From Martensiomyces pterosporus (Eukaryota; Kickxellomycota; Kickxellomycetes; Kickxellales; Kickxellaceae), in the NCBI GenBank assembly GCA_025201845.1, contig MU603967.1, positions 2,836 through 66,835 on the forward strand: 64,000 nucleotides of DNA, written 5' to 3'. This document shows, piece by piece, positions 1 through 64,000 of the stretch. Position 1 is the stretch's first letter. Every line of letters starts with the position of its first letter. The notes below the pieces were generated by a model. It made no database searches and was not told the DNA's origin. It saw nothing but the letters and a program-made list of their open reading frames with translations. Position numbers and translations under genes: made by a program.

Positions 1-412
1 TGCCTCACTATCTAGCATGGCTATGGAATGGCACATGTGGGTGTGCATTTTTTGTATTGAATAGATGCCCAATGCTTTTTACAACAGCAGAGCGACAGCT
101 GTATATATGGTGCCGCTGCCAGTGCCAATCTGCTGCAATATCAGCTTGGTGTTGTTGCTGCTGCGATGAATCTAAACTGGGACTGCGAGCGTGGCTATAC
201 AATGCTGATTGCAGCCAGCGTCCCTTACCACCAAGAGTCCGGCTACTGACTAAGAGTGCAACTAGCTAATATATGTTGAGTAGTGGAATCAAAAAGATGA
301 GAGACTCACAAAAGTACTGATGGATAGGATGAAAAGAGACGAAAGAGTTTATATGCCAAGACAGTCCTACAAGCGCTGTTGCCATACCCACCTTTACCAA
401 GGCAGAAGGAGG
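1..412. other. left-edge intergenic sequence
   Basis: No gene is supported here. Frames on both strands are short and lack protein-like composition. This is the 3' flank of the minus-strand elongase that follows; anything further left is outside the window. Confidence 0.5.
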
Positions 413-1231
413 CTATTTGTGCTTCTTAGCACCAGCGCTGCTCGACGAGTACGTCCGTGTAAAGAACGAAACAAAAAGACCAAGCAGGGGGAATATGTAT
501 GCGAGATTGATATAAATGGCAATTTTCTGCCTGTCGTTCTCGCATCCGGGGTACAGGATGTAGAAGAAGCAGATCGAGATACCAAAGACGAACTGGAATA
601 TCTGGCTGGATGTCAGCAGGCGCTTTCCGGGTGGTCGGATCCCTGCAGCAGTCAGGGCGTAGAAGGTGTACATCCAGGTGTGGATGGCCGAGTTGACAAT
701 GACAAAGAACGCAATAGGCACAGCTACATAGTAGCAGCCAGCCCACATTGTGATGACCGCTCCCGCATGGTGGTACATCTGCAGTAGGCTGGCGCGCCGC
801 CCCTTGAACAGGATAATAAGGGTGTCGATGAATTCGTAGTACTTTGACAAGTAGAAATAATACGAGAAGCGGAACAACGTAGAATTCCACATTGTAAAGT
901 TCAAGTCACAAATGCCCTCGTACCACCCATACGTCCGCAGGTTGGCAGCAAGCCCCGATGCCATCGAAACAAGCGTCCATAGGGAAAACGCAGCCAAAGC
1001 GACATTGTGGAGGATCACAAAAGCCTTGAAAATAGGCGATTGTGTACGCCTGAGCGGTGGTGCCTTGCTGGCAAGTGGCTTCTGCGGGCTGATTTTCATA
1101 ATGAACATCGTGTATGCAGCAGCAATGAACAGTGGCATCTTCCAGTGCATTATATATGGATAGAGCCATCCCAGCGCGAACGAGTCCAACGGGACGCTGA
1201 TTTCCGCCGGTGGCATGTACCTCTCAAGCAT
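413..1231 (-). CDS. ELO-family very-long-chain fatty acid elongase
   Basis: This 272-residue polytopic protein matches the ELO family, the 3-ketoacyl-CoA synthases that condense malonyl-CoA with acyl-CoA in the ER membrane. Seen directly: the K-YYEFIDT block at about residues 130-137, then QMYHHAG at 151-157, the family histidine box. The first His of the usual HxxHH is Gln here, a QxxHH form that I recall from a subset of fungal and PUFA elongases. Several hydrophobic segments flank the box. The C-terminus ends KKHK, a dilysine ER-retrieval signal of the KKxx type. The start is an ATG at 1229-1231 and length is normal for the family. Acyl-chain specificity cannot be read from sequence. Confidence 0.9.
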   Translation of the reverse strand: MLERYMPPAEISVPLDSFALGWLYPYIMHWKMPLFIAAAYTMFIMKISPQKPLASKAPPLRRTQSPIFKAFVILHNVALAAFSLWTLVSMASGLAANLRTYGWYEGICDLNFTMWNSTLFRFSYYFYLSKYYEFIDTLIILFKGRRASLLQMYHHAGAVITMWAGCYYVAVPIAFFVIVNSAIHTWMYTFYALTAAGIRPPGKRLLTSSQIFQFVFGISICFFYILYPGCENDRQKIAIYINLAYIFPLLGLFVSFFTRTYSSSSAGAKKHK

Positions 1232-2125
1232 GGTGGGCGAGCAAACTCCAGCAGAGTAACCAAGGAAAACGAGTGAGGTGTAATAGGTACGAGAGCTGGA
1301 CTGAGCGGGTATGCAGATGCCAGAATACAGATAATTGAAAGGGTAAACAAAGAGAAAGAAACGTATAAAAGAGAAAGGATGTCCTTATGGCGGGGCGAGC
1401 GAGCGAGCCAGACAGGGCGAGCCAGGGAGGGAAAACAATTATAACTAACGTGCTGAAAGGCAGGAGACGGGACGAGACAGACAAGATATTGGTTTTGTAT
1501 TCCATTTTGGATGGTCGCCTGAAGAGCTGTGGCAAGCTGGGTGTTTCTATGGAAGTCAGGTGGAGCACTCGCAAAAGTTTACGGTTGCCACTGCTCCCGC
1601 ACAGTGGGTGAGGCTTGCGTGAGAATGGGAATAGGAGAAACAGCTCTAATAAGTGTGCCATGCAAGCCTTCACGCCATAGCAGTTATCTTCTACATATAA
1701 AGCGGCGACATAAGCCATTGTTCGAAATATGCAGTAAGAGATCATCTGTGATATGTAGCTGCATATTGTCGTCCTGTTTCCCCAAATACAACCACCACCC
1801 AACACCTTGCCCACCGCACAAAAAGTGTGGTGGCCAAGATGTCTTGATACGCTGCCGACACAAGAAGCGCAGCATCTCTCCTATGTGGGCAAAGGCGGCC
1901 AGCTGCTTTAACTGCCATGGCAGACAGCGGGCTAGGCACAAAATTCTGGTGCGAGCTCTAGTGTATAGGAACTCCATACTTGAGGGCATCTCATTACAAA
2001 AATAGCAACAACAACAAGCCTCTCGCTTCTATACTCAACCACCGGCAAACAATAGAACCATCAATAATTTATTGCACAATTGTGCGCTGCAGCATTCGGT
2101 GGCTCTATAAACGCAAAGCATGCTT
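1232..2125. other. intergenic region, elongase promoter and channel 3' flank
   Basis: About 0.9 kb between the elongase start and the end of the TRP-like channel gene, both on the minus strand. It should hold the elongase promoter. Frames of up to about 196 residues occur, but they lack domain-like composition and run antisense to one another, so none is called. Confidence 0.4.
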
Positions 2126-5100
2126 TCAGTCGTCGCTAGTAACAGGTTTAAGCAGCCGAGTGATAGTTGCTAGTTTCTTGTCGATTTCCGCCATTTGCAG
2201 CTCCAAATCGGCCACTCGCCTATCGATATTAGTGAGTTGGTTGGTGCTTGCATTGCTGGGGCCAGCGGCTCCTGTTGCTGCCGAGGTGGCTTGTTGGATA
2301 AAGGGCGACCAGCCAGGGATTTGCGGGAGCGGAGAGCGCCTGCGCACACTCCATGTGTGGAGCAGGTTGGTCCATCTATTGTTGCTGCTGCCACCCATGG
2401 TGCGGACAGTGAGCGTTGGCGACTCTCCCAAAGCCTTTGGGGCGGGCTCCACAAAAGTTGACATTGCGCGCCTGGGTTTGCGATTCTCACCACAGGCAGG
2501 AACAACGGCAGCAGTGGTAGATCCCACACGCTCAGCGCCGAAAGCCATTGTCTTAGCAGCATCGCCGCCACCGCAACCACCACTAGTGCTACAGTTGGCC
2601 TCATTACTGCTGCCGCCATCATCTGCGCCACCAGCAAAGGCGAACTCATCGATATCTGACTTGCCAATTTTGATAAGCGCCAGCTCCTTTTCCGCCAAGA
2701 AGCATTCTGCTCTGAGCGCCTTTCGGTGCATCCCGGATTTTGCACGCCACCATCTGCCTGCTCGCTTGTACACCATGTAGAAGAGCAGATGCGGCGCATA
2801 TGCGGCCACCAGAGTGGCGCTCCGAAACAGCGAAAAGTGCCGTGGCGATAAAGTGGTGGTCTTGCGTAGTGGCCAAAACACAAGAACTTGGAGCAAGTTC
2901 AGTGGCGGCACACACGGGTACGTTTGCTTAGCGCTGACATACTCTGCCACACGCATGGTGTAGGCAAAGCGAAACTCCTGCGCCGCGTTCTGTGTAATCT
3001 CCACCATGCACTGGTTGATGACACCGATGAGGATGTTGTACAGGATAAGCATCGACACGCCGATATACATGCTCATCACAAAGTGGCCCACATAGGGCCC
3101 AAACAGATCCGCCTGGTCCCAGCCGAGCAAGGCGGAGCCGAAGAAGATGCGGGCCATCAGCCCCCAGACGTCGGCCGCACGCAGCTCGTTGTGGCGCTGG
3201 CTTAGCGAGAAGAACGTCTGGAAGAACCCAGCGGTCATCACAATCAGCAGTGCAAAAAACAAGCTGGTTCCCGAAATGATTCGCCGCACTTGTATAATGA
3301 TTGTGCCGCAGAACTCGTACTGATCCAGAACAGCAAACAAGCGCGGCCACAGCATCGATGCGTTGAGCGAAAGCACGTCGTATGCCTTGTCCAAGTCGGC
3401 CTCCGATCCAGTATACAAGCTGCGAATGCGCAAGGCTAGAAAGGCTGTAAATACGGCATAGATGGACACATCGAGGACGTTCCACACGCTCTTGAAGTAG
3501 ACTACCAGCCCGCTCTCCATGCACTGGCGAATCTCGTCGGCGATGTAGGCAACTGCACATACATGCAGCATCGCCTCCTCAATGGACACGTCTTCTTGCC
3601 GTCGCAGGGATACTATCGTGTAAAGGGTGAGGAAGAAGAATGCGTGGACCATCGTCAGGACGTTTTCCACCATCGGAATTCGCAGCGGTTCAAGCGTCTG
3701 CGCCATCCACTTCTCAACAGCATCTTGTCTTGGGCTAACACCATGATCCACATTCTGTGCGCCGATGCCACCACTGGATCCCAATACGGAGAGTCCGCCT
3801 GATGACAAATTGGAGGTACTGAGAAGACCCATGGCCAGCTCGCTATTTGAGCTTTCTCGACGTGCAAAAGTGAGCATTTCTTCTGGAGGAGCCTGCTCAG
3901 TACCAGGGGATTCATCTGCCTGTAATTCTGCCTGCGGCTGTGGTGGCAGTGAAGTGGCGGCGAGGCATATGCACTGGTATCCCTTCCAGTGCAGTGTGCC
4001 ATCCCAAAGCAAGCGCACTACCTCGCCAACAAGCTTCTGCGCAGTGAACCTCTTTGCCTCGCTTCGGATTGCGACCTCAATAGCACGCTCAACGACAATC
4101 CTGGACCCATTCCACAGATACTCCTGTGTCAGCTCTTGAGCAGGTGTCGACCACCCAGCCTGGCTGCGCGGCATGATTCCGCCATTCCATACCCGCGACG
4201 AAGTACCCACGTCCTCCTCGCCACCCATATCGCCTGCCTTACCCAGTCTATAAACGCGAACTCGCTGCTCTGCCGACAGCAGCGACATGTGTCTCTCGCC
4301 TCTTATTGGGTTGGGCAGCCGCCACTCGCCATCATCGCCAATGACCACGGTCCTGGCCAGCGATCCATGTTGCAGTTCCTCTGGCCCAGAGGTGGTGGAG
4401 CTTGCAATCTCTGCACACAGGCCATCAATGTCAATGGGTGTGTACTTGACGCACAGTGCATTTTCGAGGGCTTGGGAGCCAAGCTTATGCAGAGATTTTA
4501 CGCAGAGTATCGCCAGTGCTTCAGCAACTTCTGCTCTGCTTTCGTGCAGCTCGGCTTGCGATTGCCCAGCACTCGCAAGTACCATGAAATAATCGCGATT
4601 CGCCAATGCAGCGTAAAGCGTTGCAGCACTCACCAAAGGTCCACCTCCGTTGCTTCCCGTGTGCTTGCGTGACTGGTCTACACTCTTCTCGATCCCATCT
4701 TCCTCCTCTTCCTCCTCCTGAACCTCCAGCGAGTTTCCCAGTGAATCTTTGAACACCGAAGCCGTTGTCTGGGGGTGCCTCATATCGCCCCGCCTCCACA
4801 CACCACATCTCTCTCGCGTGGCCAGCCATAAGGGGGATATGAGGTTAATCTGGACATCTGGGGAGTGCAGCTGGCCAGGAGATAGAACCACGCTCACGTG
4901 CTCCAGAAGAAGGCTACGGATGGCGAGGATCTCAAAGTACGCGCACACGGGGTTTTTGTCGTCTGCAGCCTCCCTGGCGACTCCTGCATTGTCTCCATCT
5001 CCTGGCTCAAGCGGTAGCGCGTCATTGCTGGCTACTCTGCTCGTGCTGTCAATGGTGCCATACGTTGTGAGCAGCGGCTGTCTGGAAAGGCGCTGTGGGT

Positions 5101-5191
5101 TGGAGCTGCCAAGCACGGCTGAGCTGCTCATAGCGTCCAAGCGCAGGCGGAATGAGGTTGACGACTGCTGAGTATGCGTGTAGTTGCCCAT
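2126..5191 (-). CDS. TRP-like cation channel (Yvc1/TRPY family)
   Basis: This 1021-residue protein resembles fungal TRPY channels, vacuolar Ca2+-release channels of the Yvc1 type. The N-terminal half is soluble. A cluster of about six membrane segments lies in the middle, including WNVLDVSIYAVFTAFLALRI and LFFALLIVMTAGFFQTFF, ending in a pore-proximal helix MYIGVSMLILYNILIGVINQ. The tail is long and Ser/Ala-rich and finishes in a coiled coil (residues about 990-1015, RVADLELQMAEIDKKLATI). I chose the ATG at 5189-5191 (MGNYTHTQ); the open frame runs upstream to 5356, but that part is not family-like. A second in-frame ATG (MSSSAVL) lies 20 codons downstream. The organelle and gating cannot be read here. 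It is longer than the roughly 675-residue yeast protein because of the tails. Confidence 0.85.
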   Translation of the reverse strand: MGNYTHTQQSSTSFRLRLDAMSSSAVLGSSNPQRLSRQPLLTTYGTIDSTSRVASNDALPLEPGDGDNAGVAREAADDKNPVCAYFEILAIRSLLLEHVSVVLSPGQLHSPDVQINLISPLWLATRERCGVWRRGDMRHPQTTASVFKDSLGNSLEVQEEEEEEDGIEKSVDQSRKHTGSNGGGPLVSAATLYAALANRDYFMVLASAGQSQAELHESRAEVAEALAILCVKSLHKLGSQALENALCVKYTPIDIDGLCAEIASSTTSGPEELQHGSLARTVVIGDDGEWRLPNPIRGERHMSLLSAEQRVRVYRLGKAGDMGGEEDVGTSSRVWNGGIMPRSQAGWSTPAQELTQEYLWNGSRIVVERAIEVAIRSEAKRFTAQKLVGEVVRLLWDGTLHWKGYQCICLAATSLPPQPQAELQADESPGTEQAPPEEMLTFARRESSNSELAMGLLSTSNLSSGGLSVLGSSGGIGAQNVDHGVSPRQDAVEKWMAQTLEPLRIPMVENVLTMVHAFFFLTLYTIVSLRRQEDVSIEEAMLHVCAVAYIADEIRQCMESGLVVYFKSVWNVLDVSIYAVFTAFLALRIRSLYTGSEADLDKAYDVLSLNASMLWPRLFAVLDQYEFCGTIIIQVRRIISGTSLFFALLIVMTAGFFQTFFSLSQRHNELRAADVWGLMARIFFGSALLGWDQADLFGPYVGHFVMSMYIGVSMLILYNILIGVINQCMVEITQNAAQEFRFAYTMRVAEYVSAKQTYPCVPPLNLLQVLVFWPLRKTTTLSPRHFSLFRSATLVAAYAPHLLFYMVYKRAGRWWRAKSGMHRKALRAECFLAEKELALIKIGKSDIDEFAFAGGADDGGSSNEANCSTSGGCGGGDAAKTMAFGAERVGSTTAAVVPACGENRKPRRAMSTFVEPAPKALGESPTLTVRTMGGSSNNRWTNLLHTWSVRRRSPLPQIPGWSPFIQQATSAATGAAGPSNASTNQLTNIDRRVADLELQMAEIDKKLATITRLLKPVTSDD

Positions 5192-5728
5192 ATGTGCTGC
5201 CAGTGCGTTGAAATGCAAGAGTGATGTATTTATGTATGTGGTGTCGAGTATGCAATATGCGTGTTTACAGCACGCCTTTGGTAAAATAAGGCAAGCAAGT
5301 GTAACAGCAAAGCCGTTGTGTATGTGTGGGCCTGAAGGTAGGAGTTTAAAAAGCAATTGGTGGGTTTGGGTGCGGCTCAGGAGAAAGGAAAAGAAGAGTA
5401 GATGGAAAACAGCGACACAAGCAGCCGGAAGCTGTTAGGGCGCCAAGCTGCTCTTGTTCTTTACCGAACAAGTCGCCCTCTTCTTTCCACGCTTGGCAGC
5501 ACCCACATGCGGAAACCGTGTGATCATGAAGACATGCCGAACCACACGCGCCTTCATGCCACAAAGAGGCTCGGCTCCATCGCCATTCGAGTCGAACGCA
5601 CATACACGGGCAGCTGGTATTTATGCGCTAGCAGAGCTGACGCCTATCTTTCCAGCATTGCTCTCTACATAATTCAAAAGGAAACTCGTAGCATAAAACA
5701 CACAGCAGAGTAGAATCCAGGAGAAATA
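5192..5728. other. divergent intergenic region
   Basis: About 540 bases between the TRP-like channel (minus) and the mitochondrial-type protein (plus), so both promoters must lie here. No RNA gene or repeat was recognised. Confidence 0.5.
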
Positions 5729-6337
5729 ATGCGCCCAGTACAGCAGCTTGCGACCTCGCTGGTCAGAGCAGCAGCAGCAGCAGCACCCGCCCGGGCAAGC
5801 CTACACACTGCACTCTACAAGGGAGTGCGGATTCAGCAGCTTGCAGGCAGTATAAACGCAGGGCACCTACTCCACAGCAGCAGCAGAGTAAACCAGGATG
5901 AAGGCAGGAAGCCGGGTACCCCAGGCTTTGAGGAGACAGCCAAGCAGCAGTGGCAGAGCTACCACAAATGGCGGCAGCACTTTAGGTGGCGGCGAGAGGC
6001 CATCACGCAGTTCCTCCGCGACTACTCGCTGTGGACAGCCCTGGGCCTGCTCGCTTACTACAACCTAGGAAAACGGCAAGAGCTGCAGGCGTACGAAGCC
6101 GGGTCGTTTGTGATTATTGATGATCTGGAGGGCAAGATCCAGGAGCTGGATCCTAGCAACCGCTTGCTGGCTGGCAGCTATCGGGCGCAGCATGCCAAGG
6201 CCGATGTCGGCAGCGACGACAAGGAGGATCTGGAGACAAGCCAGGAGAGCCAACAGCAGAGTGCTACCGGCAGCAGCAACCAACAAGGCACACCTTCATC
6301 GTCTACAGAGCCCAAAAGCGGGGGTGTGTTCTTCTAG
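5729..6337 (+). CDS. predicted mitochondrial single-pass membrane protein, unknown function
   Basis: 202 residues. The first 55 or so are Arg/Ala/Ser-rich and almost free of acidic residues (MRPVQQLATSLVRAAAAAAP), a typical mitochondrial presequence. Then comes a basic, aromatic block (WQSYHKWRQHFRWRREAI), one hydrophobic segment (YSLWTALGLLAYYNLG, about residues 110-125), a short conserved-looking segment (GSFVIIDDLEGKIQELDPSNR), and a low-complexity Gln/Ser/acidic tail. The layout suggests a small inner-membrane protein, perhaps an assembly factor. I do not recognise the family. The ATG follows an A-rich context (agaaataATG). It is convergent with RPB10. Confidence 0.75.
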   Translation: MRPVQQLATSLVRAAAAAAPARASLHTALYKGVRIQQLAGSINAGHLLHSSSRVNQDEGRKPGTPGFEETAKQQWQSYHKWRQHFRWRREAITQFLRDYSLWTALGLLAYYNLGKRQELQAYEAGSFVIIDDLEGKIQELDPSNRLLAGSYRAQHAKADVGSDDKEDLETSQESQQQSATGSSNQQGTPSSSTEPKSGGVFF

Positions 6338-6551
6338 GCAGCACTGCCTTCATTAGCTTTCCAGGATATATAAGAGAATCCGTGTTTATTTACTACAGGG
6401 GAAGAGAATGTTAGGTTGTGTGTAGGATGGAGAAAAAGTGAATACAACTAAAGAGAAGCCTGCGCTACGTGCTGTCCTCTGGACACACTTTCGCTTCGCT
6501 GCAAATGAGGGACCAAGGACCAGTAGCAAATTCGACAATCTGCGTTTTTCT

Positions 6552-6770
6552 TTAGACGATGGCGCGCTTCTTCTCCAAGGGGTTGTACTGGAGCAGCTTC
6601 TCAATAAGATCGACGTGTGTAAGAACCATACGACGGCAGCAATAGCGCTTCAGGCCGAGGGCATCGAGGGCCTCGCCATCCGTGTAGTCCTTCTGAAGGA
6701 GCTCGAGGTATTGCTCCCACTTGTTTCCAACAACCTTTCCGCACGTAAAGCAGCGAACTGGGATAATCAT
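6552..6770 (-). CDS. RPB10: RNA polymerase I/II/III subunit RPABC5 (Rpb10)
   Basis: 72 residues, the usual length of this subunit shared by all three nuclear RNA polymerases. Seen: the N-terminal [18 protein letters not shown] with the CxxC pair and the later RYCCRRM pair, together the four Cys ligands of the atypical Zn site, and the family C-terminal block ([13 protein letters not shown]). Known role: it sits at the Rpb2/Rpb3/Rpb11 platform and is needed for assembly. The ATG is at 6768-6770. It is divergent from RRP15, with 314 bases between the starts, so RNA polymerase and ribosome-assembly genes share an upstream region. Confidence 0.97.
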
Positions 6771-7084
6771 TTTCGATATAAATTGAAGCTGATGTACAGA
6801 GGAGGAACGTGAATTAACAACAAAGAGAGAATTGAAGAAAGCAAAAGGCTGTGGCTCCGCTCTACGCGAGCAAACGCATGGCCAATTTTTTCCACAGGTC
6901 TTTTTCGCTCAAGCGCACTGATTTGCAGTGATCCGTTGATCGCTCGTGTTTTTCATATCCTTTTTGCCTTTCTGAGCTTTTTTTTTCTTGCGACCTTTTC
7001 CTCTTCCATTCGTCCACAGCGCTGCGCTTTCACTATTCTACATATTTCGTTATTTGTACACATCTACGGCTAGTCTGAAATAAA
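6771..7084. promoter_or_regulatory. shared RPB10/RRP15 upstream region
   Basis: 314 bases between two divergent starts, both for ribosome-production functions. It contains several T-runs (for example around 6885-6905 and 6980-6990). I did not find an exact PAC or RRPE box, so co-regulation is inferred from arrangement only. Confidence 0.5.
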
Positions 7085-7771
7085 ATGCCGCCGGCAAAGA
7101 GAACTCGTACCGGACAGCCCAAGGGCAAGCTCACAGCAAGGATGGAACGGCCCTCGACAGACAAGAACACGAAAAAGCTCACAGGGCAAAGGAAGCCTGA
7201 CGAGGAGGAAGACGACATTGTAGAGAGTGGAGATAATGCCAGCGAGGGCAGCAGCAGCAGCGAAAATGACGAGGAAGAAGAAAGTGGTAGCGAAGAGGAA
7301 GAGGAAGAGGAGGAGGAGGAGGAAGACTCTGACTACGAGGGGCTAGTGCGCGCAGGCAAAAAGGGCAACAAGAAGCGGGCAGCCGCCGATGCTGAGGAAT
7401 TCGCCAGCGTTTTGACATCGATTCTGGGCCAAGACGCAAGAGACGAGCAGGCACCCATCATGGCCAAGGACAAGACGCGGGAGAACCAGATCAAGGAAGA
7501 GGTGCTGAACTATCGTGCGCGCAAGGCCCTTGTCCACGAGAAGCGCATGCTGCTGAGCAAGGATCGGGTGGTCCCAACCATGGAGAACTTTGACTACGAG
7601 CGGAAGCTCAGAAAGGTCGCCACCAAGGGTGTCATCAAGCTCTTCAATGTTGTTAAGGCGCAGCAAACGGAGCTGACCCAGATTAACAGCACCCCGTCCG
7701 TGAGGTCGGAGAAGGTGGCGGATTTGTCGAAGACCAAGTTCCTGGATCTCCTTAAAGCCAAGACCAACTAA
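7085..7771 (+). CDS. RRP15: ribosomal RNA-processing protein Rrp15
   Basis: 228 residues matching the Rrp15 family, nucleolar factors needed for 60S pre-ribosome (27S pre-rRNA) maturation. A basic N-terminus with a GKLTARMERPSTDKNTKKL stretch precedes a long Glu/Asp/Ser run (about residues 40-85), then the family domain: EEFASVLTSILGQDARDEQAPIMAK, followed by a basic helical region (NYRARKALVHEKRMLLSKDRVVP), YERKLRKVATKGVIKLFNVVKAQQ and the ending SKTKFLDLLKAK. Acidic tract plus C-terminal domain is the usual layout. The start ATG at 7085 has an A-rich context (aaataaaATG). Confidence 0.93.
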   Translation: MPPAKRTRTGQPKGKLTARMERPSTDKNTKKLTGQRKPDEEEDDIVESGDNASEGSSSSENDEEEESGSEEEEEEEEEEEDSDYEGLVRAGKKGNKKRAAADAEEFASVLTSILGQDARDEQAPIMAKDKTRENQIKEEVLNYRARKALVHEKRMLLSKDRVVPTMENFDYERKLRKVATKGVIKLFNVVKAQQTELTQINSTPSVRSEKVADLSKTKFLDLLKAKTN

Positions 7772-8175
7772 GCCGACACCAAAGGCGCCATGCCATTTTC
7801 CGAGTGTTTTGTTCCTGACAACACGAGTATAAAAAGAACAGCAGCCATGGGTGCCTCGATTGAATGGCAAGGAGAGGGGGATAATATTATGTGGATAATA
7901 AATAGTAGAACAAAGGGGAATAAGTAAATAATATGTTAAGATGATATGTGAATGAAGGTGTGAGAGAGATGCTGAAGAATGGTGGTGATGGGGTTATGTA
8001 CGAGTATACTGAGAGAGAATGGTGCCGCCCAGTTCTCCAGATGAGGACGGCAGAGGGCATTGTCTCCCCTTATTTTGTTGCTTTAGTGCGTGCGCCAGCA
8101 AAAAGAAGAACACGCCATTGTCTGGCCCTTGCGTTGACTCCTTTTGTGGAGTACAAGGAGGCCGGATATGGCAGG
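7772..8175. other. convergent intergenic region
   Basis: About 400 bases between the convergent ends of RRP15 and the Byr4-like gene. It is AT-rich around 7870-7960, fitting 3'-end formation for both. Nothing else seen. Confidence 0.5.
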
Positions 8176-9750
8176 CTATGCAGATGATTTGGGGAACCAG
8201 TGGCGGGCAAACGACTCATACTCCCTGCTCTCTCTCTTGTACGCCTCGATCTGTTCGCTTGACAACGAGAACACGCTGATATCGGCGGCACCACAGCTCC
8301 CCGCCGGTTCAGGGCCCAAGCCTCCACGAGCCTGGCCATTTCCCTTGTGTATAGAGCTACTGTCGCTGCCTATGGGTTCTTCAGGCAGGTCATCGATGTT
8401 CCAAAAGGGGTCCTGCTTGGGGTCCATCTGGCTCTCGTTCGGGTCAATCCACCTCAGGTTCTGCGGGTCAAATATCGGCCGCGTCCTCTGGCGTATCTCT
8501 CCAGCTTTGCTACCCGCAGCACCGGCGTTCTTGGCATCAGCCAGCTTGGGGTCGATGGCCTTGCCCAAGGCGAGCTCCTGGGCGTTGTCGTGTGTATGGT
8601 GAACAAGTCTCGGGGTCACAGGCTCGTGCTCGGCAGCGAGAATATCCTCCGGTGTGGCAGGGACGAGGTTGGGGTTCCCCGAGCGCTGGGAGATCTTCCT
8701 TGCCAACTTTCCAGCATCCAGGGGTCTCTCATGGCGAATAAGCCCGCCCGCTCTCAGCTGCCTTTCCGATTCCGCAATAGCGTTTGCAATACGCGAGCCC
8801 TCCTCCTCGTTCCCAACCCACAGACGGCTGATGGGGTCGTACCGCATGCACCCGACTACAACAGGCTCAGCAGGCCTCGACACATTCCTGATAAGCATTG
8901 GCCGCCGGGAAGACCGCCTCAGCTGCTGCATCTGCTGTGCCTCATTCTGCAGCTGTTTGCCTTTCTGCTGCCACTCAGCTACCCGCTGTTTCGACGACGG
9001 CGCCCTTTGCTGCCTGGCACTTGTTATAAGCAGGGGCTTTCCGTTCTCGCCCTCAGCCACACCGAGCCCCAGCGAGGCGCTCGCGTTTGTGCTGGGGCCG
9101 CTCGCGTAGTTCCTGCTAGTTGGGGCAGACCCTCTCGGTCCGCCATGGCTACCTGCGGTGATGGTGCCAAGCGCCGTCGAGCTGCTCCCCGCCACGCCGC
9201 TGCCTGTCAGCGTGGCTGTCGTGGTCGAAGTATTCGAGCCCAGCGTAGCTCTGCCGCTGCTGGCAAGCCTGCCTCTTCCGGTAGCATCATCGACTGCAGT
9301 CGAGTCTGACAGCGGCACAGCGGTCTCCGAGTTCAAGTTGTTGGGCCACGAGGGCATCCTCCTGCATGGTGCCTTCCACTCAGCCAGCTGTCTATCCAGG
9401 CTGTCCGCCTCCTCGGGCAGCACCAGGTCGTCGTAGTTCTCCGCGTCGGCGGGCTCCGCGTATCTCTGCAAGATATCATGTGCGGGCACCGACCTCTCGC
9501 TAGTGTATTTCGCTGCTGTGCTGGGATAGAGGGGTTTGACTAGCAGGGGCAGGTTGCTCGGCAACAGGGGCTGAATTGCGTTTGGTAGCAGGCGAATTTG
9601 CGACGACGGCACACGCTTGGTGAAGGAGCTGTGGGGTCCCGCTTGGGGAGCCGCTGTCGTGACAGAGTCGTCGATTATCAGCCCGTAGTCGTCCTCCTCG
9701 TCGTCCTGGGCTCTCTCGGCCCACTTGGCCAGCTTCTTTTCGAGGTCCAT
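8176..9750 (-). CDS. Byr4/Bfa1-like mitotic-exit / septation GAP subunit
   Basis: 524 residues from the first ATG (9748-9750). In the fungal Byr4/Bfa1 family the protein joins Cdc16/Bub2 as a two-part GAP for the Spg1/Tem1 GTPase at spindle poles. Supporting blocks: an N-terminal acidic stretch (DDEEDDYGLIIDD), a Ser/Gly/Thr-rich linker, MRYDPISRLWVGNE at about 310-323, PIFDPQNLRWIDPNE near 440, DPFWNIDDLPEEP, and a C-terminal block ending YESFARHWFP. These tryptophan-anchored 'FDP-x-LxW' blocks are what I recall of the family; I could not run an alignment. The open frame continues 21 codons upstream without an ATG and abuts a TTTTTTCACAG sequence, so the true N-terminus may lie in an upstream exon. 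Confidence 0.65.
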   Translation of the reverse strand: MDLEKKLAKWAERAQDDEEDDYGLIIDDSVTTAAPQAGPHSSFTKRVPSSQIRLLPNAIQPLLPSNLPLLVKPLYPSTAAKYTSERSVPAHDILQRYAEPADAENYDDLVLPEEADSLDRQLAEWKAPCRRMPSWPNNLNSETAVPLSDSTAVDDATGRGRLASSGRATLGSNTSTTTATLTGSGVAGSSSTALGTITAGSHGGPRGSAPTSRNYASGPSTNASASLGLGVAEGENGKPLLITSARQQRAPSSKQRVAEWQQKGKQLQNEAQQMQQLRRSSRRPMLIRNVSRPAEPVVVGCMRYDPISRLWVGNEEEGSRIANAIAESERQLRAGGLIRHERPLDAGKLARKISQRSGNPNLVPATPEDILAAEHEPVTPRLVHHTHDNAQELALGKAIDPKLADAKNAGAAGSKAGEIRQRTRPIFDPQNLRWIDPNESQMDPKQDPFWNIDDLPEEPIGSDSSSIHKGNGQARGGLGPEPAGSCGAADISVFSLSSEQIEAYKRESREYESFARHWFPKSSA

Positions 9751-10645
9751 AGAGTAGGATTCGAAATCTGTGTTTATGTACAAGAGCGAATGATAGTACT
9801 CTGCCGAGTGCACTGTGAAAAAACAAGGCGAAATAAAACAGGATAAAGGTAAATATGGAGCTAATGAGGTATAATAGTATAGGAAGCAGCTAAATAGTCG
9901 GAAAGAGAAGGAAAATAAACAAGCAGTACGAAGTGAGGTTGCTCCAGAGCTAGCAAAAAAAGCAATGAGGGCAGCGGGGGGCGGGGAAGCCTGAGTGGCT
10001 TGGGCTGATTTCAGAGCGCATCTGGGCTCTACCTGAAATGCGCCATGTCAAAGCTCTCTTCCGTGGAGCCTCTGGCCTGGACGCGAGGAAGCAGCCTGCA
10101 AGCTCTAAAATAGAGTCGAGTGTGCTGTGTGCGCTCAGAGGACAGCCCCCAGCGGCCGTTGGCGTGTAGATATATGGAGTATGTGCGCACTATTTCAGCA
10201 AATCCCCAGGAGGATCGGCGCTTATAGCGAGGTGCCCAATAAACTCGCTGGCCGTGGAGCTTCATATGTGATCCATGCAAAGGGGCTGCAGGCGAGCACA
10301 TCCATCCTCTCTACCAGGGCTGGCACACATGCGTTCTCTCGGTCAATGGAACAATCCCCTGCCTGCTCTGCCTGCTTCAAAAACGGTGGGGCTTGCATTT
10401 CCGCCTGGGTTCGCTGAAACCGAGCAGCTTGCTTGAGCACCAACACCATTTTCAGCTGCCGATCCGCTTTTGCTCGCTTGCGAATGGGATGTGCATGCAC
10501 TACTATTGAGGAGCCCACAGCAAGGCAGACACGAAACAAGAACATGGACTGACTACTGTATGGGAGCCAACCTGCAAACAGGGTAATTTCGGCTGGACAA
10601 TGATGTCAGCAGACCTCCGCCAAATGCCGGCAGTACTCCAGGCCC
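9751..10645. other. intergenic region, possibly with a 5' exon of the Byr4-like gene
   Basis: About 0.9 kb upstream of the Byr4-like gene. On the minus strand a stretch reading EESFDMAHF (around 10030-10060) runs straight into a GTAGAG donor-like site. It resembles an acidic/aromatic N-terminal motif, but its reading phase does not join cleanly to the downstream frame at the obvious acceptor, so I do not call it. No other gene seen. Confidence 0.35.
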
Positions 10646-12226
10646 TCACATAGGGCTGAACTCCAGCGCGTGATCCCAGAACTTGATTTCCAGCGCCGTC
10701 GTATCCGCAAATGTCTTCACCAGCCTTGCCAGTCTCTCCTCCGACGGCGCCTCCCTCTGCACCAGCGTCTCAATCATCAGCCTTCCTTTGTCCACAGCCT
10801 CTTGGAAGTGCTCGTCAGCATAGTTCTTGATCCACGGCCAGTAAGGGTTGCCGTCGCGCACCGTCCTCTCGTCCTCCGCCTGCCTCGCCGCCGCCTCTCC
10901 GTACCCCAGTAGGCACGGGTACATGGCCACCAGCAAGTCGAGCAAATCGCCCGACGTGCCCTTGTCGATGATGTACCGCGTGTACGCGACGCTGGCCCAG
11001 CTCTCCTGCTCGCTTTCCATCTCCTCTCTGCTGATGCCCCACTCGGCGCACAGCTTCACATGCAGCTCGCTTTCCCTCGCACAGCCCAGGGCAATGTCAG
11101 CCATCTCGCCAATCCCACGCATCGAGTCGCTTTTGAATGCCGCCAGGGCATTGGTGCGTGCATAGTGCATCAAGTAGATGTAGTCTTGCTTCAGGTAGTA
11201 GAGGAACGACTCGCGGCCCAGCGTGCCGTCGCCTGCCCTGAGCACGAACGGATGGGCGATGTATCTGTCCCACAGGTCGCCTGCGTGGTGCTTGAGGTAC
11301 CGCGTGAACGGGTGTGGGTTCTGCAGGGTGGGCCGCAAAATGACTGTGGTGCGGAGTGCGTATGAGTGGTTGACGGGCCCGTGGCCGTGGCCGAGGGGGA
11401 AGGCGGCCTGAATGGCCTCGTTGACGTACTGGATGGCCTTGGTGGTTGCGGTTAGGTGGTCCATGCCTTTCGCCAGGTTGGCCGCGATCGCCGCACTCAA
11501 GGTGCATCCGGTCCCGTGGGTGCTCAAGGAATCGATTCGTGGACTCCTAACGTGCGTGAGGCGGTCGGTTTCCTTCTGGTAGACCACGTCAACGACCACT
11601 GGGCTGCCGTGCTCGTCCTTGGCCTCATCGCTGGTTGCGTCAAAGTGCCCGCCCTTGACGATGGTTAGGGGGATCCCGAATGCGGCAGAGATCCTGCGTG
11701 CAGCCTCGCCCATCTGCTCAAGGCTTTTGATCGAGTTTGGCGCCATGTCCAGGATGACCTCCGCCTCGCGCAGGTTGGGTGTCACCACAGTCGACAGCGG
11801 CAATAGCAATTCTCTCAGCGCACCAATAGCCTCGGCGTCCAGCAGGCGACCGCCTGACGTAGCAACCATGACGGGGTCGACTACCAGCGGGATGGCCTTA
11901 CCACCGGTGTTGCGTTTCCACGCATTCACCACGGCCTCAATCACGGGCGCGTTGGAGAGCATGCCTACCTTTGCAGCTCGCACGTCAATGTCTTCCATCA
12001 CAGCGTCGAGCTGCTGGCTGACCATTGATGGTGGCACTGCCATCACCCCACGCACTTCCTGGGTGTTCTGGGCGGTCAGGGCGGTGATCACCGAGAGGCC
12101 ATAGGTGTGGCTCGCCATGAACGTCTTGAGGTCGGCCTGGATCCCAGCTCCGCCGCCGCTGTCGCTGCCTGCTATCGTCAGGACGGCGGGCAGGGTCTCT
12201 GGCTTTGCAACATGCTGATCGGCCAT
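10646..12226 (-). CDS. THI20: bifunctional HMP/HMP-P kinase - TenA-type protein (Thi20-like)
   Basis: 526 residues in two domains. Residues about 12-285 are a ThiD kinase that phosphorylates hydroxymethylpyrimidine and its monophosphate: [36 protein letters not shown], and the anion-hole motif [13 protein letters not shown]. Residues about 310-526 are a TenA/thiaminase-II domain with the Cys in [11 protein letters not shown] and a late Glu in [10 protein letters not shown], both positions used by TenA enzymes. This is the domain order of yeast Thi20. It supplies HMP-PP, which the divergent THI6-type enzyme couples to the thiazole. The ATG is at 12224-12226. Confidence 0.95.
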
Positions 12227-12608
12227 TATCTCTTATGTGCTAGAAGTGGAGCTGACGCAGTGCGGCGATATAAAGAATAGTGTCTGGTGGTGCTTGAGCT
12301 TGAGAAGCGAAAGGAACAAACAAGGAGCGGCGCTTGCTGGGCTGTCACTCTTTCGCTTTTGTCATCCTCTCAGGCCAATTATCCGATGGCGCGGGTGAGT
12401 GACTAAAAGCACCAAAAGCGTGGATGAAACATCCGGTGCCTAACCCTGCCCCCTTGAGCGTCATTCTAACTCGGGGCTGCCTATTATCCTCGCCTTCTGT
12501 TCCCCACCATGGCTGCTGCTGGTCATTCCCCCTATCTTCCTTATCTCACTCCTCTCGCCACTCACTGGAAGCAAGGAAATAGTAGCTACTCTTTAGCGGT
12601 TGTCTAGC
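12227..12608. promoter_or_regulatory. shared thiamine-gene intergenic region
   Basis: 382 bases between divergent thiamine genes. A TATAAA at 12269-12274 is oriented for the plus-strand gene and would give it a leader of roughly 300 bases with several upstream ATGs (near 12384, near 12427 and at 12509). I searched by eye for the conserved TPP-riboswitch core and did not find it. Confidence 0.55.
12509..12607 (+). other. uORF ending one base before the THI6-type start
   Basis: A 32-codon reading frame starts at an ATG in an ideal context (caccATGg), encodes MAAAGHSPYLPYLTPLATHW and 12 more residues, and stops with TAG at 12605-12607. The main ATG begins at 12609, so the junction reads TAGcATG. 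This suggests leader-based control or reinitiation, if the transcript starts upstream of 12509. Confidence 0.5.
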
Positions 12609-14186
12609 ATGAAGCTCGATTTCGATCTCACTCTGTACCTGGTCACCGACAGCGGGATGGTGCCCAGGGGCAAAACGCTCCCCCAAGTGGTCGACGAGGC
12701 CATTCAGGGCGGCGTGACCCTCGTCCAGCTACGAGAGAAGACCGCCGACACTGGCGACTTCATTGCTCTCGCCCGCCAGGTGCAAGCCGTAACCAGGCGC
12801 CACAATGTGCCTCTCTTGATCAACGACCGCATCGACGTCGCTCTGGCCATCGACGCCGACGGCGTGCATGTCGGGCAGGATGACATGCCCCTTGCGGAAG
12901 CCAGGCGCTTGCTGGGCGACCACAAAATCATTGGTGTCTCCGTGCAGACACCCGAGCACGCCGAAGCAGCAGTTTGCGGCGGAGCCGATTACCTTGGCAT
13001 TGGCGCGTGCTACGACACGGCCACCAAGGACCTCAAGAACGGGTCGCAGGGGCCCGAGGGTATCCGCCGCGTGTGGGAGCACGCCGTCAGTGTGGGGTCA
13101 TCACAGGCGGGTGCGATGCGCCCTGTGCGTGCAGTGACCATTGGTGGCGTGAATTCGTACAACGCCGTGCATGTGCTTATCTGCACCCGCACCACCCAGG
13201 GCAACGTCCCGCTGGATGGGCTTGCGGTGGTCTCCGCCATTGTGGCTGCGAGTGACCCGCGTGAGGCATCCCAGCTGCTGCGCAAGCAGATCGCGTTTGC
13301 CATGCAGAGCTCCTGGGTCGCATGCCAGCTCTCCGAGCCACCGTCGCGCGAACTGCCGCAGATGCGCCAAGCGATTGCAGACGTTTTCGATGTGACCAAG
13401 TCGGGTGCAATCACCCCGCTGGTCCAGCACATCACTAATCCTGTTGTGATCAACGACTGCGCCAATGCCTGCCTGGCCATGGGCGGCTCGCCCATGATGG
13501 CAACCGATGCCCAAGAGCAAGGCGACCTGGCCCCACACGTCACCTCGCTAGTTATCAATATCGGCACCTTGAACCCCCAGCAGGTGGCCGGTATGCGTGC
13601 AGCCATGAAGGAGGCCCGTCTGCGCAACACGCCGATCACCATCGACCCAGTGGCTGTGGGGGCTACGGCATACCGCTCACAGGTGATCAGGTCGTTTCTG
13701 CGCGACTTTGGTGCACACATCATCAAGGGCAATGCGGGTGAGATTGCGGCACTGGTGGGATCTGATGAGATGAAGCTGCGGGGCGTGGACGCCATAGGGA
13801 GGGGATTCAGCGATCCGGGGGCGGTTGTCAGAGAGCTGAGCCGTCGCGAGAGGTGCGTGGTGGTGATGACCGGCGTGGTGGACTACGTGTCCGATGGAAC
13901 GAGCACATTTGCTGTGCATAACGGTCACAAGCTCCAGGGGTGCATCACGGGGTCCGGGTGCATGACTGGCACCGCTGTGGCCACATATGTCCATCCTGTG
14001 GCGCATTCGGACCCCTTGGTGGGCGCTCTGGCAGGAATGGTCGCCATTAATCTGGCTGGCGAGCATGCGGCGCGGCGTCCAGACGTCAGGGGACCTGGGA
14101 CGTTCCGTGCGGCGTTCATTGATGAGATGTACAACCTGACTAAGCAGGACTTGCTCGACGAGATGAACATCGAGCGCATCCACTAA
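12609..14186 (+). CDS. THI6: bifunctional thiamine-phosphate synthase / hydroxyethylthiazole kinase (Thi6-like)
   Basis: 525 residues. The N-terminal half (about 5-225) is a ThiE TIM barrel: LVQLREK, LLINDRIDVALAIDADGVHVGQDD, GVSVQTPEHA, GADYLGIGACYDTATK, VTIGGVN. The C-terminal half (about 260-525) is ThiM: HITNPVVINDCANACLAMGGSPMM, ITIDPVAVGAT, IIKGNAGEIAAL and the catalytic GSGCMTGTAVATY. It joins HMP-PP to the thiazole phosphate and salvages hydroxyethylthiazole. The start is the ATG at 12609 (MKLDFDLTLYLVTD); no in-frame ATG lies upstream. The fusion is standard in fungi. It lies head-to-head with the Thi20-like gene. Confidence 0.96.
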   Translation: MKLDFDLTLYLVTDSGMVPRGKTLPQVVDEAIQGGVTLVQLREKTADTGDFIALARQVQAVTRRHNVPLLINDRIDVALAIDADGVHVGQDDMPLAEARRLLGDHKIIGVSVQTPEHAEAAVCGGADYLGIGACYDTATKDLKNGSQGPEGIRRVWEHAVSVGSSQAGAMRPVRAVTIGGVNSYNAVHVLICTRTTQGNVPLDGLAVVSAIVAASDPREASQLLRKQIAFAMQSSWVACQLSEPPSRELPQMRQAIADVFDVTKSGAITPLVQHITNPVVINDCANACLAMGGSPMMATDAQEQGDLAPHVTSLVINIGTLNPQQVAGMRAAMKEARLRNTPITIDPVAVGATAYRSQVIRSFLRDFGAHIIKGNAGEIAALVGSDEMKLRGVDAIGRGFSDPGAVVRELSRRERCVVVMTGVVDYVSDGTSTFAVHNGHKLQGCITGSGCMTGTAVATYVHPVAHSDPLVGALAGMVAINLAGEHAARRPDVRGPGTFRAAFIDEMYNLTKQDLLDEMNIERIH

Positions 14187-14318
14187 ATGTTGCAATAGCT
14201 TCGTGGCAATTATCGTTGCCAAGATGAATGTGATTAAGGGCAGGGTGTGCCAATTTGTTGGAACAAAAGGAAAGACTGCCCGTGGGCGAGTTGTACAATT
14301 ACATAACCAGAAACACAC

Positions 14319-15260
14319 TTAGAGCTTGCTCTTCGGGGGACGCGAGATTGTGGCAGTAATCAGCCCCGACGGATCGGCAATAGGCATGTAGACCTCTGCC
14401 TTCTCCGCCAAGTTCTCCAGCCCAAACTTGCTCAGGTCGAACGGGAAGATGTGGATATTCGGCAGCGCATAATAGACGTCGTCGATTGCGGCAAAATCGC
14501 TGAGAATGCGGTCCGCCATGATATACAGCGTGGTCTGCACCGACGCGTTGACCCAGGCGCGCTGGTCGTTGGCAAACGTGTCCAGAGTGGTGCGCTTGGC
14601 CCCCGCATAGACTGCATTGAACGGGGTGTCCTTCAGTGCGTCCAGCGTGTTTGCCACGTACCTCCACTGGCACAGGACCTTCGTGGAAAGCATGCGGTCG
14701 GCCATGTCCGGCAGAGTGGTGAGCTCGTCGCGCCAGAAGCCGACGAACGACGAGTTGGTGGTTTTCAGAACCTCGAGATCGTAGAACCCGGAGGTGATCT
14801 GTACCGAGAGTCCCAGTGACGAGGGCGGGTTGAGCTTGGTGACAAGGGCTTCGGTCCAGCGGGTCTCCTTGCCCTCGCGGCAGAACGAGTGCGGGTGGGC
14901 AGCGCCGTCGAACTGCATGCGCTCCCACGGCTTGGTGGTGATCTTCACACGGCATGAGGTGACGTGGGCGTACTTGTTGGCCATGAACGAGGCTACCTCC
15001 GAAGCAAAGATTTCGGGCGTCATTACCTTTTCTGCAGGGAGGGTCTTGGCCAGATAGTAGACGGTGTTCTTCTGCGAGTCGGTGGCTACCACGAGTCTGT
15101 TGTCGCCCTTGGTGTACGAGCTAGTAAACTGCTCGCCCGAGAGGAGGCAGCAGACGGAGTAGTCCGCGATCTCCTGCCACCCATCGGAGTGGCGCACGAC
15201 GCGCACGACGCGCACGCGGTCCTTGCCGTATGCCTGGGACTTGATGATCGAGGTCTCCAT
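14319..15260 (-). CDS. urate oxidase (uricase), peroxisomal
   Basis: 313 residues covering both uricase repeats. Recognised blocks: YGKDRVRVVRV (active-site Lys region), TKGDNRLVVATDSQKNTVYYLAK (substrate-contacting Thr/Asp), a central SFCREGKETRW, SVQTTLYIMADRIL (Gln) and LPNIHIFPFDLSKFGLEN (His). It oxidises urate to 5-hydroxyisourate with O2 and no cofactor. The protein ends -SKL, a perfect type 1 peroxisomal targeting signal. The start ATG is at 15258-15260, and a TATATAAG box lies only about 30 bases upstream, implying a very short leader. It is convergent with the THI6-type gene, 132 bases apart. Confidence 0.97.
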   Translation of the reverse strand: METSIIKSQAYGKDRVRVVRVVRHSDGWQEIADYSVCCLLSGEQFTSSYTKGDNRLVVATDSQKNTVYYLAKTLPAEKVMTPEIFASEVASFMANKYAHVTSCRVKITTKPWERMQFDGAAHPHSFCREGKETRWTEALVTKLNPPSSLGLSVQITSGFYDLEVLKTTNSSFVGFWRDELTTLPDMADRMLSTKVLCQWRYVANTLDALKDTPFNAVYAGAKRTTLDTFANDQRAWVNASVQTTLYIMADRILSDFAAIDDVYYALPNIHIFPFDLSKFGLENLAEKAEVYMPIADPSGLITATISRPPKSKL

Positions 15261-15287
15261 TCCTTAGAATCCGAATAAAGGTTGGTG

Positions 15288-15295
15288 CTTATATA
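15288..15295 (-). promoter_or_regulatory. TATA box of uricase
   Basis: On the minus strand this reads TATATAAG, about 30 bases before the uricase ATG. It leaves room for only a few leader bases. Confidence 0.55.
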
Positions 15296-15819
15296 TGTGG
15301 AGGGGGGTGTGTAGAGAAAAGAGTGAAGTGGGCTAGCAGGTGTCCTGATGTGCGTGTGCTTTATATGCTGCCCAAGCTGCTGTTTGTAGTGGCCTCACTC
15401 TCTCCCCGCACTGTGAGCCGGAAACGTGTGTACGGGAGACACCACCACTCCTCTTCCACGCCAGCTAAAGCCGCTTTGCGTGCATCTCCACTCATTCTGC
15501 AGTCTGGTCACATGGTGGGTGCTGAGGCTCCTCTACGAGCGAACTGCCCAAAAGGAGAGTTTTATGCTCTATCGATTGAATCGCCTGCAGGGGGAGGGCG
15601 GGGAATAAGCGTCTGTCGCCTGAGGGCGGCTGGGGATTTGCTCCTAGTCCAAATTCCCCGCTGCTATCCGTCGCTTCCCATTACAGCCCAGCTCTCCGCC
15701 CCTGGGCTCTTTGCAGACTCGTCAACCGCGCACGTGGGGACGCGTCTTGTAGCGGGAGGCAGGGCAGAGGAGACCATAGCGCTAGCCGATAGCTGAGGCA
15801 AGTCGCCACACCAACACTA

Positions 15820-15843
15820 AGCTGAGCTGAGCTGAGCTAAGCG
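15820..15843. repeat. short pentanucleotide repeat (GAGCT)n
   Basis: About four near-perfect GAGCT units (agctgagctgagctgagct). No function implied. Confidence 0.7.
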
Positions 15844-15961
15844 AAGCAGCAGGCTCCACACGACCTAGCTGCAACCTGCTTCCCGATCAGCGTGCATTGC
15901 ATGTAGCGTATCATTTGTTGTTGAAGTAGAACATACGGGATATATGAAAAAGCGATGGTGC

Positions 15962-16753
15962 CTATAGCTTGGGCTGGGTGATGATGCCCGACGGCATAGC
16001 CTTGCGGCCATTGTGGACCAGGGGCTGGTGACCTGCGAGCAGCTTAATAGTGTCTCCGGCCAGAGACTCGTCTTCAACGCACCTGACCATCTCCTTGACG
16101 ACCTCATCCACAGTCAGGATCCCATTCATCTTAAGGAACACGTTGTTGCCCTGGCTCAGCTGGCCCTTGATCATCGCCGTGTCCGCGAAATTTGGCGCCA
16201 CCGCATTCACATGAATTGGTGGGCTAAGCTTGGCCAGGGTGGCGCACGACGCGGTGAAGTTGACAACACCACTCTTTGTGGCTCCGTACGCGGGCCCAAA
16301 CTCCATTGGGAAGAACGCCATCATCGATGCAACATTGACCACGCAGCCCTGCTTCTTGCTCTTGTTGAAGTGCTTGACCGCCAGGCGCGTGCCCTCGATC
16401 GGCGCCTTCAGGTTGATGTCGATGGTGCGCGAGATGCCCTCGCCGTCAGCATCTGTCCACGGCACACTGCCCTCGATGCCCGCGTTGTTGACCATGATAT
16501 CGAACGAGCCAAACTCCTCCAGGGCGCGGGGGATGAGCGAGGCGAGGCTCGCGAAATTGCGGACATCGCAGGTGTGGAATACTGCGACCTTCTTGCCGTG
16601 CTGCGCGTTGAGCGCCACTGCGACATCAAATCCCTCCTCGAGGATGTCGGCGAGGACGACGCGGGCTCCCTTCTCGATGAGCACCTCGGCAAGGCGCTTG
16701 CCGAATCCGCGGGCGCCGCCGGTGATCACTGCTACTTTTCCTGAGACCTGCAT
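15962..16753 (-). CDS. short-chain dehydrogenase/reductase
   Basis: 263 residues, a classical SDR. Seen: the NAD(P)-binding TGGARGFGKR (residues about 11-20), the VVLADI acidic end after beta-2 (Asp, favouring NAD), NNAG, a catalytic Ser in NVASMMAF and the YGATK catalytic pair. The fold ends with a VNAVAPNFADTAM block. The closest types I recall are 15-hydroxyprostaglandin dehydrogenase-like SDRs; the substrate is unknown. It ends -PKL, a weak peroxisomal-signal look-alike next to the SKL-bearing uricase gene. I chose the ATG at 16751-16753: a TATAAA at 16893-16898 lies between it and the next upstream in-frame ATG (16909). Confidence 0.88.
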   Translation of the reverse strand: MQVSGKVAVITGGARGFGKRLAEVLIEKGARVVLADILEEGFDVAVALNAQHGKKVAVFHTCDVRNFASLASLIPRALEEFGSFDIMVNNAGIEGSVPWTDADGEGISRTIDINLKAPIEGTRLAVKHFNKSKKQGCVVNVASMMAFFPMEFGPAYGATKSGVVNFTASCATLAKLSPPIHVNAVAPNFADTAMIKGQLSQGNNVFLKMNGILTVDEVVKEMVRCVEDESLAGDTIKLLAGHQPLVHNGRKAMPSGIITQPKL

Positions 16754-16892
16754 GGCGTTGGATACAAAGCGCGAAGATGCTTGTGTTGCTTTTTTTGATA
16801 GGCTAATCCGGGTTAACGAAAAGGGCAGGAAGGGAAAGGCTGGTTGGTGTGAAAGGCAGGGGGAATAGCGGATGCAGGCGTTGTAGGCTGCA

Positions 16893-16898
16893 TTTATA
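16893..16898 (-). promoter_or_regulatory. TATA box of the dehydrogenase gene
   Basis: Reads TATAAA on the minus strand, 140 bases before the chosen ATG. It supports a start downstream of 16890 and argues against the longer in-frame N-terminus. Confidence 0.45.
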
Positions 16899-17250
16899 GG
16901 CGAGAGCATAAGGGCCAACAGGGCGGCTTTGGCTCTCCGATTTGCAGAAGCACGTGCCAGCCAGAGCCCTCGTCCGTCTTGCAGACATTGTGCTCTCCTG
17001 GGACTACAGTCCCCGGCGGGTTTGTTTTCGCCCCGAGGCTCCCGCCTGAGCCCCTCGCACAAGCCTTCGGCCAGACGGGCACAACAAAGCGCGATGCCAG
17101 GGGATTGTTTTCCGGTGCTCCACATACCTGGCAGGCGAAGTGAGAGCCGTGCTGCCCTCCTATTCCACTAATTGCTCAAATCAAGGGCTGGTCTGTGCAA
17201 GGATGAGTGGTTTCTTTGGAAGTAAACATTGGTGTTGGTGGATGTGGGTG

Positions 17251-17274
17251 ATGATGACTGATGACTGATGCTGA
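17251..17274. repeat. 7-base tandem repeat (GATGACT)n
   Basis: About three overlapping units, atgatgactgatgactgatg. Too short to assign a role. Confidence 0.5.
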
Positions 17275-17386
17275 AAAGGTTAAAGATAGGGGGCGAATCT
17301 GGGAGGCGCTGCACCAGACCTGCCAAAATTGTCAACAGAGCACAATGGTCCTTTCTAGCCATGCAGCTCCACTCTTCGCCGCCCAA

Positions 17387-19255
17387 TCACTTGGGGTTGG
17401 TATTTTGGTTGCCCCAGTTCCACGACTGAGTGTTTCTGCGTCTGACGCCGTGCCCGACCCCACGCCCGCCACTACTATACCCTGCGCTGTTGTGGCTGAC
17501 TCGTCTTGGGGTGTGTCCAGTCGTTGACGATACAGTGTTAGACCTGGACAGTGGCTTGCGCACCTCCATGTGCGGCATGGGAGGGGGAGGGGGAGGGGTG
17601 GTGGGAGTTAGCCCCATCTGCTCTCTCTGCTGCTGATTCGGCACCACCACGTCCAGAGGCAGTGGGCACTCGGCTGCCATGTGGCCCTTCTGGCGGCACC
17701 TGTAGCAGAGTCTGGGCCGCCTGCGCCGAGCGTCCGACTGCACACGCAGCATGCTTGACAGGTGCTCCAGTTGGTCCGCCAGGCTATTGAGGTCTGCTGC
17801 AGACTTGACTTGCTGCTCCTCGCTCTCGCCTCCACTGCCCAAATGGGCTGGGTTGCTGCTTGCAGAGGGCGCCCGGTCGCCGGCTGACGGTGGATATGTC
17901 GACAGGGTAGTGCTTGACCGCAGCGAGTTCGTGCGGCCCTCCTCCACATCGTCGTCAATGTTTGTCAGGTCAAAGGTTCTTAACAGAGACGGCCCCTGCC
18001 TGGCTTGTGCTGCAGATGCCGACGACGCAGACCGCGGGAGTGTGGTATACCTGTTTTGTGCTGGTGCCCACGATTGCTCAGTAGGCGCCATCACCACCGA
18101 GCTTGCTCTCGCGTGGTTGGTTAGCGCATAGGAAGAGATGTTCTGGCGATGCAGCTGTGGATGGTGCGCACTTGCCGGTGCAGGAGGCGTCCACTGAGCA
18201 TTGGCGGATGGGACCGACCGATACCCGCCGCTGCTGTTCCTGCCAGATTGCATAACCCGGATAGAGCTGGCTGTGGAAGCGAGGTACCCAGCTTGGGCCT
18301 GGAGCTGGCCGTCGCTCTCCGCATATTCTGCATCATTATCGTCGAGCGAGAACGTCGCGCCGTTCGCCGTCGACTCCCACGCCAAAGTGCTCCCGCTGCC
18401 ATGGCCAGAGACTTGTGCATTTACCTCCACACCGTCCATATCATACTTGAGCGTGGGGATGGTGAATGTGCAGCTGAGCGACGAGTGCTCATCATCGCTA
18501 ATATTCTCATCATCTTCATCCAGCCCACCAAAATTCACACTGCACTTCTTTCCCGCCGTTCCAATAGCCAAATCGCCCATTTTGCCGGCAAGCGAGCCAT
18601 CCCGCATGTAATTGCCAGGCGACACTTGGCCGATGCGCGGATGGCCCACCTCAGACGAAGACGACAGGGGTGGCGAGAGCAGTGGCACCAGCTTGGCTAC
18701 TTTGTACATCTGATCGGGCGCCACAAACCCAATTGCCTTGTCGACGGAATTGGGGCGGCGCATCAGCACCCGCATCTTGGCCTTCTCGCTCCTCAGCCCC
18801 TGTGCAAAGAGCACGGCAAGCAGGTGCGTGTCCAGCGAGTGCGCCACCACGAGCGAGGACACTGCATCGATGAACCTTTGTGCATACTCAGACACGGTCT
18901 CTCCCGTCTGCTGCCTTATGCTCAGCAGATCCCGCAGGAGCCTGTCCTCTGCAAAGTTCTCCGAGTACTCAAACAGGAGCGTTGCTCGGAGGTTGTTCCA
19001 CGACGACGGGCCGACTACCTCTTCTCCCGCCAGCTTGCCCTTCTGCTGAGCTCCGCTCGCGCCCTCTGTGCTTGCTTTGGACAGGAGCAGCTTGCGCGCG
19101 GTGCCTTTTATCATGGTGCGCGCGTAGCAGTATGCCACCTGGCCCGACCACTTGAAGTGCTTGCGGAGGGACTCGACGCTCAGGACAAACTCGTCGACGT
19201 CCTCTTCCGGAAGGCCGCTGAAGGAAATGAAGGCTGGGCCCTCCTCTTCTTCCAT
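17387..19255 (-). CDS. solo Gag-like protein with CCHC zinc knuckle (probably domesticated retroelement gag)
   Basis: 622 residues. Residues about 8-195 read like a Ty3/gypsy-type Gag capsid domain: FISFSGLPEEDVDEFVLSVE, then WNNLRATLLFEYSENFAEDRL, LLSIRQQTGETVSEYAQRF and LLAVLFAQGLRSEKAKMRVL. A long Ser/Ala-rich, partly acidic linker follows. A CCHC zinc knuckle (CYRCRQKGHMAAEC, about 517-530) precedes a Pro-run and a basic, Gly-rich tail. The knuckle fits CX2CX4HX4C. There is no protease, reverse transcriptase or integrase on either side and I see no LTRs. The frame is intact and starts with an ATG at 19253-19255, divergent from RPP0. This suggests a host gene derived from gag; function unknown. 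Confidence 0.8.
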   Translation of the reverse strand: MEEEEGPAFISFSGLPEEDVDEFVLSVESLRKHFKWSGQVAYCYARTMIKGTARKLLLSKASTEGASGAQQKGKLAGEEVVGPSSWNNLRATLLFEYSENFAEDRLLRDLLSIRQQTGETVSEYAQRFIDAVSSLVVAHSLDTHLLAVLFAQGLRSEKAKMRVLMRRPNSVDKAIGFVAPDQMYKVAKLVPLLSPPLSSSSEVGHPRIGQVSPGNYMRDGSLAGKMGDLAIGTAGKKCSVNFGGLDEDDENISDDEHSSLSCTFTIPTLKYDMDGVEVNAQVSGHGSGSTLAWESTANGATFSLDDNDAEYAESDGQLQAQAGYLASTASSIRVMQSGRNSSGGYRSVPSANAQWTPPAPASAHHPQLHRQNISSYALTNHARASSVVMAPTEQSWAPAQNRYTTLPRSASSASAAQARQGPSLLRTFDLTNIDDDVEEGRTNSLRSSTTLSTYPPSAGDRAPSASSNPAHLGSGGESEEQQVKSAADLNSLADQLEHLSSMLRVQSDARRRRPRLCYRCRQKGHMAAECPLPLDVVVPNQQQREQMGLTPTTPPPPPPMPHMEVRKPLSRSNTVSSTTGHTPRRVSHNSAGYSSGGRGVGHGVRRRNTQSWNWGNQNTNPK

Positions 19256-19894
19256 GGTTTGGTGATTGCTGCGTAAGTAGACTGCAAGCGAGCAAACAAA
19301 GATAATAGAATGAGGGGCTACGCAAGGGAAGAAGCGAGCGCGGTGGCGGGGGTGTGTGCGAACGAACTACTCTCAGTAGACAAGGAGGGGAGGCCGAATA
19401 GCCGTGGTTGCTGTCACTATTTGGCAGCCCACATACGCCCCTGGTGCGCCAAAAGGCCCATCCACGTATCCCTCCTCCAGAACGCCGGCTCGCGTGAGCC
19501 GTGTCTGTCTCCTGAAGAAGAAAGAAGAGCCGCGGCTCGCTCAGGCAAGCAAAAAAAAAAAGTGCTGCTGCCGCTTCTGGGCACTCGAGAAAAGCACCCC
19601 AGGCTTTAAAAGGAGTGTCGAATCCTTCTCTAAACTAGCAACTGCATTTTTGGCTTTTTGGTACGTATCTACACAACGCATGCTTGAGCAGCAGAGGAGC
19701 GCAGGATGGATGCGCGCGTCTAATGGTGGCCGCATCCATCGTCGTATCCATCTGCGATCCATCGCCACGTCCCCCCGCGGATGCATTCGTTTTTGCTGAC
19801 TCGAAATCTGTGAATGTGTGCTGCTGCCTCTGGTGCATTTAGCTCTTTAAATTTAACAGTCACGTTAAGCCCCTCGAACACGAGAATTATCAAG
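19256..19894. promoter_or_regulatory. shared Gag-like/RPP0 upstream region
   Basis: About 640 bases between divergent starts. It includes a cluster of GATGGAT/ATCCATC motifs at 19703-19765, part of which forms a 10-base inverted repeat, and a TTTAAATTTAA stretch near 19849. RPP0 is expected to be highly expressed, so the cluster is a candidate activator site. Confidence 0.45.
19705..19740. repeat. 10-base inverted repeat in the RPP0 promoter
   Basis: GATGGATGCG at 19705-19714 and CGCATCCATC at 19731-19740 are exact reverse complements with a 16-base spacer. Two more ATCCATC-like copies follow within 25 bases. Confidence 0.6.
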
Positions 19895-21071
19895 ATGTCT
19901 AAGGGAGAGAAGAAGGCCGCCTACTTCACCAAGCTCGAGAACCTTCTCAGCTCGTACCAGTCGATCTTCATCGTCAACGTTGACAATGTCGGTTCGCAGC
20001 AGATGCACATGATCCGTCGTGCTCTGCGTGGCAACGCCGAGGTCCTCATGGGCAAGAACACCATGGTCCGCCGTGCTCTCCGCATTCTGTCGCAGAACAA
20101 CCCTGCTTTCGAGCAGCTTTCCCCCTTCGTCAAGGGCAACATTGGTTTCGTCTTCACCAACAGCGACCTCAAGGAGGTCCGCGAGAAGATTCTCGAGAAC
20201 CGTGTCGCTGCCCCTGCTCGTGCCGGAGCCATCGCCCCCGTCGATGTGTTCGTCCCTGCCGGTAACACTGGTATGGAGCCCGGACAGACCTCGTTCTTCC
20301 AGGCCCTCGGCATCCCCACCAAGATTGCCCGTGGTACCATTGAGATCACTCAGGACGTCCACCTTGTCCACACCGGCGACAAGGTCGGAGCTTCGGAGGC
20401 TACCCTGCTCAACAAGCTCAACATCTCGCCTTTCACCTACGGTATGACCGTCGTCCAGATCTACGACAACGGCACCACCTTCTCGCCCTCTGTCCTGGAC
20501 ATCACCGAGGATGACCTTATCAAGCGCCTCATGGAGGGTATCGCCGCCGTTGCTTCGATCTCGCTCGCTGCCAACTACCTCTCGCTCCCCGCTGTCCCCC
20601 ACCTCACCATCAACGTCTTCAAGGAGATCCTCGCCATCTCCGTTGCCACCGACTACACCATCGCTGCTGCTGAGTCGGTAAGTATCTTGTGCGAACACTG
20701 CAATTGCTGCTATGATGCTGTGGAAGCTGCTGCCCATGATGTCTTACACGTGAACAATCTATGAACCACCCATGATTTCCAAAAATACTCTAATTTTTTA
20801 CTGAGGGCATGCGCCTCCACGTCGCATCCAGGAAACTGCAGCGCCTTTGCAGCACGACAGATGACACTAATTTTGCAAGCGCATCTGCCTCTGCTGCGCC
20901 CTGTAATTCTAGATCAAGGAGCTCCTCGCCAACCCCGAGGCTCTCGCCGCCGCCGCTGCCGCTGCCTCTGCTGCTGTTGCCACCCCTGCTGGCGGTGCCG
21001 CTGCCGAGGAGAAGCCCGCTGAGGAGGAGGAGGAGTCCGATGACGACATGGGCTTCGGTCTCTTCGACTAA
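19895..21071 (+). CDS. RPP0: 60S acidic ribosomal protein P0
   Basis: Two exons, 19895-20677 and 20913-21071, give 313 residues, matching the family length. Exon 1 carries the uL10 rRNA-binding domain ([40 protein letters not shown]) and the P1/P2-docking region. Exon 2 supplies the Ala-rich hinge and the invariant tail [16 protein letters not shown], the anchor for translation GTPases. The splice junctions are phase 0: TCG|GTAAGT and TTCTAG|ATC, with a CACTAAT branch-like site near 20868. Without splicing the frame ends in junk at 20764. P0 is the base of the ribosomal stalk. The intron (235 bases) is unusually close to the 3' end and appears to host a snoRNA. Confidence 0.97.
20731..20809 (+). 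ncRNA. candidate intronic C/D box snoRNA, 18S rRNA guide
   Basis: Inside the RPP0 intron. A box C-like ATGATGT (20736-20742; consensus RTGATGA with a last-base change) and a box D CTGA (20801-20804) are bracketed by a perfect 5-bp terminal stem, TGCCC (20731-20735) with GGGCA (20805-20809). The span is 79 bases, a normal size. The sequence just upstream of box D, ACTCTAATTTTTT at 20787-20799, is the exact complement of AAAAAATTAGAGT, which I recall as part of a highly conserved 18S rRNA segment (GAAAAAATTAGAGTGTTC). The 5th base above box D would select the fourth A of that A-run for 2'-O-methylation. The yeast counterpart may be snR53 (18S Am796); that identity is from memory. Confidence 0.75.
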
Positions 21072-21234
21072 GCTCGGTCGCCACCGCATCCCTTTCTCGA
21101 GCCTGGCCTTTTTTTTGGGCCCCATTCAAGCCCGATGCTGTTGTTTCTAAAGTGCCTTTCAGTAGCGTTTGTGAATAACACGGAGCTTGAATGCCACCAA
21201 ATGCTGTTTATTATTGGGTGCCATCGCTGGCTAC

Positions 21235-22152
21235 TCAGAACTCGAATCCTATCAGCATGTTGTCGATGAGACGCGTGGTGCCCATTCGCCAGGCACCGGA
21301 GAGAACCGCACCTGCGCTGCCCACAGTGTCGACTGGGCTCAGGTCGTCGGGGCTGTTGAGGCTGATGTACTCGATGTCAAGGTGCTCCTTGTCTGCCTCG
21401 TCTCTGACAGCCCCAATAAGCCGGGTGCTGTCTCTTTCGCCGCTTGCGTAGAGGTCTCTTGCACGGCACAGGCCGCGGTAAAAGGCCGGCGCACGCCTTC
21501 TTTGCTCCTCGGTCAGGTACACGTTCCTGCTGCTCAGCGCCAGCCCATCGTGCGGGTCCCTCACCGTCTCTCCTACTCTCAGCGTGATTGGGAAATGCAG
21601 ATCGCTGACCATTGCCCGTATAACGCAGCACTGCTGCACGTCCTTCTGGCCAAAGAACGCCCTATCGGGCATCGCTATGTGGAACAGCTTGGTGACCACC
21701 GTTGCCACGCCGCGGAAGAAATGCGGGCGCGTGCCGCCCTCCAGCATCTCGCTGAGTCCCAGAACCTCGACAAACGCCCCCTTCTGCTGGGTGCGGTCCG
21801 TGGTGATCCCGCGCGGGTACATCTCCAGCACCGAGGGAGCAAAGATCGCCCTTGTGGTGCCGGGGCGCACGGGGGCGGCGGCAAGCTTGCCGATGTCTGC
21901 GGGGAGCGTGCGTGGGTACTGGTCCAGGTCCTCGTGGGGCGCGAATTGCGCCGGGTTCACAAAGATGCTGAGCAGGACGGACTCGCACTCCTGGGAGGCC
22001 ATTTGGACGAGGGCCAGGTGTCCGCTGTGAAGGGCGCCCATGGTGGGAACGAACCCGACCAGCTTGCCTTGCTGGCGCTGCTCCTCGCGCCAGGCACGGA
22101 CCTCAGCGACGGTGTGGAAAACCTGTACAGAATCCTGGGTGGTGCCGCTCAT
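21235..22152 (-). CDS. PAN6: pantothenate synthetase (pantoate-beta-alanine ligase)
   Basis: 305 residues. ATP-dependent condensation of pantoate with beta-alanine, the last step to vitamin B5 and so to CoA. Seen: the PTMGALHSGHL block (HIGH-type signature near residue 30), SIFVNPAQF, FFRGVATVVTKLF, the FFGQKDVQQ motif and the KMSKS-equivalent LALSSRNVYL. The first ATG, MSGTTQDSVQVF at 22150-22152, is chosen; the open frame runs further but has no ATG. The pantoate-binding region is complete, so the enzyme should be active. It is divergent from the MEA1-like gene with 306 bases between starts. Confidence 0.96.
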   Translation of the reverse strand: MSGTTQDSVQVFHTVAEVRAWREEQRQQGKLVGFVPTMGALHSGHLALVQMASQECESVLLSIFVNPAQFAPHEDLDQYPRTLPADIGKLAAAPVRPGTTRAIFAPSVLEMYPRGITTDRTQQKGAFVEVLGLSEMLEGGTRPHFFRGVATVVTKLFHIAMPDRAFFGQKDVQQCCVIRAMVSDLHFPITLRVGETVRDPHDGLALSSRNVYLTEEQRRRAPAFYRGLCRARDLYASGERDSTRLIGAVRDEADKEHLDIEYISLNSPDDLSPVDTVGSAGAVLSGAWRMGTTRLIDNMLIGFEF

Positions 22153-22458
22153 GCCTTGATCGATTGAGGAGAAGGCGGTTGCTTCGAGTAAGGCGGGGGG
22201 AGTGGAAAGGAGAAGAGAGGTGCTCTGGTGTCCGTGGCGGGCGGCCTCGCTCAAAGATAGCCCTTTTCATTTAAGCGACCCTTCCGCTTTGGATGCGGTG
22301 TTGGGACTTTTTTCTGCGTGGTCGGTTTTTGGAAATGCAGTCCCCACAAACCTCATTGGCTCTATTTAGCCAGCATCAAGCGAAAGGTCTAGATTGATTT
22401 CGTTAGACAGGCTGCTGCAGCACTCAGCTACACATATCCGCCACGTATTTCCTCTATA
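22153..22458. other. divergent intergenic region PAN6/MEA1-like
   Basis: 306 bases that must hold both promoters. A GGATGCG occurs near 22291, the same core seen in the two ribosomal-protein promoters, though one copy is weak evidence. Confidence 0.4.
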
Positions 22459-23151
22459 ATGTCTCCAGAACAGAACGCAGACGCAGCAAGTAGCAGAGAC
22501 AGACCAAGAACTGAGCCAGCGGATGCCACAGGCGATCCAGAACCCCAGAGTGAGAAAGAGCACAAGGAGCTGGGGAGGGCTGAAGGGGCCGATGATGACA
22601 AGTGCGACGATGGTGCAGATGAAGAAGAGGTGGATGAGGACAAAGATGAGGACAAAGGTGAAGACAAAGATGAAGACGAAGATGGGGACGAAGACGAAGA
22701 CGAAGACGCGCTGTTTGTGCCAGAGGACGAGTACGCACCCCTCAATGACGGCGACGACGATGCCGATAACATAGACAGCGACGGCGGTGCATGTGATTTC
22801 ATCGCCCATGCAATAAATGGCGGATCTCATACAGCCTCCAGCCTGGACCTGATGCTTGAGCGGAAGATGGACGAGCTTGCAGCATCATTCCAAGTACAGC
22901 AGCAGGCCAGCTCAGATGACACCGCAATTGCAGACAAAGACACTGCATCCGCCTCCACGACGCCACCACAAGCACCGGAGCAGATCGCGCCCATTGAGGT
23001 GAGGATTGACAGCAAGAACCGGATGCCGGCAGAGCACATTGACCAGATCAAAGGCATAATGGCTGGCATCCAAATCAGCGACCAGGCGATACCCGAATGG
23101 GCCAAGCGAGTGCCAGAGAGTGCGTGGATGCCCAAGCGCAGCGGCAGCTGA
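22459..23151 (+). CDS. MEA1-domain-like acidic protein
   Basis: 230 residues. The N-terminal half is very acidic (long Asp/Glu/Lys repeats, residues about 45-85), then EDEYAPLND. The C-terminus has MPAEHIDQIKGIMAGIQ and AIPEWAKRVPESAW. The pairing of a short aromatic 'Y-x-PLN' block after an acidic stretch with a C-terminal 'P-x-H-hydrophobic-IK-x-MAG ... P-x-WA' block is what I recall for the small MEA1 (male-enhanced antigen 1) family, whose biochemical role is unclear. The match is from memory and could be convergent. The ATG is at 22459. Confidence 0.6.
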   Translation: MSPEQNADAASSRDRPRTEPADATGDPEPQSEKEHKELGRAEGADDDKCDDGADEEEVDEDKDEDKGEDKDEDEDGDEDEDEDALFVPEDEYAPLNDGDDDADNIDSDGGACDFIAHAINGGSHTASSLDLMLERKMDELAASFQVQQQASSDDTAIADKDTASASTTPPQAPEQIAPIEVRIDSKNRMPAEHIDQIKGIMAGIQISDQAIPEWAKRVPESAWMPKRSGS

Positions 23152-23429
23152 TTTGTAATCTGGCGTTTCTGATTTGCTGGGGACTGGGCGGCGGTTAGAT
23201 CTATTCATCAGCAGCAAAAAAAAAAAAAAAGAACACCAACGAAGCACCAGAAAAAAAAACCCAAAAGACTCAGTCGCTCGCTGCTACTGCCGCTGGCATT
23301 GCAAATTTCGTCTCCCCCCCTCATTCAGCCTCCTTTTGTCTTTGTATTCAATTCCACTATTAGTAAGCAGAAAGCAAGCCCGCCATCCTCATTCGGTGAA
23401 TGTACGAAAGAGAAAACAAAAGACTGAAA

Positions 23430-24905
23430 ATGAGCGCGAACGAGCAGACAAACACCAGCACCACAGACGGCGAGCAGCCCCTGCCCACCATCAACGCAGG
23501 CAACCAGCTATTCACCGACCTCGACGCCAACGTCTCGGCGACAGAGATCGAGAGCCTGTGCATGCGGTGCCACAAGAACGGCATGACCAAGCTTCTCCTG
23601 ACACGCATTCCGCACTTCAAGTCGATCATCGTCATGGCGTTTGAGTGCCCGCACTGCGGATGGAAGAACAACGAGGTGCAGAGCGGCGAGGCCGTGCAGG
23701 AGAAGGGCCACCGCTACGAGTGCAGGTGCACCACCAAGGCCGACCTCAACCGCCAGATCGTCCGCAACAGCACCGCATCTGTGTCCATCCCCGAATTCGA
23801 CTTCACTGCCCCGCCGGCCACCACATCGTCCCTGACCACCGTCGAGGGAATCCTCGCCAGGTTTATCGACGACCTTGGAATGGACCAGGAGCAGCGCAAG
23901 GAACAGATTCCCGAGGTCTACCAGGCCATCGAGAACCTTCTCGAGAACCTCCGTGCCGCCCTAGCTCTCCCCGAGGAGGAGAGTGCGAGCGGGCATGCGT
24001 TCACTCTTGTGCTGGACGACCCTACGGGAAACTCCTATGTCGAGAGCCTCTGTCTGCCCAACATCGACCCCAAGCTGGCTGTGCACAACTACCGTCGTAC
24101 TAGAGACCAGGAGATCCAGCTTGGGCTGATCAACCCCGATGCCGAGGAGCCTACCCAGGAGGAGGAGCAGCAGGCGGCAGCTAGGGCCCCACGCATGAAC
24201 TTGCGCGAGGAGGCCGAGGCTTCCAAGGGCGTGATCCGCGCTGTCAAGGAGGCATCGGAGAGCAACGAGGTTCTCTCGTTCCCAGCCAACTGCTCGTCGT
24301 GCAACGCACCCTGCGACACGCGCATGCAGATGGTTGACATTCCCCACTTTAAGGACGTCATCATCATGTCCACCACCTGCGACCACTGCGGGTACAAGTC
24401 GAACGAGGTCAAGTGCGGCGGTGCAATCAGCGACAAGGGCAAGAGGATCATCCTCATCCTCGAGGACAAGGACGACCTCTCGCGCGACATCCTCAAGTCC
24501 GAGACCAGCGGCTTGAGCATCCCCGAGATCCAGCTCGACCTGATCCCGGGCACTCTTGGCGGCAGATTTACTACTGTTGAGGGGCTCCTGCGTCAGGTGC
24601 ACGATGAGCTCGACCGTAGGGCTCCGTTCTTGGAGGGCGACTCGGCTGTTAACGAGCGCAGGGAGAAGTTCAAGAACTTCTTGGGCAGACTCGAGGATGC
24701 GGCTGACGGAAAGATCTTCCCGCTCACTCTTATTCTCGACGACCCCGTGGCAAACTCCTACATTCAGAACATCTACGCCCCCGACCCTGATCCCAACATG
24801 AAGGAGGAGGAGTACGAGCGCTCCTTTGACGAGAACGAGGACCTTGGCCTCAACGACATCAACGTCGACAACTACGAGGCGCCTGATAGCTCCATGGAGC
24901 AGTAG
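23430..24905 (+). CDS. ZPR1: zinc finger protein ZPR1
   Basis: 491 residues with two repeats of the ZPR1 module. Repeat 1: C4 finger CMRC...CPHCGWKNNEV (about residues 43-80) followed by a beta domain (SVSIPEFDF). Repeat 2: CSSC...CDHCGYKSNEVKCGG (about 280-325) with GLSIPEIQLDLIPGTLGGRFTTVEG. Known role: an eEF1A-folding chaperone, with nuclear relocation. The start is at 23430 (aaaATGagc); an earlier in-frame ATG at 23400 has a poor context (t at -3) and would add ten residues. Confidence 0.95.
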   Translation: MSANEQTNTSTTDGEQPLPTINAGNQLFTDLDANVSATEIESLCMRCHKNGMTKLLLTRIPHFKSIIVMAFECPHCGWKNNEVQSGEAVQEKGHRYECRCTTKADLNRQIVRNSTASVSIPEFDFTAPPATTSSLTTVEGILARFIDDLGMDQEQRKEQIPEVYQAIENLLENLRAALALPEEESASGHAFTLVLDDPTGNSYVESLCLPNIDPKLAVHNYRRTRDQEIQLGLINPDAEEPTQEEEQQAAARAPRMNLREEAEASKGVIRAVKEASESNEVLSFPANCSSCNAPCDTRMQMVDIPHFKDVIIMSTTCDHCGYKSNEVKCGGAISDKGKRIILILEDKDDLSRDILKSETSGLSIPEIQLDLIPGTLGGRFTTVEGLLRQVHDELDRRAPFLEGDSAVNERREKFKNFLGRLEDAADGKIFPLTLILDDPVANSYIQNIYAPDPDPNMKEEEYERSFDENEDLGLNDINVDNYEAPDSSMEQ

Positions 24906-25004
24906 CTCCGTGCTTCACGCTTGCCTCGTCGATATACCACTGAGGCTGTGTTTTTGGGCTGCATAGAAGAACATGATAATAAATGTGTCTACGCTTAATC
25001 TGAG

Positions 25005-25877
25005 CTATACCACCCCCGAGTCGCATATGGTGATCTGCCTTTTGGGCTTCAGCGGAGCGTTTTTGTCTCCCAGTGCCTCAACCATGCGCACAATGTCCAT
25101 GCCACGAACGACCCTTCCAAACACCACGTGCTTGCCATCGAGCCATGGCGTTTTCGCCAGCGTAATGAAGAACTGCGATCCATTAGTGTTCGGCCCCGCA
25201 TTGGCCATAGACAGCACACCGGGGCCATCATGGGTCAGGGTGAAGTTTTCATCAGCAAACTTGGCGCCATATATCGACTTGCCACCCGTTCCATCGCCCT
25301 TGGTGAAGTCGCCCGCCTGGATCATGAACTCCGGGATGATCCGATGCACCGTAGACCCCTTGTACCCGAACCCCTTCTCGCCGGTGCACAGTGCACGGAA
25401 GTTCTCGACGGTCCGCGGCGCTATGTCTTTTCTCAGCTCCAGCTCGACTCTGCCGCTGGGCCGCCCGTCAGCGGCAAACTCCAAGAACACGCGCGGGTTC
25501 TCATCAACGCTGGCATGCTTCGCTTCGTCAGCATCCATGGCGGCTGGCTGGGCGTCGGGCATGTTCTTCTCGATCCACGATTCCTTGTTAAATATCGAGC
25601 CCTGAGCGGATCCCGGCTTGCCGCGTGCAGAACGCACCGTGATTGTGCGGCCAAATAGCTCGGCGTCGTTCATGTTGTCGATGGCAGCCGCCGCATCCTC
25701 GGCCTCTTCGAATTCGACGAACCCAAAGCCGCGGTGCCGGTTGCTCGACGAGGGGTCTGGTGGAAGGCTGACCTCGACGATGTCGCCAAACGGAATAAAC
25801 GCTGCGTGGAGTGTCTTTTCCGTCACCTCGGGATCAAGCCCGTTGACAAAGAGAATACACCTGTTTTGCGCCTCCAT
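25005..25877 (-). CDS. RRM-containing cyclophilin (PPIE/Cyp33 type)
   Basis: 290 residues. An N-terminal RRM (about 5-85) has RNP2-like ILFVNGL and RNP1 [11 protein letters not shown]-terminal cyclophilin domain (about 125-285) has [21 protein letters not shown], the FMIQAGDF loop, [20 protein letters not shown] and an ICDSG end. The family acts in spliceosomes and chromatin. One oddity: the loop reads QAGDF where most cyclophilins have QGGDF, a mild change near the active site; the substrate-binding Arg, Phe and Trp-like positions remain. The first ATG in a plausible context is at 25875-25877. Confidence 0.93.
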
Positions 25878-26363
25878 CCCGCAGTGTTGCTGTCTCCCTG
25901 CTGCCGCTTTTCTGACTGCGCACTGTGGTATTGGTGAGTAGGAATAGAGCGGGTGCTGGAGTACACAGGCAACAAAAAAAAGCTTCATTTGTGCACTGCG
26001 GCGCTTTAGGAGTTGTTGGCATTTTTGCTGGGTTGTGGGGAGGCCCTGTGCGCCCAGCCGCCGCATGCTTGCTGGCAACCGTGGACCAAACAGCAGGCGA
26101 CTAGTATACCTGCTGCCTGCACATGTAGGCGGCAGTAGCAGCCTGGTGGTGGTTTAAATGGATAGATGTCACATTTTCTAGTAAGAGGTAAAGAGGAAAT
26201 AGGAAGGAAGAGTGCAAAAGTAATGAAAAGAAAGCCCAAAAGAAAAGAAAAGAAAAACATGAATAGTCGTAAGATGTTAAAGAGGAAGTTAGGTCTAAAG
26301 CAAAGGGAGGTAGCCCCAGGAGGAGCAGCGTCCCTTCCGTTTCGTCGTCAGAACAAGAGACGC
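25878..26363. other. intergenic region
   Basis: About 490 bases between the cyclophilin start and the end of the first GH17 gene, both minus strand. An A/G-rich stretch around 26170-26260 is the 3' flank of the GH17 gene. No gene seen. Confidence 0.5.
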
Positions 26364-27626
26364 TTAGCAGCTGTCAAGCGAGCTAAGGTCGAACTTGGGA
26401 GTGAAGCCGGCATTGAAGATGCCAAAGTTCTGCTCCGACTCGCTAGCGCCCTTCTTCCAGTTGGCGTTCTTCGCCTCAAAGTAGAAGTAGTCGTAGCCGG
26501 CCGCGGCCGCTGCGCACTTGAACTTCTTCGCGTAGGCCTGCTGGTTGGCCAGCGAAAGCGGGCAGGGTCCAGAGGTGCCAGCCGAGGACCATCCGCTCTC
26601 GCCGAACCTCACGGGCTTGCCGTTGGCCACATGCTCCTTGATGTTGTTGGCACGCTGGATGACCGACTGGACGGAGAAGTCAATGCCTGCAAAGTAGCTG
26701 TCGAACATGGCGTAGATGTTGACCTGCACGACATCCGAGACAGCGGCCATGCCGGCGGTGAAGTGGGCGTCCTGCTCGGTGGTGTAGACGGGGATGCTGC
26801 CCAGACCCTCGGCCTGGAGGCGGGAACGCACCTGGCTGATGTACCCAATAAGCGTGGACTCGCTCACGCCCTTGGATGTCTCCTCGTTGCCGACCGAAAC
26901 ACCCTTGATCAGGTTGGAGCCACCAAACTGCTTGGCGGCAGCAACGAACTGGTCCAAGTCAGACTTGAAGCGGCCGGCGCCATCGGAAACCCAGATGCCG
27001 GCGTAAACGTCGAGGCCCAGGTTGTTGCTGGTGATTGCCTGCAGGGCGTTGGAGAGCTGCGAGCAGTCGGTCGAGTAGAGACGGACGTTGCTGGCCACCG
27101 AGGCGACCTGCTTAAGCTGCGAGGCGACGGCGCCGGCATCGGGGCACGAGCCATCGGTGTTGTAGGGCGAGTAAGTGAGTCCCCAGAGAGGGCGTCCACC
27201 AGTGGAGCTGCCTCCGCTGCTGGGAGTCTGCGCAGGTGCCTGCGACGTCTGTGCGGGAGCCTGGGAAGAAGAAGGCGCCGGGGCAGGAGCCTGGGTGGTG
27301 GTGGGCTCAGGAGCCGGAGCAGTAGTGTAAGTGGGGGCAGCCTCGGCTGTCGAGGTGGCGGGAGCAGGAGCAGCGGCTGTGGGCTGAGTGGAGGAAGCAG
27401 GGACAGGGAGCTTCTGGTTGTTCAGGGCGTTGGCCCAGCTGACACTGCTCCAGCTGACAGAGGCTGGGTTGTACTTGATGTCAATCAAGTTGTTGTTGTT
27501 GTTGTTGCTGTCGTCGATGGCCAGAGCATCGCCGATGTTCTGGGGAACAGGAGCGGCAGAAACGAAAATGTTGCCGACTGTGAGGACGAGCACAGCGACC
27601 ACAAGGTTAGTGAAGATAGCCTGCAT
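26364..27626 (-). CDS. GH17 beta-1,3-glucanase/glucanosyltransferase-like cell-wall protein, copy A
   Basis: 420 residues. An N-terminal signal peptide (MQAIFTNLVVAVLVLTVGNIFVSA) is followed by a short segment with an Asn run, then a Pro/Ala/Thr/Ser-rich linker (about residues 75-155), then a GH17 catalytic domain. The two catalytic glutamates are visible: GVSVGNEETSKG (acid/base) and KPVRFGESGWSSAG (nucleophile). It ends in FDLSSLDSC, with a Cys that may close a disulfide. The linker is likely O-glycosylated, so the protein should be secreted and wall-associated. The ATG at 27624-27626 is chosen; the in-frame TTG upstream is not. Paralogue of the next gene. Confidence 0.93.
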   Translation of the reverse strand: MQAIFTNLVVAVLVLTVGNIFVSAAPVPQNIGDALAIDDSNNNNNNLIDIKYNPASVSWSSVSWANALNNQKLPVPASSTQPTAAAPAPATSTAEAAPTYTTAPAPEPTTTQAPAPAPSSSQAPAQTSQAPAQTPSSGGSSTGGRPLWGLTYSPYNTDGSCPDAGAVASQLKQVASVASNVRLYSTDCSQLSNALQAITSNNLGLDVYAGIWVSDGAGRFKSDLDQFVAAAKQFGGSNLIKGVSVGNEETSKGVSESTLIGYISQVRSRLQAEGLGSIPVYTTEQDAHFTAGMAAVSDVVQVNIYAMFDSYFAGIDFSVQSVIQRANNIKEHVANGKPVRFGESGWSSAGTSGPCPLSLANQQAYAKKFKCAAAAAGYDYFYFEAKNANWKKGASESEQNFGIFNAGFTPKFDLSSLDSC

Positions 27627-29111
27627 ATTCACTATCAAGGGATGCGCCAGTGGGTTCCGTTAGCGAGTAAGGGAGAAAGGGGGGGACAATGAGAGAAGGT
27701 GTAGCAGAATAATAGAACCCGTCTATATATTCAGCTAGCAAGGTTGTGGCCTTAAAGGAAGGAGGCGGGCGTTTAAAGAGAGGGAAGTGAGGAAAGAGCA
27801 GAGGAGAAAGTAGATAGAACCATCCGCCTGACCGGTCCAGAGGCAGGCCAAGTCGTCCTTTTAAACAAACAACTGAAAACATGGGCGATGATTTGCGATG
27901 CGCGAAGGAACGCCCAACGAAAGGACAACAAAACTGCATACGACTGGGAATTCGACCTCAGCATAAGCCCAAGGCTGATTTGCATCTGCCCACATCCTTC
28001 GTGCATGAGTGAGAAATCGAGCGAGTGGTACACGAGCACTCAGCTGAAGGCACGCCAGCGGCTGCAGCAGCCAATGCTCGCCCGCCTTTTGCTGCCGTGT
28101 CTCTGCTGAGCTGTGATGGCAAGGGGACACGGCGGGGCTGGCAAATAGGACAGCGAGAGCAGGCAGCGCTGCAGCTATTTGATTCCTTCTGTGGCCATTC
28201 CAGCCTGCAGCTTCTAATGGAAGGCGCAGTGGCTCACAGCACCTCGCTCCTTCTTTGTGGTGCAATCGCCGTGCAAATGCTGTCGGCTGGGGGCACGTCG
28301 CGCGGGGTCTGTATTGCCGGCAAGCGAAAAAGAGGCGGGCACATAAACCTTCGCTGGGCACCCCCGCCTTCGCCCCTTCACAGCGACTGAGGGCCGATTG
28401 CCTCATATCACCCGTCTCCTCTCTCCGCATGCCCAATATGGCAACAGGGCGGGCCGTAGCCCAGCAGCCTGCCTGTGATTCGCGGCCTCCTGCCCTCCCC
28501 ACTCCAACGTCGCCCAAGTGCTACACATCCGCGCAGCTGGGGGGAGGTTCTGCCGAAAGTCAGACCCAGCTCGGAGTGCAAACACAGTCTGTGCCGTTAC
28601 ACGACACAGCCTTCCAGACCGCGGTTCCACGTTACATGGCCCCACCTTCTCTGCGGCCTCGCTTTTCGCTGTGGTGCCGGCCCTGCATTTCTCCGCCAAG
28701 CCTCCGTGCCGTTTTTGTAGAACTGCACCGAACGGCACAGAAAAAGGCACTTATCCCCTCGCGCACCGCCTCCAGAACCTGAAGACAATGATCAGCTGGA
28801 TGGGCTGGTCCTATTATGCACAGCCGATCTGCATGTTTCGATATCGATTGTTGCCGCTATTGGTTTCTAAGCGCGCTGATTGTCCTGTAGACCTCCAGCC
28901 CACAGCCCACAGCCCACACCACACTTGGCCCAAGCAAGGCAGCAGCAACATTGTTACGCGCAGGTGGCATGCAAACATACGCAATCAATCGACGCACGGT
29001 GGCAGCCACCATTACCCAAGCAGAACCACAGTGACCGGGTACAGGAAATATCATTACTGACAAAGGACAGCAGAAACAACACCTACAGCATACAGCGGCT
29101 ATGCACGCCCG
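27627..29111. other. intergenic region between the two GH17 genes
   Basis: About 1.5 kb holding the promoter of GH17 copy A (a TATATA on the sense strand near 27724). Reading frames around 27861-28782 overlap one another on opposite strands and lack recognisable domains. No repeat or RNA gene seen. Confidence 0.45.
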
Positions 29112-30296
29112 TTAGCAGCTGTTGAGGGCGCCAAAGTCAAACTTGGGGTTAAAGCTGGAATCAAAGATGCCAAAGTTGTGCTCCCTCTCCGGAACATTCG
29201 TCTTCCAGTCAGCGTTCTTCGCCTCAAAGTAAAAGTACTCGAATCCAGCCTTGATAGCCGCGCACCTGAACTTTTGCGCATACTGCTTCTCAAACTCCAG
29301 CGAGAGCGGGCAAGGGCCCGCGTTGCCACTGGACGACCACCCGCTCTCACCAAATCTCACGGGTTTGCCATGAGCAATGTTGCTGCGGATCTTGGTTGCG
29401 CGCTGCAGGACGGACTGCACGGAGGCGTCCATGTTTTGGTAGTAGTTATCGAACATCGAGTAGATGTTGACCTGCACTACGTCCGAGGCAGCCGCCAGAT
29501 TGGCGCTGAACAGGGCATCCTGCTCCGTGGTATACACAGGGATGCTACCCAAGCCCTCCGCTTTGAGGCGCGAGCGTACTTGGTTGATGTAGCCAATGAG
29601 CTTGGACTCGCTCATGCCCTTGGAGATGTCCTCGTTGCCGACAGAGACGCCCTTGATGACGCCGGAGCCCTTGAACTTCTTGGCCACATTTACAAACTCG
29701 TCCAGATCCACCTGCATGCGCCCTGGGCCATCAGTGACCCAAATCCCAGCGTGCACGCCCATGCCGAGGTTGCTGTTCACGATGGCCTCGACAGTGTTGG
29801 CTAGCTGCTTGCAGTCGGTTGCGTACAGGCGGATGTTGCTGGTAACCGCAGCGATCTTTTTGAGCTGGGCGGTGACGGTGTTGAGGTCGGGGCATGACAT
29901 GTCTTTGTTGTAGGGGGAGTAGTTGAGACCCCACAGAGCACGGTTGCTGGAGGGCCCGCCGCCATTGTTGGGGTCCTTTGGAGGCGGCGGCGGCGGCGCT
30001 GGCGGTGGGCTGCTTGGTTTGCTGGTAGGTGCAGGTGGCGGCGGCAGTGGAGCCCTGTTGACTGATGATTGTGGCGGTGGCGACGGTGCCTTGCTGGTAG
30101 GTGCTGGCGCGGGAGCAGGTGCTTTGCTAAAGACCTTGCCCCAATCAATGGCGTTCCAGTTGATCTTGCTCCAGTCGACGTTGGCGACGTTGTACTGAGG
30201 GCCATCAGGAATAGGCGCGGGGGCAGAGGAAACAAGAGCGGGAAACACTGCCAAAAGACAAAATGTGAAAAGAGTCGTGGCAGATATCACCTGCAT
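29112..30296 (-). CDS. GH17 beta-1,3-glucanase/glucanosyltransferase-like cell-wall protein, copy B
   Basis: 394 residues with the same plan as copy A: signal peptide (MQVISATTLFTFCLLAVFPALVSSA), a linker, then GH17. The linker differs sharply: Pro-rich with PPPP runs and PAPAPAP rather than the Thr/Ala-rich linker of copy A. Catalytic glutamates are in GVSVGNEDISKG and KPVRFGESGWSSSG. The C-terminal block NFGIFDSSFNPKFDFGALNSC closely matches copy A, so tandem duplication is likely. The start at 30294-30296 is chosen. A TATAAAG lies about 245 bases upstream. Confidence 0.93.
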   Translation of the reverse strand: MQVISATTLFTFCLLAVFPALVSSAPAPIPDGPQYNVANVDWSKINWNAIDWGKVFSKAPAPAPAPTSKAPSPPPQSSVNRAPLPPPPAPTSKPSSPPPAPPPPPPKDPNNGGGPSSNRALWGLNYSPYNKDMSCPDLNTVTAQLKKIAAVTSNIRLYATDCKQLANTVEAIVNSNLGMGVHAGIWVTDGPGRMQVDLDEFVNVAKKFKGSGVIKGVSVGNEDISKGMSESKLIGYINQVRSRLKAEGLGSIPVYTTEQDALFSANLAAASDVVQVNIYSMFDNYYQNMDASVQSVLQRATKIRSNIAHGKPVRFGESGWSSSGNAGPCPLSLEFEKQYAQKFRCAAIKAGFEYFYFEAKNADWKTNVPEREHNFGIFDSSFNPKFDFGALNSC

Positions 30297-31585
30297 TTTC
30301 AAATGCCGATACTCAGAAATGCCTTTGGTGCGGGTATGTTGATGAATCGTGATGTTGGCGATGCTTCGTGAAAAGTGTAATGACGAGAAAATAGAACCAG
30401 CCTATTCTCTCCCTCGTGCGTTATGTGACGTGTAGGAAATGCAGTGCGGAATGCAGTTGAAAGTGAGAGTCGTTAACGAAAAGGACATGTGCGTTACAAA
30501 CCAAAAGAAACCCGTGAGAGGGCGTGAGGAGGCAGGTCTCCTTTATATGCCGGCCACTGCCAGCTGCATTTCATTTGCAACTGAAAGAGTGGCTCGCGTG
30601 CTGCACATGTCCACATTTCGCCCTGCACGCTCTCCGCTCCATTGATTGCGTACAGAGTGCAAGCACTGTCGGAGACTGCTCCCTTTTGCCCTCGCTATGC
30701 TTCTACAGCAACTACTGGTCTCCCCTGCGTGACCAGCATTTCCCTACTTTGCGATGCGCCAGACAGGCACATATCCGCCTCAAAGAGCATGCCAAAAATA
30801 ACCCTTTGTGGTCGGATTCAGCACTATTTTTGCCATTTCCAGCAGGAAGAAGGGTCGTATTTATGTGGATCGCAGCGGTCCCTTGTTTTTGGGGACCCAT
30901 GTTTTCTGATGCACAGCATCGCCGCTGCTCCAATGTGTGCCAATAATGGTGCACATCGCAGTGCCAGCTCGCTGCTGCCTTCGTTCCCGGAGCTTCTTCG
31001 CAGTCCAGTAACTGCACGCTGGTACCAAGCATTTCTGCATGCCATTTAATTGCAGGCTGGCAGAATTTTGGGTGGCAGCAAAGGGTTTGCATGGCACGCA
31101 TGGCTTGACACACGCAGACTCATATCCCATTGTACAATCAAAGCTATTTATCCACTGCAATTTCAGAGTGGTTGTCTTCCCAATCGACTCATGCTATCCG
31201 TGCAGACCGGGAGAATATACGGTGCCAGAATATTCCAACAGCAGGGAATAGGGAAAAGGGCCTCATATACTTCAGACAAGCGGCAATGCGATTCCACGAC
31301 ATTTCTAGTTTGGATATTAATAGACCGCCTCCCCTTTCTCAGTTGCAGTTATTTTGGCATATACTGCATGTGCAGCTGCAACGACTTGTGTCGCTTCGAG
31401 AGAGCGCACGAACTCAACAACTAAAGGCTGCTGCTGCGGCTCAGGTATCCAACAGCACGCTGGTTTCTGGGAATCAGCACTTATTTTTACCCCAGGGCAC
31501 GCCTGCATATGTTGGCTACACGTGTTTTGTAAAATGACGTATATCTGCAAACGAGGCTGGGAAAGGGCTAGTGTCAAGCGACTGT
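30297..31585. other. intergenic region
   Basis: About 1.3 kb between GH17 copy B and the end of GCN1. Overlapping antisense frames have no recognisable domain. No tRNA or repeat seen. Confidence 0.45.
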
Positions 31586-34500
31586 CTACTCGTTGTCCGA
31601 GCCCCCGTCGTCCTCGTCTCCCGCAGCCTTATCGCCAGCGACATCGTCCTCGTCGTCGCTGGCATAGTCAAGCTCGCGCGTGTTCTCTGCCAGCTTATTC
31701 AGCACACGTCTTTGGTAGTCCAGCACCTGCTTGCCCTTCTCCGACGCCGCGCCGCCCATGCTCTCCACATAGCTCTTCAGGCCCTCATCGCTGCCCTCAA
31801 ATCCCTCTGCTGGCACGCGCGCCAAGCGAAGCGCATAGAGCACACAGCGCTCAGCCGCCAATTTCACCGTGATGTTGCGGTCGCGCACATGGGACATGGC
31901 GGCAACCACAACAGAGTCGCGCACAGGCTCAATGACGTCCATGTAGCGGCGCTTGGCCACGGCCTTGAGTGCCGCCAAGGCTGCCTGCTGCGTGTCGCTG
32001 TCGAATGCCGACATGGTCTCGGGATCAACAGCACGGATGAGCGCCGAAACAAGAGGCGAGATTATGGCTGAGCCAGGCCTTGTAACAGTGCTCTGCAGCA
32101 GAGCGTTCTTTGCCACACGAACCGCCTGCAGAGCAGCATGTGGCTGCAAAACACTGCTGCTCGGTGCGAGCGACACCTCGACACTGGCGGCAATGGCCGA
32201 CTGCAGCTCGTCAGACCCGGCAAACAGGCCAGGCGACTGGGCCAGAACTGCGGCAAGCGAGTGCAGCTTGGTAGCCTGCACCGTGGCTGTGTCCTGTGCA
32301 TCGACGACAGAGTACTGGTTGACGAGTCTAGCGGCAGCGTCCTCGGGGATGATGCCGCACAGGGCGCCAAATGCCTCGCTCATCAGCACACGCCAGCGGG
32401 AATCGCCAGAGCTCTCGCTAGTCTCAACACCCTCGGCACGTCCAACGACCACAGTCTCGATGGCCTGCACACTGCTGGGCGACAGAGATGTGGCATTGGG
32501 CGCGCGGATCACTGCGCGGATGGCCTTCATCATAGCGAGCTTCATGCCCAGGGCCTCGGCCTGCTTGATGCCTGTGGTGAGCTCAGACACCAGGGGATCC
32601 AACCGTGGCTGGAGCGGAATGAGTGCTGCCAGAGCCACGGCGGCGCGCTGCCTTACAATATCGTCTTGCTCCGTCAGTCCGCGAACAAACGTGCGCTGCA
32701 GCTGAGGGAGGAACGGCCGCATAAGCGCAGGAACCTGCTTAAGCAGCAGGCCCAGTGTGTTGAGGATAGCAGCCTTGACGTTTGCTGGGTGCTTGTCTCC
32801 AACAATACGGATCAGCGGGCCAGTGATGCCCGTAGCGAATGGCCTGAGCGCCGCAGGGTCCGTGAACCTCACCAGGCGCGCCATACCACGCACGGCCCTC
32901 TCCTTGGTATCGGCTGAGCCAGTCAGCAGCCCCTGCGAGTAGATCGGCAGGATGGGTCCAATGCCCTTAGTGAGATCGAATCCAGGGAGTGTCTTTTGGG
33001 CTGCAGGCAGACTCTCAGTGACACGCTGCACAGCGCGGCTAACAGGGCCGACATAGCCGTCATAGTCCTCCTTGGGGATTGTCTTGCACATGGCATCGAG
33101 GGCGCCCCAACTGGCCTTGACAACCATGGCCGAGTTAGCACCAAGCAAGTCGATAAGGATGCGCAGCCAGTCGATGACATGCGAGCCAAGGATCGTGCGG
33201 CCACGGCCAGCAGAGTTGGGTCCAAAGGCCTTGCACATGGCCTCCATGGCAAAGCAAGCCTCGGCCACTCGAGATGCATCGGCGGACGACGTGCTCAGGT
33301 TGGTGCTCTCGTTCACCTTGACGGACTCGTGGAACTGCATCATCAGCGCCTCCAGCGTGTCCTCGTCCTGCGAGGCAGCAGTAACGACAACACCCACAGT
33401 GTCACGCAAGGCAGCCTCGGCCTCCTCGTCGCCCGATGCGTGGTGCACAGGCAGGGATTCGAAGAGCGCCAGCAGGATCTGAGGCAGGCGCTTGCTGAGG
33501 CTAGATCCCGAAACCTGGATCAAAGACGACAGTGCGCGCGCGTGGAATGCCGATACTGGAAGCTGCGTAAGCGTAGGGATGAGCACAGGGAAGACGACGT
33601 TGGCGCGCACGGCCATGAGCTCGCGCAGGGCTTCCAGTGCATGCTCAGCGTTGATGCCAGCCAACCCCTCGGACGCACCAGCGGCACCGCTGCTTTGAGT
33701 GAGGGCATTGAGGAGCGGTGGCACGACAGAGTCGATAATGCTGGGGCCAACAGCCTGCTGCAGACCATCAAACGCAGTGGCAGCAGCCTCACGCACCATG
33801 GCGTCCTCGTCGCACAGACCACGGCGCACAAGCGGGACCATGGCGTCAGCATAGACGTCAATATACGTCTTGCTGGCAGACTGCAGGATCTCCGTAAGCC
33901 CGATAAAGACGCCATGGCGAGCACCGCCATTCTCCGAGCCCACAGACTCGTCATCAAGCGCCGATTCGAGAATGGGCACAATCTGCGACATGACCGACTC
34001 GCCGAGCTTGCGCACAAGGTCGCCAAGGGTGCGAGCAGCGGTGGTGCGGCGGTCGTACTCCTCGGAGGCAAGACCAGTGAGCACAATGTCCATGATCTGA
34101 GGCAGGCACTCGCGCACCGTGCGTGGTGTGTTGCTGATGATACTCTTCCACACAGAGAACGCAGCCTGGCGGACCATGGCCGACACGTCGCTACGAGCGA
34201 CATACAGGGCGGAGAGCACTGTGTTGCAGCGCTCGACGCCAATGCTCTCGTTGAGCACGCCGCGCAGGTTGCTCGAGATGGCCGCCTCGTCGGCAGCATC
34301 CTCGTCTTCCTCTGCCTCCTCGCCAGATCCCTCCTCGCCCTCGGCGCCTTCCTCGCCTTCGCCCGTCTGCTGCACGGCAAAGAACTGTGCACGCGCCTCC
34401 TCCCGTTCCCTCTCGGCCTGCTTGCCGCTGATACCAGCAACACGGTAGAGAAGCTCGCCAAGGAGCTCGATGGACGAGTGGCGGATACGCCACGACTCGT

Positions 34501-37500
34501 GCTGCAGGCCAGACAGGAGCTCGGGAAGCAGCTGGTCGACTGCAGTCTTGGAGTACGAGACGACCAGAATACGGCCTGCGCGCAGAGAGGCGTCGCGCAC
34601 CTGCTCGTTCTCATCGGCAAGGCCGGACAAAACAGGTGGGATGACCTGCGGCAGGAAGCGCTGGAAGTCCTCGCCGAAGGTAACCGGCAGGTAGATGAGC
34701 AGCATCATGAATCCCTCGCGAACAGGGACGCGAGTGCTGTTGCAGTTGGCCAGGATTTCGGGCACAAGACCCTCCAGGCGCTCCATTCCGACGCCCGAAA
34801 GGACCTCCGACAGTCCCTGAGCAGCACCAGCGCGGTCGACGCCAGAGGCATCGCTCTTGAGAACCTTGACGAGGTCCGCAACGAGGCTGGGGAACTTTTC
34901 CTCGCCGAGCTTCTGCACAAGCGATCCCAGAGCCTTGGCCGAAGTAGCGCGGGTCTCTGGGACAGGGTCAACCAGAACATTGCGCAGGAGAGGCACAAGC
35001 GACTCAAGGTAGGGCCCCAGATCCTTGGGGTCTGTGAGCGTAGCCATCGAGCCCATGATCTGTGCAGCGTTGCGCTTGGTAGACGCATTGCGAGCACGCA
35101 TGCCTCGCTGCAGGACGGGGACCACAAGAGCAAGCGATGGCGCATCGATGTAGTGGATAAAGGCCGTGTGCAGCAGAGTGCGCAGCGCAGTGTCCGTGTT
35201 CTTGGCAGGATCGTCCAGCGCAGCAAGCAGCGTGGGCACAAGCTCCTGGATCTCCGGGTTGTGGATCACCTCGCCGAAGCGGAGCAGGGCCTGGCGAGCA
35301 GCTGCAGAGACCTGGCCGTGGGTATCGGTCAACACGTTGATGATGTGGGGGACGATGGTGGGCAGCGACACAGAGAGCTGCTTGGGAGCACAGTATGCCA
35401 TAGAGCCCAGCATCTCAACACTGCCCTTCTTGGTGCGCCACTGGTCCTCGTCGAGGCCGGCGAGGGCAGAGGGCAAAATGAGCTTGACAGCGTGTCCGCT
35501 GATGTTAGCCATGATGACACGAGCGGCATCCAGCGCTGCCTCGCGGACATCGGCATTGCTGTCGCCGAACCGGAGAAGGAGGATCGGGATGAACTGGATG
35601 ATGTACGGCTCAAACAGGCGACCCATCTTGCCCGAAAGCGTCTCAAAGGCAAACAGCGCGCCCTGGCGCTGCTGGAACGCCTTTGAGTTGGCGCACGCCT
35701 CGCGCAGCTGGTCCACAACCTGGTACTTCTTGAGTGCAGCGAGACCGCGGCCCTTGACCAAGCCAGAAAGGCCGTAGGCAGCACCGCGGCGCTGGGAGTA
35801 CTTTTCGCCGTTGAGAGTGGTGTCCATGATTGCGCCAATGACCTGGCCAAACTTGTCCTCGGAGACACGCTTCGCCAGCGGCGGCAGGCACTCGCTAACG
35901 GCGCTCTGGACAGACTCTGAGGGCGTAGAAAGAGTAGCAATCAGCTGGTCAACAGCATCGGCAACGCGCTCCTCCTCGCCAGCAGGCAGGTGCTGAGCAA
36001 GGCGACCAAGCAAGACCACGACTCCCTCGCGAATATAGTCGTAAGACTCGGTTCCCTCGTCGGGCTCTGACAAAAAGTCCTCCAAGATGGGCAGCAGCTC
36101 GCTTGACCACTTTGACCCGTGGGTGGCAACCGCCTGAGCACCAGCCGACAGCATGTGTGTGCGCACAGACTCTGAGCGCTCGCCAAGGGCACGGTTGCGG
36201 ACCAAGAACCCAATCAGGTTGTTCACTTGGCTGGCCGTCATAAGCAGGGGGGCCAAGTAGAGGAAGGAGTCGGCAATGGCGACACGAGACTCGGAAATGT
36301 CGACACGGTGCTGCGTGCCGGGAATGACGATACCAAACTCGTCATACTCGGGATCAAGCGAGATGTACCACTTGCGGTAGGTGTCTTGCAGCGCCTGGAG
36401 CACGCCATCGATCTCCGCTTGGACGTCAGCGAGCGAGACATCGGTCTCCTCATCGTCCTGCGCAAGGTCCAGCCGCTCCTGGATGGCAAGGCCGATGGAG
36501 CGAGCAGCGCAAGCGCGGATCTCGGACGCAGAGTGGTTCAGGTAAGATACGATGCCCAGAATAAGCCCAGGCAGAACCTCCATGCCGTTCTCAGCCCACA
36601 AGGTGTTAGCAAGCTTGGCGTTTTCCTCGAGGGCAACAGAGTCTGACCCGCTGCCACCGACGTTGATCCACAGCTTTTCAGAGTAGTCCAGCTCGGTCAA
36701 ATCAACGTAGTCGAGGGCAGCAAGGCAAGCACCGCGAACCACGCTGTCAGGGCGGGTCAGGCCGTCGAGAAGCGCATCGCGCTCCAATGGCGTATCAGTG
36801 CCCTCCATCTCCTCGGCCATCTTCACCAGGCTGTTGCGGCAAGCGGTGAGAAGCAAGGGCTGGTTTGACATGAGGAAGACCATCAGCTCGATCATCTCCT
36901 TGCGCGGCATCTCGGCAACGTTGCCAAAGTGGGCGTGGAACGAGAGGATATCCACAACCATCGTGAGCTGCTCAGCGGCATGATCCATCTGAGCATACTC
37001 GTCGTGCTCCTCAATGCCCTTTTTGACCTTGCGGCCCCAGCCGTCTTGGTCGGCAGTTGCCTGCATGAAGGGGAACAGGAAGTTGAATCCGGCAGAGGGC
37101 AGAAGCGCGTGCTCACAGCTGACACGCAGGCGGAAGTACAGGCGAGTCGCCAGGCTTTCCATTGACTCGTACTTCCATCCCTCGGGCACAACGCTCTCGA
37201 ATCCGCGCGCACGCAAAAGACCCATGGCAATAGGCACACGCAAAGTCTCCTCCAGCCCGTCAGCAGCCCTGCTCATCGACAGCAGGGTGCTCAGCACCTC
37301 GGAGCCAGCAAGCTGCTCGCTAGCCCTGGAGCCGCCGATGATGGCACGCTCAACCACGATTCGAACGAGCTCCAGCATGCAGGTGCTAGCAACATTGGCG
37401 CTTCCGTCAACGACAGCCCGAACGACAGCCAGTCCGCGGTGCAGGCCATCGTGGGCTTTTGCCACTCTCTCACGAATGGCGTTCTCCTTCGCCCACTGCT

Positions 37501-40144
37501 TGTCGACAAGCTCCTGCTCCTCCTTGGTCAGCTTGCGCGTCTGGTTGTTCTTGCGAGCAATCTCCTCACGCAGCTGCGCCTCCCAGTCGTCGCTCTTTTT
37601 CTTCGAGCCACCGCGAGATCCCTGCGACTGCTCCTTGACAAGAACCGGGTCGCTGTACAGCTGGTCGGTAGGCGTCCTCCACACATTAATATCCTCCGGC
37701 GAGATCGCCGCCAGGTGCTCAGGATCAATGTCGTCGCGAGCGAACTCGAGGAGCCGCATTGCAACGCTATCGCTGCCAATAAACACCAGGTCTTTGATGA
37801 GGTTGGTGGCAGCCTCGAACGCAGCCGGGTCGGAGCCTGGGGCGCCAGCCATTGCACCGTGGATTACCTGCTTGAGCGACGAGAGGTTTTCGTGGCACAG
37901 CTCTCCAGGGTCGGCATGTGACCTCTGGATCAGCGCGATCCAGAAGCTCTCCTTGCCAGCCTCGCGAACGAGAGCTGGGTGGTGCGCAGCAAGCGCCATG
38001 GAAACCAACAGACGCATCTTTGCAGGTACACCCACATCGCTGGCTTCAGCACCCAATGCCAACGTGCTCAGAATACTCGTCCACTTGAAATGAGTAGATT
38101 CGCTGTTCAGAGATGCAGTCATCTCAGCAAAGAGCTTTGGCTCGAGCATTGTCCACAGTCTGTCGGCATCCACCGTGCTCATGGCACGAAGCACACCGAG
38201 GGTGTTTCGTGTAACCTCAAAGGTGGGCTCGGGGAAGCGGCAGAGCGCCCAGGCCAAAAGACTGGCCTGGCGAGGGTCGTCGCAGCCCTTGGAGAAGAGC
38301 ATCTCGACTGAGCGCAGGATCCACGTGCACTCCCTGGGTGTGGTGCACTTGTGGTAAACCTTGTCCCACAGAAGGAGCGACTTTTCGGTGCCGGTAACCA
38401 GGGACACAAGCTTGCCGGCATCGACCTTTGCCACAGGAGCCACGCAACGGAGTGCTAGAGCCAGACCGACATGCGCGTCAAGAGTGCTGCCGCCAGTAGT
38501 AAGCGGGCTAGCAGTTGCCTTTTCGGCTGTCGCGGCAAGTGCCTGAAGGAGCGGGTGGATATACGTGGCAACCCATGGGTGGCCCTCAGCGCCAAGGGCA
38601 GTGGCAGCAGCGTTCCACAGCGGCTCACCAACGGCGTCAGCAGCCCAGCCCTGTCTGACAAGCGCCGACTTGTCGGGGAGTGCCAGTCCCTTCAAGGCAG
38701 CGTCGGTAAACAACTTGATCGCCTCCTCGCACGTTTGGTAGCCCTCGCCAGAAGCGGGCCCAACGGTCAGCAGGTGCTCGATGAGAGCGGAGAAGTGCCT
38801 GCCGATAGCAGAGAACAGTGCTGCAACCGGTGCTTCCTGGGTTTCCTTGGCCGCCATTTTGAGCAGCGCCGGCATAATGGCAACAGACGATGGCCAGCCG
38901 TTGCCAGCACCAGCATGCACGTTCGCAAGCAAGCGGTAAAAGTCAACGCGGTGCTCAGCCTGAGCAAAGCGGCCAAGCACAAGGGGCTTGGTCGCAATCT
39001 CGGCAGCCTTGGTGGCAGCCTCCTCGGTGCGTGGCACGCTAGAGAGGAATGCAAACAGGCTGCACGCAGAGCTGCGCACGGCGGCATTCGAGCTCTTCAG
39101 CAGATTCGACGCCAGTGTATCGGCAAACACATCCAAGTAAATGGCCGTCATATCGACGCTATCCTTGCCCAATGCCTGCAGCAGCCAGAGGCAGGTAGGG
39201 AGCACGGCCTCGGGCGAGCGCAAGAGCATCTTTGTGATCGATGGCTTGAACAAAGCCTCAAAGTCACTGCCCACAAACTCGCGCAAAAACTCGGACAGAT
39301 CCGCAATGCTGGAGTATGAGATTGGCTGCTTGGAGTTTATGAGAACCCGGTCGATATACCCGACAATCGCATCCTTTGCCTTGACCACCTCTTGCAGCGA
39401 CTGCCCGCCATCGCCGCCCTTGCCCTTCTTTTTCGACAGGCGGATCGCAGTTCCAACGATGTTGCCAATCATCACAGCAGCCTCGCCACCGCTTGCTGCC
39501 GAGGTCAGGATGCTGAGCATCGGTCCAATAGCTGCGGGGCAGCCGCGCAGAGTGCGCCAGAACTCGCGGTGTGCGCTGCTGGACACCGACAGGGCCTTCG
39601 AATCGCCCGTCTTCTCATGCGCAGGCGCGATCCCCCACAAAAGCCTAGCCGCAAGCAAGACCAGCTTCTTCCACGCAAGATCATCGGCCAGAGACTCTGG
39701 CGCAACACCCAGCTCGTTAATTGGGGTGGTAAGAGCCAGATCGACCCAGGAGAGCAGGACAAATCTCGAGGCCACCGCTGTCGCGATCGAGTCCGGGTGG
39801 CTGATCGACTTGGGCTGTGCGCTCTCCACGACAGGATCCAAGACGCCAGCGATGACCTTGACAAAGACACTGCCTTTCCTTGCGCTAAGCTCCCTAAGCA
39901 CCTTCAGAACAAGAGCACGGGACTCCCTGTCGATATAGCGATCAATGGTCAGTGTCAATGCGCAAATGAGCCCCACCAGCTCCTTGTCCTCGAGTGGGTG
40001 AGCGGCAATGTATGGCAGCAGCTCTGCTTCAAACAAGGCACGACGCTCGTTGACACGCGAGGTCGTAATCCTGTCGCTCAGCACCTCTGTGAACGACGCC
40101 CAGGAGAACTCGCTGCTTGCCCCTGCTGCTTCCGTTTCGCTCAT
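31586..40144 (-). CDS. GCN1: Gcn1, activator of the Gcn2 eIF2-alpha kinase
   Basis: 2852 residues in one exon, slightly longer than the 2672-residue yeast protein. It is a HEAT-repeat solenoid on the ribosome that senses stalled or colliding ribosomes and passes uncharged-tRNA signals to Gcn2. The stretch at about 1380-1660 (YSQRRGAAYGLSGLVKGRGL, WRTKKGSVEMLGSMAYCAP, PTLLAALDDP) is the eEF3-like HEAT region. HEAT repeats continue to the C-terminal third, which contains the Gcn2 RWD-binding region. Oddities: an extra Glu-rich insert near residues 1925-1950 (EEGAEGEEGSGEEAEEDEDA) and an acidic tail (about 2820-2852). The ATG is at 40142-40144. Confidence 0.97.
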   Translation of the reverse strand: MSETEAAGASSEFSWASFTEVLSDRITTSRVNERRALFEAELLPYIAAHPLEDKELVGLICALTLTIDRYIDRESRALVLKVLRELSARKGSVFVKVIAGVLDPVVESAQPKSISHPDSIATAVASRFVLLSWVDLALTTPINELGVAPESLADDLAWKKLVLLAARLLWGIAPAHEKTGDSKALSVSSSAHREFWRTLRGCPAAIGPMLSILTSAASGGEAAVMIGNIVGTAIRLSKKKGKGGDGGQSLQEVVKAKDAIVGYIDRVLINSKQPISYSSIADLSEFLREFVGSDFEALFKPSITKMLLRSPEAVLPTCLWLLQALGKDSVDMTAIYLDVFADTLASNLLKSSNAAVRSSACSLFAFLSSVPRTEEAATKAAEIATKPLVLGRFAQAEHRVDFYRLLANVHAGAGNGWPSSVAIMPALLKMAAKETQEAPVAALFSAIGRHFSALIEHLLTVGPASGEGYQTCEEAIKLFTDAALKGLALPDKSALVRQGWAADAVGEPLWNAAATALGAEGHPWVATYIHPLLQALAATAEKATASPLTTGGSTLDAHVGLALALRCVAPVAKVDAGKLVSLVTGTEKSLLLWDKVYHKCTTPRECTWILRSVEMLFSKGCDDPRQASLLAWALCRFPEPTFEVTRNTLGVLRAMSTVDADRLWTMLEPKLFAEMTASLNSESTHFKWTSILSTLALGAEASDVGVPAKMRLLVSMALAAHHPALVREAGKESFWIALIQRSHADPGELCHENLSSLKQVIHGAMAGAPGSDPAAFEAATNLIKDLVFIGSDSVAMRLLEFARDDIDPEHLAAISPEDINVWRTPTDQLYSDPVLVKEQSQGSRGGSKKKSDDWEAQLREEIARKNNQTRKLTKEEQELVDKQWAKENAIRERVAKAHDGLHRGLAVVRAVVDGSANVASTCMLELVRIVVERAIIGGSRASEQLAGSEVLSTLLSMSRAADGLEETLRVPIAMGLLRARGFESVVPEGWKYESMESLATRLYFRLRVSCEHALLPSAGFNFLFPFMQATADQDGWGRKVKKGIEEHDEYAQMDHAAEQLTMVVDILSFHAHFGNVAEMPRKEMIELMVFLMSNQPLLLTACRNSLVKMAEEMEGTDTPLERDALLDGLTRPDSVVRGACLAALDYVDLTELDYSEKLWINVGGSGSDSVALEENAKLANTLWAENGMEVLPGLILGIVSYLNHSASEIRACAARSIGLAIQERLDLAQDDEETDVSLADVQAEIDGVLQALQDTYRKWYISLDPEYDEFGIVIPGTQHRVDISESRVAIADSFLYLAPLLMTASQVNNLIGFLVRNRALGERSESVRTHMLSAGAQAVATHGSKWSSELLPILEDFLSEPDEGTESYDYIREGVVVLLGRLAQHLPAGEEERVADAVDQLIATLSTPSESVQSAVSECLPPLAKRVSEDKFGQVIGAIMDTTLNGEKYSQRRGAAYGLSGLVKGRGLAALKKYQVVDQLREACANSKAFQQRQGALFAFETLSGKMGRLFEPYIIQFIPILLLRFGDSNADVREAALDAARVIMANISGHAVKLILPSALAGLDEDQWRTKKGSVEMLGSMAYCAPKQLSVSLPTIVPHIINVLTDTHGQVSAAARQALLRFGEVIHNPEIQELVPTLLAALDDPAKNTDTALRTLLHTAFIHYIDAPSLALVVPVLQRGMRARNASTKRNAAQIMGSMATLTDPKDLGPYLESLVPLLRNVLVDPVPETRATSAKALGSLVQKLGEEKFPSLVADLVKVLKSDASGVDRAGAAQGLSEVLSGVGMERLEGLVPEILANCNSTRVPVREGFMMLLIYLPVTFGEDFQRFLPQVIPPVLSGLADENEQVRDASLRAGRILVVSYSKTAVDQLLPELLSGLQHESWRIRHSSIELLGELLYRVAGISGKQAEREREEARAQFFAVQQTGEGEEGAEGEEGSGEEAEEDEDAADEAAISSNLRGVLNESIGVERCNTVLSALYVARSDVSAMVRQAAFSVWKSIISNTPRTVRECLPQIMDIVLTGLASEEYDRRTTAARTLGDLVRKLGESVMSQIVPILESALDDESVGSENGGARHGVFIGLTEILQSASKTYIDVYADAMVPLVRRGLCDEDAMVREAAATAFDGLQQAVGPSIIDSVVPPLLNALTQSSGAAGASEGLAGINAEHALEALRELMAVRANVVFPVLIPTLTQLPVSAFHARALSSLIQVSGSSLSKRLPQILLALFESLPVHHASGDEEAEAALRDTVGVVVTAASQDEDTLEALMMQFHESVKVNESTNLSTSSADASRVAEACFAMEAMCKAFGPNSAGRGRTILGSHVIDWLRILIDLLGANSAMVVKASWGALDAMCKTIPKEDYDGYVGPVSRAVQRVTESLPAAQKTLPGFDLTKGIGPILPIYSQGLLTGSADTKERAVRGMARLVRFTDPAALRPFATGITGPLIRIVGDKHPANVKAAILNTLGLLLKQVPALMRPFLPQLQRTFVRGLTEQDDIVRQRAAVALAALIPLQPRLDPLVSELTTGIKQAEALGMKLAMMKAIRAVIRAPNATSLSPSSVQAIETVVVGRAEGVETSESSGDSRWRVLMSEAFGALCGIIPEDAAARLVNQYSVVDAQDTATVQATKLHSLAAVLAQSPGLFAGSDELQSAIAASVEVSLAPSSSVLQPHAALQAVRVAKNALLQSTVTRPGSAIISPLVSALIRAVDPETMSAFDSDTQQAALAALKAVAKRRYMDVIEPVRDSVVVAAMSHVRDRNITVKLAAERCVLYALRLARVPAEGFEGSDEGLKSYVESMGGAASEKGKQVLDYQRRVLNKLAENTRELDYASDDEDDVAGDKAAGDEDDGGSDNE

Positions 40145-40574
40145 CGTTCAGAAATTCAAATGGATAATTCGGGGCGACGTCTTTCCGTTCTGTATTCACC
40201 CACGCCTGCGGTCTGATAGTGTTGGTACGGCTATGTGGTGTACGTGCTCTCCTTGCTTTCTACGTTGGCAACCAGAAATGTCAAAGATCAGCTCAGTAGC
40301 AAGAAAAATTTTTGCGAGCACACGAGGGAAGAGAGCGGGCTGTCAAATACCTTTGCGATAGAACGAAAGAAAAACGAATACGTACCTTTTTGTGCGTATG
40401 AGCTCGCTGTAGAATAGAGGAGTTTTGTGTTGAGAGAAGAAGGGGAGGTAGGGCAACAAAAAATGTGCGAGACCAGCTACCGCAGCTCTGCTGCTGCCAA
40501 ACAGGCCTGCGGCCAGAGAGCAAGTAGAGGGCAGCCACTCGCTCTGCAGAAACAAGCAGCCAAAAAGCAAAAAG
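40145..40574. other. intergenic region, GCN1 promoter
   Basis: 430 bases upstream of GCN1. The 3' side of tRNA-Ala lies at its right edge. Two A5 runs at 40562-40566 and 40569-40573 read as T5 on the tRNA strand and are the likely Pol III terminators. Confidence 0.55.
40562..40573 (-). terminator. Pol III terminator of tRNA-Ala
   Basis: On the minus strand two T5 runs follow the tRNA 3' end, the first one base past the discriminator-flanking bases. This is a standard Pol III stop. Confidence 0.75.
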
Positions 40575-40647
40575 TGGAGATCCGGGGTTTCGATCCCCGT
40601 GCCTCTAACATGCAAAGCTAGTGCTCTACCGATTGAGCTAGATCCCC
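40575..40647 (-). tRNA. tRNA-Ala (anticodon UGC)
   Basis: A 73-base cloverleaf on the minus strand: acceptor GGGGATC paired with GATCTCC, D-arm GCTC/GAGC, anticodon stem CTAGC/GTTAG with loop TTTGCAT (anticodon TGC), variable AGGCA, T-stem CGGGG/CCCCG, discriminator A. Position 3:70 is a G-U pair, the alanine identity element. There is no intron. Oddity: the T-loop is ATCGAAA, with A54 and A60, a form normally linked to eukaryotic initiator tRNA. Confidence 0.95.
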
Positions 40648-41257
40648 AGACAGCCAATCCAGATCTGATTGGTCCTTCTGAACGCCAAGCTCTAGAGACA
40701 TGTACACAAGTGGACATACTGTTGCTTTGTTTCTCGTTCGTCTCGCATCTCTGGCGCCCGCAGATGCCAAGCATCACTGATTTCAACCTGGGTTCCGCAT
40801 GTGGTAGAGAGGGCATGCGCTGGGTGTCTTGCTCGCATATTGTGATGACGAGTTCCATTCTTGCTTGCGGGGGCTGCTTGGTCTGCTAGATCTCTTGCAT
40901 TGGAGATGTGGTGCAGTAACAGATAGATCCTTCTTGCACAAAGAAATGCTGGCTTGCACCAAGGAATGGCGCATGCTGCTAGTAACACAGCAGCTGCCGC
41001 GAGGAAATGTGCCTGCTGAGGGACGCGGGTGGATGTAGATTAGATAGACGAAAGCAACCCAGTGCACCAGGAAAAAGTCTTGAGGCTCGCTGGTGGGGGC
41101 AAGTGGCACAAGCAGTAATCAGCCTATGATTTCACCTCTGGCCACTCGATACTCCTTTGTCGCGTTTTTTTATTTTATTGTTTTCGCTAGTTTCACATTG
41201 CACTTTTTCATTACCACGCTATTTTATTGGCGCCATTTTGCACGGAAGGGAGAAGCA
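40648..41257. other. intergenic region, tRNA-Ala 5' flank and SNF5-like promoter
   Basis: About 600 bases between tRNA-Ala and the SNF5-GATA start. T-rich near 41155-41185. No gene seen. Confidence 0.5.
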
Positions 41258-42793
41258 ATGAATCAAGGCCAGATTGCAAATGCGCAGCAGCTCAGGAGGA
41301 TGGGCCTGTTTGGCAGCGCATACTTGGAGAGGCTCAAAGAGGGCGACACAGCCATGCTTGCGCTCTCTACGCTGGGCTCGGGCAGCGGCGCAGGCGGCAC
41401 AGGCAGTGCAGGCGGTCTTGGTGGAGGCACGATAATGACTAGCAGTGGGCGGCTGACACGGACGCGGTCAACACGGGGCAGCAGAAGGAATCTGCGCGAA
41501 TGGAGCTCGGATTCGGAAAACGAGTATGGTGCTGAAAACGACGCGGAATCAGCATTGGAGACCGAGGTAAGCTCAGCTAGACAGGGCAGCGAGGCTGGGG
41601 ATGAGCAGCAGCCCAAAGAGGCTGAGCCGATGAGCGGGATAGGCACACAGCCAGCATACGAAAGCTTGCCCAGACGACCACGCCGCCGCACTGCGCACTG
41701 GCACCTGCGCGACGACCAGGCTAAGTGGCTGGCACAGCAGGAGGAGCTTCTGGTGCCTATCCGGGTTGAGCTCGAAGTGGGCGACTATAGGCTGCATGAC
41801 GTGTTTGTGTGGAACGCAAAGGAGAGAATCATCACGCCGGAGCAGTTTGCCGCCATATATTGCGCAGACCTGTCTCTACCAGCAGAGGGGAAGTCGAGTG
41901 CGCAGCACCACATAGCGCAGCTTATTCGGCAGCAAATTGCTGAGTATGTCTCTGTCGATGCAGCCGACTTTAGCGGCGACGAGTTGCGTGTTGTTCTCTG
42001 CCTCGAGATACAGGTTGGCACACACGTGCTGCGCGACAAAGTTGAGTGGGACATCCTCGAGCCCCTGGGCTCAAAGCCCGAGGAGTTTGCTCGCTGCCTG
42101 TGCAGAGATTTGGGTCTTGGCGGCGAGTATCCGCCGCTGGTCGCCCATCGCGTGCGCGAGGAAATCGCAAGACTTCAAAAGGAGCTCGTAGAGGCTGGCG
42201 ACGCACACTGGCTCCGGCAGCAGCCTGTTGACTCGATATTCCGTCCGATTGACTTGGTGGACTCGTGGGGTCCGAGTATTGAGGTATTGTCGGCTGAGGA
42301 GCTCGATCGGATGTGGATGCACAAGGAGCGCAGCTACCGCCGTATGCGGCGTTCAGAGCGTGGCCACACACGGTCGTTCAACTTTTTGCCGCCAGAGGCG
42401 CTGCCGCACGAGCCAGGCATTGCGCCGACTGTGATGGCACCAAGCATCAACCCAGTCATATACGCCCAGCTCTCCTCGGGGTCCGCTGATGCCGCTAGCA
42501 GCGGAGCCAGTACACCACAAAGCTTCGGGGCGCCATCGCACTCAAACATCCGCGTGCAAGCAGCACCTCTCCAAAGCTCGACACCACGCACACCAACAAC
42601 ACCCCGCACATACGCCAAGGTTGACTTGAGCAACTGGGAGTGCGAGCACTGCGGCTGCGATAGCAGTGGCACGCCTATTCCACGGCAAGGCCCCAATGGC
42701 CCCAAGACTCTTTGCAATGCGTGCGGCATCGCTTGGATGGTGCGTAACCGCCAGGAGCTTCCCAAGCATCGCAAGGACATGTACCGCAAGTGA
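41258..42793 (+). CDS. SNF5/SMARCB1-type chromatin-remodelling subunit with C-terminal GATA finger
   Basis: 511 residues. The middle (about 148-325) is a SNF5/INI1 domain with two repeats: [23 protein letters not shown] and [22 protein letters not shown]. The C-terminal part (461-486) is a GATA-type finger, CEHC...CNACG, with 20 residues between the Cys pairs. SNF5 proteins are core subunits of SWI/SNF and RSC complexes, where they contact histones; the finger may add DNA contact. The SNF5+GATA arrangement is known in fungal Snf5/Sfh1 proteins. The N-terminus is Gly/Ser-rich and an Arg/Glu stretch precedes the domain. The ATG at 41258 is the first with family-like sequence behind it. Whether it is the Snf5 or the Sfh1 paralogue cannot be told. 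Confidence 0.9.
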
Positions 42794-44817
42794 ACAAACG
42801 GGCTCTTGTAACCACCCCCTTTCTGTTTTCTACTTGTTTCTGTCGCATTTATAGCATATATTAGCTTTTTGTCTGCAAAAATCATGTTTTTACAATAGAC
42901 AATATGTCGCTATTCTGCCCTTTTATTAGAAGGGGCGTTCAGTCACACATTTATGGAACCCTTTGCCATCCTGATATCATCCGTGCTGGTGCTGCGCTGT
43001 TAGAAACCAGCAATGCGGCCAGCTATAGTGCAGGTGCACACAGTAGCAATGCCTGTCTGGTGTTTGTTTGAGTGATGGCGTGCTGCGAGTCCATTCGCAC
43101 AACCATTCCGCGAGTGCCAAACCTCGTTGGGAACTGTTTGGCTTCGGCTAATATTGGAAATTTGCTTCTCTACAGAACGTATTTATCCACACCAAGCGAG
43201 GGGTGGGAATGGGCAAGAGCACGTAGAGGGGAGGAGGAAGAAGGAAGGGGGAGGGGCAGGTGCAGCATCCTTCCGTTCTCACACGCAATTCAATGTAAGC
43301 AAGCCACTCACACCACCACCATCACCACAATCGCCGAGTATGGACAAAGCCAGAGGCAAGCGGCTGCCCTCTCAACACCTTATTTCCATTGTTGCACACT
43401 ATTTCTCCATCCGCACTAGCATCGAGTAGTGGCAGCAGGAGCACCAGTGCCAGGTGTACCGCTCTCCTCGCTACTTTATGCATTCATCCTTCATGTCGTG
43501 TCAGCGGTGACAATGCTGCAATTAGAGGTCACACCCTGATTCAGCAACAGCAGCAGCAGCTACAAAACAGAGCACGCTCTAGGGTTTGTTCTTCCGCTTC
43601 GCTGGCGGCTTATTTAGCACTATTGTCAGTTGTGCCTGGGCAATAAGCAGCACACAGCATCTGCTGCTGCCATACGCATGTATATACCTTCTTGTACAAA
43701 GCCACATTGTTATATTCAGGTTCATTGCCTGTTGCAAAGGTCTACAGTGCGGCCAAGGGTGGCCCCAAGGTTACGCCGCCTGTGAGCCAGCATGCTGCAA
43801 AAAACCTTGGCTGCCATTGAATGTTTAGCCGGAAAAGGCAGGAGACGAAAAGTGTTGGGTGCAAACGAAACAACCTAAGCAAAATTCAACCGAGGCTGTG
43901 GTACCTCTCGTCCCTCCCTCGCTCCAGTAAAATATGTATTGGAGTGAAGGAGGTTGGCAGTAATGCCAATCCGCAACAGTTTCACCGCTCTTCCCCATTT
44001 TGCTGGCGCTCTTGTGGTGCTCTGGTGCTGCTACAGGGCCAGCGTTGTACGGATTGGCCACGGATGTGCCAGCAGCACAATTAGGCGTTTGGCTTGCGCC
44101 TTTCTTCAGCATGGGCACAGTCACGGCTAATTCTTCAATAGAGAAAGTGTAGGCAAAATATAAAAATGTGATTGTGCGTGTGCTGCCATTGAAACTGACG
44201 CTGCCGCTGACATTGCCACCGCGCCATGTTGGCGTGCAGGAGGCAGCTCTGCCTGTTGTTGCTGCCCGCCGAAATGGAGGCAAAAGGTTAGTGACTTTGC
44301 CGCTGCCGCTGCACACACACGTGGTAGGTGGGGGCTGATCGGTGGTTGTTTACCGTATCCTGCATTGCCCCCTTCCTCCCTCAGCTTGGACCCCCTCCCT
44401 TGCCCCCATTGCCGACAGCAAAAGGTTTCCGAGGCACAATCTTGGTGGACAAGGACATCAGTCCATTTAATACCAGCTGCGCCGTCATCGCTGGTTTTGA
44501 GCCCCTCGCCTCCCTCATTCCTGCCCATCGCTTTTCTCTTCTCATTACTCATCCAACACGTATTTCCGACTCTTTTCTTTTTCTTGTTGCCCACACATTG
44601 CGCATATTGCTTCCTGCCTGCCTTCCACATTGCCACCGTTGCTGCCGCCACCATCCGCCTGCCTCGGCACTCTCAAGCTCGGCAGATCCTAGGCCGACAT
44701 ACCAACGCCACCCCAGCTTGTGCAGAGCCAAAATACGTCTGCCCTATTGGGCGCGCTGAACAATAGCAGGCCTGTGAAATATACACGGATATAAGGTAAT
44801 TATACCTGCGCATTAAA

Positions 44818-44823
<6 letters not shown>

Positions 44824-44848
<25 letters not shown>
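44824..44848. repeat. (AC)n microsatellite
   Basis: An uninterrupted AC/CA run of about 12 units in the gene-free region before the bZIP gene. Confidence 0.9.
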
Positions 44849-46237
44849 TCCTTGCTGTTAAAGTCCGCCGTCTACGTACTGCTTGCTCATACGCCACCTC
44901 ATTCTTAGCCAGATGTCCCTTGTTTCTTCGATTAGATGGTGACCACCACTGCCGTCATGCAAATCGAATTTTCCCTTTGCTCGCGTAGTCACTCATTTGC
45001 CTTGTTGCACCAAAAGATTGTTTGGTGCTCACAATCGAGTTACGGTTTATGACCTGTCTGCCTCTACTTTCTATTAACAGAGCGAGTGCCACACGGGCAG
45101 CTCATCCGCCCCTGTCACTACCCTTCTCTTAGGCATCGCCGTCGATTCTGTACCTGCTACACATCGCATTGTACACCCCCCGTGCTTCAGCTGCTTCTTA
45201 TTGCTTTTGTCATATTAGGAGGGAGCGAGTACCTTCAGCGTCACTTGTTTCTGCTTCCGCCGTTCTCGCTGCCGACTCTACCTCAGCTCTCCTTACTCAC
45301 CATTATCACGCTACTAGCTAACAGATACAACCTTTTTTGGCCTTATAAACGCATATTCCTCTGGGTGGCGGTACACAGAGCCGAAAAGCAGAGCTACCAG
45401 CATAGCAAATCCAGGCGCAGCAGCAGCGGCAGTAGCCAGCCCACTCCAAAGCGGAAAAGCACATTTGACTTTTTGCTCCCTTGCACTCGACTGACACTAA
45501 ACACAGCTTGCTAAAGCTCAGGTACGAGATGAAGCAGTAGCAGCAGGCGATGGCCACCTGCTTAGTGGGTGCACACTCATTCCCCCTTTTCCGCCCCTTA
45601 ACCTTGTTCCTTCTTTCCGCATAGCGTCGCACAGCTGCTGCCACTCAACCACTACCGCCACTATCGCAGCTGGTTAAAACCGCTCCGTACATGTGAAGTG
45701 CCAGCCTAGTGCAGTCCATCTGCCTCCGCTCTGGTATTCTAGCAGCGCTCTTGATTTTTGGGATGATGATGGCAATGATGAAATGCACCGCTTGGCCCAT
45801 TGGGCGGTGCGGGTAGGCCCAACGACCGCTATTATTTTTTCGCTGCCTGCTTTATTGGTAATCAGCTCCATCTATTGGCTGGGGCAAGCGTAATTGGCCA
45901 TGCAGCATGCTCTACCTCCAGGTAGCGCGTTCCTTAAATGAGCAAAATCCACAGAATCAGAGCATTGGCTGCGATCGCTCTTTGTTCAGAGTATGTGATC
46001 GAGTATTACCCGTGGGGAGGGAAAGTGGGCTTGACCCGAGCCCCCTGTTGGGCACCTATGCCAGCCTTGCCACAAAAGCGAGCTGCTACGCTCATGCGCA
46101 CGCACCCGGACCACCACCACTGGCAAGACTATCCACCCGCTAAACCCAGTAGCTGCTCGGAGCGCAGCAGTTGCCCACCCTGTTGTGCTGCGCTTCCCAT
46201 ACAGCCATGCACGGTTGTTTCCTGCCCACTTGTTTCT

Positions 46238-46280
46238 CTGGCTGGCTGGCTGGCTGCGTGTTTGTTTGTTTGCTTGCTTG
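46238..46280. repeat. tetranucleotide repeats (CTGG)n and (TTTG)n/(CTTG)n
   Basis: About four CTGG units are followed by TTTG and CTTG units. This low-complexity stretch inflates a plus-strand reading frame here. Confidence 0.8.
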
Positions 46281-46529
46281 CCCGGCCTTGTTCGCCCTGC
46301 AAAAGGCACTTAGCCGCATTGAAACAAGCAGGCGGGAAAGCCGGAATGTGCTCTCGAGGCAACAACTCTACTATTTTCATACCACTTGATTCTCGCTCGG
46401 CCATTTGTTATCTGTTGCCCACCTGCTGTTTTTTGCCCACATACGCGTAGATCTTTCGTACACATGCGCAATACATGTATGACAGTGTTTTAGCGCCTGG
46501 CATTGTCAGCGCTTCCCCTGTCGGGCTTC

Positions 46530-46535
46530 TATAAA
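46530..46535 (+). promoter_or_regulatory. TATA box of the bZIP gene
   Basis: TATAAA 230 bases before the bZIP ATG. No ATG occurs between them, which supports 46766 as the start. Confidence 0.55.
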
Positions 46536-46765
46536 CACTCATCCTACCCTACCCCACCTCATTCCGCCTGTCTTGCTTCAGCAGCCAGCTCTTTCCTCTC
46601 TACACCTCCCTGCACTCCTGCTATCCCTCTGCACGCCCACTTGCTCGAGCACGCAACCACTTTACTTGTACAGAAGAGAAAAAGAGAGGCTACGGATCTG
46701 CTTATTGTGTGCACACAGCTTTAATAATCGGTATTCTCGTACTATAGCGCTTAGGATCAGCGTCT

Positions 46766-47790
46766 ATGACAGCAGACAACAATAGTCAGCATCCGGGGTC
46801 TGGCTCTCCCCGGGCTCCACAGGACCCAACAACACCAGTATACACTCCAATCCAACCGCGGGGCAATCCAGATGAGCATCGTCAGGCAATGGCCGAGGAG
46901 CAGGAAATCCAGGACTCGCAGGCCATCACAGAGCGAAGGCGTCGAAACACACAGGCGGCCGCCCGGATGCGCGAGCGGCAGAGGCAGAGAGAGCGGGAGC
47001 TGATTGAGCGCAGAGACGACCTCATGAACAAGGTTCGGCAGCTAGAGTCGGAGCTGTCAGCAATCCGAGCTCAGCGACAAGAGTCTGAAGGTAAAAATAT
47101 ATTTCACCGCCCACTTTGTTACTAGCGCACTCGCAGCTGTGCTCATCCTGTTTGGAGAGTTGGCAGCAAGCCTGCAAATCATTGACGCTCCAACACCACC
47201 GCCCTCACCCCCTCTTTCAGCCTCCACCCTGCCCTGCCCCACTCACCCGTCCACCCTTCGTCGCCTATTTGCTCCTACTGAGCAGCCCTGCTGCACAGAT
47301 GACGACGGCTCTTGCTGGTTCCCAGCTCTATGCGGATTCCCTGCGATTGGGCTTCCTCCTGTCTCATCGCACTTGGTGGATTTGCGTTTGGGGGACCGGG
47401 GGTGTGGACGCCTATAGCCTTCCATGCATGCTAACTTGGTTTGTGCTGCCTAGGTAGGCATGGGGGGAGAGCAGAGGGGCATACACAGTTACCCCTGCCG
47501 TTCTTCTCCGAGTCCTGCGCTCTACACTCATCCCGAGCGTTGGCCGGTTTCCTGATTGCCCCGAATCAAGAGATGAGCGCAAACTGAAGGCTCGCCGCTG
47601 CCTTTTTTTTAAATGCAAATCACGGCCCACGTCTCTCCGCTTCACCCATGTAGTGGATGCCAGCAAGGAATACGACAAGATCCTTCAGCAGCTATCGGAT
47701 GAACTTGAAATTGCCAACAACGCAATGTACGACATCATTGACGAGGTTGAAAAGCTGGTAAACATCGTGCGCTCCATCGATATCCAATAA
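46766..47790 (+). CDS. small bZIP transcription factor
   Basis: Two exons, 46766-47090 and 47654-47790, give 153 residues. The phase-1 junction GAA G|GTAAAA ... ATGTAG|TG restores VDASKEYDKILQQL. Exon 1 encodes a basic region with the signature NTQAAARMR after ERRRR, and a zipper with Leu/Ile every seven residues (ELI, DDL, RQL, SAI). Exon 2 extends the coiled coil (QLSDELEIANNAMYDIIDEVEKLV). The basic region recalls fungal Gcn4/Cys-3-like factors, so nitrogen, sulfur or amino-acid control is likely but not proven. The 563-base intron is long for this window. Upstream is a 4 kb gene-free region. Confidence 0.88.
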
Positions 47791-48309
47791 TAGCAGTCCA
47801 TATACTCCGTTCACGCCTTCACTTTTTGTTTTATCGCTTGCATTTTACCCTCCACAAATAGTACATTTAATTAGAGATCATCCTAGTTTGTTGCTATCCT
47901 TGTTGCTGCCCGCTGGCTTTTATATATCCCACTTGACACTCGTCAACGCCAGAGCCCCAGTACTCCGCTCTGGCGAGGCAGCACATGCAGCGCTACGATT
48001 TCGCCCAGGTGGCCCCTCGATGTGAAACGTGTGATGGCACCACAGGCTATTTCCTGATTTAATCAGCGCCTCTAGCGGATCTTGAGGAACCACGGAATTG
48101 TGTCTGCAGTGCTTTATCGCGCTGGATTTGTGGTGGTGGCTTCACAAGTGTCGCTGTGATCGTTCGTCATGCTTTGGTCAGCTTCCTCTTCGTTTCGCTT
48201 TGCTTCATTCAACTCTACATACCCCTCGCTCGCCACTTAAAATACAGCGAAGCATCTTCCCTTTCTTCCTGCTGACGGAAAGGTGTGTGCAGTGGCTGCT
48301 CAACTCCAA
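47791..48309. other. intergenic region
   Basis: About 520 bases between the bZIP stop and the AAA ATPase start. Nothing beyond ordinary flank sequence was seen. Confidence 0.5.
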
Positions 48310-51300
48310 ATGCTTAGAATAGCCTCAGTGAAAGGCAGCAAGGGCCTACCGGCAGCAGTGTGCAAAATGCAACAGCTGCGGTCTGCTGGGCGCTTGCCTG
48401 CCGGGCAAATTTGCACTCGCGCATTCCATTTGACGCCGAACTGTCAGGAAACAGACAAAAGTAAGGCATTGTGGCAATGCGTTCCCATGACTCAGACTTT
48501 TGAGCATTCTCTTGATTTGGACTCTTACAGCCCGTGGCCTACTAACACACACACACACACTTGCGTTTTTATATACATCTTGTAGATGACAAGGAAGGCA
48601 AGCGGTGGCGGAGCACCGGACGTGCTAGCATGCGTGAGGCAGCTGTGCTTAGTGCTAGGAAGCGCAGCAACGAGCTGGCTAGACGAGCTGCGATTCAGGA
48701 GGCCTTGAGCCAGAATGGCACCGCAGCCGCTATTGCACCGCCATCAAAGGCCAGCGAGGAGAGCACTGTTTCGAGCAGAAGGGTATCCTCGCTACGGAAG
48801 GCGTTTGTTGACCAGCTGCGGCCGCTGGATCTAGATATCAGTCCGCTTCCCACAGCACAGCCGACTGGTGGTGGCGGCGGATCGGGGTCGGATGCTGGGT
48901 CAAGCCCAGGCACTGGGCCAACAAGCACTACAGCCAATAAGGAGATGGCTGAAGCTTCATCCGCTATCCAGAGAGGCCCAGGCGAAGACCCTGCTAGACC
49001 GAGCGGTAACCATGCAGGAGAGTTTGTGGATCGGGCGTTCGATGCAACCATTCGGGACGACATTTTGAATACAATTCTTACAGGATTTGTACGCAAAAGC
49101 CACATGCTTCTGTATGCAGAGGACCCTTGGTCGGAGGGATACTCTCTGCAGCTTCTCGCAGACGTGGCAGACAGGACTGGTGCACATCTGACTGCGCTGG
49201 ACATCCCAGATTGGTCTGTGCTTACATCGCGCATTGATCCGGTCCTGGAGGACCTCACGATTGTCAGCCATCCGTACTCGCCGCCTCCTGATCTTGAGGC
49301 ATCTGGAGGCGGCGAGGCTGGTCGCGGCATGGCGTTTTTTGCAGGCATCAATCGGAGGCGGTTCAACGACGAAGGCGATGCGCTGAGCGAGCAAATTGAC
49401 CCTCCGTCAGAACGCGCTCGAAACGGAAGGGAGGAGGATGGCGCTGTCGATGACATTGATGACCGCGATTCGGGCATTGGGGGACGGCCAAGTGATAGAG
49501 AGATCGATGCAATTCGTGCGCAGTTCGGATTAGGAAAGTCGCCAGGTGCTGGTGCTGCTGGCGATCGGCTTGGAGCCAACGATGAAGATGCTGGAGACCC
49601 GGTATTGTCGCGTGAAATGATGAGCAACCCACTCCCACGAGATGCTACTGAGAGACTGGACCGTGTGCTGGCGGACTTTGTCTCTGCCCCGGCGGCCGCT
49701 GACAATGCTGAGCGGCCTCGGATAATTGCCATTAAGCACTTGGGAGACCTGATGAACACGCGTGTCGGGTATACTCTGTTCTCGCGCCTCGTCTCGGCAG
49801 TAGCAAGACATAATAGCAATCCTGATGCGCAGCCGGTGGTCGTTGTGGGTCTCTTGCACCCTAGCTGGTTCCACCCTGATACGCCACCACCTGGAATACC
49901 GCCGTTTGACGTCAATCCTTCAACGCCCATTGCGCTGATGCCTACCGATGACCGCCCATCCAACCTTGTTCGTGGCGTCAATGATATCGTTGAGGGTCTG
50001 CTTGGCGATGATACGCAGCGGGTGTCTGGTAACCGTGTTGGCGTTCATCTTGTTCATATGGACGGACTACAAGCAGGTGGCCGCATATCGCGTGCCCTTG
50101 GCGCTTCGCCTAACAGCGGTGGTGCTGTCAGTAGCAAATCGCCTGAAGAGCTGCCGCTGTTTGCACGGGTCGGGATACCCCCGCCAGCTCATGCTGTCTT
50201 GTCTACTCCATGCGATATGCGGGCACCAGAGTTCGCTAAGCAGGCCAAGGCCTCCGAGCAGGTGCTTGTTGGGTCGCTCAGACAGGCGATGGTTGCCGAC
50301 CAGTGCCTTGACAGGAACGCGCGTGTGATTCGCAACATCTGCCTTCTTTACCAAATCTCGGGGCTGGAGCTCACATCCCAGGAAGCCATGCATCTGGCCA
50401 CGATATCTGGGGATGTGGATTTGCTCAACCACCAGCCAGGCGACGTTCAAAGCGTCGTGTTCAATCGTGAAACGCTGTATAAGAACGACCACGACAAGAT
50501 CCTTCCAAAGCAGCCCCGTAGGAATACGTGGCATCTGGATTATCGGCCATTGACGGTTATGCTGAGGTCGCTGCCGGATGATGTGGGTAGACGGTATTTC
50601 TTCGCGGAGACCTTCTTGCATCGCTGGATCTCTGTCGCACAAGCTCTGGCGATTCGTGAAAAGCTTAGCTTGGATGCCATCAGGAAGAACCCGATGGCCC
50701 TGGCCGAGGCTAGCAAGGGAACTGTGCTGGCTTCTAGGCACCTCACAAAGTCATGGGCGCATCTTGTCAAGTCGCATATTGCGCTGAGACAGGGTGTGCT
50801 GGCCCTCCCAGTTGACAAGAGCGACGACAGTGCTGTGGCTGCTGTGGCTAGCGATCGCGGCGATGATGGTGTGGTTGTAGAAAAGGTCGAATCGCCTAAC
50901 AGCGAAGGTGGTGCCGTGCCGCTGCACAGGCGTGTTGATTACTCTGAGATCGGGATCGGACGCAGGGTCGAGGATGATATGGATGTGAGCCCGTCCCTGC
51001 CCATGCTCGAGTCCCGCCATGGTGCTTTCAGGAAACCTGCGAGCAGCGCTGGGACCGTCAATGCAGACAAGAGTCCGGCAGAAGAGGTGTGCCCAGGCAA
51101 AGAAGCTGATGCGGCAAGTGCTCAAGAGCCCTGCAATGCGGACAGTGCTCCTGCTTACAGGGAGTGGGCGGATGTAGGCCGCGAGCTTGAGGCTAGCGAA
51201 GAAGATGCTGTGGGTGACGAAGGGAAGAGCGGCAAGCTACCTGCGATTCTGCCGCCTCAGAGGCGCATCCAAATGGCCAAGAAGAATTTGACCGAGTACG

Positions 51301-52448
51301 AGCAGCGGCTGATTGGTAGCGTGATCGACCCACAGAGCATCCCGACCGGATTTGGCCAGGTCTGCGCAAAGCCCGAAACCGTGGCTACTCTGCAGGAAAT
51401 CATTACGCTGCCGATGCTTCGGCCAGAGTACTTTAGCCGCGGCGTGCTCAGGCGCCACAGCGTCAGCGGTATCCTCTTGTTTGGGCCGCCTGGAACAGGA
51501 AAGACCATGCTGGCAAAGGCGGTAGCTAAGGAGAGCGGCAGCGTTGTGCTGAACATCAGAGCCAGCGATGTGTACGACAAATATGTGGGTGAGGGCGAGA
51601 AGCTCGCTGAGGCTGTGTTTACACTGGCTAGGAAACTCGCGCCCTGTGTTATTTTCATCGACGAAGTGGATGCACTGTTTGCTGCGAGATCGTCGGGCGA
51701 AGCCAACAAATTCCGCCGCGACATTATGAACCAGATCATGTCCGAGTGGGATGGCATCAACTCGTCCAAGACTGGCAAAGACGGCGCAGCAGCAAAATCC
51801 CCACCGCCCCAGGTCATGGTGATGGCAGCGACAAATAGGCCGTTTGACCTGGATGATGCTATCTTGAGACGCTTGCCGCGTAGGATCCTCATTGATTTGC
51901 CTGGGGCTGCGGATAGAGCAAAGATCCTCGAGATACACCTTGCTGGTGAAGATCTCGACAGCGATGTGGATCTCAAGGCGCTGGCTGCGCGGACGGAGAG
52001 CTTTTCGGGATCGGATCTGAAGAATCTGTGTGTTGCGGCAGCACTTGCAGCGCTGCGCGAGCGAGTGCGCGAAGAGGTGGGAGCGGCATCCGCTGGCGCC
52101 ACTGCTGCAGCACCCGCTAGCGAAGCTAACGAGGAAGCTAGTGGAAGTAAAGGCAGCGCTTCGGTGGATGCGTCGCTGATCGAGCAGCTCAAGCACTTGC
52201 GCCGCTCGCCAGCGCCGCTTGCAGCGCAGAAGCCGTCGCACATTAAGCTCGCAATGAGGCACTTTGATGTGGCGCTGAAGAAGGTCGCGCCCAGCTCGTC
52301 GGACGAGATGGGGTCGCTGGTGGAGCTCAGAAAGTGGGACAAGATGTATGGCGATGGAGCGCAGGAGCGGAAACGCAAGCACTCAATAGGCTTTACAGCG
52401 ACCATGTCGAGTGCGAGTGGGGCTACATCGCCAGCAAAGTCTTCGTAA
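48310..52448 (+). CDS. large AAA ATPase, Msp1/ATAD1-like, probably mitochondrial
   Basis: Two exons, 48310-48460 and 48586-52448, give 1337 residues. Exon 1 encodes an Arg/Lys-rich, acid-poor presequence (MLRIASVKGSKGLPAAVCKM...AFHLTP), so import into mitochondria is predicted. The phase-1 intron has a GTAAGG donor and a CTTGTAG acceptor. A long central region lacks known motifs. The C-terminus is one AAA module: LTEYEQRLIGSVI lead-in, Walker A GPPGTGKT near 1017, Walker B IFIDEVDA near 1072, AATNRPFDLDDAILRRLPRR (sensor 1 and Arg finger), SGSDLKNLC. It resembles the ATAD1/Msp1 clade, which extracts mislocalised or stuck membrane proteins, but is far larger. Substrate unknown. Confidence 0.88.
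48545..48560. repeat. (AC)n repeat inside the AAA-ATPase intron
   Basis: Eight AC units lie near the 3' end of the 125-base intron, just ahead of the pyrimidine tract. Confidence 0.85.
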
Positions 52449-53954
52449 TCGCATAGATACGAAAAGACAGCCTCTGAGACCATATTCATTCTAATAGACA
52501 TTTATCCTGGTAGAGCAACAATCGATCCCAAGATGTGGGTCTAGTGTAGCGCAAAAGTCAATGCGCAAGAGAGGTATTGTATGAGGCAAGCACCTGGATT
52601 GTATGTGATCGTGCAGCCTGCACATAGCATGTACCAACTATTTTGTTGTGGTGGTATTCATTAGCAGCAGACACATGCACGCCAGTCGTGTGGGCATACG
52701 AAGAAGGATGGTGCACATCTGACCAGCCTGGACATCACATCAGGGACACGTTAACAGACACTGCTCCATGTTAAATGTGGCGGCATCTTTGGTTATACAC
52801 GCAGCCCTAGCCTCTTCGCGTGAAAAGAGCACATAAAAGAGTGCTGTGTGAAAAGTTGGCATAAACTATATGTGGGCTGCTATGAGCCCCAATGCCCCTC
52901 CAGAACAATGAGCAAGCAGGGGGTGCTGTAGCTGTGGGGCGTCGTCTATTTCTTCGCTCGCTGGTGTGAATTAAGGCGTCAAGCTGGTGTGATCTATACC
53001 GGGTACAGAACGCACTTCCAAATTGAGACTGGACAGCTACAGCTCTGAGGAGCTGTGCATGCATGTGTGTGTGATTGCGCAAATAGAAGAATGACTCGGC
53101 GGGTGCCATTCATGGCTGCTGTTTGTGTGGGTTTGAAGTAGGGACGCTCTGTCTGGAGAAGCGAGCGATTGTGTGCTATAAACCAACAGCCACTCCCCTC
53201 AGCAGCACCTCTCCCCTCCTCTTCTAGCTCTTACTGTCATACCTTTCCTAGAAAGGAACAGCTCCTTCCGGCCGACCAGCTGGGCGTCCGACTCGAAGCA
53301 AAAAAAAAAAAAGCATCTTGCATCAGCGAATCGCCTTATCGTGCGTGTGCTTACCCTCAATTAAGCAACAGAGTTTCAGGCCCTTCCTGTAAGCCATTTT
53401 TCTCGGTTCCTCAATTTCGCCCACTCTCCTGCCCCCCCAAAACACCCAGGGGCTGCTTGCTTCTGCCCTGTTCTCACTCGCATAATCCGCCAGCCCTCGG
53501 GAAAGGCCGGGGTTGCCAGCTCACTTGCGCACCCCTTCTTTTCCTCTGCTCTCTATTCCTGCATACTCGCCTTACTTTGTTTGTTGGCTTTCTGTTTGCT
53601 TTCATAGCAACGAGGAATTCATACACCGTGGATTTCCCATCACGCTACGAGATTGCCAGTTCGGTGTGGTTCTACGTCTACCACATACTCAACTGGGGGT
53701 TCCGACAGATTGGGCGCATAAATTCACTTGCACGCCGACACACTTACCCGGCCATCGGTCTACTTTTCAGTGCTCTTATCCTTCTCTGCACTAGGCTTTA
53801 TAGCGCAGAGACATCCTCCTCGCCTGCTACCGCAGCGCTTACCCCCAACGGACTCAGCAGTGGCGGCCGTGGGTCCTCAGGCCATCACCACCAGCACCAC
53901 CAGAGCTCTCACCACAGCTCATCCCAGGAATCGGCAACGCAGGCCGCTGACAAA
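52449..53954. promoter_or_regulatory. P450-reductase upstream region with long ATG-free leader
   Basis: About 1.5 kb. A TATAAA at 53177-53182 probably drives the reductase. From 53115 to the reductase ATG (53955) I find no ATG on the plus strand, and the reductase frame stays open from 53169. The 53200-53600 stretch is C/T-rich; the following 350 bases are not. A GTAAGC at 53389 and an acceptor TTCATAG at 53601-53607 could delimit a 5' UTR intron. Confidence 0.55.
53177..53182 (+). promoter_or_regulatory. TATA box of the P450-reductase gene
   Basis: TATAAA within gctataaacc, 778 bases ahead of the coding ATG. If used, it gives a leader of roughly 750 bases unless spliced. Confidence 0.5.
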
Positions 53955-56312
53955 ATGACTGCAGCGACAAAGGTAGAATGGGGAGATCTGATGATCGTCT
54001 CAGGCGTCCTTGTTGGCGCCGCGACGTTCCTCTTCCGCAAGAGCCTGTTTGGCGGCAAGCGCGCACCCGAGCTTACTATTGCGCAGAAGGCGGCACTTGC
54101 CGAAGGAAAGCCAATGGGCGAAACGTCGAGCGAGTACAATCCCGATAGGGACTTTGTGCTGAAGATGCGCAATGCTGGCAAGAACGTCGTGATTTTCTAT
54201 GGCTCGCAGACCGGCACGGCCGAGGATTTCGCCACTCGCTTGGCCAAGGACATTCAGTCTTCATCCGTGCGCCCCCTGGTGCTCGACCCCGAGCTCTATG
54301 ATTGGCAGTGCTTGGCGGCTCTCGCCGAGGACGAGCTTGTCATCCTGATTCTGGCTACTGCTGGAGAGGGCGAGCCGACGGATAACATGGAGGCGTGGTT
54401 CGATGCCCTGGCGTCCGACCGCGAGAACCCCGATGACTCCGAGCTGCCCGAGTTCCGCCAGCCTGAGGATAAGCCAGACCTGGATGAGGAGTCGCCGCTT
54501 TCAGGCACCTCGTTTGCTGTCTTTGGCCTTGGAAACAACACCTACGAGCAGTTCAACCACCACTCGCGCGTCATTGATAAGCGCATGCAGAGGTTGGGTG
54601 CACACAGGATCGGCGAGCGGGGCGAGGGCGACGACGACTCGGACATCGAGGAGGATTTTGCCCAGTGGAAGGAGGCCACCTTGCCGCTTATCCGCGAGTT
54701 CCTCGGCTCGGCCACCCCGTCAGATTCTGGCGACGAATCCTCGCCCGAACTCACTTGGAAGGTTGTCGACATGAGCGACGACAAGGTGTGGATCAGGGGC
54801 GAGTTCTCTGAGGCACCTAGCACCGCATTTGATGCACGCCATCCGTACACCGCCCCTGTGGTTACTGCCGTCGATCTGACACCCAGCGCCGACCGTCACC
54901 TGCTTCATGTCGAGGTTGATTTGACTGGCTCGGGCATGCGCTATGAGGCCGGCGATCATATTGGCATCTACCCGACTAATTCCGATGAGGAGGTCGACCT
55001 TCTGCTTGGTGCCCTCGGCCTACTTCCCAAGGCGGATTCGCCGATCGCTGTTCGGGCCACGGACCCCTACGCTGCGCAGCAGTCGCTGTTCCCTGTCGGC
55101 ACCACCACTTATCGTGCTGCCTTCCGCCATTACTTGGAGATCACCACGCCGGTGCCCCGTGCACATATCAAGTCGCTTCTGCTGCCCTTTGCTCAGAGCG
55201 ATGCTGCGCGTGATTTCCTCCGCCCACTGGCCGAAGATAAGGACGCACATGCTGCTACGGTTGCTGCAGGCTGTCTGACGCCTGCACGGCTGATCAACGC
55301 CGTGCGTGAGGCTGAGGTGCAGAGCTCTGTGCCCGATGCTGAGCAGTTCTCCATTCCTGTCGAAGCAGCGTTCGAGCTGTGCCCGCGTCTGCAGTCCCGC
55401 CTTTACTCCATCTCGTCCAGCAGCAAGGTGCAGCCCGAGCAGCCTAGCATCACAGCGGTTGTGCTCCAGTACGAGGCCAAGACCGAGCTGGCTAGGCTGG
55501 CCAAGCTTGGTGCTCGCAGATGTGGTGTGGCCACCAACTACTTGCTGGGTGTCCAGAGGTACCTGCGCGGCGACCGTGCTGTGCCCCTGGGCTCTGCTGA
55601 CCCACTGAGACCCGGGTGCCTTGTGACTGAGAACGAGCAGCTTCCTGGCGACGATGCCTCAGCGGTTGCGCTTGTTGAGGACTCGAAAAAGCACGCTGTC
55701 CAGTCGTTCACGCTCCAGCCCCCTGCCACTGCTGATTTGTCCAAGAGGTCGCTTACCGTCCCCGTGTACATCCGCAAGTCCACGTTCCGTCTCCCCTCGG
55801 ATGCCTCGACGCCCATCATCATGATCGGCCCCGGCACTGGTCTAGCGCCCATGCGCGGATTCATCCAGGAACGCGCTCAGCTTGCTCGCGACCACCCTGA
55901 GGTTCCACAGGGCACTGCGCTGCTGTTCTTTGGTGCTCGCACGGCGGCAAACGACTACATGTACCAGGACGAGCTCGAGGCGATGTTCGAGGACATCAGG
56001 AGTGCTGCTCCCGAGTCGCAGATCATCACGGCGTTCTCGCGTGACCAGCCCCAGAAGATCTATGTCCAGCACCGTCTGGCCGAGCACGCAGAGCTGGTGT
56101 ACAAGACGCTGCTTAATGGCCAGGAGAAGCTCAATGGACCGGCCAAGGCCCATGTGTATGTGTGCGGTGACGCCAAGCTGATGGCCAAGGACGTTGTCGT
56201 GGCCCTGGCGCAGCTGATTGCGGAGAGGGAGCAGGTCGGGCTGGAGGTGGCAAACAAGTGGATCTCGGAGATGCGCAAGCTGTCGCGTTACCAGGAGGAT
56301 GTGTGGAGCTAA
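53955..56312 (+). CDS. NCP1: NADPH-cytochrome P450 reductase
   Basis: 785 residues from the first ATG (53955). N-terminal anchor: WGDLMIVSGVLVGAATFLF. FMN domain: VIFYGSQTGTAEDFATRLAKD near residue 80, LATAGEGEPTDN, VFGLGNNTYEQFN. FAD/NADPH half: RLYSISSSSKV near 481, GVATNYLLG, GPGTGLAPMRGFIQER near 625, and a C-terminal VWS end with the conserved Trp. It passes electrons from NADPH through FAD and FMN to P450s, including sterol 14-demethylase, in the ER. Somewhat longer than the yeast protein, with extra acidic loops in the FMN domain. An in-frame open extension upstream is discussed separately. Confidence 0.96.
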   Translation: MTAATKVEWGDLMIVSGVLVGAATFLFRKSLFGGKRAPELTIAQKAALAEGKPMGETSSEYNPDRDFVLKMRNAGKNVVIFYGSQTGTAEDFATRLAKDIQSSSVRPLVLDPELYDWQCLAALAEDELVILILATAGEGEPTDNMEAWFDALASDRENPDDSELPEFRQPEDKPDLDEESPLSGTSFAVFGLGNNTYEQFNHHSRVIDKRMQRLGAHRIGERGEGDDDSDIEEDFAQWKEATLPLIREFLGSATPSDSGDESSPELTWKVVDMSDDKVWIRGEFSEAPSTAFDARHPYTAPVVTAVDLTPSADRHLLHVEVDLTGSGMRYEAGDHIGIYPTNSDEEVDLLLGALGLLPKADSPIAVRATDPYAAQQSLFPVGTTTYRAAFRHYLEITTPVPRAHIKSLLLPFAQSDAARDFLRPLAEDKDAHAATVAAGCLTPARLINAVREAEVQSSVPDAEQFSIPVEAAFELCPRLQSRLYSISSSSKVQPEQPSITAVVLQYEAKTELARLAKLGARRCGVATNYLLGVQRYLRGDRAVPLGSADPLRPGCLVTENEQLPGDDASAVALVEDSKKHAVQSFTLQPPATADLSKRSLTVPVYIRKSTFRLPSDASTPIIMIGPGTGLAPMRGFIQERAQLARDHPEVPQGTALLFFGARTAANDYMYQDELEAMFEDIRSAAPESQIITAFSRDQPQKIYVQHRLAEHAELVYKTLLNGQEKLNGPAKAHVYVCGDAKLMAKDVVVALAQLIAEREQVGLEVANKWISEMRKLSRYQEDVWS

Positions 56313-56519
56313 ACGCCAATATCCTCGCGGCCAGCAATGGCTACAGCAACTACAAAATGCGCGCAATCCGATTCGCTTCTCCTTTGCCCTTCCGCTGGCG
56401 CCAGCACCGCTTACAAGCTTTCGATTTTTACAAGTTACCGCCTTCTTTCTATTTTCTGCCCTCCTTACATCACTACAGCCTAAATAAAAGCTATGAGTTA
56501 TTTTTCCACCTGGTTTATT

Positions 56520-57056
56520 CTAGAACAGGGATTTGCTTATTTCGTTGATATATGATATTATAAGGAACAGCTGCTCGTTCAGCTCGGTCCTCGGTGCCCT
56601 TTCCTCATCTACATGGTCAATTAGGGACTCTAGCTTTGTCGACAAACTGTCCAGCCCACGCCAGTTTCTCGAATCCATCATATCGATATCCCATGGCCAT
56701 GTATCACGACCCCCATCATCGCCATCGACAGCTGGGCCGGCGCCTAATGTGAGGGAGTCTGATAGATCATGCAGAATATCGATGAGCGACTCCATGTCGC
56801 CTGTGTGCTTGCTCAAGTGCCTGTATGCTGACGCAATGGTTGCTACGTTGTCTGGGTGCTGCTCCTGTGCCGCTTGCGAGGCCCTGCTGCCGAGCAAAGT
56901 GGCCATGGTGAACAGCGGAACAAGTGCAGAACGCAGACCGGCTATTCGCACCATCACGTACCGCGACGTCGCCTGGCCGTAGTACGTATGTGCCGTGTGT
57001 GCAAAGAGCGGAGGAGAGAAATGGCGCCTCTCTCCCAAAGCCAAAGCAGCACTCAT
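56520..57056 (-). CDS. unassigned 178-residue protein
   Basis: No family recognised. Start ATG at 57054-57056 (MSAALALGERRHFSPPL). Around residues 45-60 there is a hydrophobic stretch (AGLRSALVPLFTMATLLG), then a helical, Leu-rich domain: AYRHLSKHTGDMESLIDILHDLSDSL and LDSLSTKLESLIDHVDEE, ending FLIISYINEISKSLF. Composition is protein-like rather than random, and the frame is closed by ATG and stop with a convergent neighbour 208 bases away. It may be a small helical membrane-associated protein. Existence is moderately supported. Confidence 0.5.
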   Translation of the reverse strand: MSAALALGERRHFSPPLFAHTAHTYYGQATSRYVMVRIAGLRSALVPLFTMATLLGSRASQAAQEQHPDNVATIASAYRHLSKHTGDMESLIDILHDLSDSLTLGAGPAVDGDDGGRDTWPWDIDMMDSRNWRGLDSLSTKLESLIDHVDEERAPRTELNEQLFLIISYINEISKSLF

Positions 57057-57468
57057 GTTGTTTGTGTTTGTTTTCGCAAGCCACCTGTTCCAAAAATATG
57101 TGCACATACTATTTCTAGTGCGCTCCTATTCATTATTCCGCTCTGCACTGGGGCCAAGTGTCTGGATAGGGGGTGCTGTGTATGAACATAAATGTGTGTG
57201 TTTAGCAAACAAGCACCGCACACGGACAGCCATCCACGCCCTGTTGCGCTGCACACACCAAGCCCTCAGCTGGAATAGGAGACCATGTATTAGCGAATTA
57301 ATAAGCGACTGAACGCAGCAAAATAAAAGAGGCAGGGTTGCCAATGCTAAAGAGGGTAGAGAAGGGATATGCAAAGGACACTGGAATCATATACACACAT
57401 TAGGAATGGCTTGTAGAGGGAGGCCAAAAGAAAAATAACAGAGCGCGATCTGGAGACGCTCCCCTTTA
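57057..57468. other. intergenic region
   Basis: About 410 bases between two minus-strand genes of unknown function. Nothing seen. Confidence 0.5.
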
Positions 57469-58698
57469 TCAAAAGGCAGCAAAGGTAGCAAAGATGAGCA
57501 CAGTGGAGATAGCAATCATCGATGTGATGCCGTTGGGCTCCTCTGGCAGGATCGCTGAGGCAGTGAGCTCGTCGGGCGCAACCAAGGTTTTTGTCGGCTG
57601 CCCAGATGCACGACGCAAGGCCAATGCACGTTTCCGGTATTGAGCGCTGACTGGTCTTGCTGCCGTGTTCATATCCGCTTTGGCTGATGCCTGCGTTTCC
57701 GCCTTTGTTCTTGCGGGTGCCTTCAGCAACGAGTTCCAAGTCCGCCGGTTCGAAAGCCCACAGCACATCTCGCGCAGCGATGCTTGGTGCTCCTTGTCTT
57801 GAGGCTTGGTACCCGCCATCAAGGAGGAGCGTGTATGTGTGTCGGCCAAGGCAGACAACGACAACGTTGCAGTGGCAGCCCCCTCAGAGGCAGTGGTGGT
57901 GGCAGCAGCAGTGCTAGCATCAGCAGCGGCCTCTTCCTCGTGGTCGTCTTCGTTTTGCCTGCTGCTAAGACGCGAAGAGCCGCGATAGAGAAGGGTTGAC
58001 ATCCGCGACACTCGCTGCTTTCTTCTCAGCCTTTTATTGCTGCTGCTGATGCTACCCGTAGTGGTGGGCAGCGTCTCAGGAGTGTCCCCACAGCCAGAGG
58101 CACCATTGGAAGCGGCGTCTTCAGCAGCAGACGAACGCCGCTGCTTACCATTACTACTATCGCCACTACTGCTCACGCCGCCCAGCCGCACTGGCCTTGT
58201 TGCAGCGCGTCGGTAGCAGCAAACGTGGTTGCCGCTGTCAGCCAGTGGAGACAGGGTGCGGAGTGCTGTGGCTGTATACTCGGCAGCAACGATGGTGGTT
58301 GGGCTGTTGTTGTTGTGGGTGGCGAAGGGCGCCGCCGTTTGCTGGAGCGACGCTGAGCGAGCATCTGTCGTATCAACAGCACTGCGCGCAGCGATTCCAT
58401 GCAGCAAGTTGTACGAGTCCTCTCCTCCGCGGTTTCGCCGATACGCCTTGGTTTGCGGCTCAGGGTAATAATAGTAGTGGGCCACATCAGATGGCGATGC
58501 TGGCAAAGTAGCATAATGGCTTTGCTTGTGTTTCCGGTGGTTGTATGTGAAGCGCGACCACATCAGCAACTCGAACACGCGTGGCGACAGGGCCTTGGTT
58601 GGGGATCGCCAGTTATACAAGAGATAGTTGCTGGAGCCCAGCACGGATATCCAGAACAGCAGGAAGCTGGCGGTAAGCGCAAGTGACAGGCGAACCAT
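57469..58698 (-). CDS. unassigned 409-residue secretory-pathway protein, possibly GPI-anchored
   Basis: No family recognised. An N-terminal hydrophobic segment (LSLALTASFLLFWISVLG) could be a signal peptide. Most of the chain is Ser/Thr/Ala-rich with basic patches (about residues 70-330). The C-terminus is a hydrophobic tail, GITSMIAISTVLIFATFAAF, preceded by PEEPN, which looks like a GPI-attachment signal. Together this suggests a glycosylated cell-surface protein, but the KRLRRKQR cluster near residue 225 is unusual for one. A tail-anchored alternative is open. The ATG is at 58696-58698. Confidence 0.6.
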   Translation of the reverse strand: MVRLSLALTASFLLFWISVLGSSNYLLYNWRSPTKALSPRVFELLMWSRFTYNHRKHKQSHYATLPASPSDVAHYYYYPEPQTKAYRRNRGGEDSYNLLHGIAARSAVDTTDARSASLQQTAAPFATHNNNSPTTIVAAEYTATALRTLSPLADSGNHVCCYRRAATRPVRLGGVSSSGDSSNGKQRRSSAAEDAASNGASGCGDTPETLPTTTGSISSSNKRLRRKQRVSRMSTLLYRGSSRLSSRQNEDDHEEEAAADASTAAATTTASEGAATATLSLSALADTHTRSSLMAGTKPQDKEHQASLREMCCGLSNRRTWNSLLKAPARTKAETQASAKADMNTAARPVSAQYRKRALALRRASGQPTKTLVAPDELTASAILPEEPNGITSMIAISTVLIFATFAAF

Positions 58699-61600
58699 GG
58701 TTTGTTTGTAGTGGTGCTGCTGTCTACCTGCCTGCCCGCTGCGTGTGTGCGCAAAAGGGAAAATAAACCGAAAGCGACGAGGACGATATTAAGGAAAGAG
58801 GAGAGAAGAAAGGGAAAGCTGCTGGGCGATGTTTGGGGGAGCTAGAAAGATGAGATTTGTTGTGTCGAGCTTCAAGGCTTCCGCAGAGTATTTTCTATTT
58901 CTGGTTCGGAAGCGTGTTGCCTGCTTTTTCTCTGGCAACTCGCGCTACACTCCACACCTCCGCCGAGAGACCTCTCCAGGTGGTTTTTAGCCAGGGGCCA
59001 GGACAGAAGAACAAAATAGAAGAGAGGAAGGCCACAGAAGAATAGGAAAAGCAAAAGAAAGTAGCGTGGTTAGAAAAGAGGGAGAAGAGAACAAGGGACA
59101 CGCAGATGGGGCAGCTATGCCAAAGGCCAACACGGCATAAAAAAAGGCGTTGTGTATCAAGCAGGCCAGCAATCTAGCAGGCTCTGCAGAAACGCAGGAA
59201 AGGAGGATTGCGCTTGTGTGATGCCGGGGTAACGACGCTGCTTCTTGGCTGCTCTGCTCTGCTGGTGCATTCGTTCCGCCCAGAAGCCCAGTCTATTATT
59301 ACCGCCAGGGGAGTAGCAGACGCCTGGGCAAAATGACACCAGTCTTGCGTCGTGTTGTTGTGTTTTCTTGGTGATGCTGTGGATAAGAAGGCTGCAGCTG
59401 CAGCAGAGGCGAGGCAGGCGGATCCTTAGCGCTTATTTGTTGGGATGTTGCAGCCCTCAGGCGAATGGCAATGGCCTCTGCAAGCCAAGACTAACAAATA
59501 GGCCTTGTTCCGCTAATGTCGAGTGAGGCAGGACACAGAACAGAGCAGAAAAGAGGAGGATGTCTACCGGTGCGGAAATGCTAGCAGAAGGCAGATGATG
59601 CGCTGCCTAGAAAAAAGAGAAAAATCAAGCAAGGTGGAGAAAATTGCTGGCATTGCTGCTGCCAGCCCCCGCCTTTAAGCCCTGCTGGTGGGCAGCCCCT
59701 CCCTGCCGCGCTGTGCTCCTTCTCCGGGCTGCTTGCTTGCCTGAGTCCCTTCCCTCCTTTTTGATTTCGGGTTTTGCTCGCTTGGAGAGCTCCTCCGTGT
59801 GGCCCCGTCGGCCAGATAGCGGGCTTGTCTGCTACGCGCATCTCACAGGATAGAGGGGAATCCGTCTCTGCACGTGGGCTGTGTGGGCTGGTGTCCAGTG
59901 AGAAGACCAGCAGCGCTACATGCTGGTTTTTTTGGGGGGAGGGGCGCGTAAAGACGCAGAGGACCACCGCCTCGAGCCTTGCACCCCATGCAATGGTGCG
60001 CTTTAATTCAGCTCTGCATCGGACGCAACGATCATCTTGTCTGCCGGCAACTTCAAGCACGATCGGCGGCGCAAGTCTCCTCATAAACAAAGCACCCCTT
60101 CAGCACTGTGAATTCGCAGTATCCACTTGGACCGCTCTTTGCGCAACGTCTCCAATGTCCGCACCTCCCCACCAGTGCTGCTGTTGCGCGTCTCCCGCCG
60201 ATTTTCACACTTTCTGTAGCCCTGTTTCCATCTTAATCCACAGGCCCAGCCCAACAAACCCAGTGCTTGCATTCCCTTCCGCCAAGCGCGCCCACCCCAT
60301 GCATTCGCTTGGCACCACCCAAACACACCAGCAGATCGCCCTTCTCCCTCGCCCTTGCTCTGCACGCCATAGCCACAACCTTACGCCTCGGCGCTCCAGC
60401 AGACCATCAGCAGCATCACTGAAGCCGCTTATTGACATTGCATATATGCTTCATCGCTGCTGTTGCATGTCAAACACAGCAGCCGCCATTTTGCTAGCCT
60501 GTGAATAGCAGTAATCATGGAAAGAAGCTGTAATGAGAGTCAATCACAGAAACAAACAAAAAGCCATGCACTACTCCTTCGCATTGTTGTCCTGTGCTTG
60601 TACGTGTGCTGCAAGCGCAAACAATGCTTCGCCCCTCATGCGCAGCTGATATGGTACATGCTATGAACGGCAAGGCAAGCACAGACTAGACTCACAAAGA
60701 GGCAAAGAGGCTGGCTGGCAGGTGCTGAGCCATTGTGTGCTTCTATTGTTTCTATTCAGCCCAGCGATTCCCTGCCTTTTTTTTTCGCGTCGCAGGCAGC
60801 AGCAGCTTGTCCCTAGTTCGCACGCCACGCATATGGCAGCTCGTCGCCCATGCACCCACAGCCCGCCACTATCCTCTCTTTGGACAGCTACCAGCAGAGC
60901 CGCAAGAAACAATATCAGCCGTCATATTCACTCATTCTGCACCCGCCAACACGGGTTTGGGCTCGTCTCCGGCTTCTACAAATGCGCTATAATATGAAAC
61001 GCAAGCTGGCAGTGGATGTCCCGAAAGCCAACTGAATGCCACGCACTGAAGAGTGCCTCAAAATCTGTAACACACCTCCAGTGTGCCCAGGGGGTGCATG
61101 CTGCGATGCTGGCAATAAGCGAAACATACTGCACTGACATGCGTGTATCCTGCCCCCAAAAGAGCTTACAGAGCATCCATAGAGAAAGAGATAAAAGTAG
61201 CGTGGTTACGGTAATGAAACCACCGTCCCCACCCCTATTCGCTTTCACCTGATTGAGTGAACAGATAGAAGAGCGGGAGGTCTTCAGGGGGCAGCCGCAA
61301 ACCGCTTGGTCCGATCTGCGGACTGTGTGCAAAGGCTTTCCTCAGAAGCGGTCCCAAAAAATCCATGCTTGGGGATTTGATCTAGACATCTGGTAATTCC
61401 ACGTTGATTTGGGAAGCATGGAGAAAGCACCCACACCCCCGCCCTTACTCCATATACATTAAGACACCATGGCCGCCACGCAAGGCTGTTTCACATATAC
61501 ATGTGTGGATTCCACATCAATACCCATCACACATGAGCACAAGCGCAGCAACACCCACGTGGCTTGTTATCTGCTTAAAGGAAGTAGTCTGCATCTACCC

Positions 61601-61856
61601 CTGCTTCCGTTTCCTCCGCATGCCAGGCACCCGATATCCGCGTGCAGTCTGTGGAGCCTCTCGCCAAATGCACTCGGTGTGGCAGGCACGAGATCTTCTT
61701 GATATACACACCGCCTTGGCGCCCCGCCAGGCCCGCCCCATGACTCACTCTATTTTTGCTTGCCAAGCCAACCCTGCCCGCACCGACCCGCAGATATCTC
61801 AGCGCGTCTTCCTAAAATACACGCATTTCAAATCAGCCAAGAAACGCGAGCAGCAG
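58699..61856. other. 3.2 kb region without a recognisable gene
   Basis: No domain-bearing frame. The largest plus-strand frame (59774-60508) starts at a non-ATG codon and has mixed low-complexity composition; a 169-codon frame lies opposite it. Short C/T-rich and A-rich tracts. I found no tRNA or snRNA. Confidence 0.4.
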
Positions 61857-62198
61857 ATGAAGATCCCTGTGGCATTGGCGCTGCTAGCCCTATTTGCGCT
61901 GGTGGCTTCATTGAGGTCGAAGGAAGTGGACGCCATCGAGCAGTTCCTCAAGGACGCCGAATCCGTTGGTCAAGAGAAAGGGCCCACCAACGAGGAGATT
62001 GCCCACAGCCTGGCTGTAGGACTAGGCCTGCGCAACTCGGCCAATCTGCTCTACAAGTACTCCCCAGATGCAAAGACCGCCTACAGCGCAATATACGACA
62101 CCTTGACCTACCTCTCAGTCAGCGGTTTCACGGACCAGAACCAGAAAAAGCTGATCAGCAAGGCTGCAAAGTACTTTGAGTCGCACCTCATCAAATGA
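61857..62198 (+). CDS. unassigned 113-residue protein with N-terminal signal/anchor
   Basis: MKIPVALALLALFALVASLR is a signal peptide or anchor. It is followed by a compact helical domain: EVDAIEQFLKDAESVGQ, NEEIAHSLAVGLGLRNSANLLYKYSPDAKTAYSAIY and a C-terminal FTDQNQKKLISKAAKYFESHL. No family recognised. The ATG at 61857 is the first sensible one; the frame is open upstream, but that portion is not protein-like. A TAAAATA stretch lies about 45 bases ahead. Confidence 0.6.
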   Translation: MKIPVALALLALFALVASLRSKEVDAIEQFLKDAESVGQEKGPTNEEIAHSLAVGLGLRNSANLLYKYSPDAKTAYSAIYDTLTYLSVSGFTDQNQKKLISKAAKYFESHLIK

Positions 62199-62418
62199 TA
62201 GTGTCCCTAGTTTTATGCGCCAGGCATACATAGATGTCCCCGCATACCCAAGCTGCACGAAGCCGCCAAATACATGCACAGTATGCAGCAAACACAGCAT
62301 GCGCCAGAAATGTCTTAGTCATCGCGGTAAGAGAGGTGCCCTTTTTTATTTGAATTAAAGCAAACAAAGAAAGGAGCTCCAATAAAGAAAGGTGTACAGC
62401 CAATATTCAGTTAAATAT

Positions 62419-63593
62419 TTAGGCGCGCTCCTTCTTCAGAAGAGCAACCTGGCGGTTGACAATGGCGCGCTGCTGCTTCTTGAGGCGCATGACCTTGAAG
62501 CGGTCAAAGTCAGACATAGCGGCACGGCGCTTGCGGGCCTCGAGCTTCTGAGCCCAGGCGGTCTTCTGCCAAGCCTCAACGACCTGCTCCTTCTCGAGGA
62601 ACTTGGCCAGGGCCTTGGAGCCAATGGTGCGGGGAAGGCGCTTCACAACAATGTCGGTGAGGACGACGTTCTTGTAGGCGATGATCTGGCGGGCAACATC
62701 GGTGGTGGGTCCATCGACGACCGCGCGGTTGTGGTCAACAATGTCGACAATGGTGGCGATCTTACCGGCGTCAGCACCGTGGGTGATGAGAACGACGCGG
62801 CCAACCTCAACGAGACGCTTGAACGATCCCTGCTACTGAGCCAAAAAAAAAGAGCGAAAGAGAGCAGATGGGTTAGCCTTGCGTCATCAAAACAAGTCCA
62901 AGCAGCAGCAAATGCGAATAGCACCAGCCGTGGCTTCAGCAATAGTGAGCAGTGTGCTCCAGTCAGATGGCACCGAGAGAGAGAATAGGGGCTGTGCAGT
63001 CGCTCCAGTTGAACTTGCGGCTTGCTTCGAGAGCCTATGGCCTAGTCGTTCTAGCAGTCGCCCGCCATTCAAAAAAGCAATTGAAGGGCTCGGGCTTCTC
63101 CCCAAGCATTTCAGCCTGCTCTTATCTGAAACCCTGTGCCCACTATGCGAGCCAGTGCGCGTATAGCTGGAATCCTAGGGCCGAGTTTTGTGGAATTAAA
63201 ACAGCCCTTTCGCGATCGAGCGCACTCATAGCTCACGGCTGCAGTATTTTCACAGTGCAAAACACCGCGCTAAATGAGCAACTAGAGCCCATCTACGGCG
63301 GAGGCTAATTCCAAGGCACCGCGCCTTCGCATTCTGGTGCAAATTCCTTCTTGAACTGCCAGAGGCAATTCAAATATGCGAAAATGCCTGCCCTCGCATA
63401 GTCGAATTCCGCGCACGCCCCCCAAAAGGTTCGTGTTTGTTAACCGCATGCTGCCATATTCACCCTTATACGCGCCCTGATGCGTTGGATGCGTTGGATG
63501 CGACCTCTGGTTCTCTCTCTGCGGCGCATCTATTACAGCTCCTGCTCTCTCTCTCGCCTCCGCGCGTTTGTCTATGTGTCCGATGCGTACCAT
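62419..63593 (-). CDS. RPL14: 60S ribosomal protein eL14
   Basis: The long 3' exon (62419-62829) encodes the eL14 core: GSFKRLVEVGRVVLITHGADAGKI, NRAVVDGPTTDVARQ, WAQKLEARKRRAAMSDFDRFKVM, 136 codons, the family's size. The core lacks an ATG at its front, so a tiny first exon is needed. The best candidate is the ATG at 63591-63593 running directly into a GTACGC donor (exon = Met only, A-rich context), giving a phase-0 intron of 761 bases with a CTAAC branch near 62872 and 137 residues in all. The long exon is certain; exon 1 is inferred. The acceptor region has three tandem AG choices. Confidence 0.9.
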
Positions 63594-64000
63594 TTTTGCT
63601 ATGTATTTATCTAACCTCGGTGGATTACGAGCGGAAAAGAGAATTAAAACAAGGCCTCATGGATGCGCACTCGCCTTCACAGTCGCAGAGCGCCTTTGCT
63701 GGCGTCCCATGCCTACTTGCGTGTATGTGTTGCTGTGTAGAATGTGCATATCACGTGCAATACACCAAGGCTACATGGCAGCTGAAGCGGAATCGCCAGC
63801 GAGCAAGAGAGAATCATCGGATCACAGGATGAAATCAGCATCTGGCAGTGTCTAATCACGCTGGCATAGTAGCAGGTGCGTTAGTGTGAAACACCATCGC
63901 TTGAAATATATCCACAATGTAATCGGCAGCCATGGATAGGCAACATGCACTCTTGGGGCAGACTGGAGCGAGAGGCAGCTTTGCTTCGCTGTTCTTTGTC
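63594..64000. other. right-edge region, RPL14 upstream sequence
   Basis: About 400 bases. A copy of ATGGATGCGC at 63659-63668 is shared with the RPP0 promoter. No other gene seen; a plus-strand frame here has no recognisable features. Confidence 0.45.

Follow-up and report, generated by a model that had tools for sequence, protein, structure and literature searches.

The Aspergillus fumigatus C/D box snoRNA Afu_298 (Rfam RF01507) was reportedly first described by Jochl in 2008. Another fungal C/D box snoRNA, snR53, guides A796 of yeast 18S rRNA according to the modification table of PMC8307265, which also assigns snR78 to 25S Um2421. The N. crassa counterpart of snR53 is CD11, listed with a D' guide for the A796 site in Table 1 of PMC2780460, a source in which position 796 of yeast 18S corresponds to 793 in N. 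crassa. The rule by which the methylated nucleotide is predicted, namely that it pairs with the fifth base upstream of box D (D+5), is stated in both of these sources.

The window analysed here is a 64,000-nucleotide stretch of the 17.4-Mb Martensiomyces pterosporus genome (contig C39), and it contains the gene for the ribosomal protein RPP0. Removal of positions 20678-20912 from the + strand yields a protein with 100% identity to the deposited 313-amino-acid RPP0 of this species (the second-best protein match was that of Dipsacomyces acuminosporus, with 92%; proteins of Linderina, Kickxella and Coemansia matched as well), so this 235-nt phase-0 intron, which runs from GTAAGT to TAG, agrees with the deposited gene model. 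Adjoining RPP0 on the minus strand (17387-19255) is a 622-codon frame with a CCHC zinc-knuckle-like stretch, which by eye resembles a retroelement Gag-type protein.

Within the intron lies the element whose parts are collected in Table 1. We put at roughly 0.85 the probability that it represents a C/D box snoRNA gene which lies inside this intron and acts, as proposed below, on the equivalent of yeast 18S A755. The candidate starts 53 nt from the 5' splice site; from its 3' end there are 61 nt to the adenosine of the likely branch site and 103 nt to the 3' splice site. Its distance to the 5' splice site fits the 41-60 nt given in PMC2780460 for most intronic snoRNAs of N. crassa.

Table 1. Features of the RPP0 intron and its snoRNA candidate, with two further candidates on contig C21. 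Positions refer to the window unless another sequence is named.
Feature	Position	Strand	Basis or remark
RPP0 intron (GTAAGT...TAG), phase 0	20678..20912	+	Spliced protein equals deposited RPP0
C/D box snoRNA candidate, 79 nt	20731..20809	+	Read directly from the letters
Terminal stem, 5' arm TGCCC	20731..20735	+	Direct reading
Box C ATGATGT (consensus RUGAUGA, final base U)	20736..20742	+	UGAUGU also in Rfam SNORD72 consensus
Possible box D' ATGA, weak	20761..20764	+	Opposite CUGA of snR78 consensus
Possible box C' ATGATTT, weak	20772..20778	+	Opposite UGAUUA of snR78 consensus
Guide, 16 bp with yeast 18S 752-767	20784..20799	+	15 Watson-Crick pairs and one G-U; -16.0 kcal/mol
Exact 13-nt guide match ACTCTAATTTTTT	20787-20799	+	Complement of 18S AAAAAATTAGAGT
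D+5 base facing 18S A755 (yeast numbering)	20796	+	A755 is the predicted 2'-O-methylated nucleotide
A directly before box D	20800	+	Direct reading
Box D CTGA	20801..20804	+	Direct reading
Terminal stem, 3' arm GGGCA	20805..20809	+	Direct reading
Likely branch site CTAAT of the RPP0 intron, A at 20870	20867..20871	+	Motif only
Two C/D snoRNA candidates, snR53-guide and snR67-like	L003 1441-1533 and 1746-1830 (contig C21)	minus	Neither at cut-off

The stem, both boxes and the 79-nt length reported in the initial annotation agree letter for letter with the sequence, and all parts of a snoRNA occur in the right order and spacing. Five Watson-Crick pairs form the terminal stem adjoining the boxes, a CUGA box D is found near the 3' end, and box C carries six of the seven letters of RUGAUGA. 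For the antisense element, members of this class are expected to have 10-21 bp in front of box D or D' and a target set by the D+5 rule; the candidate has a guide of 16 bp, its target letters being taken from yeast 18S. The possible internal boxes D' and C' are plausibly spaced and degenerate.

The last base of box C had been named as the weak point of the candidate. It does depart from the consensus, but this change is plausibly offset by the A before box D, giving a U-A pair in place of A-U. In the kink-turn of C/D snoRNAs, the base immediately preceding box D is the pairing partner of the last base of box C. The consensus of the Rfam family SNORD72 (RF00577) combines a UGAUGU box C with an ACUGA box D, the same altered letter pair as in the candidate, and so provides a precedent for this change. 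The altered base would also suit a decayed snoRNA, that is, a real architecture with a damaged box C whose RNA no longer accumulates, and so would the lack of any Rfam snoRNA family at cut-off. We regard such decay as improbable, since the stem, box D and the 16-bp guide are intact, no second copy with guide and boxes was found in the genome, and the seventh base of box C keeps a possible partner, as in SNORD72.

Several other signals were considered and set aside. Another possible box C in the same intron (ATGATGC, 20712-20718) allows an abutting stem of only two pairs to the same box D, or four if unpaired bases are allowed. A possible D' guide (20746-20761) pairs, apart from one mismatch, with 18S 759-769, a stretch that overlaps the target of the D guide; this pairing was rejected as evidence and may be due to chance, 384 of 400 shuffles having done equally well across the whole 18S and 70 of 2000 within 18S 740-780. 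Folding energy was likewise discarded as evidence, the candidate folding no better than its shuffles (z -0.42; 61 of 200 shuffles fold at least as well), which is usual for the C/D class. A promoter and terminator scan was also rejected, its design being for bacteria.

The initial annotation had described a 13-nt guide as the exact complement of a conserved 18S segment, and this was borne out against yeast 18S 752-764. Beyond these 13 nucleotides the pairing continues with U20786-G765, A20785-U766 and A20784-U767, which gives 16 pairs in all. The yeast 18S reference used (length 1800) carries the right base at 14/14 pseudouridine, 2/2 ac4C and 21/21 other modified positions of the table in PMC8307265; the pseudouridines checked include m1acp3-psi 1191, as well as 759 and 766 inside the 16-bp duplex. 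Three 18S patterns, of which two came from a single segment, had no match in the M. pterosporus assembly, and rDNA may be missing from it; the target letters are thus those of yeast and not of the fungus's own 18S.

By the D+5 rule, the nucleotide predicted to be methylated is the equivalent of A755. This position is absent from the yeast 18S modification table of PMC8307265, which places pseudouridines at 759, four bases after A755, and at 766, and no methylation there. Table 1 of PMC2780460, a list that its authors call not exhaustive, contains no N. crassa 18S site near 752, where the equivalent of A755 would be expected.

The target adenosine had been taken to fit the site of yeast snR53, and this part of the initial annotation did not hold: the D+5 base faces A755, 41 nt from the A796 that snR53 guides in the table of PMC8307265. 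A genome search for the A796 guide gave a single match without mismatches, on the minus strand of contig C21 (78350-78366), directly followed by ACTGA, with TTGATGA upstream and GGACTGA downstream. Approximately 210 nt upstream of this guide, on the same strand, is an snR67-like element (30 bits, E 0.0044 for 6,035 bases), which does not reach the gathering score of 55. In yeast, snR53 and snR67 are neighbours. The two C21 elements are further C/D snoRNA candidates in this genome, one snR53-like and one snR67-like, although the Rfam snoR53 model did not detect the former. It is hardly credible that the RPP0 candidate is the snR53 orthologue, even though it is a C/D candidate with its 18S site close to A796, and even though two Rfam searches revealed no other copy: the snoR53 model (RF00338), which matched 5 of 14 control genomes, gave none genome-wide at E 10, and L003, the sequence of the C21 pair, showed no snR53 family at E 1. 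The snoR53 model did not list the RPP0 site either, the exact A796 guide with its boxes lies on C21 beside the snR67-like element, and the guide and predicted target of the RPP0 candidate differ from those of snR53 whatever the C21 element is. The snR53 identity was therefore rejected.

The weight of the 18S match was assessed in the window together with L002-L023 (23 sequences, 270,059 nt, both strands; L001 was excluded as a duplicate of the window), using 30 passes of block-wise dinucleotide shuffles as the null, with box C 40-110 nt upstream. Nine CTGA sites had an 18S antisense stretch of 10 nt or more no further than two bases away, compared with 11.4 per shuffle pass, so short 18S guides alone are worthless as evidence and were rejected as such. 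Guides of at least 13 nt beside CTGA are expected 0.27 times per shuffle pass, and guides of at least 10 nt with a box C 0.53 times. A guide of at least 12 nt with a box C was found in 0/30 passes, as was a guide of at least 10 nt with both a box C and a stem of at least four pairs. The real data contained two sites with a guide of at least 12 nt, the RPP0 candidate and one on L003, a sequence that had been chosen for its guide. Together with the anatomy and the 16-bp pairing, these shuffles support the earlier proposal of a C/D box snoRNA with an 18S guide inside the RPP0 intron.

The combination is also unique at the genome scale. The 18-mer of guide and ACTGA, with up to two mismatches allowed, occurs once in the genome. 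Two copies of the 13-mer guide are present in the 17.4 Mb, the second of them on contig C163 and with no box D after it. The 17.4 Mb contain only one locus, the RPP0 site, at which the cores of box C and of the guide are combined with a box D; the combined search listed it twice because two box C cores precede the one box D.

The C163 copy runs on into T and C, as would be expected if CTAATTTTTT served an alternative 3' splice site as branch site and pyrimidine tract, with the 18S match being only a by-product; the branch-site-like CTAAT, moreover, occurs twice in the RPP0 intron, at 20790 and 20867. Even so, such an origin is very improbable. In 270 kb, both strands and the RPP0 copy included, CTAATTTTTT occurs only twice, indicating that this genome does not commonly use it as a splice signal. 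Of the four CAG sites that lie between CTAATTTTTT and the real 3' splice site, two are in frame (ends at 20831 and 20852) and run into a stop, at new codon 11 and new codon 4, respectively. The other two cause a frame shift: use of the site with its end at 20860 gives a different protein end, and for that at 20841 no stop was found within the translated stretch. Nor would alternative splicing account for the two boxes or for the stem adjoining them.

The boxes, stem, guide, register and host intron can be read in the letters themselves, and by analogy with the class we infer the steps from transcription through trimming and protein binding to methylation. The snoRNA would be transcribed and spliced out together with RPP0. 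Box C, box D and the short stem would then form a kink-turn, to which the snoRNP proteins Snu13/15.5K, Nop56, Nop58 and fibrillarin would bind, and these proteins would shield the snoRNA while exonucleases trim the debranched intron down to the stem. The guide is predicted to pair with the 18S pre-rRNA, so that fibrillarin could methylate the adenosine corresponding to yeast A755 at its 2'-OH.

With this candidate, a well-formed C/D snoRNA of the intronic type, for which an 18S target can be predicted by name, is added to the Kickxellomycotina, a group on which the literature collection searched contained no snoRNA paper. It also names an 18S site that possibly differs between fungi, which makes it testable whether such a mark is old and was lost or was gained twice. 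Tentatively, and at somewhat less than even odds, 18S Am755 could be an old fungal methylation set by a single guide lineage, which Kickxellomycotina (with its copy in the RPP0 intron) and Aspergillus would have retained, whereas S. cerevisiae and perhaps also Neurospora would have lost it.

Searched at the curated Rfam cut-offs, neither the window nor a further 203 kb of sequence gave a snoRNA match, which suggests, without proving it, that the Kickxellomycotina lineage holds guides that Rfam misses. The sole match in the window at gathering scores was a tRNA (40575-40647, minus strand, 60.6 bits), whose anticodon loop by eye suggests UGC, for alanine. A loose search of the intron (243 bases) gave four weak matches with E values of 0.56-9.3, all of them to C/D snoRNA families, on the + strand and at the candidate: snR78 (20.5 bits), Afu_298 (17.8 bits), SNORD72 (16.2 bits) and SNORD36 (15.6 bits). 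None of the four is significant alone. When 2,001 bases were searched, only snR78 stayed at the candidate (E 4.6), and sR53, an archaeal C/D model, had a better E value (0.58) on the opposite strand of the RPP0 exon, which indicates that scores at this level are noise. A search of 3,018 bases surrounding the site (L001) gave no Rfam match at E 1.

The boxes of snR78 (RF01176), the best-scoring of the weak matches, align end to end with those of the candidate, but the score is far below the cut-off of 48. SNORD72 has the same box letters, but in the alignment a different guide precedes its box D, and the score is to be read against a cut-off of 43. The families snR53 and snoR53Y (RF00338, RF01279) likewise belong to the C/D class with an 18S target in the same region, but their guide is for A796 and that of the candidate for A755. 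For Afu_298, a genome-wide search did not list the RPP0 site and gave another place at 15.4 bits; the same search matched 9 of 14 control genomes, none of them over the cut-off. In the intron, only model positions 70-93 of 93 align with the candidate, whose score remains below the gathering score of 40, and the consensus box D is aUGA where the candidate has CTGA. The guide ACUCUAAUUUUUU, however, is common to Afu_298 and the candidate and stands at an equal distance from the D box in both, so the predicted 18S adenosine is identical. The Afu_298 consensus has a C opposite U20786, so that the pair with G765 would be kept as G-C instead of G-U. This shows that a fungal snoRNA with such a guide has already been described, which does not imply orthology with the candidate. 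The RPP0-intron element looks like a new example of a known snoRNA class, with its predicted target corrected from A796 to A755.
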